In this document: positions 1 through 64,000 of the stretch, piece by piece
Layout: the number at the start of each line of letters is the position of its first letter
How positions within the stretch are numbered: the stretch's first letter is position 1
NCBI RefSeq assembly: GCF_016924655.1
Contig: NZ_JAFFJU010000002.1
Location: 992,001-1,056,000 of the forward strand
Length of the DNA: 64,000 nucleotides
Source: Sphingomonas arenae
GTDB lineage: Bacteria > Pseudomonadota > Alphaproteobacteria > Sphingomonadales > Sphingomonadaceae
Direction of reading: 5' to 3'
Notes under the pieces: model-generated
The model's database searches: none
Told to the model about the DNA's origin: nothing
The model's input: the letters and a program-made list of their open reading frames with translations, nothing else
Translations under genes and position numbers: made by a program

Positions 1-502
1 GCACCGCGAGGCCGTTGATGATGAGGCGCCCATCCCGTACCTCGATCGTGTCGCCCGGCAGGCCGACCACCCGCTTGATATAGTCCTCGTTCATGCCCGG
101 CGGCGTGACGATCACCACGTCCCCTCGCTCCGGCACCTTGCCCCACACGCGACCTTCGCTGAACGGCAGCGTCACGCCCCAGCTGGCGGTCGGATCGCGC
201 AGCACCAGCGAACGAAAGATGCCGACGGGGTTGGGGATGGTCGGCGACACGAACGACCAGCCGTAGGGATACTTGCTCACCACCAGCCGGTCGCCCTTCA
301 GCAGCCCGGGCATCATCGATTCCGACGGAATGTAGAAAGGCTTGGCGACAAAGCTGTGGAACAGCAGCACCGCCAGCAGCACCAGGCTCAGGCCCTTGAT
401 CTCCCGCCACACGGCCGAGCGCTTGGAGGATGCCGCGGCGCTCGGAGCCGGGTCGGCCGCGGGCAGCTGGTCCGGCGTCAACGTCTGAACCTCGTCGCTC
501 AA
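1..502 (-). CDS. lepB: Signal peptidase I, C-terminus beyond window
   Basis: Membrane serine protease that removes signal peptides from Sec-exported precursors. Reading leftward, a hydrophilic N-terminus of about 30 residues is followed by one membrane segment, then IPSESM with the catalytic Ser and DYIKRVVGLPGD with the general-base Lys, both diagnostic of the S26 family. The gene runs off the left edge, so the C-terminal part is missing. The start is inferred as TTG at 502, directly after the acpS stop (TGATTG), which suggests translational coupling. No in-frame ATG fits the N-terminus better. The family call is firm; the exact start is less so. Confidence 0.93.
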   Translation of the reverse strand, partial: MSDEVQTLTPDQLPAADPAPSAAASSKRSAVWREIKGLSLVLLAVLLFHSFVAKPFYIPSESMMPGLLKGDRLVVSKYPYGWSFVSPTIPNPVGIFRSLVLRDPTASWGVTLPFSEGRVWGKVPERGDVVIVTPPGMNEDYIKRVVGLPGDTIEVRDGRLIINGLAV

Positions 503-910
503 TCAGGACTCCAGCTTCCGGGCATAGAGGATGACGAACGCCTGTGCCCACGGGTGATCGTCGGTCATGGTCAGATGAATGTCGATGGCGTGGCCCGGCG
601 GGGTCAGGGCGTCAAGCCTCGCCCGCGCACCGCCGGTCAGCTTGAGCGTCGGCGCGCCGGACGGCAGGTTCGCCACTCCGATGTCCTTCATGAACACCCC
701 CCGCTTGAACCCCGTGCCCACCGCCTTGGAGAAGGCCTCCTTGGCTGCGAACCGCTTCGCCAATGTGCCCGCGGCCGTGAACGGACGCTGAGCGGCCTTG
801 GACTGCTCGGCCTCGGTGAACACCCGCTGCAGGAACCGCTCGCCGAACCGGTCGAGCGAACCCTGGATCCGCTCGATGTTGCACAGGTCGGAGCCGAGGC
901 CGATGATCAT
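503..910 (-). CDS. acpS: Holo-[acyl-carrier-protein] synthase
   Basis: Transfers 4'-phosphopantetheine from CoA to the Ser of acyl carrier protein in fatty acid synthesis. The 135-residue protein has the usual AcpS length and begins [15 protein letters not shown], which carries the Mg-binding Asp. The second conserved block, [16 protein letters not shown], follows in mid-protein. Its TGA directly abuts the lepB start, and it lies downstream of pdxJ and pyrE on the same strand. The order pyrE-pdxJ-acpS-lepB is common in alphaproteobacteria and supports a shared transcript. Confidence 0.96.
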
Positions 911-1001
911 GAGCAGGTTGCCCCGGCGAAGACGGGCACGTGAGCTGCCGTGGGCAGTTCACGCCTGCTCATCGCCGCATGCGCCTTACGAACCGGGGCG
1001 C

Positions 1002-1733
1002 TCACCGCGCCGCATCCATCAACGCGCGCATGCGCCGGACGCTCTCCTCCAGGCCGATGAAGATCGCCTCGCCGATCAGGAAGTGCCCGATGTTGAGTTC
1101 GCGTACCTGCGGGATGGCGGCGATCGGCGAGACGTTGTCGAACGTCAGCCCATGCCCCGCATGCGGCTCGATCCCGTTCTTGGCTGCCAGCGCCGCCGCA
1201 TCGGCGATGCGCTTGAGCTCCGACTCCCGCTGATCGGCCGCGAGGTGGGCATACCGCCCGGTGTGGAACTCCACCACGGGTGCGCCGAGGCGGATGGCGG
1301 CCTCGATCTGTTGAGGCTCCGCCTCGATGAACAGGCTTACCCTGATGCCTGCCGCGGACAGCTTACCAACGACCGGCGTCAGGACCTCGAGCTGACCCGC
1401 GGCGTCCAGCCCGCCTTCCGTCGTCCGCTCCTCCCTTTTCTCCGGCACGATGCAGGCCGCGTGCGGCCGATGGCGCAGTGCGATGGCCAGCATCTCCTCG
1501 GTTGCCGCCATTTCGAGGTTCAGCGGCAGCCGGATCTCGCTCATCAGTCGCTCGATGTCGCCGTCCGTGATGTGGCGACGATCCTCGCGAAGATGCGCCG
1601 TGATCCCGTCCGCCCCCGCCGCCTCGGCCGCATGCGCCGCGCGAACCGGATCGGGATGCTCGCCGCCGCGCGCGTTGCGGATGGTTGCGACGTGATCGAT
1701 GTTGACGCCGAGGCGCAGCTTGTCCTGAGCCAT
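1002..1733 (-). CDS. pdxJ: Pyridoxine 5'-phosphate synthase
   Basis: Condenses 1-deoxyxylulose 5-phosphate with 3-amino-2-oxopropyl phosphate to form pyridoxine 5'-phosphate, the last ring-forming step of the DXP-dependent vitamin B6 route. The N-terminus reads [16 protein letters not shown], the PdxJ signature, and the barrel continues with [12 protein letters not shown] and EFHTGRYA. I chose ATG 1733 because it gives 243 residues and aligns with the family start. A TTG at 1754 overlapping the pyrE stop (TTGA) is a plausible alternative that adds seven residues. Confidence 0.96.
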
Positions 1734-1750
1734 GTCGTAGGGCGGCAGGC

Positions 1751-2332
1751 TCAAGCGGCCCGGCTCCCCGGCTTCACCGCCGGCAGCGCCTGCAGCTCCG
1801 GTGGCAGAGCCTCCGGCGCATAGGTCGGGACGTCCAGCCGGATGAGCGGCGTGAATTCAACTCCAAGGTCCGCGGTCCCGTTCGACCGGTCAACCAGAGC
1901 GGCCGCTCCCACGACCTTGCCCCCTGCGCGCTCCACCGCCGCGATCGCCTCGCGGGACGATAGCCCCGTGGTCACCACGTCCTCGACCAGCAGGACCTTG
2001 GTCCCGGGCTCCAGTGAGAACCCGCGCCGCAGTTCGAACGTGCCGGTGGGCCGCTCCACGAACATCGCGGGACGCCGCAACGCCCGCCCCATTTCGTGGC
2101 CGATGATCACGCCGCCCATGGCGGGCGAGACCACCACCTCGACCAAATCCCGTATGCTCGCCGGAATCTTCGCGGCCAGCGCGGTCGCCAGCCGTTCCGC
2201 CCGGGCGGGGTCCATCAGGACGCGCGCGCACTGCAGGTAGCGCGAACTGCGCAGTCCCGAGGAGAGGATGAAGTGCCCCTCCAGCAGCGCCCGCGCCGCG
2301 CGGAATTCGTCCAGTACCTCTTCGTTCGTCAT
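1751..2332 (-). CDS. pyrE: Orotate phosphoribosyltransferase
   Basis: Joins orotate and PRPP to give OMP in de novo pyrimidine synthesis. From ATG 2332 the protein has 193 residues starting [21 protein letters not shown]. The PRPP-binding loop is visible as [18 protein letters not shown], and a second motif is [12 protein letters not shown]. An open frame continues upstream to 2434, but that part resembles no PyrE N-terminus, so I take the internal ATG. Its stop lies next to pdxJ. The 180-bp gap to the divergent coxB should hold both promoters. Confidence 0.95.
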
Positions 2333-2512
2333 TGCACTTCGCTTCACCCGTTCCCAGATGCTGATAGGCGTCGGGAAGGCCTGCTTCAACCGGCCGTTCC
2401 GGTGTATCAGACTAGCGCTTGAGAGAGCGGCCATGCGCTCCTATAAGGCCGCGGCTTCGGGCGCGCGTTTCCGCGTTTGCCCTTTTTTTACAGACCGCTC
2501 ACCGGGGTTGGA

Positions 2513-5385
<2,873 letters not shown>

Positions 5386-5439
5386 TCCAAACCTCTCTGT
5401 TGGCCCCGCGCTCCGCTGCGGGGTTCAGTCGGAGACTTC

Positions 5440-5475
5440 AGCGCCCCGGTCGAAAGGCCGGGGCGCTGTCTTTTT
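5440..5475 (+). terminator. Intrinsic terminator after coxA
   Basis: A perfect 9-bp GC-rich stem (GCGCCCCGG and CCGGGGCGC) around a TCGAAAGG loop is followed by TGTCTTTTT. A second hairpin (CCCCGC/GCGGGG, 5404-5423) lies just upstream. Together they should end coxBA transcription before the leftward genes that interrupt the oxidase cluster. Confidence 0.8.
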
Positions 5476-5546
5476 GCGGCGCCGGTCCGTCCAACAACAG
5501 GTCGGACCGCTACCGTCTGGCCGACCGGGTACCATTGGTTCTCGGA

Positions 5547-6809
5547 CTAGGGGGTCCCGGCACCTTGTCGTTCAGCCGAGCCGGCGTCGATCACGCAGAT
5601 GCGCTTGCTCGGCATGAAGAGGACCGTGAACGCATACACGAAGGTCATGAGCACGAGCGCTCCATAGTAGCCGAGCGCTTCGTTGAACGGGACCCCGATC
5701 AGCCGGTGAAGGTCGACGTCGTGGTCGAAGGCAGCCTCGTAGATGCCAGGCACGTCGACCAACAGCACGTAATAGACCATAAAGAAGAGGCCCCAGCACG
5801 CGATCGCATAGTGGAGCACCACACCGATGAGACCGGCTCCTTGCCGGAAGTAGCCGGTCAGGACCTTCTGATAGATCGGCAGCAGGATCGCGATCCGCCA
5901 CGCCAAGCGCTCGGTCCAGTGGAACTCCTGTGTGAGAGGATTCACGAACCCTCGCCCGAACTTATAATCCACGAAATCCGTCAGGAAGAGGAAGTGGACA
6001 ATGCAGCAAGCACACAGGAATAGCTGCAGTCGGGTCCCGGGAGAGTCCTTCGCGAGCTTCGCGAGCACACAGAAATACAGCACGTAGAGAAAAGGCAGGA
6101 CCGTCCAGATCAGGAGAAAGACGACGGCCCCCAGATTACCGGTGGCGACGTTGCCGATCGGGACATACGGAGGCATCACCACTCCTTCGAGGCTGAGGGT
6201 GTACATGCTCCGGGCCACCGTAGGCACGTCGGGGGTGAAACCGATCATACTTGCAACACTGGCGTAGACGCTTCCCCAATGCGGCCAGATCGAGCCGTTC
6301 ACCTGGAAGTTGTACATCGAACAGAACAGGGTGCAGACGAACGCGAGGAACTCGAACCGGGTCACCAGCGGCGCTGAGCGAGCCGGTTCGTCGGTGAGCG
6401 TAAAGCAAAGGTCAGGGACCCGGGTGCTCCACGCGGCCCCGCAAATCAGCAGCAGGAGCGCAGCAAGGATCCAGCCGCCGGGACTCCCCACATAGATCCC
6501 GAACGGGAGGGCCAGGAGGGCCGCCACCGACAGCAGGACGACCCACCATCGCCGCCCGACGCACCACATGCACAGCAGGAGCAGCAGAAGGCCAACCTGC
6601 GCAGCGTTCCAAAGCTGCTGTCCGATAACCGCTCCGACCGGGGCGGAATGCGCATCGCCAACTCCGCTGGTCAGTGAGACCGCATTAGCGAGGACGCAGG
6701 TAATGCCGGTGAGCAAAGCAAGCGCTTTAACTCGCACGCGCGAGAATGTGGTGGCGCGCTCGGCAGCATTTTGTCCCGTCACCCGCACCTCCTCCTTCGG
6801 CAGTAGCAA
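5547..6809 (-). CDS. Polytopic membrane protein of unknown function
   Basis: I do not recognise this 420-residue protein. Hydrophobic stretches suggest about nine or ten transmembrane helices, for example near residues 28-47, 62-84, 88-108, 112-130, 150-170, 228-250, 262-285, 330-352 and 383-405. Between them lie aromatic-rich loops (FQVNGSIWPHWGSVYAS, DFVDYKFGRGFVNPLTQEFHW). It has no ABC, kinase or protease motif that I can see. It lies antisense between coxA and ctaB, genes that are normally adjacent, and its base composition looks somewhat less GC-rich than the flanking oxidase genes. I infer a later insertion into the operon rather than an oxidase role. Confidence 0.7.
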   Translation of the reverse strand: MLLPKEEVRVTGQNAAERATTFSRVRVKALALLTGITCVLANAVSLTSGVGDAHSAPVGAVIGQQLWNAAQVGLLLLLLCMWCVGRRWWVVLLSVAALLALPFGIYVGSPGGWILAALLLLICGAAWSTRVPDLCFTLTDEPARSAPLVTRFEFLAFVCTLFCSMYNFQVNGSIWPHWGSVYASVASMIGFTPDVPTVARSMYTLSLEGVVMPPYVPIGNVATGNLGAVVFLLIWTVLPFLYVLYFCVLAKLAKDSPGTRLQLFLCACCIVHFLFLTDFVDYKFGRGFVNPLTQEFHWTERLAWRIAILLPIYQKVLTGYFRQGAGLIGVVLHYAIACWGLFFMVYYVLLVDVPGIYEAAFDHDVDLHRLIGVPFNEALGYYGALVLMTFVYAFTVLFMPSKRICVIDAGSAERQGAGTP

Positions 6810-6878
6810 TCGCTCGAAGCCTCGGAACGAGTCTCAATCGATCTGCCGGTCGCGGCACGAGGGTGAGGCGCTCGCGCG

Positions 6879-7490
6879 CTACTCGGACTCCCGCCGCGCA
6901 GACCGGATCATCACCGGCTCGGCGATCATCTGCCCCTTCATAGAGCCCGCACCCTTGTTCGGGTCGGTGGGCGCGGCAAGGATGGCCTTCACCACGTCCA
7001 TGCCCTCCACCACTCGCCCGAACACGGCGAAACCGGGGTTCGTCGTCGTGGCGTCGAGGCTGGGTGTCGCGCTCGCCAGGATGAAGAAGTCCGACCGCGC
7101 GGTGCCGGGCCCGGCATTCGCCATCGAGATGACGCCCTCTTCGTGCTTGAGGCCCGTCTCGGCCGTCGACTCATGCTTCACCGGCGGGAATTGCAGGCGC
7201 GCGTCCTTGGTGATGCCGGCCTGGATCAGCCCGCCGCCACCCGGATAGGTCATTGCGCGGTAGAAGGTGATGCCGTCGAACCGCTTGGCCTCCACGTACC
7301 GCAGGAAGTTCGCGACAGTGGCCGGCGCGCGCGCCCGGTCCAGCGCCAGCACGATGCGCCCCTTCTCGGTCTCAAGCGCCACCCGGACGAGGTCGTCCTT
7401 CGGGGCCTCGGCGGCGGGCGGAGTGGCAGGCTGGGCGAAAATCGGCGCGGGCAGCAACGCGCTCAGAAGCAAGGTGATTCGGATGGTCAT
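6879..7490 (-). CDS. Periplasmic cyclophilin-type peptidyl-prolyl isomerase
   Basis: Catalyses cis-trans isomerisation of Xaa-Pro bonds during folding of exported proteins. The first 19 residues (MTIRITLLLSALLPAPIFA) are a signal peptide. The catalytic core follows with FDGITFYRAM (cyclophilin Phe/Arg region), a shortened GGGLIQAGI block, GVISMANAGPGTARSDFFI and FAVFGRVVEGMDVV. At 203 residues it is of normal length for bacterial periplasmic cyclophilins. It is leftward, upstream of the divergent ctaB by about 50 bp. Confidence 0.9.
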   Translation of the reverse strand: MTIRITLLLSALLPAPIFAQPATPPAAEAPKDDLVRVALETEKGRIVLALDRARAPATVANFLRYVEAKRFDGITFYRAMTYPGGGGLIQAGITKDARLQFPPVKHESTAETGLKHEEGVISMANAGPGTARSDFFILASATPSLDATTTNPGFAVFGRVVEGMDVVKAILAAPTDPNKGAGSMKGQMIAEPVMIRSARRESE

Positions 7491-7540
7491 GAGGCCAGCC
7501 TAGCGCCTAGCCGCCGCACTCTCTATATGCGCCGCGAGTC

Positions 7541-8455
7541 ATGCACACCCTTGCCGCCACCCACGACCTGCCAGCCGACTGGCGGGACCTGTTCGCGCTC
7601 ACCAAGCCGCGCGTGATGACGCTGGTCGTCTTCACCGGCCTCTGCGGGCTGCTGGCGGCGCCGGTGTCGATGAATCCGGTCCTCGCTTTCACCAGCATCC
7701 TGTGTGTCGCCTTGGGCGCAGGCGGTGCGGGCGCGCTCAACCAATGGTATGAGGCGGACCTCGACGCGAACATGCGCCGGACCGCGGGACGTCCGCTTCC
7801 GGCCGGGCGGCTGAATCGCCAGACGGCGCTCCACTTCGGCATCGGCCTGTCCGCCGCCTCCGTCATCCTGATGGACCTCGCTGCCAACCACCTGGCGGCC
7901 GCGATCCTGGCCTTCTCGATCTTCTTCTACGCCTACATCTACACGGTCTTGCTGAAGCGCCGCACACCGCAGAACATCGTGATCGGCGGAGCAGCAGGCG
8001 CCTTCCCGCCGCTGATCGGCTGGGTGGCTGCGACGGGGGAGCTGGCGCTCCTTTCGGTGCTGCTGTTCCTGCTCATCTTCCTGTGGACGCCGCCGCATTT
8101 CTGGGCGCTCAGCCTGTTCGTGCGCTCGGATTATGCGGCCGCGGGCGTCCCAATGCTGCCGGTCGTCGCCGGCCTCCAGGCGACCCGTAGACAGGTCGCT
8201 CTCTACAGCCTGCCGATGGCCGCGGTCGCCGTGGCGCCATGGCCGCTTGGGCTGACCGGACCGATCTATGGCATCGCCGCGGTCGCTCTTTCCGCTTTCT
8301 TCCTGTTCCTGTCGCTCGGCGTGCTGCGCAACCGCTCGACCGAACCTGCGGAGATGCGCCCGGAGAAGCGGCTGTTCGCTTTCTCCATCGCTTACCTGTT
8401 CCTGCTGTTCGGAGCGCTTGTCGCCGATCGTTTCGCAGCGCCGCTCCTGGGATGA
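7541..8455 (+). CDS. ctaB: Protohaem IX farnesyltransferase (haem O synthase)
   Basis: UbiA-type membrane prenyltransferase that adds a farnesyl group to haem b, giving haem O, the precursor of haem a for the oxidase encoded here. The 304-residue protein has the diagnostic loops [21 protein letters not shown] (the Asp-rich prenyl-diphosphate motif) and [28 protein letters not shown], with [11 protein letters not shown] later. About eight to nine membrane helices are evident. Its TGA is 3 bp upstream of the next small gene, so it is cotranscribed with the ctaG/coxC segment. Confidence 0.97.
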
Positions 8456-8458
8456 ACC

Positions 8459-8605
8459 ATGGCCGAAGCTCCTGACCCGCGCCCCGACGAGAAGCTGATC
8501 CGCCAGCGCCAGCGGAGCGGAGCCAAGGTCACGGCGCTCCTGCTCGGCGCCTTTGTCCTGCTCGTCTTTCTCGTCACCATCGCGAAGATCACGGTGAACC
8601 AATGA
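8459..8605 (+). CDS. Small single-pass membrane protein, CoxF-like
   Basis: A 48-residue protein starting MAEAPDPRPDEKLIRQRQRSG, followed by one membrane helix (TALLLGAFVLLVFLVTIAKI) and the tail TVNQ. Small proteins of this shape lie between ctaB and ctaG in many alphaproteobacterial oxidase operons and are usually called CoxF or oxidase assembly proteins; that link is from known gene order, not from a motif. Its stop overlaps the ctaG ATG by 4 bp (ATGA), which strongly suggests it is translated. Confidence 0.82.
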   Translation: MAEAPDPRPDEKLIRQRQRSGAKVTALLLGAFVLLVFLVTIAKITVNQ

Positions 8606-9147
8606 CCAGCCTCGCCGTCCGCAACCGCAACACGGCGCTGAAGGCCGCACTGTTCGTGTTGGTGATGATCGGCGTCGCGTTCGCCTCGGTGCCGCTCTAC
8701 CGCCTCTTCTGCCAGGTGACCGGCTTCGGCGGAACGCCCATGCGCGCGGAAGAAGCGCCGGGCGCGGTCGCGGGCCAGGTCGGGGTGCGGTTCGATGCCA
8801 ACATCAATCCCGCTCTGCCCTGGCGTTTCTCCGCCAAGCAGAACGTGGTGCGGGTCCACCCCGGTGCTCGCACGACCATCTATTACCAGGCCGAGAACCT
8901 GGTGGCTCGGCCGACCACCGGACGCGCGATCTTCAACGTCTCGCCCGCCAAGGCCGGCCAGTATTTCAGCAAGATCGAATGCTTCTGCTTCACGGAGCAG
9001 ACGCTCAAGGCCGGACAGAAGGTCGACATGCCGGTCGTCTTCTTCGTCGATCCGAAGATTCGCGAGGACGAGAGCACCCGCGACATCGACGAGATCACCC
9101 TGTCTTACACCTTCTACCCGCTCGAGAAGACCGCCGGGGCGAGCTGA
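8602..9147 (+). CDS. ctaG: Cytochrome c oxidase assembly protein CtaG/Cox11
   Basis: Membrane-anchored copper chaperone that delivers copper to the CuB site of subunit I. The 181-residue protein has an N-terminal anchor (AALFVLVMIGVAFASVPLYRLFCQVTG), then a periplasmic immunoglobulin-like domain with the copper motif IECFCFTEQTL and the conserved PVVFFVDP. It starts within the stop of the preceding small gene. The remaining gap of about 80 bp before coxC is the only non-overlapping spacing in this part of the operon. Confidence 0.97.
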   Translation: MTSLAVRNRNTALKAALFVLVMIGVAFASVPLYRLFCQVTGFGGTPMRAEEAPGAVAGQVGVRFDANINPALPWRFSAKQNVVRVHPGARTTIYYQAENLVARPTTGRAIFNVSPAKAGQYFSKIECFCFTEQTLKAGQKVDMPVVFFVDPKIREDESTRDIDEITLSYTFYPLEKTAGAS

Positions 9148-9229
9148 CCGCCCGTCATCCGGAGCCCGTTGCGAGATTACGCGAGGCCCCCTAAAGCGGC
9201 CTCAAAATACACGAGGAACGCGTCGATCC

Positions 9230-10075
9230 ATGGCTGCCACCAAGAACCATCCTTATCACATCCTCCCGCCGAGCCTGTGGCCGTTCGTCGGCAGCATGTC
9301 GGCCCTGCTGCTCACCGGCGGCGGCGTGATGTGGATGCACGACAACCCCTACGGGCGGTTCGTGTTCGGCTTGGGTCTGGCCGGCGTTCTCTTCACCATG
9401 TTCAGCTGGTGGCGCGACGTCGTCCGCGAAAGCCGCGCGGGCGACCACACCCCGATTGTCCAGCTCCACCTGCGCTATGGCATGATCCTGTTCATCGCCT
9501 CGGAGGTGATGTTCTTCCTCGCCTGGTTCTGGGCCTATTTCGACAACGCCCTCTTCCCCAGCGCGGTGGAGAGCGTTGGAGCGCAGTGGCCGCCCGCCGG
9601 CATGGAAGTGCTGAACCCGTTCAGCTGGCCGCTGCTCAACACGCTGATCCTGCTCTGCTCCGGCACCACCGTCACCTGGGCGCACCACGCCCTGATCCAC
9701 GGAGACCGTGAAGGCCTGAAGCGCGGGCTCCTGCTGACCATCATCCTCGGCATCATCTTCAGCGCGATCCAGGCTTACGAGTACATCCACGCGCCCTTCT
9801 CCTTCTCGCTGCAGAACGGCACGGAGGAGAGTCCGGCGAACGTTTATACCTCGACCTTCTTCATGGCGACGGGGTTCCACGGCGCACACGTGATCATCGG
9901 GACCATCTTCCTGATCGTCTGCTATATTCGCGCGGTGAAGGGCGACTTCACGCCGCAGAAGCACTTCGGCTTCGAGGCGGCGGCCTGGTACTGGCACTTC
10001 GTCGACGTCGTCTGGCTGTTCCTGTTCGTCTCCATCTACGTTTGGGGCGGCTGGGGCGCGCCGGTCCACGGTTGA
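9230..10075 (+). CDS. coxC: Cytochrome c oxidase subunit III
   Basis: Seven-helix core subunit that stabilises subunit I of the aa3 oxidase. From ATG 9230 it has 281 residues starting MAATKNHPYHILPPSLWP. Typical blocks are FSWWRDVVRES, LRYGMILFIASEVMFFLAWFWAYF, GTTVTWAHHALIHGD, STFFMATGFHGAHVIIG and AAWYWHFVDVVWLFLF. A much longer open frame begins at 8795 but overlaps ctaG and has no subunit III homology there. The stop overlaps the start of the DUF983 gene (TTGA). Confidence 0.97.
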   Translation: MAATKNHPYHILPPSLWPFVGSMSALLLTGGGVMWMHDNPYGRFVFGLGLAGVLFTMFSWWRDVVRESRAGDHTPIVQLHLRYGMILFIASEVMFFLAWFWAYFDNALFPSAVESVGAQWPPAGMEVLNPFSWPLLNTLILLCSGTTVTWAHHALIHGDREGLKRGLLLTIILGIIFSAIQAYEYIHAPFSFSLQNGTEESPANVYTSTFFMATGFHGAHVIIGTIFLIVCYIRAVKGDFTPQKHFGFEAAAWYWHFVDVVWLFLFVSIYVWGGWGAPVHG

Positions 10076-10446
10076 CCTCCGACCCACAGAGCCGCGGGGC
10101 AACGTCGCTCGAAGCGACGCTCCGCGGCACCTGCCCCCGCTGCGGCACGGGCAAGATGTTCCAGGGCTTCGCCAGCTTCGAACCCCGGTGCAGCCAGTGC
10201 GGACTTGATTTCACCCAGTTCAACGTCGGTGACGGGCCGGCCGCCTTCCTCATCCTGATCGTTGGCGCCGTGCTGACGGTGGGAGCGCTGGTGGTGGATG
10301 CGGCGTTCGAACCGCCGATGTGGGTGCATCTGATCTGGATCCCGCTCGGCCTTGCCCTGACCGCAGGCGGGCTGCGCCTCGCCAAGGCGTTCCTCCTGGC
10401 GCAGGAGTATCACACCGCCGCCCGCGAGGGCCGGATCGTCGAATGA
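10072..10446 (+). CDS. DUF983 zinc-ribbon membrane protein
   Basis: A 124-residue protein with an N-terminal zinc ribbon (CPRCGTGKMFQGF ... CSQCGLDF, two CxxC pairs) followed by two membrane helices (AAFLILIVGAVLTVGALVV and LIWIPLGLALTAGGL). Members of this family sit almost always inside cox operons between coxC and SURF1, as here, but their biochemical role is unknown to me. The likely start is TTG 10072, overlapping the coxC stop. The open frame extends up to 10042 but would then overlap coxC further. Confidence 0.88.
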   Translation: MTSDPQSRGATSLEATLRGTCPRCGTGKMFQGFASFEPRCSQCGLDFTQFNVGDGPAAFLILIVGAVLTVGALVVDAAFEPPMWVHLIWIPLGLALTAGGLRLAKAFLLAQEYHTAAREGRIVE

Positions 10447-11033
10447 AGCGCGTGCCTCTCATTCCCACGCTGATCGTCGCGGCCGCCGTCGCCACCATGA
10501 TCGCGCTCGGCGTGTGGCAGCTCTCCCGCGCCCGCGAGAAGGAAGCGCTACTCCTCCGCTACGAGGCAGCTGCAAACCTGCCCGCCGTCAATTGGCCGTC
10601 CATCCCACCGGCGGACAACAAGCTGCCGCTGTTCCGCAAGGCGTCGGCCATGTGCCTGCAGCCCGTCGCGAGCAAGGTCATCGCCGGGCGCAATGCCCAG
10701 GGGGAAAGCGGCTACAGCCATCTCGTCGACTGCCGCACCGGTGCCGAGGGCCCCGGCGTCCGCGTCGACATCGGCTGGTCCAAGGATCCGCGTGCCGGTG
10801 CCCAGTGGAAGGGCGGTCCCGTCAGCGGTGTAATCGCTCCCGATTCCGAACACCGGATGCGCCTCATCTCCGCCACGGGGCTCGCGGACCTCCAGGCGAG
10901 CGCGCCGCCGTCCCCTGCCGATATCCCCAACAATCACCGCTCCTACGCGATGCAATGGTTCCTGTTCGCCGCCGCAGCCCTCATCATCTACGGCCTCGCC
11001 CTGCGTGGCCGCTTGGCGAAGGCACCCGAATGA
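10443..11033 (+). CDS. SURF1-family oxidase assembly factor
   Basis: Inner-membrane protein that helps insert haem a into subunit I. The 196-residue protein has the two-helix topology of the family: an N-terminal helix (PLIPTLIVAAAVATMIALGVWQL, with the conserved GxWQL) and a C-terminal helix (YAMQWFLFAAAALIIYGLAL, with the conserved Y-x2-QWF). The periplasmic part between them is poorly conserved, as is usual. Both ends overlap neighbours by 4 bp (DUF983 upstream, M16 peptidase downstream). Confidence 0.92.
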   Translation: MKRVPLIPTLIVAAAVATMIALGVWQLSRAREKEALLLRYEAAANLPAVNWPSIPPADNKLPLFRKASAMCLQPVASKVIAGRNAQGESGYSHLVDCRTGAEGPGVRVDIGWSKDPRAGAQWKGGPVSGVIAPDSEHRMRLISATGLADLQASAPPSPADIPNNHRSYAMQWFLFAAAALIIYGLALRGRLAKAPE

Positions 11034-12262
11034 CAGCCCGTCTCCACCGGCTCCCGAACGGAATGGCGATCATCGTCGATCCCATGACCGGCGCGCAGTC
11101 GGCCGCGGTCGGCATCTACGCCGGGGTCGGCTCCCGCTCCGAAGCGGAGGACAAGGGCGGTCTCGCCCACATGGTCGAGCACATGGTGTTCAAGGGCGCG
11201 GGCATCCGCTCCGCCCGGCAGATCGCGGAGGCGATCGAGGACGTCGGCGGCCAGCTGAACGCCTGGACCGCGCGCGACCAGACCGCCTTTCATGCCCGCA
11301 CGCTCGGTCCGCACGCGCCCCTCGCGCTCGACCTCCTGGCCGACCTCGTTCGAGCGCCCGCCTTCGATCCTGACGAGCTCGAGCGCGAAAAGGGCGTGAT
11401 CCTGTCGGAATTGGGCGAAATCCTCGACAATCCGGAGGATCTCGTCGGCGACCGCCTGTTCGAGGCCGCCTTCCCGGCCCAGCCGCTCGGCCGCCCCGTG
11501 ATCGGCCGCGCCGAGACAATCCGTGCATTCACCCGCGCCGACCTCGTTCGCTGGACCGAACAGGAATGGGTTGCGACCCGCCTGCTGCTGGTCGCCTGCG
11601 GCGCGGTCGATGAAGACGCCATCCTGCGCCTCGCCGAACAGCGCTTCGCCGACATGCCCGCCACGCCGCCCCCGGCCACCGCACCCTCGAGCTTCGGCGG
11701 CACGCAGCTGCTCGATCGCCGCCAGTCGGAGCAGGCCCACTGGACCTTCGCCATGCCGGCCCCCGCCGCCGCCAGCCCGGACATGCCCGCCACCTCCGTC
11801 TTCACCCAGGCCGTGGGCGGCGGCATGTCATCGCGGCTGTTCCAGGAGGTCCGGGAGGAGCGCGGCCTCGCTTACTCCATCTACGCCTGGGCCCAGGGTT
11901 TCGCCGACGCCGGCATCTTCGCCGTCGGCGCGGCGACGGACCGCGGCGATGCTGCGCCCGCGCTCGCGCTCGCCCGGCAGGTGGTCGCCGACGCCGCCGA
12001 CACCCTGACCGATGCGGAAGTCGCGCGGGCCAAGGCCCAGATCGAAGCGAGCCTTCGGATGACGCTCGAGTCCGTCCAGGGCCGCGCGGACCAGCATGCC
12101 CGATCGTTCGAGATCTTCGGCCGGCTCGTCTCCCTTGACGAGATGGTCGGCGAACTGAACGCGGTCGACACCGCCGCCGCGCGCCGCGCCGGCTCGGCAC
12201 TGCTGACCGGGCCCACGGCGCTGGCGTCCATCGGCGGCGGCCGGCTCGCTCTCGCCGCGTGA
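11030..12262 (+). CDS. M16-family zinc metallopeptidase (processing-peptidase type)
   Basis: A 410-residue pitrilysin-fold protease. The inverted zinc motif HxxEH is intact (GGLAHMVEHMVFKG), with the distal Glu in EREKGVILSELGE. The C-terminal half retains the M16 architecture (GGGMSSRLFQEVREERGLAYSIYAW). Such proteins resemble mitochondrial processing peptidase beta subunits and are often encoded next to alphaproteobacterial cox clusters; the natural substrate is unknown. It starts at the SURF1 stop (ATGA), and its own stop overlaps the GTG of the methyltransferase. Confidence 0.93.
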   Translation: MTARLHRLPNGMAIIVDPMTGAQSAAVGIYAGVGSRSEAEDKGGLAHMVEHMVFKGAGIRSARQIAEAIEDVGGQLNAWTARDQTAFHARTLGPHAPLALDLLADLVRAPAFDPDELEREKGVILSELGEILDNPEDLVGDRLFEAAFPAQPLGRPVIGRAETIRAFTRADLVRWTEQEWVATRLLLVACGAVDEDAILRLAEQRFADMPATPPPATAPSSFGGTQLLDRRQSEQAHWTFAMPAPAAASPDMPATSVFTQAVGGGMSSRLFQEVREERGLAYSIYAWAQGFADAGIFAVGAATDRGDAAPALALARQVVADAADTLTDAEVARAKAQIEASLRMTLESVQGRADQHARSFEIFGRLVSLDEMVGELNAVDTAAARRAGSALLTGPTALASIGGGRLALAA

Positions 12263-13122
12263 TTCCGCTCACGACCATCGTCGCGGAGCCCTGGTCCGAC
12301 TGGGGCCTGCTGGATTGCGGAGACGGCCGCAAGCTGGAGCGCTACGGCTCGGTGCGCGTCATCCGCCCGGAACCGCAGGCCATGTGGGCACCCGCCTCGG
12401 CCAACTGGGATGCGGACGCGAGCTTCATTCCCGGCAGCGACGAGGAGGGCGGCGGCCGGTGGGTTCAGCACCGTCCAGTCCCCCGCTCCTGGCCGCTGCG
12501 GCGCGGCGAGGTGCAGTTCAACGCCTCTCTCACCCCCTTCCGCCACCTCGCCTTTTTCCCCGACATGGCGCCGCAATGGGACTGGATGCGCGAACGGGCC
12601 GATGGCGCGGAGATCATGAACCTCTTCGGCTACACGGGTGTCGGCACCCTGCACCTGAGCGAAGCCGGCGCCCGCATGGTGCACGTCGACGCCTCGAAGA
12701 AGAGCGTTGACGCCGGCAAGGTCAACGCCACCCTCTCCGGCCTGGTCGACCGGCCGATCCGCTGGCTGGTCGAGGATGCCGCCAAGTTCACCGCGCGCGA
12801 GGTCCGGCGGGGTCGCCGCTATGACGGCATCCTGCTCGATCCGCCGAAGTTCGGTCGCGGCCCGACCGGTGAGGTCTGGCGGCTGGAAGAGCATCTCGCC
12901 CCGCTGCTCGCAGACTGCCGCCGACTGCTCGATACCGACAGCCGCTTTTTGGTCCTGACCGTATATGCCGTACGCATGTCGGCGCTGGCGATCGGCGAAC
13001 TCGTCCGCCAGACCTTCGCGGACCTCGGCGGACGCGTCGAATGCGGGGAGATGGCCGTGCGCGAGGAATCGCGCGGGCTGCTCCTTCCCACCGCCATCTT
13101 CGCCCGCTGGAGCCGCGACTAG
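12259..13122 (+). CDS. Class I SAM-dependent methyltransferase, RlmI-like
   Basis: A 287-residue methyltransferase. The SAM-binding motif I is NLFGYTGVGTLHLSEAGA, the acidic loop is VHVDASKKSV, and motif IV is LLDPPKFGRGP, the DPPK form typical of RNA cytosine-C5 or guanine methyltransferases related to RlmI/RlmK. The N-terminus lacks an obvious PUA domain. I infer an RNA substrate, but the target is not evident. The start is GTG 12259, overlapping the stop of the M16 gene. It is the last rightward gene of the cluster, and the convergent ccmB ends 5 bp away. Confidence 0.88.
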   Translation: MIPLTTIVAEPWSDWGLLDCGDGRKLERYGSVRVIRPEPQAMWAPASANWDADASFIPGSDEEGGGRWVQHRPVPRSWPLRRGEVQFNASLTPFRHLAFFPDMAPQWDWMRERADGAEIMNLFGYTGVGTLHLSEAGARMVHVDASKKSVDAGKVNATLSGLVDRPIRWLVEDAAKFTAREVRRGRRYDGILLDPPKFGRGPTGEVWRLEEHLAPLLADCRRLLDTDSRFLVLTVYAVRMSALAIGELVRQTFADLGGRVECGEMAVREESRGLLLPTAIFARWSRD

Positions 13123-13126
13123 CCGA

Positions 13127-13765
13127 TCAGGTGCGCAGCGCCCGCAGCGCGGCCCCGGCCACGAACGGCGCACCGACCAGGATGAACAGGGCCGTCGCCG
13201 CCTCCAGCTTCAGCGCCTGGCCTCCGCCGACGGTGGCGGCCGACGCCCCGAAGATCAGCAGCGGCACCGCAAAGGGCAGCAGCAGCAGGCCGCCCAGCGC
13301 TCCGCCCCCGCGCAGCCCGGCCGTCAGGCTCGCCACCGCCACCGCAAGCGCGGCAAGAGCGGGCGTCCCGATCGCCAGCGTCAGCAGCGCCCGGCCAAGC
13401 GCGTCCCCGTCCAGCCCGAGCAATGCCGCGCCCGGCAAGGAGGCCAGCATCAGCAGCGGCCCGAAGGTCAGCCAATGGCCGAGGATCTTTGCCACCGCGA
13501 TCTCCTCTCCGCTCGCACCCCGCAGCGCGAGTTGATCGAGCACCCCATCGGCGCGATCCGGCTCCATCAGCCGCTCGATCGGAAGCAGCGCCGCCGTCAA
13601 TGCCGCGACCCACAGCGCACCCGCGCCGATCCGCGCCAGCAGCCGCACGTCCGGTCCGACGGCGAAGGGGATCAGAGTCGCCACCAGCAGGAAGAAGACC
13701 ACCGGCAGCCAGGCCGCTGCCCCGACCGCCCGGCGCGCCTCGCGCCATGCCAGCGGGCCGATCAT
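13127..13765 (-). CDS. ccmB: Haem exporter membrane subunit CcmB
   Basis: Membrane partner of CcmA in the ABC complex that releases holo-CcmE during cytochrome c maturation. The 212-residue protein has six hydrophobic segments and family features such as the N-terminal WREARRA, DGVLDQLALRGASGEEI and the late PFAVPLLIFGA. Its ATG (13765) lies within the ccmA stop region (ATGA overlap). Other ccm genes are not in this window. The gene is convergent with the methyltransferase. Confidence 0.95.
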   Translation of the reverse strand: MIGPLAWREARRAVGAAAWLPVVFFLLVATLIPFAVGPDVRLLARIGAGALWVAALTAALLPIERLMEPDRADGVLDQLALRGASGEEIAVAKILGHWLTFGPLLMLASLPGAALLGLDGDALGRALLTLAIGTPALAALAVAVASLTAGLRGGGALGGLLLLPFAVPLLIFGASAATVGGGQALKLEAATALFILVGAPFVAGAALRALRT

Positions 13766-14334
13766 GCGTGCAGCTCCAGGGTCCGCCACTCGCCGCCGGG
13801 CAGGGGCACGTGCGACGCCGCCAGCACCGCTCCTCCGGCCGCGCGGTGGCTTGCGATGGCGCTTCCCAAAAGCCCGATGCTCCGCTCGTCCAGACCGTTC
13901 ACCGGCTCGTCGAGCAGCCACAGCGGCGCACCGCTGGCGACCACCCGCGCCAGCCGTGCACGCCGCGCCTGGCCGGTCGAGAGCATGCGCACCGGCACCT
14001 GTGCCAGGTGATCGAGTTCGAAGGCCTGGAGCGCCCCCTCCAGCCAGACCGTGCCGTCGTCCAGCCGGGCCCAGAAGCGCAGCGCCCGCTCCAGCGATTG
14101 CTCACGGTCCAGCGCCAAGCTCTCGTCGGCCAGCGCCGCCTCACCACTTGCGATGCTTCCCGCCGCCGGCGACAGCAGCCCCGCCGCCAGCCGGATCAGG
14201 CTCGACTTGCCGCTCCCGTTCGGGCCCCGCACCCACAGCGCCTCGCCCTCGTCCAGCGCAAAGCTCACGCCCTCGAACAGCAGCCGCCCGCCGCGCCAGC
14301 AGGCCACGTCGGTGAACCGCAGCACTGGGCTCAA
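13762..14334 (-). CDS. ccmA: Haem exporter ATP-binding subunit CcmA
   Basis: ABC ATPase working with CcmB in cytochrome c biogenesis. Walker A is GPNGSGKSSLIRLAAG, the signature is LSTGQARRARLARVV, and Walker B is LWLLDEPVNGLD, all intact. I place the start at TTG 14334, overlapping the stop of the metallopeptidase (TTGA), which gives 190 residues; the family usually has about 200. The open frame extends to 14451, but that part is out-of-frame metallopeptidase sequence. The protein is somewhat short but complete in motifs. Confidence 0.94.
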   Translation of the reverse strand: MSPVLRFTDVACWRGGRLLFEGVSFALDEGEALWVRGPNGSGKSSLIRLAAGLLSPAAGSIASGEAALADESLALDREQSLERALRFWARLDDGTVWLEGALQAFELDHLAQVPVRMLSTGQARRARLARVVASGAPLWLLDEPVNGLDERSIGLLGSAIASHRAAGGAVLAASHVPLPGGEWRTLELHA

Positions 14335-14741
14335 TGCTCTGCGTCCTCGAGCGCGTGCATGTCCTCGTCGGAAAAGCCGAAATGATGCCCGACCTCGTGG
14401 ATGAGGATGTGCGTGACCAGATGCTCCAGATCCTCTCCGTCGGCCGCCCATTCATCGAGGATCGGGCGCCGGAACAGGGTCACCGTGTCGGGCAGCGCGC
14501 CGCTGTCCTCGACGCTCTTCTCCGTCAGCGGACGCCCTGAGTAGAGGCCGGTGAGGTCGAACGCTTCCTCCATGCCCAGTTCGGCCAGCACCTCGGCGTC
14601 TGCGAATTCCTCTACCACCAGCAGGACGCCGCGAATGTGGGAGGCGAAGGGTTCGGGCAGGCGCTCCATCGCGGTTCGCGCAATCGCTTCGATCTCGGCG
14701 GCCGAGGGCGGAGGTCCGAAGGTGCGCATCGACACCCGCAT
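14331..14741 (-). CDS. Small zinc metallopeptidase (minimal zincin family)
   Basis: A protein of about 136 residues with the active-site sequence LVTHILIHEVGHHFGFSDEDMHALE, that is HExxHHxxxxD, characteristic of the small zincin-like family PF06262 (former DUF1025). The N-terminus carries the conserved ALxRLPEPF-like stretch (MERLPEPFASHI). The function of the family is not established. ATG 14741 is preferred; TTG 14765 and ATG 14729 are alternatives. It heads the leftward transcript with ccmA and ccmB, each coupled by a 4-bp overlap. Confidence 0.88.
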   Translation of the reverse strand: MRVSMRTFGPPPSAAEIEAIARTAMERLPEPFASHIRGVLLVVEEFADAEVLAELGMEEAFDLTGLYSGRPLTEKSVEDSGALPDTVTLFRRPILDEWAADGEDLEHLVTHILIHEVGHHFGFSDEDMHALEDAEH

Positions 14742-14826
14742 AAGCGAGCCGCCCGCGCTCGCCAAACCCTTCCTTGCTCCCGCCGCCGACAGCCCCTAAG
14801 TGGCGCCCGTCCAGGCATTCAAATGC

Positions 14827-14917
14827 GGAGCGGTGGCCGAGTGGTCGAAGGCGCTCGCCTGGAAAGTGAGTATACGGCAAAACCGTATCGAGGGTTCGAA
14901 TCCCTCCCGCTCCGCCA
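14827..14917 (+). tRNA. tRNA-Ser (anticodon GGA)
   Basis: A 91-nt cloverleaf with acceptor stem GGAGCGG/CCGCTCC, the discriminator G and encoded CCA. The anticodon stem-loop is CTCGC-CTGGAAA-GTGAG (anticodon GGA, reading UCC/UCU). There is a long class II variable arm, and a T-loop GGTTCGAATCC. Its 3' end is one copy of the direct repeat that bounds the mobile element. Confidence 0.97.
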
Positions 14918-14919
14918 TT
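14904..14919 (+). other. Attachment site repeat, left (within tRNA-Ser 3' end)
   Basis: CTCCCGCTCCGCCATT, which covers the acceptor/T-arm end of tRNA-Ser plus 2 bp. It is identical to 25679-25694. Integration here leaves the tRNA intact, as expected for tRNA-targeting integrases. Confidence 0.9.
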
Positions 14920-14960
14920 ATGTCTTGAAACTAAGGCTTTTTCGTTAGTAAGATTGAGGG

Positions 14961-14984
14961 GTTCCCAAATAAGCTCCCCGATAG
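14961..14984 (+). repeat. Left copy of subterminal 24-bp direct repeat
   Basis: Starts GTTCCCAA and ends GCTCCCCGATAG. It matches 25526-25549 at 21 of 24 positions in the same orientation. It lies about 40 bp inside the left attachment repeat. Candidate arm-type binding site for the integrase. Confidence 0.7.
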
Positions 14985-15068
14985 CCTCTTTGCTTGCGTA
15001 TCTGGTCAAGCCTTCGTTGCCGCGCGAATCTCCTTGCCGAGAGATCGGTGGCGATCGAGGATCGGACG

Positions 15069-16457
15069 ATGCCCAACGCCAAACTACATCTAGTCACCGA
15101 TGTTGAGTTTATCTTTGGCGAGGTGGAGCGCTTCCTTGAGCTTGAGAAGCAATGGTTTGAAACCAAGACGGCGCCTGATGAGCTAGTGGAGGCCTTCCTT
15201 TGGGAACTGCCCCATCCAACCGATTCAAAACGACGAATCACCTGCGGTAGAGCCGCAGTAGAGCGCCTAGACATGCTAGCCAGCTTGGCGGCCCAGAGAG
15301 CTGGCATTCGCAGCCAAATTGAAGTCCGGACGATGCGTGACCCGCTCGCTAAGTCGCTTCTCCGGCGCTTTGCGCTTGAGGGTCGTCCCATTGAAATTCG
15401 GGAGGTCGAGCGGTCCTTCTCGGAAGCCGCTCGGATCGCGCGACGGTCGCTCAAGACTATAACGCACTTTGTGCCCTGCCACTTGATGGTGGCCGAGTCG
15501 CCCGATCAGTTCCAGATAGGTCCTATCACATTTCTGAGTAGGACTGCGTTTCGCCGCATGATGGCTAGTCGCCTGTGGCCTGCGCGATCTGAGAACCGAT
15601 CGAGCTACAAGTTTATCCGGGACGTGACTCAGTACTATCGTACCTTTGGCTGGGTAGCAGAGGTTACGGTTCCCGACTGCGATAGCAAGTCCTCCGAAAA
15701 CGCCGCCTTAAGAGCCGTCACGCAAGCACTCGACTGCATGCATCTACTTTTTGGCCCGTCTCATACCAGCCGCATGGTCATCGGCGGCCCCGGTGTCCGT
15801 CGAGATTGCCGAGGTCAATTCACTGTGCAGAACGAGAAAGTCGAGTTTAGCGCATCATATTCAGGCTTGGGCGAAGTCGGGTTTGCGGACGACTGGATCT
15901 CGATGATGGACGACCATGAAGCGCAAGAAGCAGTGAGACTTTTCGGAGTCGCGTTAGAGATGGTCGTGAATCCAAGACTGAATCGACCGATTAGCGAGAG
16001 GTTTCTCGACGCGGTATCTTGGTACGGTGAAGCGGCGAGAGAGCGGTCGGCTGCAGCGAAGGTCATCAAGTACGTAACCTCGCTCGAGCGCATGCTGATG
16101 ACGGATGAAAAAGATAACATCACGGATTTGATTTCCCGACGCATCGCAGCCTTCTGCTTTGATCCCAGTGAAACTGGAAGCTTGTGCAATTGGGAGAAAA
16201 AAGGTCAGAAGTTATACGGGCTTCGATCGAAGCTAGTGCATGGATCGATATCACAAAGGGATGAGCGGGTTGCCCCTGGTGCGTGGGACGCTGCGGAGAT
16301 TGGTCGTGCGGCCATCCTCAACGCTTTGCATGCTTTTGGAGAACGTGGACTCCGCGACGAGGAGTGCACCCGGGTCAAGGTGGCTTCTTGGTTCAACAAA
16401 GTGACGCGGCACGCGCAATCAATCGCTTCTCCGCGACCAAGGCACGCAAAATGTTAG
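15069..16457 (+). CDS. Apea/HEPN-like domain protein, candidate defence cargo
   Basis: A 462-residue protein with no membrane segment. The C-terminal segment contains YGLRSKLVHGS (Arg386, His391), which fits the R-x4-6-H active-site motif of HEPN ribonucleases and the Apea-like HEPN consensus (LRSxxVHG). It is preceded by the helical stretch VTSLERMLMTDEKDNITDLISRR that is usual in that family. The first 300 residues I do not recognise. It is the first gene inside the left attachment repeat. ATG 15069 follows GAGGATCGG; an upstream in-frame start at 14994 is possible. HEPN proteins on mobile elements are often antiviral or toxin-like; that role is inference. Confidence 0.72.
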   Translation: MPNAKLHLVTDVEFIFGEVERFLELEKQWFETKTAPDELVEAFLWELPHPTDSKRRITCGRAAVERLDMLASLAAQRAGIRSQIEVRTMRDPLAKSLLRRFALEGRPIEIREVERSFSEAARIARRSLKTITHFVPCHLMVAESPDQFQIGPITFLSRTAFRRMMASRLWPARSENRSSYKFIRDVTQYYRTFGWVAEVTVPDCDSKSSENAALRAVTQALDCMHLLFGPSHTSRMVIGGPGVRRDCRGQFTVQNEKVEFSASYSGLGEVGFADDWISMMDDHEAQEAVRLFGVALEMVVNPRLNRPISERFLDAVSWYGEAARERSAAAKVIKYVTSLERMLMTDEKDNITDLISRRIAAFCFDPSETGSLCNWEKKGQKLYGLRSKLVHGSISQRDERVAPGAWDAAEIGRAAILNALHAFGERGLRDEECTRVKVASWFNKVTRHAQSIASPRPRHAKC

Positions 16458-16668
16458 CGTGGAGCTGATCGATTAAGCTCTGCTTCAAGACGCTTTGCAC
16501 CAGATGAGCGCTTCAAAGGGATCGTACCCTGCTAATCACGGAAGTAGGTGGATCGAGAATCGGATTGCTCATCGCTGATCTGGCCGTAACGAGCCCATCG
16601 TGACGGCTGCACTTGCGCCTCAAGCAACATCCCTCCAATCTGACTTATGTAGCTGAGAGGAGCATAGT

Positions 16669-17025
16669 ATGCGCAGCGGCGGGATGGCGCTGATGATCTT
16701 GAGCGGGTTCGGCGCCTTTCTCTCGTTCATCATGGACACAACAGTCTACTCGTACGGCAGCGGGCAGACGCATAATCTCGGACTTCTGCAAACTCAGATG
16801 ATGGTCTTTCAACTCTGCCTAGCAGGGTTCGTGGGCGGTGCGGTGCTCTACGGCTCGGGTGAGATTGCAGAGACACACGCTCGGGTGAACCGCAGTCCGG
16901 CCGCCGACACCGACCAGGAATACGCTGAGGAATGGGACACTGAAGAGCGGAACAGAAAGCGCGGCCTAATGATACTGTTCGGTACCGCTGCAGCGCTTTT
17001 GTTGTTTATTGTCTTCGCACTATAA
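16669..17025 (+). CDS. Small two-helix membrane protein, unknown function
   Basis: A 118-residue protein starting MRSGGMALMILSGFGAFLSF, with hydrophobic segments near residues 5-22, 43-62 and 99-117. Between them is a charged segment (DTDQEYAEEWDTEERNRKRG). A good ribosome-binding site (GAGAGGAG) lies 8 bp before the ATG. I do not recognise a family. The roughly 210 bp upstream (16458-16668) hold no gene that I can support. It may form a unit with the secreted protein starting 33 bp downstream. Confidence 0.65.
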   Translation: MRSGGMALMILSGFGAFLSFIMDTTVYSYGSGQTHNLGLLQTQMMVFQLCLAGFVGGAVLYGSGEIAETHARVNRSPAADTDQEYAEEWDTEERNRKRGLMILFGTAAALLLFIVFAL

Positions 17026-17057
17026 CCAGATCCAGATCCGCCTTGGGACACGCAACA

Positions 17058-17465
17058 ATGATGGTGAGATGTTTAGCTGCGTCCCTCGCTGCTTCTATCC
17101 TAGGCGCTACTCCTGCTACTGCTGAGAATTGGATTCGGATCACCTCAACCTCGGCGGACAATAAGGGGACGACCCATTTCTATGTTGATGTTGATTCGGT
17201 GAATGGATCCGGCGGCATTTATACCTACTGGAACAAGCTTGAGAACACTGCGCCTGATAGAAACTCAGGCACGACTCAGATGATCGCTCAGGAGAGAGTC
17301 GATTGTATAGCCGAGTTGTCAGAAACAACTCGCCTGATCATCTACAAGTCCGATGGTAGCAACGTCTCTATCGAGGGAGATGGCACTCTCATTCCGATCG
17401 CTCCCGGCACCATTGAGCGGCGAATCTTCGAGGCGGTCTGCGGCATGAAGGGCCACCAAATCTAA
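17058..17465 (+). CDS. Exported protein, resembles surface-adhesin E family
   Basis: A 135-residue protein with a clear signal peptide (VRCLAASLAASILGATPATA). The mature part begins ENWIRITSTSADNKGTTHFYVDVDSV and continues with TYWNKLE and two Cys (CIAEL and VCGMKG). The pattern of an opening W, a Y-x-D-x-x-S segment, a W in the second strand and a paired Cys resembles the small beta-sheet domain annotated as surface-adhesin protein E, but the match is by eye only. ATG 17058 (or 17061) is preferred over the TTG at 17043. Confidence 0.6.
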   Translation: MMVRCLAASLAASILGATPATAENWIRITSTSADNKGTTHFYVDVDSVNGSGGIYTYWNKLENTAPDRNSGTTQMIAQERVDCIAELSETTRLIIYKSDGSNVSIEGDGTLIPIAPGTIERRIFEAVCGMKGHQI

Positions 17466-17483
17466 GGTGGCCTGTCGGGTTTG

Positions 17484-17700
17484 TCAGCGTACCGGCCAAG
17501 GTCTGCGTCCTATCGTAATCGCGTCTGCGGCAGACGTTTGCCTAGTCTGATACGATAGGGACTGCTTACGCGATCGAGCGTTGTGCTTGAGAGTATTGCG
17601 GTTGCCCTTAGGCGCTCTTCGGTTAGCACCTCCGTGCATTCTCCATCGGCATTTTCCGCTTACGGCTGGAGACTGACTGCGTCGCGTGCGGGCTTCATAA
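17484..17700 (-). pseudogene. Decayed copy of the HGG-motif protein gene
   Basis: Read leftward, this stretch encodes QSPAVSGKCRWRMHGG and then ANRRAPKGNRNTLKHNARS, clearly homologous to QSLTVSGKERCRMHGG and TNPGAPRGNRNAWKHGGRS of the intact gene at 21212-21472. The upstream part (EARTRR, compare QARTRKG) is in another frame, and the N-terminus is lost. The divergent tail runs to a stop at 17484. The rightward open frame over the same bases (17583-17807) is an antisense artefact. Confidence 0.8.
17509..17559. repeat. Nested inverted repeat
   Basis: CCTATCGTA (17509-17517) pairs with TACGATAGG (17551-17559), and between them CGTCTG-CGG-CAGACG (17522-17536) forms an inner hairpin. It lies within the decayed HGG-gene fragment. 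No function can be assigned. Confidence 0.5.
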
Positions 17701-17820
17701 CGGAGTTGGGGGAAGGGTGGCTGGGATACCGCGTCGTACGCGCGTCGTTCGTCTCCCAGCCGTTAGATTGCTTCAGCGTGTACGACGTGCAAGCTAACTG
17801 TCGTTAACAGGGAGTTGACG

Positions 17821-18384
17821 ATGCGAGTCTTGGTAACGATGGCGGCGGCAGCCGCCCTGTGGGTCCAGCCGGCGAATGCCGCGGAAACCATCGAGGGTCA
17901 TTTTAGCTCTGACATCATCGTAGATCGAAGGTTGAACTTCGATGCAGACGAGTCATTCTGGGTGCCGTCGTGTTCTGGGCAAGCCGCTTGCACCTACACA
18001 GATAGCTACTCGTGGAGCAGGGGTGGGCTGATCGAACTAAGCTCCGAAGATGGAGAGATCTTCACGGGCGTTCTCGAAGTCGGATACTCGGGTCTCGTGA
18101 ACCTTGAAGGTCGCACTTACCCGTACTTTACGGAAGGTGCTTATACGCTCACATTGCGACGCATCGTAGATGCTCAGTTTGAGATCATAGACGTTCAATA
18201 TTCACTTGGGATTACGAGTGATCATTTCTCTGGGAATGAACGCCTTCGCAGCCTCGTCTCCGTGCAGTTCAATGCTATACCAGAGCCCGCAACCTGGATG
18301 ATGATGCTTGTGGGGTTTGGGGCTATCGGCTGGGCGCAGCGTCGCGCGAAGCATCTGGCAAGTTGCACGACCGCCAACCTGTAA
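17821..18384 (+). CDS. PEP-CTERM sorted exported protein
   Basis: A 187-residue protein with a signal peptide (RVLVTMAAAAALWVQPANAA), a mature part of about 135 residues rich in Ser/Thr/Tyr, and a C-terminal sorting tail IPEPATWMMMLVGFGAIGW followed by AQRRAKH. This is the PEP motif, membrane helix and basic cluster of PEP-CTERM proteins recognised by exosortase. Such substrates are usually surface or EPS-associated. ATG 17821 follows CAGGGAG; TTG 17815 is an alternative. Its place on the mobile element means its sorting depends on an exosortase encoded outside this window. Confidence 0.85.
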   Translation: MRVLVTMAAAAALWVQPANAAETIEGHFSSDIIVDRRLNFDADESFWVPSCSGQAACTYTDSYSWSRGGLIELSSEDGEIFTGVLEVGYSGLVNLEGRTYPYFTEGAYTLTLRRIVDAQFEIIDVQYSLGITSDHFSGNERLRSLVSVQFNAIPEPATWMMMLVGFGAIGWAQRRAKHLASCTTANL

Positions 18385-18543
18385 TTGTTGGACAGCCCGG
18401 ACTTTCGGGTAACGCCTTCGCGTCGCACCAGTGTGTCCGTAGCGTTTGCTCCCGGGCAGCAATGAAAGCCTTCGATTGCGGCGGTTAGGTGGGACTTTCA
18501 AGTTAGACTCGACCGGCCGTTGAGTCTCTTCAGGAGTGCCTGC

Positions 18544-19107
18544 GTGCCAAGAGCAAGTCATGTTCAAGGTTCAGTGGACGGCCTATGCGGCATTTACTGT
18601 CTGGTTCACTTCCTGGAGCGTGTACCTAAGCTGTCCAGAAGAGCGAGAACCAAAGCTCATGCGGCTTTCTCCGAGTTGCTGAAGGACGCTCAGGACCTCG
18701 GTCTTCTCGATGCAAGTAATATCTCGGGTGGATACTACGCCGCGGATCTTGCGAGGATTTTCAATAAGACCGCATCTCGAAAGCGGCTCCCGTACTTAGC
18801 AGCTGAGCTTGATGCCGTTCGCGAAGCTCTTGAGCTTACGTCGGCAACCGAACTTTTGCGCCGAGTGCTCAATGAGGAAGGATCCGCTATAGTATCAGCC
18901 TATGGAGGGAGGCATTGGGTACTAGCAGTGACAGTTGGGTCCGACTTACAGTTCGTCGTTAAGGATCCTGGTCACGCGGAGAGATACAGGAAACGCGAGT
19001 TGAAGAGGGCTCCAACCGACTTTGATGGTGTAGCCTTAGTTCCACGGCGATCAGCGATCGCGCGAGCACTACGAGGCAGAATCTCAGCGCTTGTTCAGCA
19101 GGACTAA
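18544..19107 (+). CDS. Putative papain-like (C39-type) cysteine peptidase
   Basis: A 187-residue protein without a signal peptide. The N-terminal stretch VQGSVDGLCGIYCLVHFL has Gln8 and Cys15-Gly spaced as in C39/papain-like peptidases; GGRHWVLAV gives His124, and VVKDPG gives Asp141, completing a Cys-His-Asp triad in the usual order. Between Cys and His is an alpha-helical insert. I start it at GTG 18544, which follows AGGAG by 7 bp; TTG 18520 is the other choice. The role is unknown. Toxin, immunity-related or ubiquitin-like-processing functions are all possible. Confidence 0.68.
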   Translation: MPRASHVQGSVDGLCGIYCLVHFLERVPKLSRRARTKAHAAFSELLKDAQDLGLLDASNISGGYYAADLARIFNKTASRKRLPYLAAELDAVREALELTSATELLRRVLNEEGSAIVSAYGGRHWVLAVTVGSDLQFVVKDPGHAERYRKRELKRAPTDFDGVALVPRRSAIARALRGRISALVQQD

Positions 19108-19227
19108 CGGGCTTGGTTGGTGAAAATGCATTGGATTGCTGGTAGCGAACGTCACTCCGAGGCGAGCGCTTGGTGAGCTTCAATTAGGCTGCCCCGTGAT
19201 AATCGCATCAAAAGGGGAGAGCTGCGT

Positions 19228-19845
19228 ATGCCCGCCGCGAGAATCGTCGACACTAGAGAGCTTTTGCTTCCTCAGGAATGCAACGGTCTGAACGCTCACA
19301 TCGAACGCTGGATCGATGGCGAGAGCGCCTTTATCATCTTTGGCTTAGGTCCGAACCGCCAGATGCAGGATCTAAAGAGGCACTGGCCTGCATTTCCTGC
19401 AGGCGACGGCGAAGTCAAAGAAAGCGGCAGCCGTAAGAATCTCGATAGGGTGCTGGGAAGAGACACCGTAGAGCGAGCGTACCGCGTGAACACGGTTAAC
19501 GTGCCGCACCGTCGCACCGCCAGAGATGACACCTTCTATGCCAGCCAAGGGCATTGGCGAATTGCTGAGGTCTTGAAACGGGTTGGAGAGAGGCTCCCTG
19601 CCGAGCGGCAAATTGTAGTGCTTTGTTGCCAATGGGAGATCTTCAAGAAGGTCCGCGTTCTCCTGGGGACTCAGTTCATCCGGCCGGATCCTCAGCATCC
19701 GTTCTGGGCGCCGCATCGCTTCGGCCAGTTCATGGTTTCGTGGTGTCCGCATCCTTCTCAGAAAGCGAAAGATGGTACATGTAATTTCGACTTCAGCCTG
19801 GCGGGCACTGAAGTAGAGCGAGCACGGCTACTAAGCTACCTTTAA
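19228..19845 (+). CDS. Unknown cytoplasmic protein downstream of the peptidase
   Basis: A 205-residue protein that I do not recognise. It has no signal peptide or membrane helix. Noticeable blocks are ESAFIIFGLGPNRQMQDLKRHWP, a basic segment ESGSRKNLDRVLGRDTVERAYRVNTVNVPHRR, the hydrophobic strand QIVVLCCQWEIF and a Trp/Cys/His-rich segment FGQFMVSWCPHPSQ near the C-terminus. ATG 19228 is preceded by GGGGAGAGC. It follows the peptidase gene by 120 bp in the same direction, so joint function is possible but unproven. Confidence 0.6.
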   Translation: MPAARIVDTRELLLPQECNGLNAHIERWIDGESAFIIFGLGPNRQMQDLKRHWPAFPAGDGEVKESGSRKNLDRVLGRDTVERAYRVNTVNVPHRRTARDDTFYASQGHWRIAEVLKRVGERLPAERQIVVLCCQWEIFKKVRVLLGTQFIRPDPQHPFWAPHRFGQFMVSWCPHPSQKAKDGTCNFDFSLAGTEVERARLLSYL

Positions 19846-19913
19846 AAGATGGCGAACTAAGCAGACGTATCAGGACGGCTCAGATGAGGGCTAGCCGGAC
19901 TCAGCCGCTACCC

Positions 19914-20210
19914 TCAGTCTGTATAGATGTACTGCATGTTGCAATTAGTTGGAACCGGAACGTTCCCTTTGACCGCACAGAGGTAGTCGCCAGATACCAC
20001 CTTTACCCGGCGCTCCTCTCCCGGGCTTAGGCAGAAGTTGTGAGTGCCTCCCTGCTTGTTGCGTAAGCTGAAGCACCTGACCTCGCTCCATGTGTTCTTG
20101 ATGGTCTTGTAACCTATGCAGCCATCGTTCCCAGTGTAGCAGCCAGCGTTGGCAACCGTGGGAGTAGCAAAAAGCAACACTGCTGCGCTCGCGCGAACAA
20201 CGTCTCTCAT
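19914..20210 (-). CDS. Small exported cysteine-rich protein
   Basis: A 98-residue protein with a signal peptide (VRASAAVLLFATPTVANAG). The mature part is about 75 residues with six Cys (CYTGNDGCIGY, VRCFSL, NFCLSPGEE, YLCAV, TNCNMQ), suggesting three disulfides in the periplasm or outside. No family is recognised. It is the only leftward gene in the cargo half of the element. The AT-rich gap to the rightward gene at 20309 should contain both promoters. An upstream start at 20228 would add six residues. Confidence 0.6.
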   Translation of the reverse strand: MRDVVRASAAVLLFATPTVANAGCYTGNDGCIGYKTIKNTWSEVRCFSLRNKQGGTHNFCLSPGEERRVKVVSGDYLCAVKGNVPVPTNCNMQYIYTD

Positions 20211-20308
20211 GGTCCTCTCCTTCGCCACCTAGCGATCACGAGTCGTCGGAACAGAATGGACTTTTCTTAAAAATAGTCAATAAAGTAAGCAGTTCTTCGG
20301 AGGTACCT

Positions 20309-21160
20309 ATGGCCGAGTCGAACTGGTGGAACGAAGTGGGCTCACACTGCTCGGGAGAGGCGGCCTTCTTGACCTCGGTTTCGCCTATTTTGCCGAACAC
20401 GATCAGAACGACGAAGATAGGTCAAACTCAGTCGTACGCGGCTATCCTCACACCGGACGAATCAACAGCGATTCAAAAGCAGCAGGACCATACTCTTAAT
20501 AGGCATGTTCTTAATGCTAAAGAGGCCAACACCCTCGTGAAGAAGTTCGAGGAACTTGGCGATCAGAAGGTACCGGCTTTCTTCAAAGCTGGAGCTAACT
20601 TAATAGCCGGATTAGCAATACCTAAAAAGATATTTGAGGTAGCTGCTGGTTGGTTGCTAGACTGGGTGTTTGGTCTAGCGGACACAAAGGCAGTCGTTGC
20701 GAGGGACATATCCCTTCTTATTGCAGAAGGAGGTGCGCTGAGACAAACCGCTCAAGTTTTGAAAGGCCCTGTGGGTCGGCTGTTGTTTTCGACTGTGCTT
20801 TATGAGGTTGATGTCGGATCCGAAAAGAGAACTATCGTACTCTATGCCTGCATATTTCCTATAGCGGTCAAAGTCTCTAGGTTCGAAACCGAGTCACCGG
20901 CGAACAACAAGGTAGTCCAACCGATTAACGACAAAACATGGGGCATATTCGACTTGGAGTCAAACAGCTGGGATGAGAAGGACTTCCGACCTTCTCACCA
21001 AGATGGCGAGTACATGTATTTCTTGCAAGACGAGTACGAGAACAACAATGTAGCAGGTCAAGCCGTTCATAGACTGAGCCTATGGGGTGGCGATTGGCAA
21101 CGCAAACACTACGATAGTGAGAAGTTTGCACCAATATACTTGTCCATGAAATGCGCCTGA
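20309..21160 (+). CDS. Unknown protein of mobile-element cargo
   Basis: A 283-residue protein starting MAESNWWNEVGSHCSGEAAF, with a strong ribosome-binding site (CGGAGG, 6 bp upstream). An amphipathic to hydrophobic region near residues 95-125 (FFKAGANLIAGLAIPKK, VAAGWLLDWVFGLAD) could be membrane-active. The C-terminal half is mixed and acidic (WDEKDFRPSHQDGEYMYFLQDEYENNN). I do not recognise a family. Codon use (many AGA, ATA, TTA) is unlike the host genes, so it is clearly acquired DNA. Confidence 0.6.
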   Translation: MAESNWWNEVGSHCSGEAAFLTSVSPILPNTIRTTKIGQTQSYAAILTPDESTAIQKQQDHTLNRHVLNAKEANTLVKKFEELGDQKVPAFFKAGANLIAGLAIPKKIFEVAAGWLLDWVFGLADTKAVVARDISLLIAEGGALRQTAQVLKGPVGRLLFSTVLYEVDVGSEKRTIVLYACIFPIAVKVSRFETESPANNKVVQPINDKTWGIFDLESNSWDEKDFRPSHQDGEYMYFLQDEYENNNVAGQAVHRLSLWGGDWQRKHYDSEKFAPIYLSMKCA

Positions 21161-21211
21161 GTCAAAGTATATGCGTCGGATTAGGGCTCTTCGACCTGTC
21201 TATTTCATCGT

Positions 21212-21472
21212 TCAATTGCCGTCGTCTAAGCTTCTGACGATGTACCTGAAGTAGGCGGCTGCTCTTCTCGCCTCCGAGGACCGCCCACCATGCTTCCACG
21301 CGTTACGATTTCCCCTCGGCGCTCCCGGGTTAGTGCCGCCGTGCATTCTACAGCGCTCTTTTCCGCTTACGGTTAAAGATTGACACGGTGTTCCCTTCCG
21401 AGTGCGGGCTTGGCAGCGACCGGCAAGCGGCAGTGCATCGGGTTGCATGGGATTGTTTGCTTCTTTTCGCAT
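21212..21472 (-). CDS. HGG-motif small protein
   Basis: An 86-residue protein with a Cys/His cluster: RCQARTRKGTPCQS, then ERCRMHGGTNPGAPRGNRNAW and KHGGRSSEA. This CxxxxxxGxxC...CxxHGG arrangement is the small domain annotated as HGGxSTGxP-type on phages and islands, probably zinc-binding and linked to DNA. It is the last gene of the leftward core module and overlaps the 3' end of the previous gene by 125 bp in another frame. A second, decayed copy lies at 17484-17700. Confidence 0.75.
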   Translation of the reverse strand: MRKEANNPMQPDALPLAGRCQARTRKGTPCQSLTVSGKERCRMHGGTNPGAPRGNRNAWKHGGRSSEARRAAAYFRYIVRSLDDGN

Positions 21473-21998
21473 TTTTGTTGCCCCCAGCATGGTTGTGAAA
21501 TTCATCGGCAATTACCGCTTGTCCGCCTTCGTTCACATGGACATGTCGAACCGTTTGTTCCCGAGGCTGATGCAGCTTCGCCAATGCTTCTAATGTCGCG
21601 CGGCAGCTGCTCTGAGCCTTCATTGACAACCGGGCATATCGATCAGCCGCATCCGGGTAGCTGCCCATGTTCAGAGCCGCGCGACGGGCAAACTCAGTGA
21701 ACATGCTATCCAGTGTGATCGCGTGAGCCGCGAGGATCGCGCTAACCCCGCTCAAGCTTCCCGCTTCGGCCAGCTTCGTTGCGCTCTGCACGTGATCGAC
21801 GAAGTCCATGATTCCAGGCTGCTCTACCCCCGATCCGAGCAGGTGCTCAGCGAACATCGATGCCGTGTGCGCGTGCCTTAGCTGCGGCTTCAGCACCATC
21901 CGAGCCACGGCTTGCGCTCCCGTTTCGTCCTTCGATTGCTCAACCGCCAAGACGCGATTAGGGTTGAAGCCGTTCTCCGGCTGCGACCGTGTTGTCAT
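21348..21998 (-). CDS. Conserved accessory protein of the element core
   Basis: A 216-residue protein starting MTTRSQPENGFNPNRVLAVEQ. The body is helical (HTASMFAEHLLGSGVEQPGIMDFVDHVQSATKLAEAGSL and similar) and ends with the conserved-looking QTVRHVHVNEGGQAVIADEFHNH. I recall similar hypothetical proteins beside HGG-type genes on alphaproteobacterial islands, but no function. Its ATG overlaps the stop of the HUH gene (ATGA). The last 40 or so residues are read in an alternative frame over the HGG gene. Confidence 0.7.
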   Translation of the reverse strand: MTTRSQPENGFNPNRVLAVEQSKDETGAQAVARMVLKPQLRHAHTASMFAEHLLGSGVEQPGIMDFVDHVQSATKLAEAGSLSGVSAILAAHAITLDSMFTEFARRAALNMGSYPDAADRYARLSMKAQSSCRATLEALAKLHQPREQTVRHVHVNEGGQAVIADEFHNHAGGNKNAKRSKQSHATRCTAACRSLPSPHSEGNTVSIFNRKRKRAL

Positions 21999-22798
21999 GC
22001 TTGTCCTTCCGAGTTGCGGGCCTTCCGGCCGATGTTTTGAGACGTGCCGCAGCGCTTTCCGATGACGCGTCCTCCGGGCTCCAGTCGATGCAGAGCGAAT
22101 TGCTCGCCAGCATCCTCTCCAGCGCCTTTCAGGAGGTACGCAAGCGCTGCCTCCAGATTGATCGCGTGAAGCTCCGGATTGTCTCTCTCCAGCCCTAGGC
22201 GTCCACCTATCGGCCTGCTGTGAACGACGCGGGCTCGGTACGGCCTTCCGGTGATCCGCCGGAGCCAAGCCTTCTGTAACCCTGCCACATGCCGCACGAG
22301 AGCGGCTGGGACGTGGGCTAGCAAGTGGCAATGCCCGCCTTTGCCGTCGCCGTTCTCATGCACCCAAAGAAAGCTTGTGCGGCTGCCACGGCGGCGAAGC
22401 GCCTTCGCGAGCAGATCCGTGAACCGGCCGGTGGCCTTGGCCATGTCCGAGAGCGGCACGCCAGCCGCTTCCCAGTGTATCGTGATCATTCGGTTCAATG
22501 GCAGCCCTATGGCTTCCGCATGGCGGGCCGCCGCTATAAGGTTGCCAAGGTGAGCTGTGCTAAGTGCCTTACTTTCTCGGGTTGCGCTGTTGCGTGCTCC
22601 CCCACGACCGGTGCTGCATGGCGAATGTGCTGCCACACCTATAGCTCGATTATCTATCGCAAGTGCCGTGCCAGTCGGTGAAAACCGAGGGAATGCAGGC
22701 GATAGTGGCTGATGCGAGCCAGTTGAAACCTCATCGAAAGTTGCCCTCCGATGAAGTTTCAAAGGGCTGCCATGCTCGTTAGCCGATAGCTTCGACAT
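21995..22798 (-). CDS. Putative HUH endonuclease, Rep/relaxase-like
   Basis: A protein of about 267 residues. The central region has FLWVHENGDGKGGHCHLLAHVP, in which HCHLLA fits the HUHuuu metal-binding motif (His156, His158 from ATG 22798). About 65 residues later LEAALAYLLKGA provides Tyr221-x2-Lys224, like the catalytic YxxK of single-tyrosine rolling-circle Rep proteins. An N-terminal block RMITIHWEAAG could be motif 1. I infer a nickase for replication or mobilisation of the element. An upstream start at 22825 is possible. The family is not firmly identified. Confidence 0.62.
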   Translation of the reverse strand: MSKLSANEHGSPLKLHRRATFDEVSTGSHQPLSPAFPRFSPTGTALAIDNRAIGVAAHSPCSTGRGGARNSATRESKALSTAHLGNLIAAARHAEAIGLPLNRMITIHWEAAGVPLSDMAKATGRFTDLLAKALRRRGSRTSFLWVHENGDGKGGHCHLLAHVPAALVRHVAGLQKAWLRRITGRPYRARVVHSRPIGGRLGLERDNPELHAINLEAALAYLLKGAGEDAGEQFALHRLEPGGRVIGKRCGTSQNIGRKARNSEGQA

Positions 22799-22809
22799 GG
22801 CAGCGGGCA

Positions 22810-23100
22810 TCAATCGGCGATCCACACGATTGCTGTTCTGCCAGTCGCATTGCGCCTTCGTTGCCCGCTGTCGCGAATCCAGCCTTTCTGCCGCAACTCA
22901 CTGGTGCGCGGCCGGACTGACCAGCGCTCCATGCCCAGCCGCGATGCTAACTCATCCGACGTTAGCCCTTGCGGGCCAGCCTCTTTAATCGCCTTCTGCA
23001 CCCTACGTTGGAGGCGTCCGAGGCCCGGTGCGAGAGCAAGAGCGGCCGCAACCGACGTATCCACGTTCCGGTGCCCAGGCGTGTCAGGATAGCTGCTCAT
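22810..23100 (-). CDS. Small winged-helix DNA-binding protein
   Basis: A 96-residue protein starting MSSYPDTPGHRNVDTS. The C-terminal two thirds read VQKAIKEAGPQGLTSDELASRLGMERWSVRPRTSELRQKGWIRDSG and then RRRNATGRTAIVWIAD, a typical winged helix: recognition helix RWSVRPRTSELRQKG and a wing with GRTAIVW. Likely a regulator or replication accessory of the element. Its ATG overlaps the stop of the upstream small gene (ATGA), and it ends 11 bp before the HUH gene start. Confidence 0.78.
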   Translation of the reverse strand: MSSYPDTPGHRNVDTSVAAALALAPGLGRLQRRVQKAIKEAGPQGLTSDELASRLGMERWSVRPRTSELRQKGWIRDSGQRRRNATGRTAIVWIAD

Positions 23101-23300
23101 AGGGCACCTCTTTCCGTTGAAGATGGCAAGCCAGCCTTGCTCAAAAGCTTCGCCAACCAATCTGCCTGAGAGGGGCTCAAGGGCGTGGGATCGACCACGA
23201 TTTGGCCAAGGAACTGCCCCGCCTTTCGGCTTAGTCGCTGACTGCTGTTCAGAAGAGCAAGAGCTGCCGAGCGATGATCGGAAAAGGGCTGCTTAGTCAT
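23097..23300 (-). CDS. Small protein of the element core, unknown function
   Basis: A 67-residue protein, MTKQPFSDHRSAALALLNSS and onward, helical, with a conserved-looking segment RKAGQFLGQIVVDPTPLSPSQ and then DWLAKLLSKAGLP. No family is known to me. It overlaps both neighbours (start within the stop of 23293-23484, stop overlapping the start of the winged-helix gene), so it is almost certainly translated as part of the leftward core operon. Confidence 0.65.
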   Translation of the reverse strand: MTKQPFSDHRSAALALLNSSQRLSRKAGQFLGQIVVDPTPLSPSQADWLAKLLSKAGLPSSTERGAL

Positions 23301-23484
23301 CGCAGCTCTCCCCAAAACAGAGCAGGGCCACCTCGCGCGCAAGCCAAGGGGACAGGCCAAACCGCCAAGCGAGCATTTGCGCGCGGGAGTCCGATGCGGT
23401 AAGGGAAACACGCGACCAGCCGACACAAAGCAGATTGCGCGAAGCCCGGGGTGCCAGCCCCGGGTTTTGCATTTGTGGGTGCAT
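23293..23484 (-). CDS. Small protein of the element core, unknown function
   Basis: A 63-residue protein starting MHPQMQNPGLAPRASRN, with a helical second half SRAQMLAWRFGLSPWLAREV and then ALLCFGESCDD. The frame is supported by its position: it begins 4 bp after the stop of the HTH gene, and its end overlaps the next ATG. A competing frame (23297-23491) gives no protein-like pattern. The function is unknown. Confidence 0.6.
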   Translation of the reverse strand: MHPQMQNPGLAPRASRNLLCVGWSRVSLTASDSRAQMLAWRFGLSPWLAREVALLCFGESCDD

Positions 23485-23487
23485 CGA

Positions 23488-23691
23488 TCACGCTCCCCCC
23501 TGATAGGCCGGGAGGCTCGCCAAATAGGCTTCTAGATCAGTGAACGAGATTAGGGTGCGGCGGCCTGCCTTCTTTGCGGTGATGTGCTGACGCTTCAAAG
23601 CGTCATACAGCGCCGTTCTGGATAGTCCGGACAGCCGCACGGCTTCCGGAATTGTAATCGCGATCGGAGTTGGCACAGTCTGCTCTCCCAC
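23488..23691 (-). CDS. AlpA/excisionase-like helix-turn-helix protein
   Basis: A 67-residue protein, ITIPEAVRLSGLSRTALYDA and then LKRQHITAKKAGRRTLISFTDLEAYLASLP. This is the MerR-like minimal HTH of AlpA/Xis proteins that control integrase expression or direct excision. The start is GTG 23691. It is the first of the tightly packed leftward genes that lead to the HUH endonuclease. Confidence 0.85.
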   Translation of the reverse strand: MGEQTVPTPIAITIPEAVRLSGLSRTALYDALKRQHITAKKAGRRTLISFTDLEAYLASLPAYQGGA

Positions 23692-23796
23692 AGAGTCCAG
23701 ACGGGATTGCCCGGACTTGGTGGGATAGATTTAGCAAGGCTGCCTCAGCGCCTCGCGATGACAGGCAAATATCAAACAACACCGGAAATCTGACGT

Positions 23797-24270
23797 TTAT
23801 TCTTCACCAGATGCTTCAGCTTCAAAGCGTCGGTACTCCTTCCACAGCCGATCTACGCGCGATTCGGGCACGCCGAATCGTTCAGCAATTGCGGCGATGA
23901 TCTTGGGCCTGGTCCCTTTCCACGGCTTGTTAGAGAACCGCACCAAACGGGGTGCAGGGCCGAGGTATTCCCCGGCATCGTCGTCGAACGTGGTGCCTGC
24001 GCGTTGGTGCAGGAACGACTCAAGATCACCCCTGTGCTCCTGGTAGGCGTCACTCTCACGCCAACCCCTTCGGTCAGCTATGGGTATTGCGTTTGCTTCG
24101 GCCCAGAGTCTGCTAATACCTCCCTCGAAGAACTGACGTTTGCGCTCCTCGAGCGCACTTGCCGCTGCCTGCCGCCACATGACCTCGCAGGCCTGACCAA
24201 TGTCGAAGATTGCCCATTCATCTAGCCTCGGGCGACCTGCTCCGCGTCGGGAGCCACCACGGCCACTCAA
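23797..24270 (-). CDS. Integrase-linked protein with GxGRP N-terminus
   Basis: A 157-residue hydrophilic protein starting MSGRGGSRRGAGRPRLDEWA, a basic Gly-rich start reminiscent of small terminase or DNA-binding accessory proteins. The middle is helical, and the C-terminus ends with a possible HTH (KIIAAIAERFGVPESRVDRLWKEYRRFEAE). Its ATG overlaps the integrase stop (ATGA), so both are made from one message. I do not recognise a function; a regulator of integration is a reasonable guess. Confidence 0.65.
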   Translation of the reverse strand: MSGRGGSRRGAGRPRLDEWAIFDIGQACEVMWRQAAASALEERKRQFFEGGISRLWAEANAIPIADRRGWRESDAYQEHRGDLESFLHQRAGTTFDDDAGEYLGPAPRLVRFSNKPWKGTRPKIIAAIAERFGVPESRVDRLWKEYRRFEAEASGEE

Positions 24271-25511
24271 GCAGCGTCGCTCCGAATAGGAGTAACCTTC
24301 GCGCCTTCCAAGTTGCTGTCAGCGCAATAAGCGGCCCAATCGATCATCAAGCGACGCCGCTTCTCGAACAGGTCCCCTCGTCGGTATGCCGCCTCCGCCT
24401 TGTTGCCGATGGTGTGGGCAAGCGCCATCTCGCAGACCTCGTGAGCATAGCCGGTGCGTTCGGCTGACCAGTCGCGGAAGCTCGAGCGAAAACCATGCAC
24501 GGTGCAGTCCTGCTTCATACGGCGAAGCAGCATTGTCATTGCCATGCCGGAGAGTCTTCCGCCTTTGTCGGCCGGAAACAAAGCAGGCTTTCCGAGTGGC
24601 TTCACTTGCTCAAGGATCTCGACTGCACGCTGCGAAAGGGGGACGCGATGTTCTTTGCCTGCCTTCATGCGTGAAGCTGGGATCGTCCAAACGGCCTTGC
24701 CCAAATCGACCTCAGCCCAAGTTGCCCCGAGAACTTCGCTTGTTCGGCTCGCGGTGAGGATCGCAAACTCCAAGGCGAGCGCCGCCGTGGCTTGTCGCCC
24801 CCTTAGCGCGGTCACGAATGCGGGCACTTCATCGTACCGCATCGCCTTGTGGTGACCCCTCGTGAGGCGTGAGCGCTTCGGCAGGATCTGAGCGATATGC
24901 CCGCGCCAGCGGGCCGGGTTCTCGCCCTCCCGGTATCCACGCGCTTTCGCAGCATCGAGTATGGTCTCGATGCGACCGCGTACACGGCTCGCGGTTTCCG
25001 GCTTTTGCCGCCAGATCGGCTCCAAGATCGTAAGCACGTGGGGCGTGCCAACCTGCGCGATGGGGAAGTCTCCGATGACCGGGTAAACGTAGGTCGCCAA
25101 AGTGTTGCGCCACTGCTGCCGGTGCTTATCGTTTCGCCAGCTTTCCTCATTTGCGGCGATATAAGCGTCCGCCACGGCCTTGAACGTAATACCGGCGATG
25201 TGGGCCACCTGAGCGGCCGCCAAGGCCTCAGCGGCCTCATGTTTGCGTTCCTGTAGGGGATCTATTCCGGCTTTAACCTTCAGCCGCAAAGCGGACGCCA
25301 GATCTCGCGCAGCCGCTAAACTTACTCCTCCCGATCCGGCCGGACCTAAGCCAATGTCTCGGGACTTGCCTTTCAACATGAACCTGAAGACCCAGGATCG
25401 CGCACCGGAGTCCTTCACAAGCAGATACAGTCCGTTCCCGTCAGCGTGTCGTCCAGCCTTGGCGTTCTTCACCGTTAGCGGCGTGAGGGCGTTGCTCACC
25501 TTGCGAGGCAT
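24267..25511 (-). CDS. int: Tyrosine integrase, P4-like
   Basis: A 414-residue site-specific recombinase. It has an N-terminal arm-binding domain of the DUF4102 type (LTVKNAKAGRHADGNGLYLL, VFRFMLKGKSRDIGLGPAG), a core-binding domain and a catalytic domain with all key residues: Arg256 (TASRTSEVLG), His339 and Arg342 (HGFR), His366 (LAHTIG) and the nucleophile Tyr376 (AAYRRGD). It sits at the right end of the element, 168 bp from the right attachment repeat, and is read away from it. It appears intact and probably active. Confidence 0.96.
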   Translation of the reverse strand: MPRKVSNALTPLTVKNAKAGRHADGNGLYLLVKDSGARSWVFRFMLKGKSRDIGLGPAGSGGVSLAAARDLASALRLKVKAGIDPLQERKHEAAEALAAAQVAHIAGITFKAVADAYIAANEESWRNDKHRQQWRNTLATYVYPVIGDFPIAQVGTPHVLTILEPIWRQKPETASRVRGRIETILDAAKARGYREGENPARWRGHIAQILPKRSRLTRGHHKAMRYDEVPAFVTALRGRQATAALALEFAILTASRTSEVLGATWAEVDLGKAVWTIPASRMKAGKEHRVPLSQRAVEILEQVKPLGKPALFPADKGGRLSGMAMTMLLRRMKQDCTVHGFRSSFRDWSAERTGYAHEVCEMALAHTIGNKAEAAYRRGDLFEKRRRLMIDWAAYCADSNLEGAKVTPIRSDAA

Positions 25512-25525
25512 CGTTCAGCGTCTCC

Positions 25526-25549
25526 GTTCCCAAGTGCGCTCCCCGATAG
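25526..25549 (+). repeat. Right copy of subterminal 24-bp direct repeat
   Basis: Matches 14961-14984 at 21 of 24 positions, same orientation. A nearby inverted partial copy (GGGGAACG, about 25563-25570) is the complement of the CGTTCCC start. It lies just upstream of int, where arm-type sites or an integrase operator would be expected. Confidence 0.7.
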
Positions 25550-25678
25550 TACGCGGGTTTTAGGGGAACGCAACGGAACGTGGGCGGACGCTGAGACTTG
25601 TAAATGCCCAGGCTCACAAGGGGAGATGCAGCGGTGTTCCGGATGTGTTCACACTTACACGGACAGTAGTTTGGCGGA

Positions 25679-25694
25679 CTCCCGCTCCGCCATT
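25679..25694 (+). other. Attachment site repeat, right
   Basis: CTCCCGCTCCGCCATT, identical to the tRNA-Ser 3' end at 14904-14919. No other tRNA sequence is found here, so this is the duplicated target that marks the right boundary. The host sequence resumes with GT61. Confidence 0.9.
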
Positions 25695-25733
25695 TTCCCG
25701 GACCAGGCTCCGATCCGACCGGCGAGCACGCGA

Positions 25734-26777
25734 TCACGTCGCCAGCATGTCGAGCAGGCGTTCCAGTCGCTCGATGGGCTGAGTGAACGAATTCCCGTCG
25801 ACATCGTCCCCGACGGCGAACGCGAACTTCATGCCGAGCACGTCGGCATAGCTCTTGAAGAGCATGTTGAATTGCCGCGGCGGCTGCAGGACGACGAGCG
25901 CGCATCCGGCCGGCGCCGCCATCACCGCATGTGCAATCGCCGAGCCTTCGGGCGACACGATCGTTTCGGCCGATGCCAGCGTGTGGGCGATGGTTCTCGG
26001 GTCGCTCGCCTCGGGTGACAGGATCGCGAAGCCCCGACGTGCGAGCGTCTCGCGGATCGCCACCTCGTTGGCGAGGACTCGGCCCACTCCCGTCCGGCCT
26101 CTCGAGAGGAACACACGCTTGGGACCTCCCGGGCCGACCTCGCTCCGGATGCGCTGACGGATACGCTCGACGCGGGCCACCCTGGACGCGCTGAGCTCGT
26201 GATCCTCGATCAGCCACAGCCTTCGGACGTGCGCCTGCCGAACTTCCCGCGCTCGAAGTCCCGTCAGCTCGCGATACCCGGTCTCGTGAATGCGGACCGG
26301 CGGCGAGGGCAGGACCAGCGGATCGAGCTTCTGGTCCTGCGCCCAGAGCTCATGCGCCAATCCGTCGGTCAGCCAATGCCCGAAGTAGCGCTCCGTCACA
26401 TATGTGCTGCACAGAGCCCCTTCCTCGATCTCCTCGACACGGCCGCCGAGAAACAAGCGCCGGTCTTCCTTGCGGATGACCGCGTAAGCGGACGGAGACA
26501 TCACCACGCCGTGGGCGATCACCGCATCCGGGACCAGATAGGCCATGGCACCGCCTTGGCGGATCGGGGTGCCATGAAGCCGTTCCAGGTTGATCCGCGG
26601 CGAGGAGTCCGGGTGGTGCGCGAGGATCCTGTCCACCTCGCCTGGGAGGCAGATCACCGGCCTCGACCCGTGCTCCACGGGGGGCGCAATCTCCCACATG
26701 TCGGAAGCCACTTGGCTGAGCTGAAGACCGGAAGACTTCGCACGCATGCGGCTGGACAAAGGACGAAATCGAACCAC
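25734..26777 (-). CDS. Glycosyltransferase 61 family protein
   Basis: About 347 residues, resembling the GT61/DUF563 group that includes polysaccharide xylosyl- and glucosyltransferases. Recognisable elements are YFGHWLTDGLAHELWA (the FGHWLxDxL block), RRLWLIEDHELSA, KRVFLSRGRTGVGRVLANE and SPEGSAIAHAVMAAPAGCALVVL near the C-terminus, which matches the conserved GxxHaN region in position. A role in capsule or exopolysaccharide synthesis is inferred. The start is uncertain: GTG 26777, ATG 26747 and ATG 26699 are possible. It lies just outside the mobile element. Confidence 0.85.
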   Translation of the reverse strand: MVRFRPLSSRMRAKSSGLQLSQVASDMWEIAPPVEHGSRPVICLPGEVDRILAHHPDSSPRINLERLHGTPIRQGGAMAYLVPDAVIAHGVVMSPSAYAVIRKEDRRLFLGGRVEEIEEGALCSTYVTERYFGHWLTDGLAHELWAQDQKLDPLVLPSPPVRIHETGYRELTGLRAREVRQAHVRRLWLIEDHELSASRVARVERIRQRIRSEVGPGGPKRVFLSRGRTGVGRVLANEVAIRETLARRGFAILSPEASDPRTIAHTLASAETIVSPEGSAIAHAVMAAPAGCALVVLQPPRQFNMLFKSYADVLGMKFAFAVGDDVDGNSFTQPIERLERLLDMLAT

Positions 26778-26991
26778 TGGGCACCTGACTGCTGCCGAAC
26801 ACGCCGGGTCGCAGAAAAAGGCTCCGCGTTAAATCCGGATTAATGTCATCGGTTATCGGCTGGGGGGGCGATGTTCAAGAGCGTCCCCCGCACCCGTGGG
26901 CTCGGCCATGGCCCATCTGTCGTTCAGCCTCCCTTGGCTAGACGCGGCATGATGCTTGCGAGGGGGCTCTCAAGGCGGCAAGCACGAGGAC

Positions 26992-28134
26992 GTGAACGAC
27001 TTGACCGACACCAACGCGGCGCTTCCGACCCGCGAGGCGCACCTCCGATCGATCCTGGCCACGGTTCCCGACGCGATGGTGGTCATCGACGAGCGCGGGC
27101 GGATCCTCTCGTTCAGCGCCGCGGCCGAACGCATGTTCGGCTTCGCGGAGGCGGAGGTCCTGGGCGAGAACGTCAGCATGCTTATGCCCTCGCCCGACCG
27201 CGAGAAACACGACGGTTACCTCAGCAACTACATGGGCACGGGCGAGCGCAAGATCATCGGCATCGGCCGGGTCACGACCGCGCGCCACCGCGAGGGCTAT
27301 ACCTTCCCGATCGAGCTGTCGGTCGGCGAGGCGCGCATCGGCGAACAGCGCATCTTCACCGGCTTCATCCGCGACCTGACCGAACGGCAGCATACCGAGC
27401 TCCGCCTCCAGGACCTGCAGTCCGAGCTGGCTCACGTTGGCCGGGTCAGCGAGGTCGGGACTCTCGCCTCGGCCCTTGCCCACGAGCTGAACCAGCCGCT
27501 GACCGCCATCGCGAACTACTGCGAGGCCGCACGCGATCTCCTGGCCAGCCCGCCGGACGAGGACACGCTGGAGGTGATCCGCGAAGCGCTCGACGATGCC
27601 GCTCGCCAGTCCGTTCGCGCGGGCCAGATCGTCCGCCGCCTGCGCGACTTCATCACCTACGGCCAGACCGAGCGGAAGGTGGAAAGTCTCCCCCGGCTCA
27701 TCGCCGAGGCCAATGCCCTCGGACTGGTCGGCTCACGCGAGCACGGCATCGAGGTCGACGTCGAACTCCATCCCAATGCCCAGAACGTCCTGGTGGACCG
27801 CATCCAGGTTCAGCAGGTGCTTCTCAACCTCATCCGCAACGCCATCGACGCGATGATCGACAGCCGGGTGAGGCAGCTGACCATCAGCGCCCGGCCGGAC
27901 GGAGACGATTTCGTCGAGGTCAGTGTCGGCGACACCGGCAAGGGCATCAGCGCCGAGGTCGCCGAGCACTTGTTCCAGCCGTTCGTCACGTCCAAGGAAC
28001 ATGGCATGGGGATCGGCCTGTCGATTTGCCGCACGATCATCGAAGCGCACGGCGGGCGAATCTGGTTCGAGAGCCCCGCGGGCGGGGGAACCGTTTTCCA
28101 CTTCACCATACCCGACGCGGGGGCGCTTGAATGA
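26992..28134 (+). CDS. fixL: FixL-type oxygen-sensing histidine kinase
   Basis: A soluble kinase of about 380 residues: one PAS domain, a coiled linker (TERQHTELRLQDLQSELAHVG), the H-box ALAHELNQPLTAIANY, and an ATPase domain with N (LLNLIRNAIDAM), G1 (GDTGKGIS) and G2 (GMGIGLSI) boxes. In the PAS domain PDREKHDGYL aligns with the haem-ligand His of rhizobial FixL, and IIGIGRVTT keeps the downstream Arg. Asn replaces the FixL Arg six residues after the haem His. It lacks the membrane anchor of Sinorhizobium FixL. Start codon choices are TTG 26956, GTG 26992 and TTG 27001. Confidence 0.9.
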   Translation: MNDLTDTNAALPTREAHLRSILATVPDAMVVIDERGRILSFSAAAERMFGFAEAEVLGENVSMLMPSPDREKHDGYLSNYMGTGERKIIGIGRVTTARHREGYTFPIELSVGEARIGEQRIFTGFIRDLTERQHTELRLQDLQSELAHVGRVSEVGTLASALAHELNQPLTAIANYCEAARDLLASPPDEDTLEVIREALDDAARQSVRAGQIVRRLRDFITYGQTERKVESLPRLIAEANALGLVGSREHGIEVDVELHPNAQNVLVDRIQVQQVLLNLIRNAIDAMIDSRVRQLTISARPDGDDFVEVSVGDTGKGISAEVAEHLFQPFVTSKEHGMGIGLSICRTIIEAHGGRIWFESPAGGGTVFHFTIPDAGALE

Positions 28135-28769
28135 GTGACGAGTCCAAGTTCCTGGTCCATCTGGTCGACGATGACGAGGCGATCCGCCGCTCGGCCGGGT
28201 TCATGCTGAAGACGTCCGGCTTTCGGGTCGAGACCTATGAAACCGGCGTGCAGCTGCTCAAGAAGGTCCGCTCGCTGGAGCCCGGCTGCATCCTGCTCGA
28301 CATCCGCATGCCGGAGATGGACGGGCTGGAAGTGCAACGCGAACTTCGCGATGCCGGCTGCATGCTCCCCGTCGTCATCATGACCGGCCACGGCGACGTC
28401 AGCGTTGCCGTCCAGGCGATGAAGGCCGGCGCCGTCGATTTCATCGAAAAGCCCTTCGAGAAGCAGGCGCTGTTGTCCTCGCTCGAAGCCGCGCGCGGAC
28501 GCCTGCACACCGCCTCCACTGTGGAAAGCCGGGGCGAGGAGGCGCGCCAACGCCTGAACGTGCTGACCCCGCGCGAGCGGGACGTGCTGGCCGGCCTCGT
28601 GCAAGGGCTGCCGAACAAGACGATCGCCTACGACCTCGGGATCAGCCCGCGCACCGTGGAGATCCACCGCGCCAACCTGATGGAGAAACTGGGCGTGCGC
28701 AGCCTCAGCGAAGCGCTGCGGATCGCCTTCGCTGCCGGGCTTGGCGAAGCGGAGCCGGACCCCGCCTGA
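28131..28769 (+). CDS. fixJ: FixJ-type response regulator
   Basis: A 212-residue regulator paired with the preceding kinase (ATGA overlap). The receiver domain has HLVDDDEAIRRS, the phosphoacceptor Asp in ILLDIRMPEMDGLEVQ, the Thr in IMTGHGDVSVAVQAMKAGA, and the Lys in DFIEKPF. The C-terminal LuxR HTH reads LTPRERDVLAGLVQGLPNKT and IAYDLGISPRTVEIHRANLM. In known FixLJ systems the phosphorylated regulator switches on fixK/fnr-type genes under low oxygen; an FNR-type gene lies 3 kb away. Confidence 0.95.
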   Translation: MSDESKFLVHLVDDDEAIRRSAGFMLKTSGFRVETYETGVQLLKKVRSLEPGCILLDIRMPEMDGLEVQRELRDAGCMLPVVIMTGHGDVSVAVQAMKAGAVDFIEKPFEKQALLSSLEAARGRLHTASTVESRGEEARQRLNVLTPRERDVLAGLVQGLPNKTIAYDLGISPRTVEIHRANLMEKLGVRSLSEALRIAFAAGLGEAEPDPA

Positions 28770-28772
28770 AGG

Positions 28773-29135
28773 TCAGCCAAGCGTTCGCAGGTTGGCAACG
28801 CGGAACGGAAGCTCCTGCCCACGCTCGCGCAGCATCAGCATCGCGCCTTCGCTGATCGGAAGCGGGTCCATTTCCGTGATCACCGTCCGCTCGTCGCCGC
28901 TGCGGCCCGCCACGAACGCCCACTTGTCGCCGATTCGGGTGAGGTGCCCGCTGACGTCCGGTTCGCTCGGCCACAGCCGGCGGACGGTGGCCTGCTCCGG
29001 CAGCGCGCGGATCGCCTGCTCGTCAATGACTCCTTCTGCGTTCAAGGGCGCGCGTAGGAGGTAGGCACGGCTCGCGGACCCGTTCGGGAAGTCCCGGGTT
29101 CGGCCAAGTTCGAGTCGGATCGCCTTCCAAGTCAT
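28773..29135 (-). CDS. Conserved hypothetical protein
   Basis: A 120-residue soluble protein, MTWKAIRLELGRTRDFPNGS and onward, with blocks SRAYLLRAPLNAEGVIDEQA, RRLWPSEPDVSGHLTRIGDKWAFVAG and PISEGAMLMLRERGQELPFRVANL. I do not recognise a named domain. The beta-rich pattern with a central GDKWAF strand looks like a small conserved family. It is convergent with fixJ (3 bp apart). No regulatory link can be shown. Confidence 0.7.
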   Translation of the reverse strand: MTWKAIRLELGRTRDFPNGSASRAYLLRAPLNAEGVIDEQAIRALPEQATVRRLWPSEPDVSGHLTRIGDKWAFVAGRSGDERTVITEMDPLPISEGAMLMLRERGQELPFRVANLRTLG

Positions 29136-29203
29136 GGAAAATGCCCTGCCCGTTCGGGCGGACGCACTGAATACGCAGTTCTACGGAACGGACAGTTCGC
29201 CGC

Positions 29204-29854
29204 TCAGCCCAGCACGACGGCAGCCGGGTTCGGCCCGAACAGCCACGGATGCGCATTGAGCAACAGGGCGTAGAAGAGGGTGCCGCCGCCGCAGGTCACG
29301 AGCAGCTGACGGATGTTCCAGCCCTTACCAAGTCGAGGCAGTGCCTCCCCGTTCTCGCTCAGCTGCCGCTTTCGACGACGCTCCACCAGCTTCATTCCCG
29401 CCAGCGAGAACAGCAGGAACCCGCCGAACATGATCAGCGCCACCAGGTCGCCATTGGCCACCGTATGGACCAGCGCCCAGGTAGCGAAGCCCCAGAGCAC
29501 CGGATGGCGCATCCAGCCGACGATGCCCGGCCGCTCGGCGTCGAACGACCTGCGGCTGAGGCTGATGCTGAACGGATTGGGCGAAGCCAGTCCGCCGATG
29601 AGCAGCCAGCTGGCCGGCAGCATCAGCGCGACCGCCAACTGATAGCTCCACAGGCTGGTCGGCCACAGCGGGATGGTCGGCGCGCGAACCGCTGCCGAGA
29701 TCAGCCAGGCCAGCAGCGCCAGCGACAGCAGGGAATAGAGCAGCAGGTAATGCCGCTCCCCGAGCACCGCGACGAAGCGGGCCCGGATGGCGGGCCGCGC
29801 GGGGATGCTGTGGGCGACCAGGAACAGGGCCAAAGCCAGGAGGAACTCGGTCAT
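29204..29854 (-). CDS. nnrU: NnrU family membrane protein
   Basis: A 216-residue inner-membrane protein with six hydrophobic segments. It opens with LLALALFLVAHSIPA (the conserved AHxxP) and has HPVLWGFATWALVHTVANGD, the GxxRHPxxxG-type block of the NnrU/methyltransferase-like membrane family. In denitrifiers NnrU is linked to nitric oxide metabolism. Here no denitrification genes are in view, but it sits just downstream of hemN on the same strand (16-bp gap), within a low-oxygen gene neighbourhood. Confidence 0.88.
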   Translation of the reverse strand: MTEFLLALALFLVAHSIPARPAIRARFVAVLGERHYLLLYSLLSLALLAWLISAAVRAPTIPLWPTSLWSYQLAVALMLPASWLLIGGLASPNPFSISLSRRSFDAERPGIVGWMRHPVLWGFATWALVHTVANGDLVALIMFGGFLLFSLAGMKLVERRRKRQLSENGEALPRLGKGWNIRQLLVTCGGGTLFYALLLNAHPWLFGPNPAAVVLG

Positions 29855-29869
29855 GTCCGCAGCCCTAGC

Positions 29870-31207
29870 CTAAACCGCGCGGGCGTGCCTCCCCGCCCCC
29901 TCGTCGAGATAGGCGTCGAACGCCGCCGCGACCGCGCGCACCAGCGGGCGCGCTTCGGGCAGCACTTCGATCACCTCGCCATGTCGCCGGATCAGCCCGT
30001 CCCGCACCAGCGGCTCCAACCGCGCCTCGTCCGCCAGTTCCGCCGCGCCGGCGAGATCCACCCGATAGTCGCACATGATCCGCTCGATGACCGCCGCGCG
30101 CCGCCGATCGTCCGCGCTGACCGGGCACTGCTTGGTCGAAGCCAGCCGCCCTTCCGCGATGCGCTTCTGATAGTCGGGTATCAGCACGGCATTCTGGACG
30201 AACCCGGCCGGCAGCCGGCCGATCGCGGACGCCCCGAAGCCGATCAGCGTCTCGCACGCGTCCGTTGTATAACCCTGGAAGTTGCGGTGGAGGCCACCCT
30301 CGGCCGCCGCCACCGCCAAGGAGTCGCCAGGCGCCGCGAAATGGTCGAGGCCGATCGCGGCATAGCCCGCCCCCACCAGCGCGCCGGCAATCGCCTGCGC
30401 CTGGGCCAGCCGTTGCTCTCCATCGGGCAGAGCCTCGGAGTCGATCTTGCGCTGGTGCAGCTTGAAGCTCGGCACATGGGCGTAGCCGAACACCGCCAGG
30501 CGGTTGGGCTTCAGCGCGACCGCCTGCGCGACCGTCTCCACGCAGGACTCCACCGTCTGGTGCGGCAGGCCATAGATGAGGTCGAAGTTGATCGCCTCGA
30601 TTTCCGCTCCGCGCAGCCGCTCGACCGCCAGCTTCGTCTCCGCGAAGCTCTGCACCCGATTGATGGCGCGCTGCACGACCGGATCGAAACTCTGCACGCC
30701 AAGGCTCGCCCGATTGACGCCCGAGTCGGCGAGCGCCTCGACCATCTCCGGCTCCAGCGTGCGCGGATCGATCTCGATCGCCACCTCGGCATCCGGCAGG
30801 AAGTCGAAGGCGGAGCGGAGTTGCTCCATCAAGGCCCGGAACTGCTCCGGCGCCATCAGCGTCGGCGTGCCCCCACCGAAGTGGAGGTGCGAGACCCGGA
30901 TCCTTCCCGGCAAGGCCTCGGTCACCATCGCGATCTCGCGGGCCAGCGTCGCCAGGTAGCGCTCCACCGGCGCATCGCGGCGAGTCACCGTGGTGTGGCA
31001 CCCGCAATACCAGCACATCGACCGGCAAAAGGGGATGTGGACATAAAGCGAGACCGGCCGATTGGTCGGCACCCCTGCCAACCATTGCCGAACGAGCTTA
31101 TCGTCCGGTGCCGGCCGGAAGTGCGGGGCCGTCGGATAGCTGGTGTAGCGGGGAATGTTGCGGCTGCCATAGCGGGCAAGCACGTCCGGGCGGAGACGAG
31201 CGGTCAT
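29870..31207 (-). CDS. hemN: Oxygen-independent coproporphyrinogen III oxidase
   Basis: Radical-SAM enzyme making protoporphyrinogen IX without oxygen. The 445-residue protein has the cluster motif YVHIPFCRSMCWYCGCHTT (CxxxCxxC followed by the HemN-specific fourth Cys), the glycine-rich SAM motif LHFGGGTPTLM, and the HemN tail RDGLI-RRHGEVIEVLPEARPLVR. It is the main enzyme of the haem route under microaerobic conditions. An FNR-like site lies 34 bp upstream of the start, supporting control by the FNR-type protein encoded nearby. Confidence 0.97.
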   Translation of the reverse strand: MTARLRPDVLARYGSRNIPRYTSYPTAPHFRPAPDDKLVRQWLAGVPTNRPVSLYVHIPFCRSMCWYCGCHTTVTRRDAPVERYLATLAREIAMVTEALPGRIRVSHLHFGGGTPTLMAPEQFRALMEQLRSAFDFLPDAEVAIEIDPRTLEPEMVEALADSGVNRASLGVQSFDPVVQRAINRVQSFAETKLAVERLRGAEIEAINFDLIYGLPHQTVESCVETVAQAVALKPNRLAVFGYAHVPSFKLHQRKIDSEALPDGEQRLAQAQAIAGALVGAGYAAIGLDHFAAPGDSLAVAAAEGGLHRNFQGYTTDACETLIGFGASAIGRLPAGFVQNAVLIPDYQKRIAEGRLASTKQCPVSADDRRRAAVIERIMCDYRVDLAGAAELADEARLEPLVRDGLIRRHGEVIEVLPEARPLVRAVAAAFDAYLDEGAGRHARAV

Positions 31208-31240
31208 GGCGCCCAGCTAAGCGCCTTTCACCGACCCGCG

Positions 31241-31254
31241 TTGACCTGGATCAA
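31241..31254. promoter_or_regulatory. FNR/FixK-like box upstream of hemN
   Basis: TTGACCTGGATCAA matches the FNR consensus TTGAT-N4-ATCAA at 9 of 10 specified positions. Its centre is about 40 bp upstream of the hemN start codon, so it should lie near -40 or closer for a short leader. It partly overlaps the 3' end of the next leftward gene. Confidence 0.75.
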
Positions 31255-31628
31255 GCCGCGTCGAGCGGCGCCTGCGCGAGCAGGCCTTTGCTCCCCAGCG
31301 GGAACTGCACGGCGGTCTTGCCCCGCTCCCGCGCCAGCGCCTGCAGGCCGTCGCACAGTGCCTGCCGCGCCATTCCCCGGCGGCTGAGCTCGAACACCAC
31401 GAATGTCTCGACCTTGAGCGCGTCGGTCTCGGGCTGGTCCTCCCAGGTCGCCAGCGCCTGGATGGTGCCGCCCGGGTTCAGCAGCGTCAGCACTCCACCT
31501 TTCTGCTGCCGGGTCTTCGCCTCTTCGACCCAGTCACCCAGCGGCAGCTCCGGCCGCGCCATCCGGACCAGCGGATAGGCCTCGGCGATCCGCTCCGGCG
31601 GCAGCGATGTGACTGTGAAGTTCGGCAC
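31251..31628 (-). CDS. Hypothetical protein upstream of hemN, GNAT-like
   Basis: A protein of about 125 residues starting at GTG 31628 (VPNFTVTSLPPERIAEAYPL). The pattern of an N-terminal SLPPERIAEAYPLVR, central strands GGVLTLLNPGGTIQALATW and a later FVVFELSRRGMARQALCDGL resembles the acetyl-CoA-binding fold of GNAT acetyltransferases, but the usual RxxGxG/A loop is only approximated by LSRRGMA. I regard the call as tentative. The frame extends to a TTG at 31688, which would place the FNR-like site at 31692 only 4 bp upstream. Confidence 0.55.
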   Translation of the reverse strand: MPNFTVTSLPPERIAEAYPLVRMARPELPLGDWVEEAKTRQQKGGVLTLLNPGGTIQALATWEDQPETDALKVETFVVFELSRRGMARQALCDGLQALARERGKTAVQFPLGSKGLLAQAPLDAA

Positions 31629-31691
31629 GGCCGGCTTCCTCGCGGTCGATAGGGCTGGGCACCCTGCATACGGAAACTTGCGTATCAAGAA

Positions 31692-31705
31692 TTGAGGCAG
31701 ATCAT
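31692..31705. promoter_or_regulatory. Weak FNR-like box between fnr and the leftward gene
   Basis: TTGAGGCAGATCAT matches the FNR consensus at 8 of 10 specified positions. It lies about 49-62 bp upstream of the FNR-type gene start and close to the start of the leftward gene, so it could serve autoregulation. Weaker than the hemN site. Confidence 0.5.
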
Positions 31706-31753
31706 CTTATTCGGGGCCCACGCCGCACGACGGCCATTGTCCTGGAGTTCCTC

Positions 31754-32494
31754 ATGGCCACGTCCGCCGCTGCCGTACTGCCCGCTCTGCCTGCCACTCA
31801 TCCCTGCCACGGCTGTGCCGCGCGCGAGCTGGCGTTGTGCGGCGTGCTGCAGGAGGGCGAACTGGCGACCTTCAAGTCGCTTGGCGGGCACCAACAGATG
31901 AGCCCGGGTCAGCCGCTGTTCCACGAGGGCGATCCGACCACCCAGGTATTCAACATCACCCGCGGATCACTCAAGATCTACAAGCTGCTGCCCGACGGAC
32001 GCCGGCAGGTCATGGGCTTCATGTTCCCCGGCGACTTCCTCGGCATCTCGATCAGCGACGAGCATGCCTTCACCGCAGAAGCCCTGGAGCCCACCCACAT
32101 GTGCCGCTTCGCCCGCAACCGCTTCGACGACTTCGTCGAGGAGCGCCCGGACATGGAACGGCGCCTCTACAGCCTCGCGGCGCACGAACTCGCTGCGGCG
32201 CAGGCGCAGATGGTGCTGCTCGGCCGCAAGTCCGCAGCGGAGCGGCTCGCTTCCTTCTTCCTCGACCTCGCCCAGCGGGCCGAGCGTCTCGGCAGGGCTC
32301 CGGTGACCGCCATCGACCTGCCGATGAGCCGCCTCGACATCGCGGATTACCTCGGCCTCACCAAGGAAACGGTCAGCCGCGTGCTTGCGCAATTAAAGCA
32401 GAAGCGGCTGATCCGGCTCGTCACGCTGAACCGGATCGAGATCCTCGACCGCGAAGGCCTCGACGCGATCGCCCAAGGGCTGACCGACAACTAG
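31754..32494 (+). CDS. fnrL: FNR-type oxygen-responsive transcription regulator
   Basis: A 246-residue Crp/Fnr protein. N-terminal Cys18, Cys21 and Cys29 (CHGCAARELALC) plus Cys117 (THMCRF) match the four iron-sulfur ligands of E. coli FNR in spacing, so it should sense oxygen through a [4Fe-4S] cluster. The cyclic-nucleotide-like barrel is typical (FHEGDPTTQVFNITRGSLKIYKL), and the HTH reads SRLDIADYLGLTKETVSRVL with the Glu-x2-Ser-Arg contacts of FNR. It likely activates hemN and possibly itself. It ends convergently with panE by a 4-bp overlap. Confidence 0.92.
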   Translation: MATSAAAVLPALPATHPCHGCAARELALCGVLQEGELATFKSLGGHQQMSPGQPLFHEGDPTTQVFNITRGSLKIYKLLPDGRRQVMGFMFPGDFLGISISDEHAFTAEALEPTHMCRFARNRFDDFVEERPDMERRLYSLAAHELAAAQAQMVLLGRKSAAERLASFFLDLAQRAERLGRAPVTAIDLPMSRLDIADYLGLTKETVSRVLAQLKQKRLIRLVTLNRIEILDREGLDAIAQGLTDN

Positions 32495-33486
32495 GGTCCG
32501 AGCAGTGTCGTGGGGTCGAGCCTAGGAGAGCCCCGGCCAGCGGCCTCGGCCTTGCGCACCTCCGCCAGCACCCGCCCGTTGACCGGCGCATCGCGGCCAA
32601 GCCGTTCGGCGAGCGCCACGATCGCGCCCTGCAGCTCGCCCACTTCCGTCGTCCGGCCACGCTCTAGGTCTTCCCACATGGAGGATCGGGCGAGCGGGTC
32701 GATCCGCACCGCTGATCGCGCCAGCGCCCGGAACAGCGGGGTCGGCAGGCGCAGTAGCTGCGGAAATCGCCGCGCCGGGATCGGCCCCATGCTCCACGGG
32801 CGGATGCCGGCCTCGGCGAGGAGTGCCAGCCCCTCTTCCTGCTGCGCCGCCAGCACCCGCCGCCACCGCCGGTCGAGCAACTGGTGGCGCAGCGGCAGCC
32901 CGGACAGGGCATTGAGAGCATTGTTGAGGTTGAGCAGCAGCTTGCCCCACTGCACGCCCCCCATGTCAGGCGCGTTTTGCACATCGAGGCGCGGCACCCG
33001 CAGCGCGTCGATGACCCGCTCCTCGCCGGCCTCGACGATCAGCGGACCGCTGGTGCCGCGATGGAATCGCCCCTCGCCGCGATGCAGGACATTGAACGAC
33101 ACCATGCCCGCCAGCACCGTCCTTCCGGGCAGCAGCGTGCGCAGCCGGTCCGCATTGCTCACCCCGTTCTGCAGGCTCACCACCACGGCGGACGCAGGCG
33201 CATGAGCCGCGATCAGCCGCGCCATCTCCTCGGTCGCGCCGCTCTTCACCGTCACCAGCACGAGGTCCGCCGTGCCAAGCACCGCGGGGTCGACCGACAC
33301 TGCCGGCGACGGATCGGCAGTCCATCCCTCCAGGCTGGTGAGATGCAGGCCATGCTGCTCCAGTTCGTCGGCAATCCGTGGCCGAGCGAGCAAGGTCACC
33401 CGCCGCCCGCCCGCGCTCAGCAGGCCACCCACGAAGCAGCCGATGCTTCCGGCCCCGGCAACCACGATGTGCAGCGTGTCTGACAT
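32491..33486 (-). CDS. panE: 2-dehydropantoate 2-reductase
   Basis: NADPH-dependent reductase forming pantoate for CoA synthesis, or a close relative. The 331-residue protein begins SDTLHIVVAGAGSIGCFVGG (Rossmann GxGxxG) and has ATEEMARLIAAHAPASAVVV and SLQNGVSNADRL (the conserved QNG), GKLLLNLNNALNAL with the Lys-x3-Asn of ApbA/PanE, and a helical C-domain. Family members also act on other 2-oxoacids, so the substrate is inferred. ATG 33486 is preferred over an upstream frame start. It is divergent from the trp leader. Confidence 0.88.
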   Translation of the reverse strand: MSDTLHIVVAGAGSIGCFVGGLLSAGGRRVTLLARPRIADELEQHGLHLTSLEGWTADPSPAVSVDPAVLGTADLVLVTVKSGATEEMARLIAAHAPASAVVVSLQNGVSNADRLRTLLPGRTVLAGMVSFNVLHRGEGRFHRGTSGPLIVEAGEERVIDALRVPRLDVQNAPDMGGVQWGKLLLNLNNALNALSGLPLRHQLLDRRWRRVLAAQQEEGLALLAEAGIRPWSMGPIPARRFPQLLRLPTPLFRALARSAVRIDPLARSSMWEDLERGRTTEVGELQGAIVALAERLGRDAPVNGRVLAEVRKAEAAGRGSPRLDPTTLLGP

Positions 33487-33537
33487 GGCCGGCACGGTGC
33501 ACCGCCCGGCAGCGATGCACAATCCACCGCCAAGCCG

Positions 33538-33574
33538 TTGACAAAGCGTCCTTCAGCCGTGAGGTAAGCGCGTG
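33538..33574 (+). promoter_or_regulatory. Likely promoter of the trp operon
   Basis: A consensus -35 box TTGACA lies at 33538-33543. A weak -10 (GAGGTA or GGTAAG) follows at 17-19 bp spacing. The predicted start point falls at or next to the leader ATG (33575), suggesting a leaderless leader mRNA, as is known for the rhizobial trp leader. Confidence 0.6.
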
Positions 33575-33670
33575 ATGACCGCCACCTTCTCCTCCAACGC
33601 TCCCCGGAGCGGCGCGCACTGGCGCTGGTGGCGGCCCATGACCTCGGCGGCGCGATGGCGCTGGCGGTGA
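33575..33670 (+). CDS. trpL: trp leader peptide
   Basis: A 31-codon ORF ending HWRWWRPMTSAARWRWR. Five of 31 codons are Trp (codons 16, 18, 19, 28, 30), far above chance, although the high GC content favours TGG somewhat. It is followed by an intrinsic terminator 42 bp downstream and then trpD. This is the arrangement of ribosome-mediated attenuation: scarce charged tRNA-Trp stalls the ribosome at codons 16-19 and favours read-through. There is no Shine-Dalgarno sequence before the ATG. Confidence 0.85.
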   Translation: MTATFSSNAPRSGAHWRWWRPMTSAARWRWR

Positions 33671-33711
33671 GCTGATCGCACCACGACCACTCCCACCAGA
33701 TTGTCTCCATC

Positions 33712-33736
33712 AGCCCGCCCACCGGCGGGCTTTTTC
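33712..33736 (+). terminator. trp attenuator
   Basis: AGCCCGCC-CACC-GGCGGGCT followed by TTTTC: an 8-bp perfect stem, 4-nt loop and U-run, ending about 17 bp before the trpD ATG. An alternative pairing joins GGCGG and GCTG around the leader stop (33663-33674) to CAGC and CGCC of the 5' arm, giving a plausible antiterminator that a ribosome at the leader stop would mask. Confidence 0.85.
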
Positions 33737-33752
33737 ATGTCCCGAGGTTTCC

Positions 33753-34820
33753 ATGCAGACCAATGTCGCTTTCGCCGAGCCCACCGTCCTCCCGGTCGAG
33801 GACCACGGCCCCGTTCCCAACCCATTGCCCAAGCTGCTGGCGGGCGAAGACCTGCCGTCGGATGACGCGCAGCACCTGTTCGAGCGCCTCGTGCTCGGCA
33901 AGCTGGAGCCGGCCGAGATCGCCGGCATGCTCATCGCGCTCCGCATGAAGGGGGAAACGGCGGAAGAAATGATCGGGGCCGCCCGGGCTCTCTCGGCCGC
34001 CGCCCTGCCGTTCGACCGTCCCGACTACCTCTACGCCGACTGCTGCGGGACGGGCGGCGACGGATCGGGCCTGATCAACGTCTCCACCGCCACCGCCTTC
34101 GTCGCCGCCGCCTGCGGGCTGCCGATCGCCAAGCACGGCAATCGCTCCGTCAGCAGCAAGTGCGGCTCGGCCGACGTGCTGGAGGCGCTGGGCGCCCGGA
34201 TCGAGCTCTCGCCCGCCGAAGCGCGCCGGACCCTCGACCAGACCGGCTTCTGCTTCCTGTTCGCGCCCGCCTATCACCCGGGAATGAAGCATGCCGGACT
34301 GGTCCGTCGCCAGCTCCAGGTGCGCACGGTCATGAACCTGCTCGGCCCCTGCATCAATCCGGCCCGTCCGCCCGTGCAACTGCTTGGAGTGGCGGACCCC
34401 AAGATGCTCCGCCGGATCGCCCAGACGCTGCAGGCCGTCGGCGTCCGCGAGGCGCTGGTCGTGCACGGCTCCGGCCTCGACGAGGTGGCCCTGCACGCCG
34501 AAACCCGTGCCATTCGTCTGTCGGACGGAGAATTGACGGAGTTGGAGATCACGCCCGAAGACGCAGGCCTCGAACGCGCCGCGCTGAAGGCCGTCACGGG
34601 CGGCGATGCCACCGAGAACGCCGAGCGTCTGCGCTCGCTGCTTGCGGGCGGCGGCTCGGTCGCGGAGCAGGATATCGTCATCCTCAACACCGCCGCCCTG
34701 CTGCTGACCGCGGGCAAGGCCGCCGACCTCCGCGATGGCGCTGCGCAGGCCCGTGACGCGCTTCTGGGCGGCCGCGCGGGTGCGGTGCTTTCCGCTTATG
34801 TGGAGGCCAGCCGTGGGTGA
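33753..34820 (+). CDS. trpD: Anthranilate phosphoribosyltransferase
   Basis: Transfers phosphoribosyl from PRPP to anthranilate, the second step of the tryptophan branch. The 355-residue protein carries CCGTGGDGSGLINVSTATAF (the PRPP-binding GTGGD loop), KHGNRSVSSKCGSADVLEALG, and FAPAYHPGMKHAGLVRRQL followed by GTRT-like VRTVMNLLGPCINPA. It is the first gene after the attenuator; trpE and trpG are not nearby and must be elsewhere. Its stop overlaps the GTG of the next gene. Confidence 0.97.
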   Translation: MQTNVAFAEPTVLPVEDHGPVPNPLPKLLAGEDLPSDDAQHLFERLVLGKLEPAEIAGMLIALRMKGETAEEMIGAARALSAAALPFDRPDYLYADCCGTGGDGSGLINVSTATAFVAAACGLPIAKHGNRSVSSKCGSADVLEALGARIELSPAEARRTLDQTGFCFLFAPAYHPGMKHAGLVRRQLQVRTVMNLLGPCINPARPPVQLLGVADPKMLRRIAQTLQAVGVREALVVHGSGLDEVALHAETRAIRLSDGELTELEITPEDAGLERAALKAVTGGDATENAERLRSLLAGGGSVAEQDIVILNTAALLLTAGKAADLRDGAAQARDALLGGRAGAVLSAYVEASRG

Positions 34821-36156
34821 CGTCCTCGCGGCCATCGTCCAGCGCAAGCGCGCCGACATCGGCCAGCGTCTCCGCGGCTTCGATGTCACCGGCGTTGAAC
34901 CGACCGGCCGAAGTCTTCGCGATGCTCTTTCACGCCCTGGCGCCCGCTTCATCATGGAAGTGAAGCGCGCCTCCCCGTCCGGTCACCAGGCCCGCCATCC
35001 GCTCGAGGCAGCCGTGCGCGCCTATGCCCCAGTCGCCGACGCGATCAGCGTGCTCACCGACGAGCCCTACTTCAACGGCTCGCTCGACGACCTCCGCTCT
35101 GTCCGCGCGGCGTTCGACGGACCGATCCTTGCCAAGGACTTCGTCGTCGACCCCCGCCAGGTCGCGGAGGCGCGGCTGCACGGGGCGGACGCGGTGCTCT
35201 GCATGCTGTCCGTCCTCGACGACACCGACGCTCGCGCCGTTCTGGCCGAGGCCGAGCGGCTCGGCATGGACCCAATCGTCGAGGTGCATGACGAGGCCGA
35301 GCTCGCCCGGGCGCTCGCGCTCGGCGCCGCGATCGTCGGCATCAACAACCGCGACCTCAAGACCCTCAAGACCGACCTCGCCGTCACCGAACGGCTGGCC
35401 GCCATGGTCCCCGAAAACGTCCTGCTGGTCAGCGAATCCGGCATTGCCGACCGCGCCGACGTGCAGCGGCTGGCTCCCGTAACGGACGCCTTCCTCGTCG
35501 GCTCTTCGCTGATGGCGTCGGACGACATCTCCGCCGCAGCCCGGGCGCTTGTCCATGGCCGGGTGAAGATCTGCGGCCTGACCCATGCCGACGATATCTG
35601 GCTCGCGGGACTCGCCGGCGCAACCCACGCCGGCCTGGTGTTCGTGCCGGACACCCCCAGAGCCGTCGCGCCCCGCCTCGCGGGCCCGCTGGTCGAGGCC
35701 ATCCACGCCGCCGGGATGAAGCCCGTCGGCGTGTTCCGCAACGCGCCCACGCCTTACGTGATCGCAGCCGCCAACGACCTCGGCCTCGCCGCGGTCCAGC
35801 TTCACGGCAAGGAGGACGCGACCACCATCGCCGCCATCAAGAAGGGCTTCGCAGGCGAGGTATGGACCGCCTCCGCGCCCGGCCACGATCGCGGCGGCGA
35901 CCGGCCGATCTTCGACAACGGCCCGGGCGGGACCGGCCAGGCTTTCGACTGGAGCCTCCTGGCGAACGAGCCCCGCCTTTCGGCCTCCTTCCTCGCCGGC
36001 GGCATCGGCCCCCATAACGCGCGCGCCGCGCAGGCCACCGGCGTCTACGGCATCGACGTCGGTTCCCGGCTGGAGGCCCGGCCCGGGCGAAAGGACCCGA
36101 TCATGGTGAAAGACCTGTTCGACGCCCTGCGCCCGCTCGACCGGAGGGCGGCATGA
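34813..36156 (+). CDS. trpCF: Bifunctional indole-3-glycerol-phosphate synthase / phosphoribosylanthranilate isomerase
   Basis: A 447-residue fusion of two barrel enzymes. Residues 1 to about 250 are TrpC ([48 protein letters not shown]). From about residue 253, [16 protein letters not shown] opens TrpF, which continues with [35 protein letters not shown] and [16 protein letters not shown]. Both active sites look complete. Fusion in this order is the enterobacterial arrangement; in alphaproteobacteria trpF is usually a separate gene next to trpB. The start is GTG 34813, overlapping the trpD stop by 8 bp. Confidence 0.96.
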
Positions 36157-37331
36157 AGCATGACGGACGGTTCGGCCGCTACGGCGGCTGCTACGTGCCA
36201 GAAATCCTGGTCCCCGCGCTGGAACAGCTCGAAGCCGCCTTCCTTGAGGCGGAGGCGGACCCCCGCTTCGCCGCCGAGCTCGAGCAGCTGCTGACCACCT
36301 ACGCCGGCCGGCCTACGCCGCTGACCCTCTGCCGCAACCTCGCTGCCGATACTCCTGCGCGCATCTACCTCAAGCGGGAGGACCTGCTCCACGGCGGCGC
36401 GCACAAGACCAACCAGGTGCTGGCGCAGGGCCTGCTCGCCAGGCGCATGGGCAAGCGCCGCGTCATCGCCGAAACCGGCGCGGGGCAGCACGGCGTCGCA
36501 ACCGCGCTCGCCGGGGCGCTGTTCGGCCTCGAGACCGAGATCTACATGGGCGCCGACGATGTCGCCCGGCAGCAGCTCAACGTCTTCCGCATGGAGCTGA
36601 TGGGCGCCAAGGTCATCCCGGTGACCGGCGGTGGTCGCACCCTGAAGGACGCGGTGAACGAGGCCCTGCGCGACTGGACCGCCAGCTTCCCCGAGACCCA
36701 CTACCTGCTCGGCACCGCCGCCGGGCCCCACCCTTTTCCAACCATGGTGCGCCAGTTCCAGCGGGTGATCGGCCGCGAAGCCCGTGCACAGGTGCTGGAA
36801 GTCGAAGGCCGCCTGCCCGACGCGGTGGTCGCCTGCGTCGGTGGCGGCTCGAACGCCATCGGCATGTTCGCCGACTTCATCCCCGACCAGTCGGTCGCGC
36901 TGATCGGCGTCGAAGCCGCTGGCAAGGGCCTGAACGGCCACGAGCATGGCGCGACCATCCTCAAGGGCTCGCACGGCATCCTCCACGGCACGGAGACCCT
37001 CGTCCTCCAGGACTCGGACGGCCAGGTCTCCGACAGCTGGTCGATCTCCGCCGGCCTCGACTATCCCGCTGTCGGCCCCGAGCACGCCCACCTCAAGGAC
37101 AGCGGCCGCGCCACTTATGTCGGGGTGGAGGACGACGACGCGCTCGCCGCCTTCCAGGCCCTCGCCCGCAGCGAAGGCATCATCCCCGCCTTCGAGAGCG
37201 CCCACGCCATCGCCCACGCGCTGAATCTCGCCAGGCAGGCCACGGAGGAGACGATCATCGTCGTCAATCTGTCGGGCCGCGGGGACAAGGACATGGCCCA
37301 AGCCGTGAAGCTGCTGAAGGACGCCGCATGA
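36153..37331 (+). CDS. trpB: Tryptophan synthase beta chain
   Basis: PLP enzyme joining indole and serine. The 392-residue protein begins [16 protein letters not shown]. The PLP lysine is in [15 protein letters not shown], the beta-elimination glutamate region in [13 protein letters not shown], the phosphate loop in [12 protein letters not shown], and HATTL-like [14 protein letters not shown] follows. Start and stop both overlap neighbours by 4 bp, consistent with tight trpC-B-A coupling. Confidence 0.98.
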
Positions 37332-38146
37332 GCCGCTACGAACAGATGTTCCAGCGGTTGAAGCAGCGGAACGAAGGCGCGTTCGGCGCCTTCCTGATGC
37401 TCGGCGATCCCGACGTAGAAACCAGCGCCAGGCTGCTCGACACCGTCGTGGAAGCGGGCGCCGACATGATCGAGGTCGGCATCCCCTTCTCGGACCCGGT
37501 CGCGGACGGACCCGTCATCCAGGCCGCCGCCGATCGCGCGCTCAGCTCCGGGGTGCGGGTGGACGACTGCTTTGGCCTGATTGCCGGACTGCGCCGCAAC
37601 CATCCGGCCGTCCCGATCGGCATCCTGACCTACGCCAACCTTCTCGCCGCACGTGGGCGCGACAAGTTTATGGCCGATGCGGCCGCCGCAGGCGCGGACT
37701 CGATCCTCGTTGCCGACGTGCCCAGCATAGAAGCCGAGCCCTATGCCGCCACAGCGAGGACAGCGGGCCTCGACCTCGTCATGATTGCCGCGCCCAACAC
37801 GCCCGAGCCGGTCATCCGGCGCATCGCGGCCCTGTCGTCGGGCTACACCTATTGCGTCGCCCGCGCGGGCGTCACCGGCACCCGCGACGCGCTCTCACTC
37901 GACCACGACCGACTATTTGCCCTCATCCGGGATGCCGGCGCGCCGCCCCCCGTCCTCGGCTTCGGCATCTCGACGCCGGAACAGGTCGCGCAAGGCCTGG
38001 CCTCCGGAGCGGCCGGAGTAATCGCCGGCTCCGCGCTGGTGAAGCTCGGGCTGGACGCCGGGGCGCTTCGCGATCTTGTCTCCGCCATGAAGCGCGCTAC
38101 TGCCCTTCCCGTCGAACAAAGGGAGCAGCATGGCCATTTCGCTTGA
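37328..38146 (+). CDS. trpA: Tryptophan synthase alpha chain
   Basis: Cleaves indole-3-glycerol phosphate to indole, which is channelled to TrpB. The 272-residue barrel has [17 protein letters not shown], the catalytic Glu in [20 protein letters not shown], the catalytic Asp in SILVADVP, and the phosphate-binding [10 protein letters not shown] and [10 protein letters not shown]. Its last 17 bases overlap the start of the SDR gene, so the operon continues past the trp genes. Confidence 0.98.
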
Positions 38147-39014
38147 GGGCAGGACCGCGATCGTCACCGGGGCGGGTGGAGGCCTGGGCCGAACCCACGC
38201 ACTCTTGCTGGCTCGCGCCGGCGCTCGCGTCATCGTCAACGATATCCCGCAGAACCTCTCCGCTGCGGAAGCGGTGGTGGAGGAAATCCGCTCCACGGGC
38301 GGACAGGCCGAAGCGGCGGGAGCCTCGGTGACCGACGAAGCCGCAGTCGCGGAGATGGTCGCCCAGGCCGGCCCGGTCGACATTCTCGTCAACAATGCCG
38401 GCATCCTGCGCGACAAGAGCTTCGCCAAGATGGACCTCGCCGACTTCCGGCTGGTGGTCGACGTCCACCTGATGGGCAGCGTCATCTGCACCAAGGCGGT
38501 GTGGGACGGCATGCGCGAGCGCAACTATGGCCGCATCGTCATGACCACCTCGTCCAGCGGACTGTACGGCAATTTCGGCCAGTCCAATTACGGCGCGGCC
38601 AAGATGGCGCTCGTCGGCCTGATGCAGACGCTCAGCCTTGAAGGCGCCAAGTTCGACATCAAGGTCAACTGCCTCGCCCCCACCGCACGCACGGCGATGA
38701 CGGAGGGGCTTCTGCCTCCGCAGGCGCTGGAACTGCTCAAGCCCGAGTACGTCAGCCCGGCCCTGCTTGCGCTGGTGACCGAGGACGCGCCCAACCGGAC
38801 GATCCTGTGCGCTGGCGCTCAAGGCGTCGAGCAGGCGCAGGTCACCCTCACCCGGGGCATCTCCATCAAGGACATGGACGACCTCGACGCCGGTCAGGCG
38901 ATCCTCGACCAGCTGCCAAAGATCGGAGACATCGCCACGGCCACTGTTCCCGCCTCCGGGCTGGAGCAGGGCCAGATGGAACTCGGCAAGGCGATGGGAG
39001 CCATTCAGGCCTGA
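38130..39014 (+). CDS. SDR oxidoreductase, MFE-2 hydroxyacyl-CoA dehydrogenase-like
   Basis: A 294-residue short-chain dehydrogenase. The cofactor loop is VTGAGGGLGRTHALLLA (TGxxxGxG), followed by NNAG in ILVNNAGILRDKSFAKM, the catalytic Ser in MTTSSSGLYGNFGQ, and the Y-x3-K in NYGAAKMAL. GRTHAL and ILRDKSF are hallmarks of the (3R)-hydroxyacyl-CoA dehydrogenase part of peroxisomal multifunctional enzyme 2. The C-terminal 60 residues go beyond the SDR core. Why it sits between trpA and the DAHP synthase is unclear; it overlaps trpA by 17 bp. Confidence 0.87.
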   Translation: MAISLEGRTAIVTGAGGGLGRTHALLLARAGARVIVNDIPQNLSAAEAVVEEIRSTGGQAEAAGASVTDEAAVAEMVAQAGPVDILVNNAGILRDKSFAKMDLADFRLVVDVHLMGSVICTKAVWDGMRERNYGRIVMTTSSSGLYGNFGQSNYGAAKMALVGLMQTLSLEGAKFDIKVNCLAPTARTAMTEGLLPPQALELLKPEYVSPALLALVTEDAPNRTILCAGAQGVEQAQVTLTRGISIKDMDDLDAGQAILDQLPKIGDIATATVPASGLEQGQMELGKAMGAIQA

Positions 39015-39016
39015 CC

Positions 39017-40201
39017 ATGAGCAGCGTGGACTGGCATCCGGGAAGCTGGCGCGACAAGCCTGCCGCGCAGCTGCCGCTCTATGCCGATCCGGACGCCCTG
39101 CTCGCGGCCGAGCGCTCGCTGTCGCAGGCTGCGCCCATCGCGCCGATCGGCGAAAGCGAGGAGCTCAAGCGACAGCTTGCCGAGGCGGCTGTGGGTCGCG
39201 CCTTCCTGCTGCAGGGCGGCGATTGCGCCGAGACCTTCGACGGCCCCAGCCTCGACCGCGTCCAGTCCCTTGCCGACCTGTTCGCGCACTTGGCCTTCAC
39301 CCTGTCGGCCGCCACGACCACTCCAGTCGTGCGCGTCGCCCGGATCGCAGGCCAGGCTGCCAAGCCCCGCGGCATCAGCACCGAGCAGCGCGGCGACCAG
39401 AGCGCTCCCGTCTATCGCGGCGACCTCGTCAACGGCTACGCCTTCGACCCCGCCAGCCGTCGCGCCGACCCTGCGCGCATGCTTCAAGGCCACGCCCATG
39501 CGCTGGCGACCAAGGCGCTGATCGACCGGCTCCCCTCGCCGCTGTTCACCAGCCACGAAGCTCTGCTGCTGCCGTACGAGGAGCCGCTGGTCCGCCGCGA
39601 CGCGGCCGGCGGTCGGCACTGGTCGGTCTCCGGCCACTTCCTCTGGGTGGGCGACCGCACCCGTCAGCCGGGCGGAGCGCATGTCGAGTTCCTGCGCGGC
39701 ATCGCTAATCCGATCGGGATCAAGTGCGGTCCGACGCTGACCGCGCAAGAACTGCTCGCTCTCTGCGACCTCCTCGACCCGGACCGCGAGCCCGGCCGCC
39801 TGACGCTGATCGTTCGTCTCGGCGCTAACCAGATCGACGCGGTCCTCCCCGGCTGGATGCGGACCCTGAAGGCAGCCGACCGCCAGCCGCTCTGGGTCTG
39901 CGATCCCATGCACGGCAACACGGAACGGGGCGGCCCCCGCAAGCTTCGCCGCTATGACGTCATGCTCGCGGAGGTCCGCCGCTTCTTGGCGATCGCCTCT
40001 GCCGAGGGCATCTGGCCCGGCGGACTCCACCTCGAGATGACTCCCGAGCCCGTTACCGAATGCCTCGGCGGCTCTGGTCCGGCGCACCCCGACGACCTCA
40101 GCGACTGGCGAAGCGCCTGCGACCCGCGTCTCAACGGCGACCAGGCGCTTGACTTCGCGGCCGACGTGGCCCGGCTCGCGGCTCAGGCAGTGGCAGCCTG
40201 A
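39017..40201 (+). CDS. Class II 3-deoxy-7-phosphoheptulonate synthase (DAHP synthase)
   Basis: First enzyme of the shikimate pathway (PEP plus erythrose 4-phosphate). The 394-residue protein is of the plant-like class II type: FLLQGGDCAETFDG, KPRGISTEQRGDQ-like segment, FTSHEALLLPYEE, GIANPIGIKCGPT, IVRLGANQID, WVCDPMHGNT and GGLHLEMTPEPVTECLGG. The family usually has about 450 residues, so this is on the short side, mainly at the N-terminus. ATG 39017 directly follows the SDR stop. The gene feeds aroA and aroC downstream. Confidence 0.95.
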   Translation: MSSVDWHPGSWRDKPAAQLPLYADPDALLAAERSLSQAAPIAPIGESEELKRQLAEAAVGRAFLLQGGDCAETFDGPSLDRVQSLADLFAHLAFTLSAATTTPVVRVARIAGQAAKPRGISTEQRGDQSAPVYRGDLVNGYAFDPASRRADPARMLQGHAHALATKALIDRLPSPLFTSHEALLLPYEEPLVRRDAAGGRHWSVSGHFLWVGDRTRQPGGAHVEFLRGIANPIGIKCGPTLTAQELLALCDLLDPDREPGRLTLIVRLGANQIDAVLPGWMRTLKAADRQPLWVCDPMHGNTERGGPRKLRRYDVMLAEVRRFLAIASAEGIWPGGLHLEMTPEPVTECLGGSGPAHPDDLSDWRSACDPRLNGDQALDFAADVARLAAQAVAA

Positions 40202-41484
40202 AACTGCGCGCCACCCCCGGCGGTCCGATCACCGGCCGCTTCGCCGTCCCCGGCGACAAGTCCGTCTCACACCGGGCGCTGATCCTCGGTGGCCTGGCCG
40301 AGGGTGAGACCGTCATCTCCGGCCTGCTCGAAAGCGAGGACGTGCTCGCCACCGCCGCCGCGGTCCGCGCCTTCGGTCCGCGCGTGGAGCGGTTCGGCCC
40401 GGGCCGATGGCGGGTCATCGGCGCTCCGTGGCGCTCTCCGCAAGCGCCGATCGACTGCGGCAACAGCGGCACGTCCGCCCGCCTCCTGATGGGCGCGGCC
40501 GCCGCCCACGACCTCACCGCCACCTTCACAGGCGACGCCTCGCTGAGCCGCCGCCCGATGCATCGCGTCCGCGCTCCGCTCGAGGCCATGGGCGTCCGCT
40601 TCGAAGGCGGCGACACCCTGCCGCTCACCCTGCACGGCCCTGTCGCCACCGGCATCAACCATGTGAACACGCCCGCCTCCGCGCAGGTGAAGTCCGCCGT
40701 CCTCCTCGCGGGCCTCGGCACCGACCAGCCCGTCACCGTCGCCGAGCCGATCCCCAGCCGCGACCATACCGAAATCATGCTCCGCCACTTCGGCGCGGAG
40801 GTGGAGAGCGACGGCCGACTGACCCGCCTCGCCGCGCGCCGCACCCTCACCGCGCAGCTTGTGGTGGTCCCCGGCGACCCGTCCTCCGCCGCTTTCGCCT
40901 GGGCGGCTGCGGCCATCGTCCCCGGCTCCGAAGTGACCACCGAAGGCGTGCTCCTCAACCCCTTGCGCTCCGGCTTCATCATGGCGCTGCAGCGCCTGGG
41001 CGCCGACGTCCGCCTCGACAATGTCCGCGGTGCGCAGGGCGAAACGATCGGCGACGTCCGGGTCCGCTACGGCCCGGTCTTCGGAGCCGAGTTCACGGCC
41101 GAGGAAATCCCCTCCATGATCGACGAGATTCCGATCCTGGCCGCAGTCGCCGCTTTCGCGCGCGGCGAAACTCGCATCGAGGGCCTCGACGAACTGCGGC
41201 ACAAGGAAAGCGACCGTCTCGCCCTCATGGCGGAAGGCCTGACCGCCTGCGGAGTCGACGCTCGAGCGGAGGGCGACGCCCTCGTGATCCATGGCCGCGC
41301 GGTGAGCGGCGGCGCCACGGTGGAAACCCAGGGCGACCACCGCATCGCCATGGCGCACCTCATCCTCGGCCTCGCCGCCCAGCAGCCGGTGGAGGTCGAA
41401 GAGGCGGAGATGATCGCCACCAGCTTTCCTACCTTCCGCGAGGCCATGCGACGCATTGGTGCCGGGATCGAGGAGGTCGCATGA
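40198..41484 (+). CDS. aroA: 3-phosphoshikimate 1-carboxyvinyltransferase (EPSP synthase), probable CTG start
   Basis: Adds enolpyruvyl from PEP to shikimate 3-phosphate. The frame contains [16 protein letters not shown] (substrate-binding Lys/Ser/Arg), [37 protein letters not shown], the catalytic Asp-Glu in [10 protein letters not shown], and ELRHKESDR. The first ATG/GTG/TTG codon (GTG 40342) would delete the PGDKSVSHR motif. Upstream to the in-frame stop at 40150 only CTG codons could serve; CTG 40198 overlaps the preceding stop (CTGA) and gives 428 residues, normal for AroA. Function is firm; the start is inferred. Confidence 0.95.
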
Positions 41485-42392
41485 GCTGGAACAGCTTCGG
41501 CCGAGTGCTGCGCTTCACCACCTGGGGCGAGAGCCACGGTCCCGCCATCGGCGCGGTGGTCGACGGCTGCCCGCCCGGCCTGCCCATCGACGAACCCTCC
41601 ATCCAGCGCTGGCTCGACCAGCGCCGCCCGGGCACCTCGCGCAACGTCTCCCCCCGGCAGGAGCCCGACCGCGTCCGCATTCTCTCCGGAACGTATGAGG
41701 GCCGCACCACCGGCACGCCGATCAGCCTCCTGATCGAAAACGTCGACGCCCGCTCCAAGGATTATGCCGGCCTCCCGCCACGCCCCGGCCACGCCGACGC
41801 CGCCTACGAGTTCAAGTACGGCCTGCGCGACCCCCGCGGAGGTGGGCGCGCCTCCGCCCGCGAAACCGCCGCGCGCGTCGCCGCCGGCGCCGTGGCCCGG
41901 CTCGTCATTCCGGAAGTGACGATCGAAGCCCGGGTCGCCGAAATCGGCGGTGAGCCCGATCCCCAGCGCTGGGACGACCTCCTCGACACCGCTCGCTCCA
42001 ACAGCGACAGCCTCGGCGCGATCATCGAATGCGTCGCCACCGGCGTCCCTGCCGGCTGGGGCGCGCCGGTCTATGCCAAGCTCGACGCCGACCTCGCGGC
42101 CGCCGCCATGGGCATCAACGCGGTCAAGGCCGTGGAGATCGGCGAGGGCTTCGCCGCAGGGCGCGCGCACGGCCGCGAGAGCCTCGAGGCCATGAAATCC
42201 AGCGGCATCGACGGCGGCATCTCCACCGGCCAGCCGATCCGCCTCCGCGTCGCCTTCAAGCCGACGTCCAGCATCGGCATCGGCGGCCGGCACGACCCCT
42301 GCGTCGGCATCCGCGGCGCGCCCGTGGTCGAAGCGATGGTCGCGCTGGTGCTCGCCGACCACAAGCTGCTGCACCGCGCCCAGTGCGGGTGA
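41481..42392 (+). CDS. aroC: Chorismate synthase, unusually short
   Basis: FMN-dependent anti-1,4-elimination of EPSP to chorismate. The 303-residue protein opens [19 protein letters not shown] and has [82 protein letters not shown] and [18 protein letters not shown]. Typical members have about 350-360 residues; here loops after VAEIGGE, after [10 protein letters not shown] and after PTSSI appear shortened. All signature segments survive, so I expect activity. It ends the superoperon, 10 bp before a palindromic repeat. Confidence 0.95.
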
Positions 42393-42401
42393 CGCCCTTA
42401 T

Positions 42402-42493
42402 CGTCATCCCCGCGGAGGCGGGGATCCATCTCCCAAACTCGACTCCCTGGCCGATCTTCCCGGAGATGGACTCCCGCCTACGCGGGAGTGACG
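42402..42493. repeat. Palindromic intergenic repeat, family A copy 1
   Basis: The left arm contains CATCCCCGCGGAGGCGGGGA followed by TCCATCTCC; the right arm contains GGAGATGGA followed by CTCCCGCCTACGCGGGAGTG. Together they form a long imperfect stem with a roughly 25-nt centre. It lies between aroC and the leftward PaaD-like gene. Copy 2 is at 44170-44258. Confidence 0.85.
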
Positions 42494-42497
42494 AACC

Positions 42498-42929
42498 CTA
42501 ATGACACTTGAACCGGTCGAACGGCTCGAGACACTCACGGCAGCGAAACTGGCTCTTGCACGGCGTCGAGCCGAACCGGCTGACCTCCTCGACCTCAGCG
42601 GACCCGCATTGCGGGCACAGCACCTCACCGGACGGCTCCGGCGGAGCAATCCCGTAGCGCCGCAGCTTCTCGCGTCCCTCCGCCGTGATCCACTCGGTCG
42701 TCCAGGGCGGCGCGATCGCGGTATCGATCCGGACCGACCGGTACCCCGCCGCATCGAGCGCCTCGCGGATGCTCTTCTCGATGGCCAGGGTCGCCGGACA
42801 GCCGCTGTAAGTGGGCGTGATCACCACCCGCCCGTCCTCGACCGAGCGGACGATGCCCAGTTCCACCACGGAGACCGCGGGGATCTCCGGGTCCGGGACG
42901 GTGGCGAGGACGTCCCAGAGCGCCTGCAT
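42498..42929 (-). CDS. PaaD-like protein (phenylacetyl-CoA epoxidase maturation type)
   Basis: A 143-residue protein with an N-terminal DUF59/MIP18-like domain (DVLATVPDPEIPAVSVVELG, ITPTYSGCPAT) and a C-terminal Cys-rich tail CPQCGSAEVEEVSRFGSTPC and then FRCRECLEPFDRFKCH. This is the layout of PaaD, thought to assist iron-sulfur or di-iron maturation of the PaaABCE epoxidase. No paaABCE genes are in view. ATG 42929 shares a base with the stop of the thiolase upstream (TGATG), so the two are coupled. Confidence 0.9.
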   Translation of the reverse strand: MQALWDVLATVPDPEIPAVSVVELGIVRSVEDGRVVITPTYSGCPATLAIEKSIREALDAAGYRSVRIDTAIAPPWTTEWITAEGREKLRRYGIAPPEPSGEVLCPQCGSAEVEEVSRFGSTPCKSQFRCRECLEPFDRFKCH

Positions 42930-44137
42930 CAGACCTTCTCGATTACCATGGCAATGCCCTGGCCGACGCCGATGCACATGGTGCAGAGCGCATAACGCCC
43001 ATCCCCGCGCTGCAGCTCCTCGGTCGCGGTCAGCGCCAGCCGGGCACCCGACATGCCGAGCGGATGCCCCAGCGCGATCGCCCCGCCATTGGGGTTCACC
43101 CGAGCGTCGTCGTCCGCCAGCCCCAGCTGACGCAGCACCGCCAGTCCCTGCGCCGCGAAGGCCTCGTTCAGTTCGATGACGCCCAGGTCGTCGAGGGCCA
43201 GCCCCAGCCGCTTCAGCAGCTTGGTCGAAGCCGGCGCCGGTCCGATCCCCATGATCCGAGGCGGCACGCCCGCGACCGCCCCGCCGAGAATCCGTGCCCG
43301 CGGCGTCAGGCCGTTGCGCTTCGCCGCCTCTTCCGAGGCGATGACCAGCGCCGCCGCTCCGTCATTGACGCCCGACGCATTGCCCGCCGTCACCGTGCCC
43401 TCCTTGCGCACGATCGGCTTCAGGGCTGCCAGCTTGTCGAGCCCGGTCAGCCGCGGGTGCTCGTCACGCTCCACCCGCACCGGCTCACCCTTGCGGCTCG
43501 GGATCTCCACCGCGACGATCTCGGCAGCCAGCCGCCCGCTGGCCTGCGCCGCCGCCGTCTTCTGCTGGCTGCGCAGGGCGAACGCATCCTGGTCCTCGCG
43601 CGTGATCTGATACTCCTCCGCGACATTCTCGGCCGTGCTCGGCATGGTGTCGTCGCCGTACGCATCCTTCATCTTCGGATTGACGAAGCGCCAGCCGATC
43701 GTCGTGTCGTAGACCTCCGCCCGCCGGTCGAAGGCGCTCTCCGCCTTGGGCATGACGAACGGCGCGCGGCTCATGCTCTCCGAACCGCCCGCGATGATGA
43801 GGTCGCTTTCCCCGCCCCGGATCGCCCGCGCCGCCATCGCGACCGCGTCCAGGCCGGAGCCGCATAGCCGATTGAGCGTCACGCCCCCGCTCGAGTCCGG
43901 CAGGCCCGCAAGCAGCCCCGCCATCCGCGCCAGGTTGCGGTTGTCCTCGCCCGCCTGGTTGGCGCAGCCGAGGATCACGTCATCGAGCTCGCTCCAGTCC
44001 ACTTGCGGGTTGCGCTCCACCAGCGCCCGGATCGGAATGGCGGCAAGGTCGTCCGCGCGCACGCTCGACAAGGCTCCGCCGTAGCGGCCGATGGGGGTGC
44101 GGATAGCGTCGCAGATAAAGGCTTCGGTCACTTGCAT
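42929..44137 (-). CDS. 3-oxoadipyl-CoA / 3-oxo-5,6-dehydrosuberyl-CoA thiolase
   Basis: A 402-residue thiolase. The acyl-binding Cys is in [51 protein letters not shown] (catalytic His) and [14 protein letters not shown] (second Cys) complete the site. The opening [28 protein letters not shown] is typical of PcaF/PaaJ thiolases that end the beta-ketoadipate or phenylacetate route. Its coupling with the PaaD-like gene favours the phenylacetate assignment. The exact substrate is inferred. Confidence 0.92.
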
Positions 44138-44169
44138 TCCTCGTCTCGTCGCGCCTCACGACCCCGTGT

Positions 44170-44258
44170 CGTTATGCCCGCGAAGGCGGGCATCCATCTC
44201 CGGACCGCCCCGCTGATCGTGCATTGGGAGATGGACCCCCGCCTTCGCGGGGGTGACG
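44170..44258. repeat. Palindromic intergenic repeat, family A copy 2
   Basis: The left arm reads ATGCCCGCGAAGGCGGGCAT followed by CCATCTCC; the right arm reads GGAGATGGACCCCCGCC followed by TTCGCGGGGGTGACG. Same family as 42402-42493. Between the two copies lie only the thiolase and PaaD-like genes. Confidence 0.85.
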
Positions 44259-44265
44259 GTCCCAC

Positions 44266-45351
44266 TTAATCCGCGCTGATCACTCCCCGCCGGATCTGGT
44301 CCAGCTCGATGCTCTCGAACAGCGCCTTGAAGTTCCCTTCGCCGAAGCCCTCGTTCCCCTTGCGCTGGATCAGCTCGTAGAAGATCGGCCCGATCACGTT
44401 CTGGGTGAAGATCTGCAGCAGCAGGCCCTGCCCTTCGGTCGGCGCGCCATCGACCAGGATGCGCCGCTTCTTCAACTCCTCTAGCGGCTCGCCATGGCCC
44501 TTCACCCGGTCGTCGAGCAGGTCGTAATAGGTCTCGATCGTGTCCTGGAACGGAATGCCGCGGGACGAGAGGATATCCACGCTCTGGTAGATGTTGTCGG
44601 TGCCGAGCGCGATGTGCTGGATGCCCTCGCCCTTATACTCGCGCAGGAACTCCTCGATCTGGCTCTTGTCGTCCTGGCTCTCGTTGAGCGGAATGCGGAT
44701 CTTGCCGCACGGGCTCGTCATCGCCTTGGAGAACAGGCCGGTGACCTTGCCCTCGATGTCGAAGTAGCGGATCTCGCGGAAGTTGAAGAGCCGCTCGTAG
44801 AACTCCGCCCAAACCGCCATGCGCCCGCGATGGACGTTGTGCGTCAGGTGGTCGAGATAGGTGAGGTGCGCGTCGGCCGCCCGCATCCGCTCCTGCCAGT
44901 CCGGCTCGAACTCCCAGTCGCCCTCATAGGCCGACCCGGCGTCCCCGTAGCGGTCGACGAGGTACAGCAGCGATCCGCCGATCCCCTCGATCGCCGGCCA
45001 GCCGAGCCCGCGCGCCGTCACGTCCGTCGCCCCAAGCTCCAGCGCCCGGGCATGGGCGGCGGCCGCATCCTTGACCCGGAAGGCCATGGCGACCGCAGAC
45101 GGACCGTGCTCCGATGCGAAGTCGGCGGCGTGGCTCTCGTCGTGCGCATTGATCAGGAAGTTGATGTCGCCCTGCCGGTGCAGGGTGATGTTCTGGCGCT
45201 TGTGGCGGGCGATTGCCGGGAAGCCCAGCTTCATGAACAGCGACCGAAGCAGCTCCGGATCGGGCGCGGCATATTCGACGAATTCGAAGCCGTCGGTGCC
45301 CATCGGGTTCTCGAGGCCGAGCGGGCTCAACTCAGCAGTGGCGGTGGCCAT
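44266..45351 (-). CDS. hppD: 4-hydroxyphenylpyruvate dioxygenase
   Basis: Non-haem iron enzyme converting 4-hydroxyphenylpyruvate to homogentisate in tyrosine breakdown. The 361-residue protein (ATG 45351, preceded by AAAGGAG) shows the two vicinal-oxygen-chelate halves; iron ligands are expected in YLDHLTHNVHRG, GIQHIALGT and the C-terminal strand. Other typical blocks are RYFDIEGKVTGLFSKAM, QDDKSQIEEFLREY and EGQGLLLQIFTQNVIGPIFYELIQRKGNEGFGEGNF. It is divergent from phhB, matching a tyrosine/phenylalanine catabolic neighbourhood. Confidence 0.97.
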   Translation of the reverse strand: MATATAELSPLGLENPMGTDGFEFVEYAAPDPELLRSLFMKLGFPAIARHKRQNITLHRQGDINFLINAHDESHAADFASEHGPSAVAMAFRVKDAAAAHARALELGATDVTARGLGWPAIEGIGGSLLYLVDRYGDAGSAYEGDWEFEPDWQERMRAADAHLTYLDHLTHNVHRGRMAVWAEFYERLFNFREIRYFDIEGKVTGLFSKAMTSPCGKIRIPLNESQDDKSQIEEFLREYKGEGIQHIALGTDNIYQSVDILSSRGIPFQDTIETYYDLLDDRVKGHGEPLEELKKRRILVDGAPTEGQGLLLQIFTQNVIGPIFYELIQRKGNEGFGEGNFKALFESIELDQIRRGVISAD

Positions 45352-45444
45352 GGTTCTTGCTCCTTTGCCCTTCCACTGCTCCCCTCGTCCGAGCATTTCA
45401 AGCTGCTAGGATCAGGGTTCACGGCACAGGCAGGGAGAAGGAGG

Positions 45445-45690
45445 ATGACGGCACCCGATGGCTGGGAATTGCGTGGCAACGCACTGGTGAAGAGCTTCCG
45501 CTTCCCCGACTTCTCGGCCGCTTTCGCCTTCCTCACGCGCGTGGCGCTTCATGCGGAAAAGGTTGACCACCATCCCGAATTCACGAGTATCTGGAACCGG
45601 GTGGACTTCCGCCTCACCACGCACGACGTCGGCGGTGTGACCGCCCGGGACGTGGAGCTGGCCCGGGCCATCGACAGCCTTGCGGGCTAG
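45445..45690 (+). CDS. phhB: Pterin-4a-carbinolamine dehydratase
   Basis: Recycles the hydroxylated pterin cofactor of phenylalanine hydroxylase. The 81-residue protein has the family core LVKSFRFPDFSAAFAFLTRVALHAEKVDHHPEF (shown here in part; the catalytic His pair is KVDHHPEF) and WNRVDFRLTTHDVGGVTARD. It is slightly short at the N-terminus compared with about 95-115 residues in other bacteria. ATG 45445 directly follows GAGAAGGAGG, an ideal ribosome-binding site at rather short spacing. phhA lies 2.8 kb downstream in the same direction. Confidence 0.93.
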   Translation: MTAPDGWELRGNALVKSFRFPDFSAAFAFLTRVALHAEKVDHHPEFTSIWNRVDFRLTTHDVGGVTARDVELARAIDSLAG

Positions 45691-45860
45691 GCGCGTCCGC
45701 CGAACGGCGACTCGCCCGCTTCCTTCTTGCTCTTGTACCAGGCGTAGCCCGCGCCTGCCGCCGCGCCGATGATCGGCCCCACGAACGGCACGGGAATCGC
45801 AATGATCGCGCCGACCACGCCATATTTGGCCATGCGCTTGCCCAACCGATTGTCTGTCAT
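45687..45860 (-). CDS. Small glycine-zipper membrane protein
   Basis: A 57-residue protein, MTDNRLGKRMAKYGVVGAII and then AIPVPFVGPIIGAAAGAGYA, ending WYKSKKEAGESPFGGRA. One hydrophobic hairpin with GxxxG spacing suggests membrane association. It is convergent with phhB (4-bp overlap). No function known to me. The longer frame up to 46475 lies antisense to the kinase gene and is not credible. Confidence 0.65.
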   Translation of the reverse strand: MTDNRLGKRMAKYGVVGAIIAIPVPFVGPIIGAAAGAGYAWYKSKKEAGESPFGGRA

Positions 45861-46011
45861 GCTGAATTCCCTCCGCGGCAGCCGCCAACTCAATGCACGG
45901 CGGAGTGGCGAAGTTCCGCAGAAAACCGCGACTCCTACACTAAGCGGTATCATGATATTGATTAACTTCGAGTCGGGGTAATGGGGGCGGCCGGTGATTG
46001 AAGCCGGATCA

Positions 46012-48300
46012 ATGACGCACGAGTTCGAGCCTCCCGGCGGCGGCCGGTCCGTAGCGCGCCATCTGGTGCTGTTCGGCGCCGCCTTGGCCTTGCCCGTCCT
46101 GATCCTGGTCGCGATCCTCACCTGGCATGGCGCAACCGAAGAACGGGCCCGCACGGCCACGCAGGTGGAGGAGGTCGCCGCCTCCGCCGTCGCCGCGCTC
46201 GACCGTGAGATGGTCGCATACCAGTCGATGCTGACCGCCCTGACCACGTCGCCCAGCCTCGAAGCCGGCGACCTGCGGATCTTCCACGAACGCGCACGCC
46301 GGCTGGCGCTCCAGGAAGGGATCGTGATCTCCCTGCGCACGCGCGACGGTCGCCAGGTCCTGCGCTCCGACACGCGCTTCGGAACGCCGCTGCCGCGCAA
46401 ATCGCTCCCCATCGATCGGTTCGTGATCGCCGAGCGCAAGCCCGGGGTCGGCGACCTCGAGCTCCGGCAAGGCAAGGCCTTCTTCTCCGTGGTCGTGCCG
46501 GAGGTGCAGGACGGCCGGACCGCCTACCTCCTCACCGCCACGGTGCCGGGGGAAGAGGCGCTGCGGGCACTGTCCGGCGTGATCCCGTCGAACTTCTGGG
46601 CCGGCTCCTACTCCGACCGCAACGAGCGGATCGTGGTGCGCACCCGCGACAATGCTGCCTGGGTCGGACGGCCACTCACCCCGGCGCTGCGGGAGGCTGC
46701 CCAGGGCCGCGACCGGGGCACCTGGGAAGGGCCGAGTCACGAGGGACGCGGCATTCTGGGGGGCTTTGCCCGCTCGAGCGTGACCGGCTGGCTCGCGGCC
46801 GTGGGCGTGGAGCGCCGGCAGCTGGCCGCGCCCGCCCGCGATTCGATGAACCTCGTGACGGTCGCCGCCATCCTCCTCGCGCTCAGCTCCAGCCTGCTCG
46901 CGCTCCTGTTCGCCCGCACCATCGTCGGCCCGCTGAGCGATCTCGCCGGCCGCGCCCGTGACCTAGCCGAGGGCCGACCCGTGAAGCCGCTTCAGTCGGG
47001 CCTGCGCGAAATCGACGCCGTCAGTGCCGCGCTGGTCGGCGCCGCGACCGCCCTCGACGAGCGCGACACGGAGCGCCGCGAGTTGCTCACCCGGCTCGAG
47101 ACGGGCAATGCGAGCCTCGAGCTGGAGGTCGAACGCCGCGCCAAGGAAGCGGAAGAAGCGCTCGCCCTCCTGTTCCAGTCGCAGAAGATGGAGAGCCTTG
47201 GGCGGCTGACCGGCGGCGTCGCGCACGACTTCAACAACCTCCTCACCCCCATCGTCTCCTGCCTCGACCTGCTGCGCCGCCACCACGACGATCCGCGAAG
47301 CGCCCGGCTGATCGACGGCGCGATGGCCTCGGCGGAGCGCGCCGCCGCGCTGGTGAAGCACCTCCTCGCCTTCGCCCGGCGCCAGTCGCTCAACCCGCGC
47401 CCGACCCAGCCCGCCCAGCTGGTGGAGAGCATGGGCGACCTCATCGAGCGCAGCCTAGGCGCCGGCATCGACGTCCACTTCGACGTGCCGCACAACCTCC
47501 CCGCCGCGCTGGTCGACCCGAACCAGCTCGAACTCGCGCTCCTCAACCTGTCCGTGAACGCTCGCGACGCCATGCCCAACGGCGGCAGCCTGACCGTGGT
47601 CGCCCGCGAAGTGCCCGTCGACGCGGGCGAAGTGCCCGGCCTCACCCCCGGCCGCTACATCCGCTTCCGCATCAAGGACACCGGCATGGGCATGGACGAG
47701 GAGACCCTCCGCCGCGCCCACGAACCCTTCTTCACAACCAAGGACGTCGGCCAGGGCACGGGCCTCGGCCTGTCCATGGTGCACGGCCTGGCCGCCCAGT
47801 CCGGCGGCGCTTTCCAGCTGCGCAGCAAGCCGGGCCTGGGCACCACCGCCTTTCTCTGGCTGCCTGCCGTCCAGGACGAGGGAGTTGCACCCATGGTCAC
47901 CCTCGAGGCGCCGGCACAGGCGCCCTGCGATGCCACCATCCTGCTGGTCGATGACGATGCCCGCGTCCGCACCGCCGCGGCGGAAGAGCTTCGCGAGCTC
48001 GGCTACACGGTGGTAGAAGCAGGCTCCGCGGAGCAGGCCCTCGGTCTCGTCCGCGACGGGGGCGGCTTCGACGTCCTGATCACGGACCAGGTGATGCCCG
48101 GCATGACCGGCACCGAGCTGGTGGAGGAAGCGCGGAAGCTCCAGCCCGACCTGCCCGTGCTGCTCGTCACCGGCTTCACCGATCTCGATCCCGGTGAGGA
48201 CGTCCGCCTCCTCACCAAGCCCTTCCGCCATGCCGAGCTGGCCGCCGCCGTCGCCAGCCTCCTGCCGGCCTCGCCAACGCCATCTGGCGTTCAGCCATGA
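46012..48300 (+). CDS. Hybrid sensor histidine kinase with periplasmic sensor domain
   Basis: About 762 residues: a first helix (VLFGAALALPVLILVAILTW), a periplasmic region of about 240 residues resembling a dCache/CHASE-type sensor, a second helix (VTVAAILLALSSSLLALLFARTI), HAMP, coiled coil, the H-box GGVAHDFNNLLTPIVSCLDL, the ATPase domain (NLSVNARDAMP, DTGMGMD, GTGLGLSMVHG) and a C-terminal receiver with LLVDDDARVR and the Asp in LITDQVMPGM. The HDFNN form places it in the HWE/HisKA group common in sphingomonads. The signal sensed is unknown. GTG 45994 is an alternative start. Confidence 0.92.
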   Translation: MTHEFEPPGGGRSVARHLVLFGAALALPVLILVAILTWHGATEERARTATQVEEVAASAVAALDREMVAYQSMLTALTTSPSLEAGDLRIFHERARRLALQEGIVISLRTRDGRQVLRSDTRFGTPLPRKSLPIDRFVIAERKPGVGDLELRQGKAFFSVVVPEVQDGRTAYLLTATVPGEEALRALSGVIPSNFWAGSYSDRNERIVVRTRDNAAWVGRPLTPALREAAQGRDRGTWEGPSHEGRGILGGFARSSVTGWLAAVGVERRQLAAPARDSMNLVTVAAILLALSSSLLALLFARTIVGPLSDLAGRARDLAEGRPVKPLQSGLREIDAVSAALVGAATALDERDTERRELLTRLETGNASLELEVERRAKEAEEALALLFQSQKMESLGRLTGGVAHDFNNLLTPIVSCLDLLRRHHDDPRSARLIDGAMASAERAAALVKHLLAFARRQSLNPRPTQPAQLVESMGDLIERSLGAGIDVHFDVPHNLPAALVDPNQLELALLNLSVNARDAMPNGGSLTVVAREVPVDAGEVPGLTPGRYIRFRIKDTGMGMDEETLRRAHEPFFTTKDVGQGTGLGLSMVHGLAAQSGGAFQLRSKPGLGTTAFLWLPAVQDEGVAPMVTLEAPAQAPCDATILLVDDDARVRTAAAEELRELGYTVVEAGSAEQALGLVRDGGGFDVLITDQVMPGMTGTELVEEARKLQPDLPVLLVTGFTDLDPGEDVRLLTKPFRHAELAAAVASLLPASPTPSGVQP

Positions 48301-48319
48301 TCCCGGATAAGCTCACCCC

Positions 48320-48379
48320 ATGACGCACGCCGTTCCTGCCGCCAGCTATTATTATCCGCACGAGGTGGGGACCGGCTGA
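48320..48379 (+). CDS. Putative tyrosine leader peptide of phhA
   Basis: A 19-codon ORF: MTHAVPAASYYYPHEVGTG. Three consecutive Tyr codons (48347-48355), all TAT, stand out in this GC-rich genome. It lies between the kinase stop and an intrinsic terminator ahead of phhA. There is no Shine-Dalgarno; a -10-like GATAAG at 48306-48311 would start transcription at or beside the ATG, giving a leaderless mRNA like the trp leader here. I read it as a tyrosine-sensing attenuation peptide; this is inference from sequence. Confidence 0.72.
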   Translation: MTHAVPAASYYYPHEVGTG

Positions 48380-48407
48380 CGCGCGCCTGAAATCCGCGAC
48401 TTGCCCG

Positions 48408-48439
48408 CCCCGCCCGACACCCGTCCGGCGGGGTTTTTT
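48408..48439 (+). terminator. Putative attenuator upstream of phhA
   Basis: CCCCGCC (48408-48414) pairs with GGCGGGG (48427-48433), followed by six T. It ends 24 bp before the phhA ATG. GGTGGGG at 48364-48370, inside the leader ORF, can pair with the same CCCCGCC arm with one G-U, giving an antiterminator that a ribosome finishing the leader would cover. Confidence 0.82.
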
Positions 48440-48463
48440 GTGCCCTCAAGAAGGACCTTCCCG

Positions 48464-49234
48464 ATGTTCCAGAGTTTCGCCGAGCCCGCCTCCTCCGCTG
48501 TCTCCGGCTGGCGCACCCATGTGGTCGACCAGGGCTGGCACCGCTTCACCGATGAGGATCATGCCGTCTGGGACACGCTCTACGCCCGCCAGGTTGCACT
48601 GCTGCAGGACCGGATCGTCACCCCTTTCCTCGACGGCCTCGACCTGCTCGACCTCGGCGCCCCCGGAGTGCCGGAGCTTGGCCGACTCAACGCCCGGCTG
48701 AAGGCGCGCACCGGCTGGCGCACGGTTGCGGTCCCGGGCCTCGTCCCTGACGAAGCCTTCTTCGCCATGCTCAGCCAGCGGCTCTTTCCCATCGGCAACT
48801 TCATCCGCACCCGCGCCCAGCTCGACTATCTGGAAGAGCCCGACTGCTTCCACGACATCTTCGGTCACGTGCCGATGCTCGCCCACCCGGGCATGGCGCA
48901 GGCCATTCAGCATGTCGGCCGGCTCGGGCTCCAGGCCATCGCTGCCGGGCACGGCGACTGGGTCGCGCGGCTCTACTGGCACACGGTCGAATTCAGCCTC
49001 TGCCGCGAGGGCGATGCGATCCGCATCTTCGGCGCAGGGCTCGCCTCCAGCTTCGGCGAAGCCCGGATCAGCCTGGAGGACCCGACCATCGCCCGTCCCC
49101 GGTTCAGCGTCGGGGAGGCCACCGCCACCCCCTACCGCCACGACGCGATGCAGCCGCTCTACTTCGTCGCGGACAGCGTCGATGCCGTGGTCGACGCCAT
49201 CCTCACCGCCGAGGTGCCACGCCCATCTCGCTGA
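48464..49234 (+). CDS. phhA: Phenylalanine 4-hydroxylase
   Basis: Pterin- and iron-dependent enzyme converting phenylalanine to tyrosine. The 256-residue bacterial-length protein has the iron ligands in DCFHDIFGHVPML (His, His) and WHTVEFSLC (Glu), with FPIGNFIRTRAQLDYLEEPD before them and the C-terminal FGAGLASSFGEA. ATG 48464 follows AAGGACC. With PhhB and HPPD nearby it forms the phenylalanine-tyrosine-homogentisate route. It is preceded by a leader peptide rich in Tyr codons and a terminator, so the product amino acid probably controls expression. Overlaps the convergent hydrolase by 32 bp. Confidence 0.96.
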   Translation: MFQSFAEPASSAVSGWRTHVVDQGWHRFTDEDHAVWDTLYARQVALLQDRIVTPFLDGLDLLDLGAPGVPELGRLNARLKARTGWRTVAVPGLVPDEAFFAMLSQRLFPIGNFIRTRAQLDYLEEPDCFHDIFGHVPMLAHPGMAQAIQHVGRLGLQAIAAGHGDWVARLYWHTVEFSLCREGDAIRIFGAGLASSFGEARISLEDPTIARPRFSVGEATATPYRHDAMQPLYFVADSVDAVVDAILTAEVPRPSR

Positions 49235-49919
49235 GGAAGCGCTCGGTCTCCTCGACCACCCGGCGCGTGGCGGTGAAGCCGACCGCGAAGTCCATGTGGC
49301 AGCAGGTCAGCTCCACTGCCCGGTCGCTCTCCTCCGGCAGGCCGTAGGCCGATCGCGGGGCGACGATTCCGTCCCCCCGCGACCACAGGGCGAGCGTCGG
49401 CACGGGCGGCTTGCTGTGCTCGCGCATGACCGGCGGCTGATCGACCTTGTGGCCCGCCACCCACTCGTAGAGCCGCCAGACGTTGTTCCAGTGCGGATCG
49501 CCGGAGAACGGTGCGCCGCAGGTCACCACCGCAAGCGCATGGTCCGGCACCTCCCGCGCCAGTTCGCGGGCGAACACGCCGCCCAGGCTCCACCCGACCA
49601 GCAGCACCTTCTCCCCCTGCCCGAAGGCGTCGAACCGCTCGCGGAGCCGCTGGATCGTGTCGGCCTTGGCCCCCGTGTTGAGCCCCTGCTGCCAGCCTTC
49701 CACCCGCCAGCCCGCGACGGCAAAGGCCTGCCGCAGCTGCGTGGTGGAACGGTCGCTGGCGAGGAAGCCGGGCAGGACCAGGCACTTGGGCCCGTCCGCC
49801 GGACCGAGCGGCACCACCGGCGCCAGGCTCTTCCACGCGCGCGGAAGAAAGGCCGCAACCTCCCGCAGCCGGGCACTGTGCGGGGGTGGCTCCTCGTCAC
49901 GCCGGCCTTGATCCGGCAT
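49203..49919 (-). CDS. Alpha/beta hydrolase
   Basis: A protein of about 238 residues. The nucleophile elbow is VLLVGWSLGGVFARELA (GxSxG with Ser), the first strand with oxyanion region is CLVLPGFLASDRST, the acid is probably in LALWSRGDGIVAP, and the His in TCCHMDFAVG. It resembles esterase/lipase-like hydrolases of unknown substrate. Both possible ATG starts (49919 and 49937) lie inside a palindromic repeat, so the N-terminus may have been altered by repeat insertion. Its 3' end overlaps phhA. Confidence 0.82.
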   Translation of the reverse strand: MPDQGRRDEEPPPHSARLREVAAFLPRAWKSLAPVVPLGPADGPKCLVLPGFLASDRSTTQLRQAFAVAGWRVEGWQQGLNTGAKADTIQRLRERFDAFGQGEKVLLVGWSLGGVFARELAREVPDHALAVVTCGAPFSGDPHWNNVWRLYEWVAGHKVDQPPVMREHSKPPVPTLALWSRGDGIVAPRSAYGLPEESDRAVELTCCHMDFAVGFTATRRVVEETERFLSEMGVAPRR

Positions 49920-49984
49920 TCGCCTTTCTTCCTTCATCCTCTCCAGATGGAGAAAGGCAGACCCCGGCTCAAGGCCGGGGCGCG
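49896..49984. repeat. Palindromic repeat, family C
   Basis: CGCCGGCCTTGATCCGGC near the left end and ACCCCGGCTCAAGGCCGGGG near the right end form two short palindromes of the same kind, with CCTTTCTTC/GAGAAAGG inverted between them. It fills the gap between serS and the hydrolase and runs into the hydrolase reading frame. Confidence 0.7.
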
Positions 49985-49985
49985 A

Positions 49986-51248
49986 TTACAAGAACTCACC
50001 CCCACCCATCAGCGGCCGCAGCGCCTCCGGCAACCTGACCCGCCCGTCTTCGGTCTGGTGGTTCTCCAGCAGCGGCACCAGGATACGTGGGCTCGCCAGC
50101 GCCGTGTTGTTGAGCGTGTGCGCGAACCGCACCTTGCCGTCCGCGTCGCGGTAGCGGAGGTTCGCCCGCCGCGCCTGCCAGTCGTGCAGCGTGGAGCAGC
50201 TATGCGTCTCGCGATACTTGCCCAAGGACGGGACCCAGCTCTCGATATCGTTCATGCGATACTTGCCCAGGCCCATGTCCCCGGTCGAGGTTTCGATCAC
50301 CTGGTAGGGGAGCTCCAGCTCGGTGAGCAGTTCCTCGGCGAGGCCAAGCAGCTTCGCATGCCATTCGGCCGACACCGCCTCGTCCGCCTCGCAGATGACG
50401 TACTGCTCCACCTTCATGAACTGGTGGACGCGCAGCAGCCCGCGCACGTCACGCCCGGCGCTCCCTGCCTCCCGCCGGAAGCAGGGCGAGTAGCCGGCGT
50501 AGAGGACGGGGCCGCTCGACAGGTCGAGGATCTCCCCCGAATGGAGCGAGGTCAGCGCCACCTCCGCCGTTCCCGCCAGCCACAGCTCGTCCTTGGGCAG
50601 GTGGTAGATCTCCTCCTCGTGCCCCGGGAACTGCCCCTGGTTGTAGAAGGCTTGGGTCCGGGTCAGCGCCGGCACCGTGATCGGCGTGAAGCCCGCGCCT
50701 GAGATCTTCGTCAGCGCCCAGGTCATCAGCACGCCCTCGAGCAGCGCCAGCCGACCCTTCAGGCAGTAGGTCCGGCTGCCCGCGACCTGTACGATGCGGG
50801 AAAGGTCGGCCCAGTCGTTCTTCTCGATCAGCGCCACATGGTCCAGCGGCTCGAACCCGAACTCGCGCGGGCTGCCCTCGGTGCGGATCACCGTGTTGAA
50901 GCTCTCGTCCGGCCCGATCGGCGCCCCGGCATAGGGGATGTTGGGCAGCTTCAGCATCAGCGCCCGCAGCGCCTCGTCCTTGCCCGAAAGCTGCGCTTCC
51001 AGCTCCCCCGCCCGCGCGCCCGCTTCCTTGGCGCGCCGCCCAAGCTCCGCCTTCTCCTCGGGCGCGGCGCTCTTGAACCCGGCCGAGATGGCGTTCCGCT
51101 CGGCCCGCAGCTGGTCGATCTCGGTCTTGAACCCCCGCACCTCGCCATCGAGGGTCAGCAGCTCGTCCAGGCTGAGGTCGACGCCCTTCTGCTCGCAGGC
51201 GCGGGCGACGGTGTCACGGTTGTGGCGGACGAAGTTCAGGTCGAGCAT
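49986..51248 (-). CDS. serS: Seryl-tRNA synthetase
   Basis: Class II synthetase charging tRNA-Ser, such as the one at 14827. The 420-residue protein opens LDLNFVRHNRDTVARACEQK and has a long antiparallel coiled-coil arm (residues about 30-105), then motif 2 (YAGYSPCFRREAGSAGRDVRG), QFMKVEQYVICEADE, the SerRS-specific DMGLGKYRMNDIESWVPS, and motif 3 (TLNNTALASPRILVPLLENHQ). ATG 51248 is chosen; the frame upstream to 51416 runs into a palindromic repeat and is not conserved. Confidence 0.98.
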   Translation of the reverse strand: MLDLNFVRHNRDTVARACEQKGVDLSLDELLTLDGEVRGFKTEIDQLRAERNAISAGFKSAAPEEKAELGRRAKEAGARAGELEAQLSGKDEALRALMLKLPNIPYAGAPIGPDESFNTVIRTEGSPREFGFEPLDHVALIEKNDWADLSRIVQVAGSRTYCLKGRLALLEGVLMTWALTKISGAGFTPITVPALTRTQAFYNQGQFPGHEEEIYHLPKDELWLAGTAEVALTSLHSGEILDLSSGPVLYAGYSPCFRREAGSAGRDVRGLLRVHQFMKVEQYVICEADEAVSAEWHAKLLGLAEELLTELELPYQVIETSTGDMGLGKYRMNDIESWVPSLGKYRETHSCSTLHDWQARRANLRYRDADGKVRFAHTLNNTALASPRILVPLLENHQTEDGRVRLPEALRPLMGGGEFL

Positions 51249-51290
51249 GGCCGCGCGGATGCGCGAGATAGGGGGAGGATGCAACTCCCC

Positions 51291-51407
51291 GCTCGTCCTG
51301 AGCGGAGCGCAGCGAAGTCGGAATCGAAAGATGACCGTAGGGCAAGGGCGTTTTTGCCAGAAGCACGCCCTTCGACTACGCGCTGGAGCGCTCCGCTCAG
51401 GACGAGC
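51291..51407. repeat. Palindromic repeat, family B copy 1
   Basis: A perfect 20-bp inverted repeat: GCTCGTCCTGAGCGGAGCGC at 51291-51310 and its complement at 51388-51407. The inner parts are imperfect (GTAGGGCAAGGGCG against CGCCCTTCGACTACGC). It lies between serS and the DUF808 gene; copy 2 is at 52391-52490. Confidence 0.85.
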
Positions 51408-51430
51408 GATCAACAAACGAGGGAGAGACC

Positions 51431-52381
<951 letters not shown>

Positions 52382-52390
52382 GCAACATCG

Positions 52391-52490
52391 CGCTCGTCCT
52401 GAGCGGACCCCGGCCAAAGCCGGGGGTAGTCGAAGGGCGCTGGTCACAGACAACGCCCTTCGACTTCGCTTCGCTTCGCTCAGGAGGGCG
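52391..52490. repeat. Palindromic repeat, family B copy 2
   Basis: It starts CGCTCGTCCTGAGCGG and ends CGCTTCGCTCAGGAGGG. The inner arms are GTCGAAGGGCG and CGCCCTTCGAC, separated by 12 nt. An extra small palindrome (CCCCGGCCAAAGCCGGGG) is inserted in the left arm, and the right arm has a TTCGC triplication. Related to 51291-51407. Confidence 0.8.
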
Positions 52491-52501
52491 GTGGTGAACG
52501 C

Positions 52502-52846
52502 ATGATGCCATGGCTGCTGGTCTTCCTCGGCGGCGGCACCGGGGCTTTGCTGCGCCACGGCATCGGCAAGGCGGTCGGCGGCACGGGCGCGACCCTGCTG
52601 GTGAACGTGACTGGCTGCTTCCTCATGGGCCTGCTCGCGGGCTGGTTGATGGGGCGGGAGCAGGGCGAAAGCTGGCGCCTGCTGCTCGGCGTCGGCCTGC
52701 TCGGCGGCTTCACCACCTTCAGCGCCTTCGCACTCGACTTCGCCACCCTGTGGCGGGACCAGCCATGGGTCGCGATCGGCTATTGCGCCGCCAGCGTACT
52801 CGGGTCCCTCGCGGCCATGTTCGCGGGATTGTCCCTCAGCCGGTGA
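52502..52846 (+). CDS. crcB: Fluoride channel CrcB/Fluc
   Basis: Small dual-topology fluoride exporter. The 114-residue protein has four helices and the signatures GGGTGALLRHG, LLVNVTGCFLMGLLAG and GLLGGFTTFSAFALDFATLW (the central GGxTTFSTF motif that lines the pore). I see no fluoride riboswitch upstream; the preceding 100 bp are the family B repeat. Its last 67 bp overlap the convergent reductase-like gene. Confidence 0.96.
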   Translation: MMPWLLVFLGGGTGALLRHGIGKAVGGTGATLLVNVTGCFLMGLLAGWLMGREQGESWRLLLGVGLLGGFTTFSAFALDFATLWRDQPWVAIGYCAASVLGSLAAMFAGLSLSR

Positions 52847-54489
52847 TCGCCACGGCTCTGCTCCTCCAGGTAGCGGTGCACGAACTGGATCACCACCGAT
52901 CCCTCGCCAACGGCCGAGGCCACCCGCTTGACCGATCCCGATCGCACGTCCCCGACCGCGAACAGGCCGGGCGCGGTGGTCATGAACGGACTGCCGTCAC
53001 TGCCGGTGCAGACGAAGCCCTTCTCGTCCGTCTCCGCGACGCCTGACAGCCATTCGCTGTTCGGGGCCGCGCCGATCATCACGAACAGCGCCGCCGCCTC
53101 CACCGTCTCTGGCTCCTGCCCGCGTACCCGCCAGCGGACCCACTCCAGGCCTCGGGTCCCGCCCAGCTCCTCGACCTCGCAGAAGCGGTGCAGGGTGATG
53201 CGCTCGCCCGCGTCGATCCGGTCGATCAGGTAGCGGCTCATGGTCGCGGCCAGCCCATCGCCTCTCACCAGCAGGTGCACATGGCTCGCATGCTGGGCCA
53301 TGAACACGGCCGCCTGACCTGCCGAATTGCCCCCGCCGACGATCACGACCGGCCGGCCGGAGCAGAGGTTCGCCTCCATCGCAGTCGCCGCATAATGGAC
53401 GCCGGATCCCTCGAACCGCTCCAGCCCCGGCGCGGCCAGCTTCCGGTATCGTGCCCCGGTTGCCGCCACCACCGCGCGCGTGCGCACCGGCTGGCCGCAG
53501 TCGAGGGTCAGGGTGAAGCCCTCCCCGTCCCTCTCCAGCCGCTCCACGGTCCGGGCAACCGCCAGCCGAGCGCCGAACTTCTGCGCCTGGACCTGCGCGC
53601 GACCGGCCAGCGCCTGACCGGAGATACCGGTGGGGAAGCCAAGATAATTCTCGATCTTGCTGCTGGTGCCCGCCTGGCCGCCGGGCGCGATGTCTTCCAG
53701 GATCACCGTGTCCAGGCCTTCCGACGCCGCATAGACCGCCGCCGCCAGGCCGCCCGGCCCGGCCCCGACCACGGCCAGGTCGAACCGGTGCTCCCCGTCG
53801 AGCGGGACGGTGATACCGAGGTGAGTAGCGAGCTCCCGGTTGGAGGGCCGGACGAGCACCTCGCCGTCGGACAGGACGGCGGGCAGCTGGTCGGGAACCA
53901 GGCCGCACTCGGGTACGCGCTCCGGCTCCGCCAAGCTGTCGGTGGTGGTGTGCGGATAACCGTTGCGGGTCAGGAAGGTGTTCAGCCGCACGGTGTCGGG
54001 ATGGTCCATCGGCCCGATCAGCTCGACCCCGCCCTGCTCGTGCCGCATCAGCCCGACCCGCCGCAGAATGAAGGCGCGCATGATGATCTCGCCGATGTCC
54101 GGCTCGGCAGTGATCATGCTACGGAAGTCGCGCCGGGCCACCCGGACCACCCGGGTCGGCCCGTTGGCCCGGCCGGAGACGAGAATCTTGCGGTCGTTGA
54201 ACAGGTCCAGCTCGCCGGTGAACTGGCGCGCGCGGTGCTGGTGCACCACATGGTCGCCATCCCGCTCATGGTCGATGATGTCGATCGCGCCCTCGACCAC
54301 CAGGAAGAAGTCCACCGATCGCTCACCGCGCCGGAACAGGTGGTCGCCGTCGCCCAGCGCCTCCTCCTGCCCGAAGCGAGCGATGCGGCCGGCCATCTCG
54401 GCCGACAGCACGGGAAAGGTCTGCGCCTCCCGGGCATAGGGGTCGGCAGGATCGAGCGGCGCTGCGAGCGAATGCGGATCGGTGCTCAT
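52780..54489 (-). CDS. cNMP-binding domain fused to thioredoxin-reductase-like flavoprotein
   Basis: A 569-residue protein. Residues about 30-150 form a cyclic-nucleotide-binding-like barrel (LFRRGERSVDFFLVVEGAIDII, TGELDLFNDRKILVS). From about residue 250 a pyridine nucleotide-disulfide oxidoreductase fold follows with FAD loop VVGAGPGGLAAAVYAASEG, GGQAGTSSKIENYLGFP, NADPH loop VVIVGGGNSAGQAAVFMA and GLFAVGDVRSGSVKRVASAVGEG. The CxxC of true thioredoxin reductases is absent: its position reads YAATAMEANLC. It therefore cannot act by the classical dithiol route. Overlaps crcB by 67 bp. Confidence 0.9.
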   Translation of the reverse strand: MSTDPHSLAAPLDPADPYAREAQTFPVLSAEMAGRIARFGQEEALGDGDHLFRRGERSVDFFLVVEGAIDIIDHERDGDHVVHQHRARQFTGELDLFNDRKILVSGRANGPTRVVRVARRDFRSMITAEPDIGEIIMRAFILRRVGLMRHEQGGVELIGPMDHPDTVRLNTFLTRNGYPHTTTDSLAEPERVPECGLVPDQLPAVLSDGEVLVRPSNRELATHLGITVPLDGEHRFDLAVVGAGPGGLAAAVYAASEGLDTVILEDIAPGGQAGTSSKIENYLGFPTGISGQALAGRAQVQAQKFGARLAVARTVERLERDGEGFTLTLDCGQPVRTRAVVAATGARYRKLAAPGLERFEGSGVHYAATAMEANLCSGRPVVIVGGGNSAGQAAVFMAQHASHVHLLVRGDGLAATMSRYLIDRIDAGERITLHRFCEVEELGGTRGLEWVRWRVRGQEPETVEAAALFVMIGAAPNSEWLSGVAETDEKGFVCTGSDGSPFMTTAPGLFAVGDVRSGSVKRVASAVGEGSVVIQFVHRYLEEQSRGDHRLRDNPANMAARDPSTLAAQ

Positions 54490-54503
54490 GCGCGCTCTCC
54501 TCC

Positions 54504-55025
54504 TCAGTCGAAGTGCAGTCGCCGGTACCGGCCCCGGAAGTACAGCAGCGGGTCCAGCGTCGAGTCGAAGCTCGCGCGCAGCACTTCTCCCACCACGATG
54601 TGATGGTCCCCGCCTTCGTGCACCGCGTGGGCCGCGCACTCGAACACGCCCAGCGAATCGCGCAGCACCGGGGGGCCATATTCCCCCGGGCTCCATGGCG
54701 TCGCGCCGAAGCGGTCCTGGTCCTTGGTCGCGAAGCGGATGGAAGCGGGTTGCTGGTGCGTCTGCAGCACGTTCACCGCAAAGTGCGACGCCTGCGTCAG
54801 CGCGCCCGCACTCGCCGCCCGCCGCGCCACGCAAACCAGCAGCAGCGGCGGGTCCAGCGACACGCTGGTGAAGCTGTTCGCGGTCAGCCCGACCGGACTT
54901 CCGTCGCCATCCAGGCAGGTGACGATCGTCACTCCCGTCGCGAAGCAGCCGAGCGCGTCACGCAAGGTGCGCGGGTCGGAACCGGTGCGATACTCGCTGG
55001 TGTGCTGGGCGGCGGGTTCGGCCAT
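54504..55025 (-). CDS. Flavin reductase family protein
   Basis: A protein of about 173 residues with the split-barrel FMN-binding fold: LRDALGCFATGVTIVTCLDGDGSPVGLTANSFTSVSLDPPLLL (recognised in parts FATGVTIVT and GLTANSFTSVSLDPP), SHFAVNVLQTHQQ, and HHIVVGEVLRASFD at the C-terminus. Such proteins supply reduced flavin to monooxygenases or reduce small substrates directly. It is 15 bp upstream of the reductase-like fusion gene on the same strand, so both may form one redox unit. Confidence 0.9.
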   Translation of the reverse strand: MAEPAAQHTSEYRTGSDPRTLRDALGCFATGVTIVTCLDGDGSPVGLTANSFTSVSLDPPLLLVCVARRAASAGALTQASHFAVNVLQTHQQPASIRFATKDQDRFGATPWSPGEYGPPVLRDSLGVFECAAHAVHEGGDHHIVVGEVLRASFDSTLDPLLYFRGRYRRLHFD

Positions 55026-55157
55026 CACCATCCTATAGCCGCCGCAAGTGGGCCGGGACAGCCTGCCTGAAAGGCGGTGACGGCTCTCCGCCGCTGCCCG
55101 ATTTCCGCCATTGTTCGGTCAGGCAGGACTCATAAACCCGCTGCTAACTGCCTGCCC

Positions 55158-55553
55158 ATGAAGAGAATCGCTGCCATCCTCGCCGCCGCCGTGGCGCTTG
55201 CGCCCCTGCCGGCGCTCGCCGCCTCTCCGCTGGAGGGCACCTGGACCAACCCGAAGCGCACCGTCACCGTGCGCATCGCGCCGTGCGGGAAGAGCCTGTG
55301 CGGCCGGGTCGTCAATGCCTCCGCCAAGGCCAAGCGCGACGCAGCCGAGGGCGGCACCCGGAACCTCGTCGGCACCACCATTCTGAAGGACCTCCGTCCG
55401 GCCGGCGCCAACCGCTGGAAGGGGCAGGTCTTCATGCCCAAGGCCAACCGCCACGCCGGCGCCAACCTCCACGTCAGCGGCAACCGCCTGACCGTGCAGG
55501 GCTGCATCCTCGCCGTCATCTGCAAGGACCAGACCTGGTCGCGCGTCAGCTGA
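55158..55553 (+). CDS. DUF2147 exported protein
   Basis: A 131-residue exported protein with signal peptide KRIAAILAAAVALAPLPALAA. The mature part is a short DUF2147 domain: SPLEGTWTNPKRTVTVRIAPCGKSLCGRVVNAS, ILKDLRPAGANRWKGQVFMP, and LTVQGCILAVICKDQTWSRVS with the conserved W near the end and four Cys. A fatty-acid-binding-like beta barrel is assumed for the family; the function is unknown. ATG 55158 is chosen because the signal peptide starts there. Confidence 0.87.
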   Translation: MKRIAAILAAAVALAPLPALAASPLEGTWTNPKRTVTVRIAPCGKSLCGRVVNASAKAKRDAAEGGTRNLVGTTILKDLRPAGANRWKGQVFMPKANRHAGANLHVSGNRLTVQGCILAVICKDQTWSRVS

Positions 55554-55695
55554 CGCCGGCATTGCACGCCGCGCGGAATGGGCGTTAACTCCCCCGGTTG
55601 ACCCTTCATGAGTCGCGTCCCGGTGATCGGGAGCAACCGGCCGGTCGATCGGACCGGCCGTCACGAGGCACTGCCTCGAACTCGGGGGACTACAC

Positions 55696-56115
55696 TTGCG
55701 ACACCACATCTTCGGCGCGGCCGCGCTTGCGCTCACCTGCACCCTGTCTACGCCCGTGTCGGCCCAGCAGTCGGGAAGCCGCTCGGTCGTATCCATCTAC
55801 CACGCCGTGCCCGGCCACCAGGCGGAGTTGCTCAAGTGGCTCGCCCGGCAGGACCAGATCAGCGCCGCGGCGGGCAATCCCCGTTCGCAGCTCTACGTCC
55901 ACATGGACGGGGACAGCTGGGACTATGTCCTGATCGCCCCCGCGACAACGGAGGCGCAGGACGCGGCCTTTGACGCTGCCGCCAAGCGTATGGGCGTTCC
56001 CACCGGCCCGGCCGCGGGGATCGAGTTTCGCAAGCACATCATGAGCCACACGGACACCATGACCGCCGGTCCGACCACGGCCGCCGAGGTCCTCGCCGCG
56101 CTCGGCGAGAAGTAG
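55696..56115 (+). CDS. Exported hypothetical protein, EthD/dabb-like
   Basis: A 139-residue protein starting at TTG 55696, with signal peptide (LRHHIFGAAALALTCTLSTPVSA). The mature part VVSIYHAVPGHQAELLKWLARQDQISAA and YVHMDGDSWDYVLIAPATT looks like a small ferredoxin-like beta-alpha-beta domain of the dimeric alpha/beta-barrel type, but I cannot name the family. Two stable hairpins lie upstream (CCGGCCGGTC/GACCGGCCG about 55637-55660 and CGAGGCACTGCCTCG just after), of unknown relevance. Convergent with hutH. Confidence 0.65.
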   Translation: MRHHIFGAAALALTCTLSTPVSAQQSGSRSVVSIYHAVPGHQAELLKWLARQDQISAAAGNPRSQLYVHMDGDSWDYVLIAPATTEAQDAAFDAAAKRMGVPTGPAAGIEFRKHIMSHTDTMTAGPTTAAEVLAALGEK

Positions 56116-56121
56116 CGCCGT

Positions 56122-57630
56122 TCAGTCGAGCAGCGGGGGAGCCGTCACCAGTTCCCCCGCCAGCACCGCGGCCTGCAGCGCCGCCATCTCGTCCGCCCAG
56201 TAGCGGTCCGCCTCCAGGTGCGGGCTGATCGCGCGGACCTTCGAATGAAGCGCCTGCAACGGCTCCGACGTCCTGAGCGGCGCGTGATAGTCCACGCCCT
56301 GCGCCGCCGTGATCAGCTCGATCGCCACCACCCCGGCCGCATTGCGGGCGATAGTGGCGGCCTTTCGCGCGGCAATCGGCGCCATCGACACATGGTCCTC
56401 CTGCCCCGCCGAGGTCGGGATCGAATCCACGCTCGCCGGATACGCCAGGCTCTTGTTCTCGCTGACCAGCGCGGCGGCCGTGACCTGCGGGATCATCAGC
56501 CCACTGTTGACCCCTCCGTCATCCACCAGGAACGCCGGCAACCCGCTCATCTTCGGGTCCACCAGCACGGACGTCCGCCGTTCGGACAAGGACCCCACCT
56601 CGCACAGCGCCATGGCGATGGTGTCGGCAGCGAAGGCGACCGGCTGGGCATGGAAGTTGCCGCCGCTGATGGCCAAATCCTCATCCTCGAACACGATCGG
56701 ATTGTCGGTCACGGCCGCCGCCTCGATGGTCAGCGTGCGGGCGGCGTTGGCGAGCAGGTCGAGCGCGCCGCCCATCACCTGCGGCTGGCAGCGGAAGCTA
56801 TAGGGGTCCTGCACCCGGCCGCAGCGGTGGTGCGAAGCGACGATCTCCGAGCCGTCGAGCAGCCGCGCGATCTCGGCGGCAACGCGGATCTGACCGGGCT
56901 GGCCCCGGAGCGCCGAGATGCGCGGATCAAACGGCTTCACGCTCCCCTTCAGCGCATCGACCGACAGGGAGCCCGCAGCAATCGCAGCCCCGAACACCCG
57001 CTCCGCCGCGAACAGCGCATCGAGGGCAATGGCACAGCTCGCCTGCGTGCCGTTGATGAGCGCCAGGCCCTCCTTCGGCCCAAGCTCCAGCGGCGCGAGC
57101 CCGAGCCGATGCAGCGCCTCTCCCGCCGCGAGCCGCTCGCCGGCAAGATCGATCCAGCCGAAGCCCATCAGCGCCGCCGTCATGTGCGCCAGCGGAGCGA
57201 GGTCGCCCGAAGCGCCGACCGACCCCTGCGCGGGGATGACCGGCATGGCGTCGCGGTCGAGCAGCGCCTGCAGCGCGTCGATGACGACCGGCCGCACCCC
57301 CGAATAGCCGCGCCCGAGGCCGAGCAGCTTCAGCACGATCATCAGCCGCGCGACATGCCGCGGCAGCGCATCGCCGAGCCCGCAACTGTGCGACAGGATC
57401 AGGTTGCGCTGAAGCTCGGCGAGGCGGTCCGCCGGAATGCGCTCGTTGGCGAGCAAGCCAAAGCCGGTGTTGATGCCGTACACGGTCTCCCCACCCGCGA
57501 CGATCCGCTCCACCGCAGCGGCGGAGGCGCGCACGCGCTCCATGCTGGCCGCGTCAAGGCGGGACGGCGCGCCGGTCCAGAGCTGGCGCAGGGTGGAGAG
57601 GTCGACGGCTTCGGGGTTGAGGGTGAGCAT
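56122..57630 (-). CDS. hutH: Histidine ammonia-lyase
   Basis: Deaminates histidine to urocanate, the first step of histidine breakdown. The 502-residue protein contains the MIO-forming Ala-Ser-Gly in GSVGASGDLAPLAHMTAALMG, YGINTGFGLLANERIP near the N-terminus, NGTQASCAIALDALFAAERVF, QDPYSFRCQPQVMGG and SAGQEDHVSMAPIAARKA. ATG 57630 is used; the upstream extension to 57666 is not conserved. It is the last of the leftward hut genes and is separated from hutU by a HIT gene and a broken FlaR-like gene. Confidence 0.97.
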   Translation of the reverse strand: MLTLNPEAVDLSTLRQLWTGAPSRLDAASMERVRASAAAVERIVAGGETVYGINTGFGLLANERIPADRLAELQRNLILSHSCGLGDALPRHVARLMIVLKLLGLGRGYSGVRPVVIDALQALLDRDAMPVIPAQGSVGASGDLAPLAHMTAALMGFGWIDLAGERLAAGEALHRLGLAPLELGPKEGLALINGTQASCAIALDALFAAERVFGAAIAAGSLSVDALKGSVKPFDPRISALRGQPGQIRVAAEIARLLDGSEIVASHHRCGRVQDPYSFRCQPQVMGGALDLLANAARTLTIEAAAVTDNPIVFEDEDLAISGGNFHAQPVAFAADTIAMALCEVGSLSERRTSVLVDPKMSGLPAFLVDDGGVNSGLMIPQVTAAALVSENKSLAYPASVDSIPTSAGQEDHVSMAPIAARKAATIARNAAGVVAIELITAAQGVDYHAPLRTSEPLQALHSKVRAISPHLEADRYWADEMAALQAAVLAGELVTAPPLLD

Positions 57631-57662
57631 CGGAGTTCCCGTCTGGCAGACTTGGGGCCGCG

Positions 57663-58225
57663 TCAACAGGGCCGATGATCAGGGCCGCGATGATGGTCGT
57701 CTCGTGCGTGGCATTCACCGTAAGATGCGACGAAATCCGTAACTTCCTGGTCCGAGCGGAGGCGGACAATCTTGCAGCCAGGTGGAGCATGCGCGGCAAG
57801 TCGCGCCAATTTCGTTCGTCCTGAGCGGCGGGTTGTCCACATATACCAGAGGAACCCGGCAGCATTCGCAGCCGTTCGGGACAGCCTTCGGCCATGTCGG
57901 GCCGAGTCTGTCCGCGGCCGGCAAGCGCCCGACTGGTGACGCGCCACATGCGCAGGCTAACAGGCCGATCGAGCCAGATGAGCAGGTTGGCGCGAGCGAG
58001 CCGCTGCGGCCAGGTTCGCGAGTGACCTCCCTCGAACGCCCACGAGTCGCGATCTGTTGCTTGGATGCTCAATCGGTCCTTTTCAGCGCGGCTGCGCTCC
58101 ACCCAACCAGACTGCCAGTGGATCTTGTCGACGTGGACAATCGGTAAGCCGGTGCGACGACCAATTGCGAGCGCCAGCGTGCTCTTGCCCGAGCCGGGCT
58201 GCCCTACGATCATGATGCGCTTCAT
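57663..58225 (-). pseudogene. FlaR-like P-loop kinase, frameshifted
   Basis: The 5' part (ATG 58225) encodes a small P-loop protein: KRIMIVGQPGSGKSTLALAI (Walker A), HVDKIHWQSGWVERSRAEK, WAFEGGHSRTWPQRLARANLLIWLD, and PDMAEGCPERL. The family then continues with a W-x-W-TTRRSGR segment; here that part (GFLWYMWTTRRSGRTKLARL, HAPPGCKIVRLRSDQEV) is in another frame, so a one-base loss (or two-base gain) occurred near 57868. The reading frame without correction would run into hutH. Either a recent pseudogene or a sequencing error. Confidence 0.8.
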
Positions 58226-58264
58226 GCGACGAGCGAGACGCAAGCCCGCTGCAGCAGCAGGGAA

Positions 58265-58693
58265 TCAAGCATCAGTCGGAAACGCTGCTGAAAGCTGCTT
58301 GGCCATTCGGTCTAACTCGGAACGCGGAACGGGATTCTGAGGCACTCGCTCCGTGTTGGGAATAACGTGGAAGTGCACGTGCCCGACAGCTTGATCCCGG
58401 CCGTTGTTCTGGAGAATGGAGAAGCCGGTCGCGCCGAGCGCCTGCTGCTGCGCAATTCCGACCCGGGTCGCCAGATGAAGCACCCGGCCCATCTCCTCGC
58501 GCGTCATGTCGAGGAGGTGGCGAACTGGCCACTTCGGGATCACCAGCGCATGCCCCGGATGCTCCCATTGTAGGGGCATGATTACCAGCACCTCTTCGTC
58601 CTCGAAGACGCGCGAAGCGGGAAGTTCATCTCGCAAAATGCGCGCGAATGGGTTGTTCTCGTCATAAGGCGCATCGAGCGGGCGGAAAGCCAT
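58265..58693 (-). CDS. HIT family nucleotide hydrolase/transferase
   Basis: A 142-residue histidine-triad protein: AGHVHFHVIPNTE-type motif is present as GHVHFHVIPNT (HxHxH with the catalytic His), with PGHALVIPKWPVRHLLD and the N-terminal NNPFARILRDELPASRVFEDEEVLV (partial) typical of the family. Substrates are usually small nucleotide adducts. It lies inside the hut cluster between hutU (10 bp upstream) and the frameshifted kinase, with no evident role in histidine use. Confidence 0.93.
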   Translation of the reverse strand: MAFRPLDAPYDENNPFARILRDELPASRVFEDEEVLVIMPLQWEHPGHALVIPKWPVRHLLDMTREEMGRVLHLATRVGIAQQQALGATGFSILQNNGRDQAVGHVHFHVIPNTERVPQNPVPRSELDRMAKQLSAAFPTDA

Positions 58694-58703
58694 GATGGAG
58701 AGG

Positions 58704-60365
<1,662 letters not shown>

Positions 60366-60428
60366 TCTCGCCCCTGTTCTAGCGCTCACGCCGAGTAGCC
60401 GCGCAAGCGGCGTATCGAAGCGCTGTCC

Positions 60429-61631
60429 TCAAGCATCCAGCCCTGCAAACACCCGCCGTTCCGGCATCAGTCCCACCCAGTAGCCCAGCTCCGCAGGCTC
60501 CGCGATCCGCCACACGCACAGGTCCGCCTCCATGCCCGGAGACAGGCTGCCGACCTCGTCCTGAAGGCCGAGTGCGGCCGCCGCATTGACCGTCATCCCG
60601 GCGAGCGCTTCTTCCGGCGTCAGTCCGAACAAGGTGCAGGCCATGTTCATCGCAAGTTGCGGGTTCAGGAGCGGCGACGTTCCCGGATTGCAGTCGGTCG
60701 CGACCGCGATCGGCACGCCATGATCGCGCAGCAGCTGGACGGGCGGGCGCAGCTTTTCCTGCAAGGTGTAGAAAGCCCCCGGCAGCAGCACGGCAACCGT
60801 CCCGGCCTCCGCCATCGCCTGCGCACCCGGCGCATCCAGATGCTCCAGGTGATCGGCAGACAGGGCATTGTAGCGCGCCGCCAGCTTCGCCCCGCCGCGA
60901 TTGCTCAGTTGCTCGGCATGCAGCTTGACCCGAAGGCCGTGATTGTCCGCCGCGTCGAACAGGCGCTCGATCTCGTGGGGCAGGAAGCCGATGCCTTCGC
61001 AGAAGCCGTCGACGGCCTGCGCCAGCCCCAGCCGCGCAACGGTCGGGATCATCTCCTCCACGGCCATGTCGACATAGGCTGCCCGGTCCGCACTTTTCGG
61101 CAGCGCGTGGAGGGCCAGCAGGGTCGAGGCGATCCGCACCGGCTCCCGCTCGCCCAGCGCCCTCGCCACGTTCAGCAGGCGAAGCTCGCTCGCGGTGTCG
61201 TAGCCGTAGCCGGACTTCACCTCCACGGTGGTGCACCCGCCGCGCATCAGCGCGTGCAGGCGGCGCCGGGCGCTGTCGATCAGCTCGCTCGTCGAGGAGC
61301 CCCGCGTCGCGTTAACGGTTGACGCAATCCCTCCGCCGGCCTGCGCGATTTCCTCATAGCTCGCCCCTGCCCGCCGCATTGCATGTTCGGCAGCACGATT
61401 ACCTCCGAACACCAGGTGGGTGTGGCAGTCGACCAGCCCCGGGGTCACCCACGCCCCGCCAAGCGGCACGACCTCCTTCGCGCGGTAGCCGGCAAGCTCC
61501 GCCCGCCGCCCGACCCGCACGATCTTCCCGTCCGCGATCCCGATCGCCGCATTGCTGACGATTCCCAGCGGATCGCCGGGGCGGGGCACCATCGTGGCGA
61601 CATGACAATCGGTAAGCAGGCGGTCCCACAT
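60429..61631 (-). CDS. hutI: Imidazolonepropionase
   Basis: Amidohydrolase opening the imidazolone ring to N-formimino-glutamate. The 400-residue protein has the metal-binding HxH in VTPGLVDCHTHLVFGGNRAAE, RRLHALMRGGCTTVEVKSGYGYD, LHAEQLSNRGGAKLAARYNALSADHLEHLD (with further metal-site His), PGAFYTLQEKLRPPV and the catalytic Asp in PIAVATDCNPGTSP. ATG 61631 is preferred over 61643. It is divergent from hutG; the 35-bp gap is too short for two full promoters, so their control regions must overlap into coding sequence. Confidence 0.97.
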   Translation of the reverse strand: MWDRLLTDCHVATMVPRPGDPLGIVSNAAIGIADGKIVRVGRRAELAGYRAKEVVPLGGAWVTPGLVDCHTHLVFGGNRAAEHAMRRAGASYEEIAQAGGGIASTVNATRGSSTSELIDSARRRLHALMRGGCTTVEVKSGYGYDTASELRLLNVARALGEREPVRIASTLLALHALPKSADRAAYVDMAVEEMIPTVARLGLAQAVDGFCEGIGFLPHEIERLFDAADNHGLRVKLHAEQLSNRGGAKLAARYNALSADHLEHLDAPGAQAMAEAGTVAVLLPGAFYTLQEKLRPPVQLLRDHGVPIAVATDCNPGTSPLLNPQLAMNMACTLFGLTPEEALAGMTVNAAAALGLQDEVGSLSPGMEADLCVWRIAEPAELGYWVGLMPERRVFAGLDA

Positions 61632-61666
61632 GGCGCGGCCCATGGCACGCTGCTAGGCAGGCTTCA

Positions 61667-62551
61667 ATGACGAGCGCCTGGCCCAACCTTTCCGACCTGC
61701 TGACCGGAGCCGATTCCGGGGCGCCCGTCGGGCTGGTCGGCGCGCCCCTCGCGCTCGGGTCCGTGACCCCGGGGCGCTGCGACCTCGCGCCGGCCACGTT
61801 GCGGGGCGTTTTGCGGCGGATCGGGACCTATGACATCGAAACGCGGCGAGAACTGAGCAGTTTGATCGCGGATCGCGGCGATATCGCGATTTGTGGCGAC
61901 ACAATCGAGCAAAACACGGCGCGGATTCGCGACTTTGTGTCGCTCAGCGTGTCACAGCACGCGCTCACATTGCTGATCGGCGGCAACAATGCGGTCACCC
62001 GTCCCGGCGTCCACGGGCTCGGCCTTCCGCTCGACAAGGTCGGCCTGATCACTCTCGACGCTCACCTCGACATGCGCGACACAAGTGCCGGACTCGGCAA
62101 CGGAAATCCGGTCCGCGCCCTCATTGAAGATGGCCTCCCCGGCCGCAACATCGCCCAGATCGGTCTCGCCCCCTTCGCCAACAGTCGCGCTATGCACGAA
62201 GACGCGCTCGCCGCCGGCAACCGCGTAATCACCATCCAGGAAGTCCGGAAAAGCGGCATTCTTGCCTGCGTCGAAAGCGCCCTAGCCGGCCTCTCCCATT
62301 GCGAAGCGCTGCTCGTCGACTGCGACATCGACGTGATTGACCGGAGCCAATTCCCCGCCGCTCCCGGCGCCCGTCCGGGCGGCATGAGCGCAACCGACTT
62401 CTTCGCCGCCACCCGCCACATCGCCGCCGAACCCCGCGTCCGGGTCATCGACCTGACCGAATGGGACCCGCCGCTCGACGCCACGGACCTCAGCGCCCTC
62501 ACCGCCGGCCGCTGGCTCGCGGAGGTGCTGGCCGGCTTCGAAGCCCGCTAG
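61667..62551 (+). CDS. hutG: Arginase-family formimidoylglutamase, HutG
   Basis: Probable last hut enzyme, releasing formamide from N-formimino-glutamate. The 294-residue protein has the metal motifs [12 protein letters not shown] (D-x-H-x-D) and [13 protein letters not shown] (D-x-D-x2-D) and [15 protein letters not shown] near the substrate site. The first family motif, normally GGxH, reads [13 protein letters not shown], so the first metal-ligand His is replaced by Asn. The assignment relies on context with hutI/hutU/hutH. The 3' end overlaps the convergent kinase by 4 bp. Confidence 0.85.
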
Positions 62552-64000
62552 CCCAGCATCTCGCGCACCGCCGCAGCCAGCTGGGCGGAGGTCACCGGCT
62601 TCTTCAGGACCCTCGCATTGCCGCCGACCGCACGGTCGATCGCTGCGCTGTCCGCGAAGCCGGTAATGAACAGCAGCTTCATGTCGGGCCGCAGCTTGCG
62701 CGCTTGCGACGCCAGCTCCGCGCCGTTCATCTCCGGCATCGCATAGTCGAGCAAGAGCAGGTCGAAGCTCTGGCGGCTGATCGCGTCCAGCGCCTCCGCC
62801 GCCCCTCTCGCCTCGACACACGCATGGCCGTCAGCGGCAAGCAGGTCGGCCAGCGCTTCGCGAACCTCGTGATCGTCGTCGACAAGGAGAATCGAATGTC
62901 CCGCGACGGCAGCATGCTCTCCGGACTTCGTCGAGTCGCTCGGTGGTTCCTCCGGAGCAGTCACGTTGCAAGGCAGCAGCATGGTAACGGTCGTACCCTC
63001 GCCCACTGCGGTGTCGATCAGCAGGTCCCCGCCCGCCTGGGTCGCAACCCCATAGGCCATCGGTAGCCCAAGCCCCGTTCCTTCGCCCGGCCCTTTGGTG
63101 GTGAAGAACGGCTCCAGTGCGCGCTCCTGCACCTCGGGGCTCATGCCATCGCCGGTGTCGCTCACGATCACGGCGACTTGCGGCAGCCCATCCGCGACTT
63201 CGCGCATCTCCGCCGCGATCACCAGCTGCCCGCCGCCCGGCATCGCGTCTCGGGCGTTGATCGCTAGGTTGAGGACCGCCAGCTCCAACTGGGTCCGGTC
63301 AGACTCGACCGGACAGAGGTCGTCGGAGATCTGAAGCTCCAGCTGCACCGTCGGGCCGACCGAATTGCGCAGCAGTTCACGCATGTCCTCCAGCATCTTG
63401 CCGACATGGATCGCACGAGCTTCCAACCGCTGCTGCCGGGAAAAGGTGAGCAGCTGGCCGGTGAGCTTGGTTCCGCGCTCGACCGCGGCGGTGGCGTTGG
63501 TGGCCCACCGCTGGACCTTGTCGACCCGTTCGGGGGACCGGGTGATCAGCTCCAGATTGCCGGCGATCGCCTGGAGGAGGTTGTTGAAATCGTGCGCAAT
63601 CCCGCCCGTGAGCTGGCCCACCGCTTCGATCTTCTTAGCCTGCACCAATGCCGCTTCGGCGCGTTCGCGCTGCTGCACCTCGGCCCGAAGTTGTTGCAGC
63701 ACCTCGTCCCGCTCGGCGAGCGCCACCGCCAATTCCTGGTTCTTCAGCTGAAGTTGGGTCGGTGAGGGAATGGCCAGCATGCGCGGCAACAGGGGCCAGA
63801 GCAGGATTGCGGTCGGAACCGATGCCGCGGCGGTCACAGCCTTCACCAGGGCTTCGGCTCCGTAATCGCCGTTCCACAGGTTCCAGATTCCCATGACATG
63901 GGTGAGGCCGCACGACAGGATGAACAAGGCAAACAGCCAGAACATCTTGCCAAACTCGACATCGGGCCGCCGGCGGACGAAAGTGACGAGTGCGACGGGG
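62548..64000 (-). CDS. Hybrid histidine kinase with ethylene-receptor-like membrane domain (N-terminus beyond window)
   Basis: The gene starts beyond the right edge; the frame continues open to base 64000 (reading VRRRPDVEFGKMFWL). The last membrane helix FALFILSCGLTHVMGIWNLW, with Cys and His in CGLTH, is very similar to the copper/ethylene-binding helix of plant ETR1 and cyanobacterial homologues. It is followed by another helix pair, a coiled coil, the H-box GGIAHDFNNLLQAIAGNLEL, the ATPase domain (LNLAINARDAMP, DTGDGMS, GTGLGLPMAYG) and a receiver domain (LLVDDDHEVR, Asp in LLLLDYAMPEMNG). Ligand binding is inference. Confidence 0.92.
   Translation of the reverse strand, partial: PVALVTFVRRRPDVEFGKMFWLFALFILSCGLTHVMGIWNLWNGDYGAEALVKAVTAAASVPTAILLWPLLPRMLAIPSPTQLQLKNQELAVALAERDEVLQQLRAEVQQRERAEAALVQAKKIEAVGQLTGGIAHDFNNLLQAIAGNLELITRSPERVDKVQRWATNATAAVERGTKLTGQLLTFSRQQRLEARAIHVGKMLEDMRELLRNSVGPTVQLELQISDDLCPVESDRTQLELAVLNLAINARDAMPGGGQLVIAAEMREVADGLPQVAVIVSDTGDGMSPEVQERALEPFFTTKGPGEGTGLGLPMAYGVATQAGGDLLIDTAVGEGTTVTMLLPCNVTAPEEPPSDSTKSGEHAAVAGHSILLVDDDHEVREALADLLAADGHACVEARGAAEALDAISRQSFDLLLLDYAMPEMNGAELASQARKLRPDMKLLFITGFADSAAIDRAVGGNARVLKKPVTSAQLAAAVREMLG

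Follow-up and report, generated by a model that had tools for sequence, protein, structure and literature searches.

The window, a 64,000-nucleotide stretch of the Sphingomonas arenae genome, carries a phenylalanine 4-hydroxylase gene, phhA, which is preceded by a short open reading frame (ORF) and an intrinsic terminator. The features considered here are listed below in window coordinates.

About 44269-45348: HPPD (PF14696 match)
45445-45690, plus strand: phhB, pterin-4a-carbinolamine dehydratase (PF01329, E 6.9e-28; the family query began at 45448, and the ATG at 45445 is taken from the ORF)
Ending at 48300: histidine-kinase gene, the upstream neighbor of the leader and phhA
48306-48311, plus strand: GATAAG, -10-like, 8 nt 5' of the leader ATG (sequence)
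48320-48379, plus strand: leader peptide ORF MTHAVPAASYYYPHEVGTG, 19 codons plus TGA at 48377-48379 (sequence, relatives)
48347-48355, plus strand: three adjacent Tyr codons, TAT TAT TAT (TATTATTAT), the proposed sensing codons (sequence, relatives)
48364-48370, plus strand: GGTGGGG, 5' arm of the alternative (antiterminator) stem, inside leader codons E-V-G (sequence, arm-swap, folding)
48408-48439, plus strand: intrinsic terminator, CCCCGCC..GGCGGGG plus TTTTTT (sequence, aligned leaders)
48408-48414, plus strand: CCCCGCC, terminator 5' arm, doubling in the window as 3' arm of the alternative stem (sequence, folding)
48427-48433, plus strand: GGCGGGG, terminator 3' arm (sequence)
48434-48439, plus strand: TTTTTT, T-tract of the terminator (sequence)
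48447-48455, plus strand: AAGAAGGAC, Shine-Dalgarno-like stretch of phhA (sequence)
48464-49234, plus strand: phhA, phenylalanine 4-hydroxylase, 256 amino acids plus stop, ATG at 48464 (PF00351, E 9.6e-41)

The 19-codon ORF, the Tyr codons, the terminator stem, GGTGGGG, GATAAG, and the phhA start all lie exactly where an earlier note, made from the sequence of the window, had placed them. The phhA gene is the single PF00351 match in this 2.76-Mb genome (completeness, 99.98%). Following family knowledge of PF00351 proteins, we take PhhA to make tyrosine, and the phhB product is presumably the recycler of the hydroxylase's cofactor. An Rfam scan of positions 47500 to 49500 returned nothing in the leader and two weak, unrelated matches elsewhere (E up to 5); no T-box riboswitch or other Rfam leader was recognized there.

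The leader ORF is probably leaderless, as judged from the sequence in front of it. Boxes resembling GATAAG, CATAGG, and GATAGG, together with an upstream element of the TTCAG type, are present in many of 66 relatives, a motif that is partly selected, as leaders with several ATGs were represented by whichever ATG had the most convincing -10-like box. The spacing between box and ATG is about equal in many relatives. The arrangement fits a start site expected within a few nucleotides of the leader ATG, which would make the ORF leaderless or nearly so.

To assess the conservation of the leader, we analyzed 71 genomes of the genus, 65 of which contain PhhA, at 69 places; 18 of the 71 genomes are below high quality, so single absences of a leader or gene may be gaps. 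A short ORF with one or more Tyr codons and a terminator soon after its stop precedes phhA at 66 of the 69 places. Two of the three places without a leader belong to G030 and the third to G012, both genomes with TyrA, and the leader is present in all 61 genus genomes that have phhA but no TyrA over the cut-off. Two genomes, G005 and G062, have two phhA copies each, every copy with its own leader; the two leaders of G005 are identical and those of G062 almost identical. A detector of leader-like arrangements (a short ORF with Y..Y, then a G-run and a T-tract) responded at 53 of 3,860 random positions, and this 1.4% is an upper figure, because leaders are among the loci that were sampled.

No codons of the leader are conserved better than those for Tyr. 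Within the last 15 codons, 33 of the 66 leaders have at least three adjacent Tyr codons, 21 have two, and 12 have none adjacent, so that 54 carry two or more in a row. In 43, 53, and 55 of 66 leaders, respectively, a Tyr codon aligns with positions 48347, 48350, and 48353. Leaders without adjacent Tyr codons contain, for example, YHY, YPY, YAYAY, or a single Y, and in the same 15 codons, the leader of G010 and the degenerate leader of G029 have one Tyr, and the degenerate leader of G024 has none. TAT is used 145 times and TAC 23 times in this portion of the 66 leaders; for comparison, the TAT/TAC counts are 1/4 in phhA, 0/5 in the kinase gene, and 5/7 in the HPPD gene of the window. In many relatives, the leader peptide ends in (Y)YYP.EVG.G, AVETG, or EAGT. 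immediately before the stop.

We searched for TyrA with PF02153, which was positive in 14 of 14 control genomes (13 of 14 in the family run), and with PF20463, positive in 12 of 14. Only 4 of the 71 genus genomes have PF02153 over the cut-off, with matches below it in 8 more, and PF20463 is over the cut-off in the same four. In the S. arenae genome, neither search gave a TyrA match, which probably leaves PhhA as the sole source of tyrosine there and strengthens the rationale of the earlier note. Prephenate dehydratase (PF00800) is present in 14 of 71 genomes, this one not among them, and 56 of 71 have neither PF02153 nor PF00800 over the cut-off; these would, like animals, derive their tyrosine from phenylalanine. 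The genus thus mostly seems to have lost the usual tyrosine-making gene, and many of its members should need outside phenylalanine, with PhhA making tyrosine. A PheC-type dehydratase was considered as a hidden route to phenylalanine in the S. arenae genome and dropped for want of a PF00497 match, although some other dehydratase may exist. A strict division of leaders by the presence of TyrA fails, as G016 keeps both; G012 and G061 have TyrA and a leader too (completeness, 86% and 70%; contamination, 4 to 5%). Three near-complete genomes, G028, G037, and G040, have neither TyrA over the cut-off nor PF00351 and are possible tyrosine auxotrophs.

Chorismate mutase is present in the S. arenae genome, and chorismate synthase is present in 48 of 71 genus genomes, this one included (about 41508-42368). 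Its chorismate synthase matches PF01264 end to end over 861 nt, compared with 1,005 nt in G016 and G069; the short form also occurs in several other members of the genus, and the enzyme is possibly reduced. Within 40342-42392 of the window, an EPSP-synthase-like ORF, named from reading its translation, ends near the chorismate synthase start. A chorismate synthase match is missing from the remaining 23 of 71 genomes, 12 of which are among the 53 of high quality. Among these 23, phhA with a Tyr leader is found in 20 (e.g., G003, G014, G019, G023, and G025), apparent aromatic auxotrophs that could still turn phenylalanine into tyrosine.

At the level of the family, 138 of 159 genomes drawn score over the PF02153 cut-off, and the other 21 are spread over ten genera. 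In one second genus, g40, the leader precedes both of two phhA genes, one of them with five Tyr codons running. Eight sampled genera (g7, g16, g47, g49, g50, g55, g60, and g75) have no PF02153 over the cut-off, and seven of them have phhA without the leader. The leader is absent before all 14 phhA genes of these seven TyrA-less genera, indicating that TyrA loss does not require it; we therefore rejected the proposition that every TyrA loss is accompanied by a leader. Of the 138 TyrA-positive family genomes, 67 were searched for PF00351, yielding 55 positives with 57 places, and the leader was not found at the 30 best-scoring phhA places of TyrA-positive family members. A strict detector was positive at 19 of 80 named loci, and at the 59 loci outside Sphingomonas and Sphingomicrobium the leader was not found. 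The named records that bear a leader are Sphingomonas and Sphingomicrobium, with Sphingomonas alba and S. daechungensis among them, and many are metagenome assemblies. Mapping the leader onto a tree of 112 PhhA proteins takes three changes, a pattern compatible with one gain and two losses.

Presence outside the genus was judged from the regions upstream of phhA instead of from our covariance model, R1. This model contains the terminator's pairs only, so its hits across the family resemble generic terminators once E is weaker than about 1e-6, and among the R1 matches listed, many cover the terminator end of the model alone. One R1 match of 32.5 bits (L158, G116:C4:199443-199545) lies in the TyrA-less genus g47, away from its phhA.

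A GC stem followed by a T-tract stands between leader and phhA in the 66 aligned leaders, with the C and G columns of the stem core invariant or nearly so. The T-tract pattern missed the terminators of 5 of the 66, which were given a fixed end. A generic terminator scan saw only the 5-bp version of the hairpin, with 1 found against 0.7 expected by chance per 2 kb, and is by itself uninformative. RNAalifold recovered the terminator as the sole structure of the 66 leaders, with little covariation, and its failure to return an alternative stem probably reflects a register that slides between groups.

We evaluated the alternative stem by pairing each leader's 5' arm with its own or with a swapped 3' arm. 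Because the shuffles ignore relatedness, all the following margins overstate independence: in 66 leaders, own arms reached -15.97 kcal/mol and swapped arms -13.19 (standard deviation [SD], 0.27; best of 5,000 shuffles, -14.23); with the 3' arm limited to -2 to +4 nt from the terminator, where stems of 5 to 10 bp were found, own arms scored 19.9 and swapped arms 14.0 in 61 leaders (SD, 0.59; best shuffle, 16.1), a difference of about ten SD; and pairing with the terminator's own 5' arm gave 12.75 against 12.38 (SD, 0.10; P = 0.0004). The limited-gap and terminator-arm tests, like the first stall-folding set below, comprised 61 of the 66 leaders, with G016, G024, G052, G053, and G069 dropped. 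The two arms change together among leaders, as in the types GAGGTTGG/CCAACCTC, GAGGCTGG/CCAGCCTC, GCGGTGG/CCACCGC, GCGATGG/CCATCGC, and CAGGTG/CACCTG. The residues encoded at the arm (EVG, EAG, AVE, or QVG) vary along with it, so that the constraint lies more on RNA than on peptide. The earlier note had held that its reading would fall if close relatives did not conserve the Tyr codons or the alternative stems; both points turned out in its favor, with the codons conserved among the leaders described above and the stem covarying in the arm-swap tests.

Predicted folding of the window leader behaves as a switch. With the front edge of a ribosome taken to lie 13 nt downstream of the A-site codon, edges at 48360 and 48363 correspond to stalls at Tyr codons 1 and 2. 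With no ribosome, the probability of the terminator is 1.0. It is 0.97, 0.97, 0.88, and 0.73 with the front edge at 48352, 48354, 48356, and 48358, respectively; falls to 0.34, 0.22, and 0.47 at 48360, 48362, and 48364; and returns to at least 0.99 from 48366 onward, a range that takes in Tyr codon 3 as well as the stop codon. Only stalls that place Tyr codon 1 or 2 in the A site bring the predicted probability below 0.5. The earlier proposal that a ribosome stalled at the Tyr codons frees the antiterminator thus holds by prediction for the first two codons, and a stall at the third would be of no help. The predicted folding also agrees with its proposal that GGTGGGG pairs with CCCCGCC and that this pairing is lost once the ribosome reaches the stop.

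An antiterminator overlapping the terminator, as the earlier note envisaged, is predicted in the window and in 31 other leaders, and not in the other 36 of 68. We counted a leader as overlapping when, in the most favorable of as many as three Tyr stalls, it was predicted to hold the 5' arm of the terminator before the partner arm was made. By group, this applies to 16 of 16 leaders in A, 2 of 2 in g40, 4 of 5 ungrouped, 8 of 22 in C and C2, 1 of 15 in B, and 1 of 8 in D. In the 36 leaders without predicted overlap, the covarying stem mostly abuts the terminator; in groups B and D, the conserved stem ends against it and both helices can form. Equilibrium folding of stalled leaders puts the terminator below 0.5 in 7 of 61 leaders, or in 9 of 68 when as many as three Tyr stalls are folded per leader and the most favorable is kept. 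We rejected equilibrium folding as general proof of the switch, as it works in the window and not in most relatives. The sensing part is general across the leaders, and the stem may prevent termination by kinetic overlap or, in the abutting forms, by something else that is perhaps steric.

These comparisons make it very likely that the leader controls phhA by ribosome-mediated transcription attenuation specific to tyrosine. Transcription would start just 5' of the leader ATG, and a ribosome would trail RNA polymerase along the 19 codons. When charged tRNA-Tyr is ample, the ribosome would proceed to the stop and cover GGTGGGG, allowing the CCCCGCC/GGCGGGG terminator to form. When tyrosine is short, it would stall at Tyr codon 1 or 2 and leave GGTGGGG free to pair with CCCCGCC before the other terminator arm exists, permitting read-through into phhA. 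The resulting hydroxylase would make tyrosine from phenylalanine, and with phhA off under ample tyrosine, phenylalanine would be spared. A tyrosine attenuator is well supported by comparison among leaders, and its response to tyrosine itself is a prediction. Leader translation, stalling, termination efficiency, the tyrosine response, and the biosynthetic role of PhhA are what we infer from the sequences.

A possible though doubtful variant retains the same sensing by Tyr stalls and differs in how the terminator is disarmed: in many relatives, a helix standing against the terminator base and sharing no bases with it would hinder it sterically, the proposed cause being that no free linker is left inside the RNA exit channel. 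The roughly ten-SD margin at gaps of -2 to +4 nt argues for this variant, as does the freer search, in which 40 of 66 leaders have their best stem within -2 to +3 nt of the terminator and 20 of 66 have it fully overlapping; abutting pairing is also more leader specific than overlap pairing. The predicted overlap in the window and 31 other leaders speaks against it, and in group A the abutting stem is barely above swapped arms (P = 0.026). Moreover, two adjoining helices are compatible in free RNA, and double-adjacent hairpins have been described as terminators (PMC8355165). We tentatively suggest that an abutting helix could block hairpin closure in the RNA polymerase exit channel and that this form may derive, in bacteria whose sole route to tyrosine starts from phenylalanine, from a classical overlapping tyrosine attenuator. 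The overlapping form persists, by prediction, in the window, the two g40 leaders, and those of G016, G052, G053, and G069.

The remaining explanations question the role of the enzyme or of the leader itself. PhhA could be catabolic here, with the leader tuning phenylalanine degradation and tyrosine supply acting as a brake; the HPPD match near phhA and the catabolic role described in Pseudomonas and Shewanella are in its favor, but we consider it unlikely given a genome without a TyrA match and the 20 chorismate-synthase-less genomes that keep phhA with its leader. It is improbable that the terminator is constitutive and that the translated short ORF acts in trans, through its peptide or the terminated RNA of about 120 nt. 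Trans action has been described for peTrpL, the attenuator leader peptide of Sinorhizobium (PMC7298713), but here the peptide C terminus varies together with the complementary RNA arm, which fits a cis role of the RNA, and Tyr codons are the most conserved. A chance ORF in front of an ordinary terminator could draw on the background of terminator-like sites expected in 2 kb, and it is scarcely credible when 66 of 69 places are set against the 1.4% detector rate and the arms covary. The preferred reading remains a tyrosine attenuator of phhA, and if it is true, it extends leader-peptide attenuation to a further sensed amino acid, tyrosine, and to a further target, phenylalanine hydroxylase. It would also provide sequence-level evidence that PhhA, usually treated as catabolic, is the tyrosine-making enzyme in most of a genus. 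The 68 diverged leaders, overlapping and abutting, form a natural series on how an upstream helix acts on a terminator.

Full-text searches of an open-access library on attenuators and leader peptides turned up no ribosome attenuator that responds to tyrosine. Proteobacterial attenuators were reportedly surveyed by Vitreschak et al. in 2004. The earlier note knew of no tyrosine attenuator for phhA, and the passages covered by our open-access searches likewise describe neither a phhA attenuator nor leader-peptide attenuation of a phenylalanine hydroxylase. Ribosome-mediated attenuators are listed for the trp, his, leu, thr, ilv, and pheA operons (PMC1183508), and the phhA leader resembles them in its short ORF, its repeated codons for the amino acid that the enzyme makes, its predicted alternative stem, its intrinsic terminator, and its probably biosynthetic target. 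It differs from them in that tyrosine is sensed, the target is a hydroxylase acting on phenylalanine, the leader ORF is probably leaderless, and 36 of 68 leaders have no predicted overlap between stem and terminator. The nearest case with Tyr codons appears to be the AroR leader of the aroF operon in Corynebacterium glutamicum, which contains Phe-Tyr-Phe and in which stalling raises expression of an aromatic amino acid gene (PMC11802643). Unlike the phhA leader, AroR is presented there as phenylalanine responsive with no tyrosine effect, its target is DAHP synthase, and it belongs to Actinobacteria (PMC11802643). Putative attenuators before tyrA operons, one of them alphaproteobacterial, are recorded in the Merino database as cited in PMC1173090; they likewise propose attenuation for tyrosine synthesis genes, but their target is tyrA, a gene not found here, the passages covered give no sensing mechanism for them, and phhA is not among the table rows examined in that compilation of putative attenuators. 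Control of phhA by PhhR or TyrR in Pseudomonas and Shewanella concerns the same enzyme gene and is described as relying on a DNA-binding regulator (with a sigma-54 promoter in Pseudomonas aeruginosa) and serving a catabolic role. Bacterial PhhA as a tyrosine route in the absence of TyrA is indicated by mutant fitness in Dyella and proposed in Legionella, the same route as proposed here, with no attenuator mentioned in the relevant passages (PMC7311316). Set against these systems, ribosome-mediated attenuation itself is known, and the novelty, within the literature covered, would lie in sensing tyrosine and in acting on a phenylalanine hydroxylase gene.
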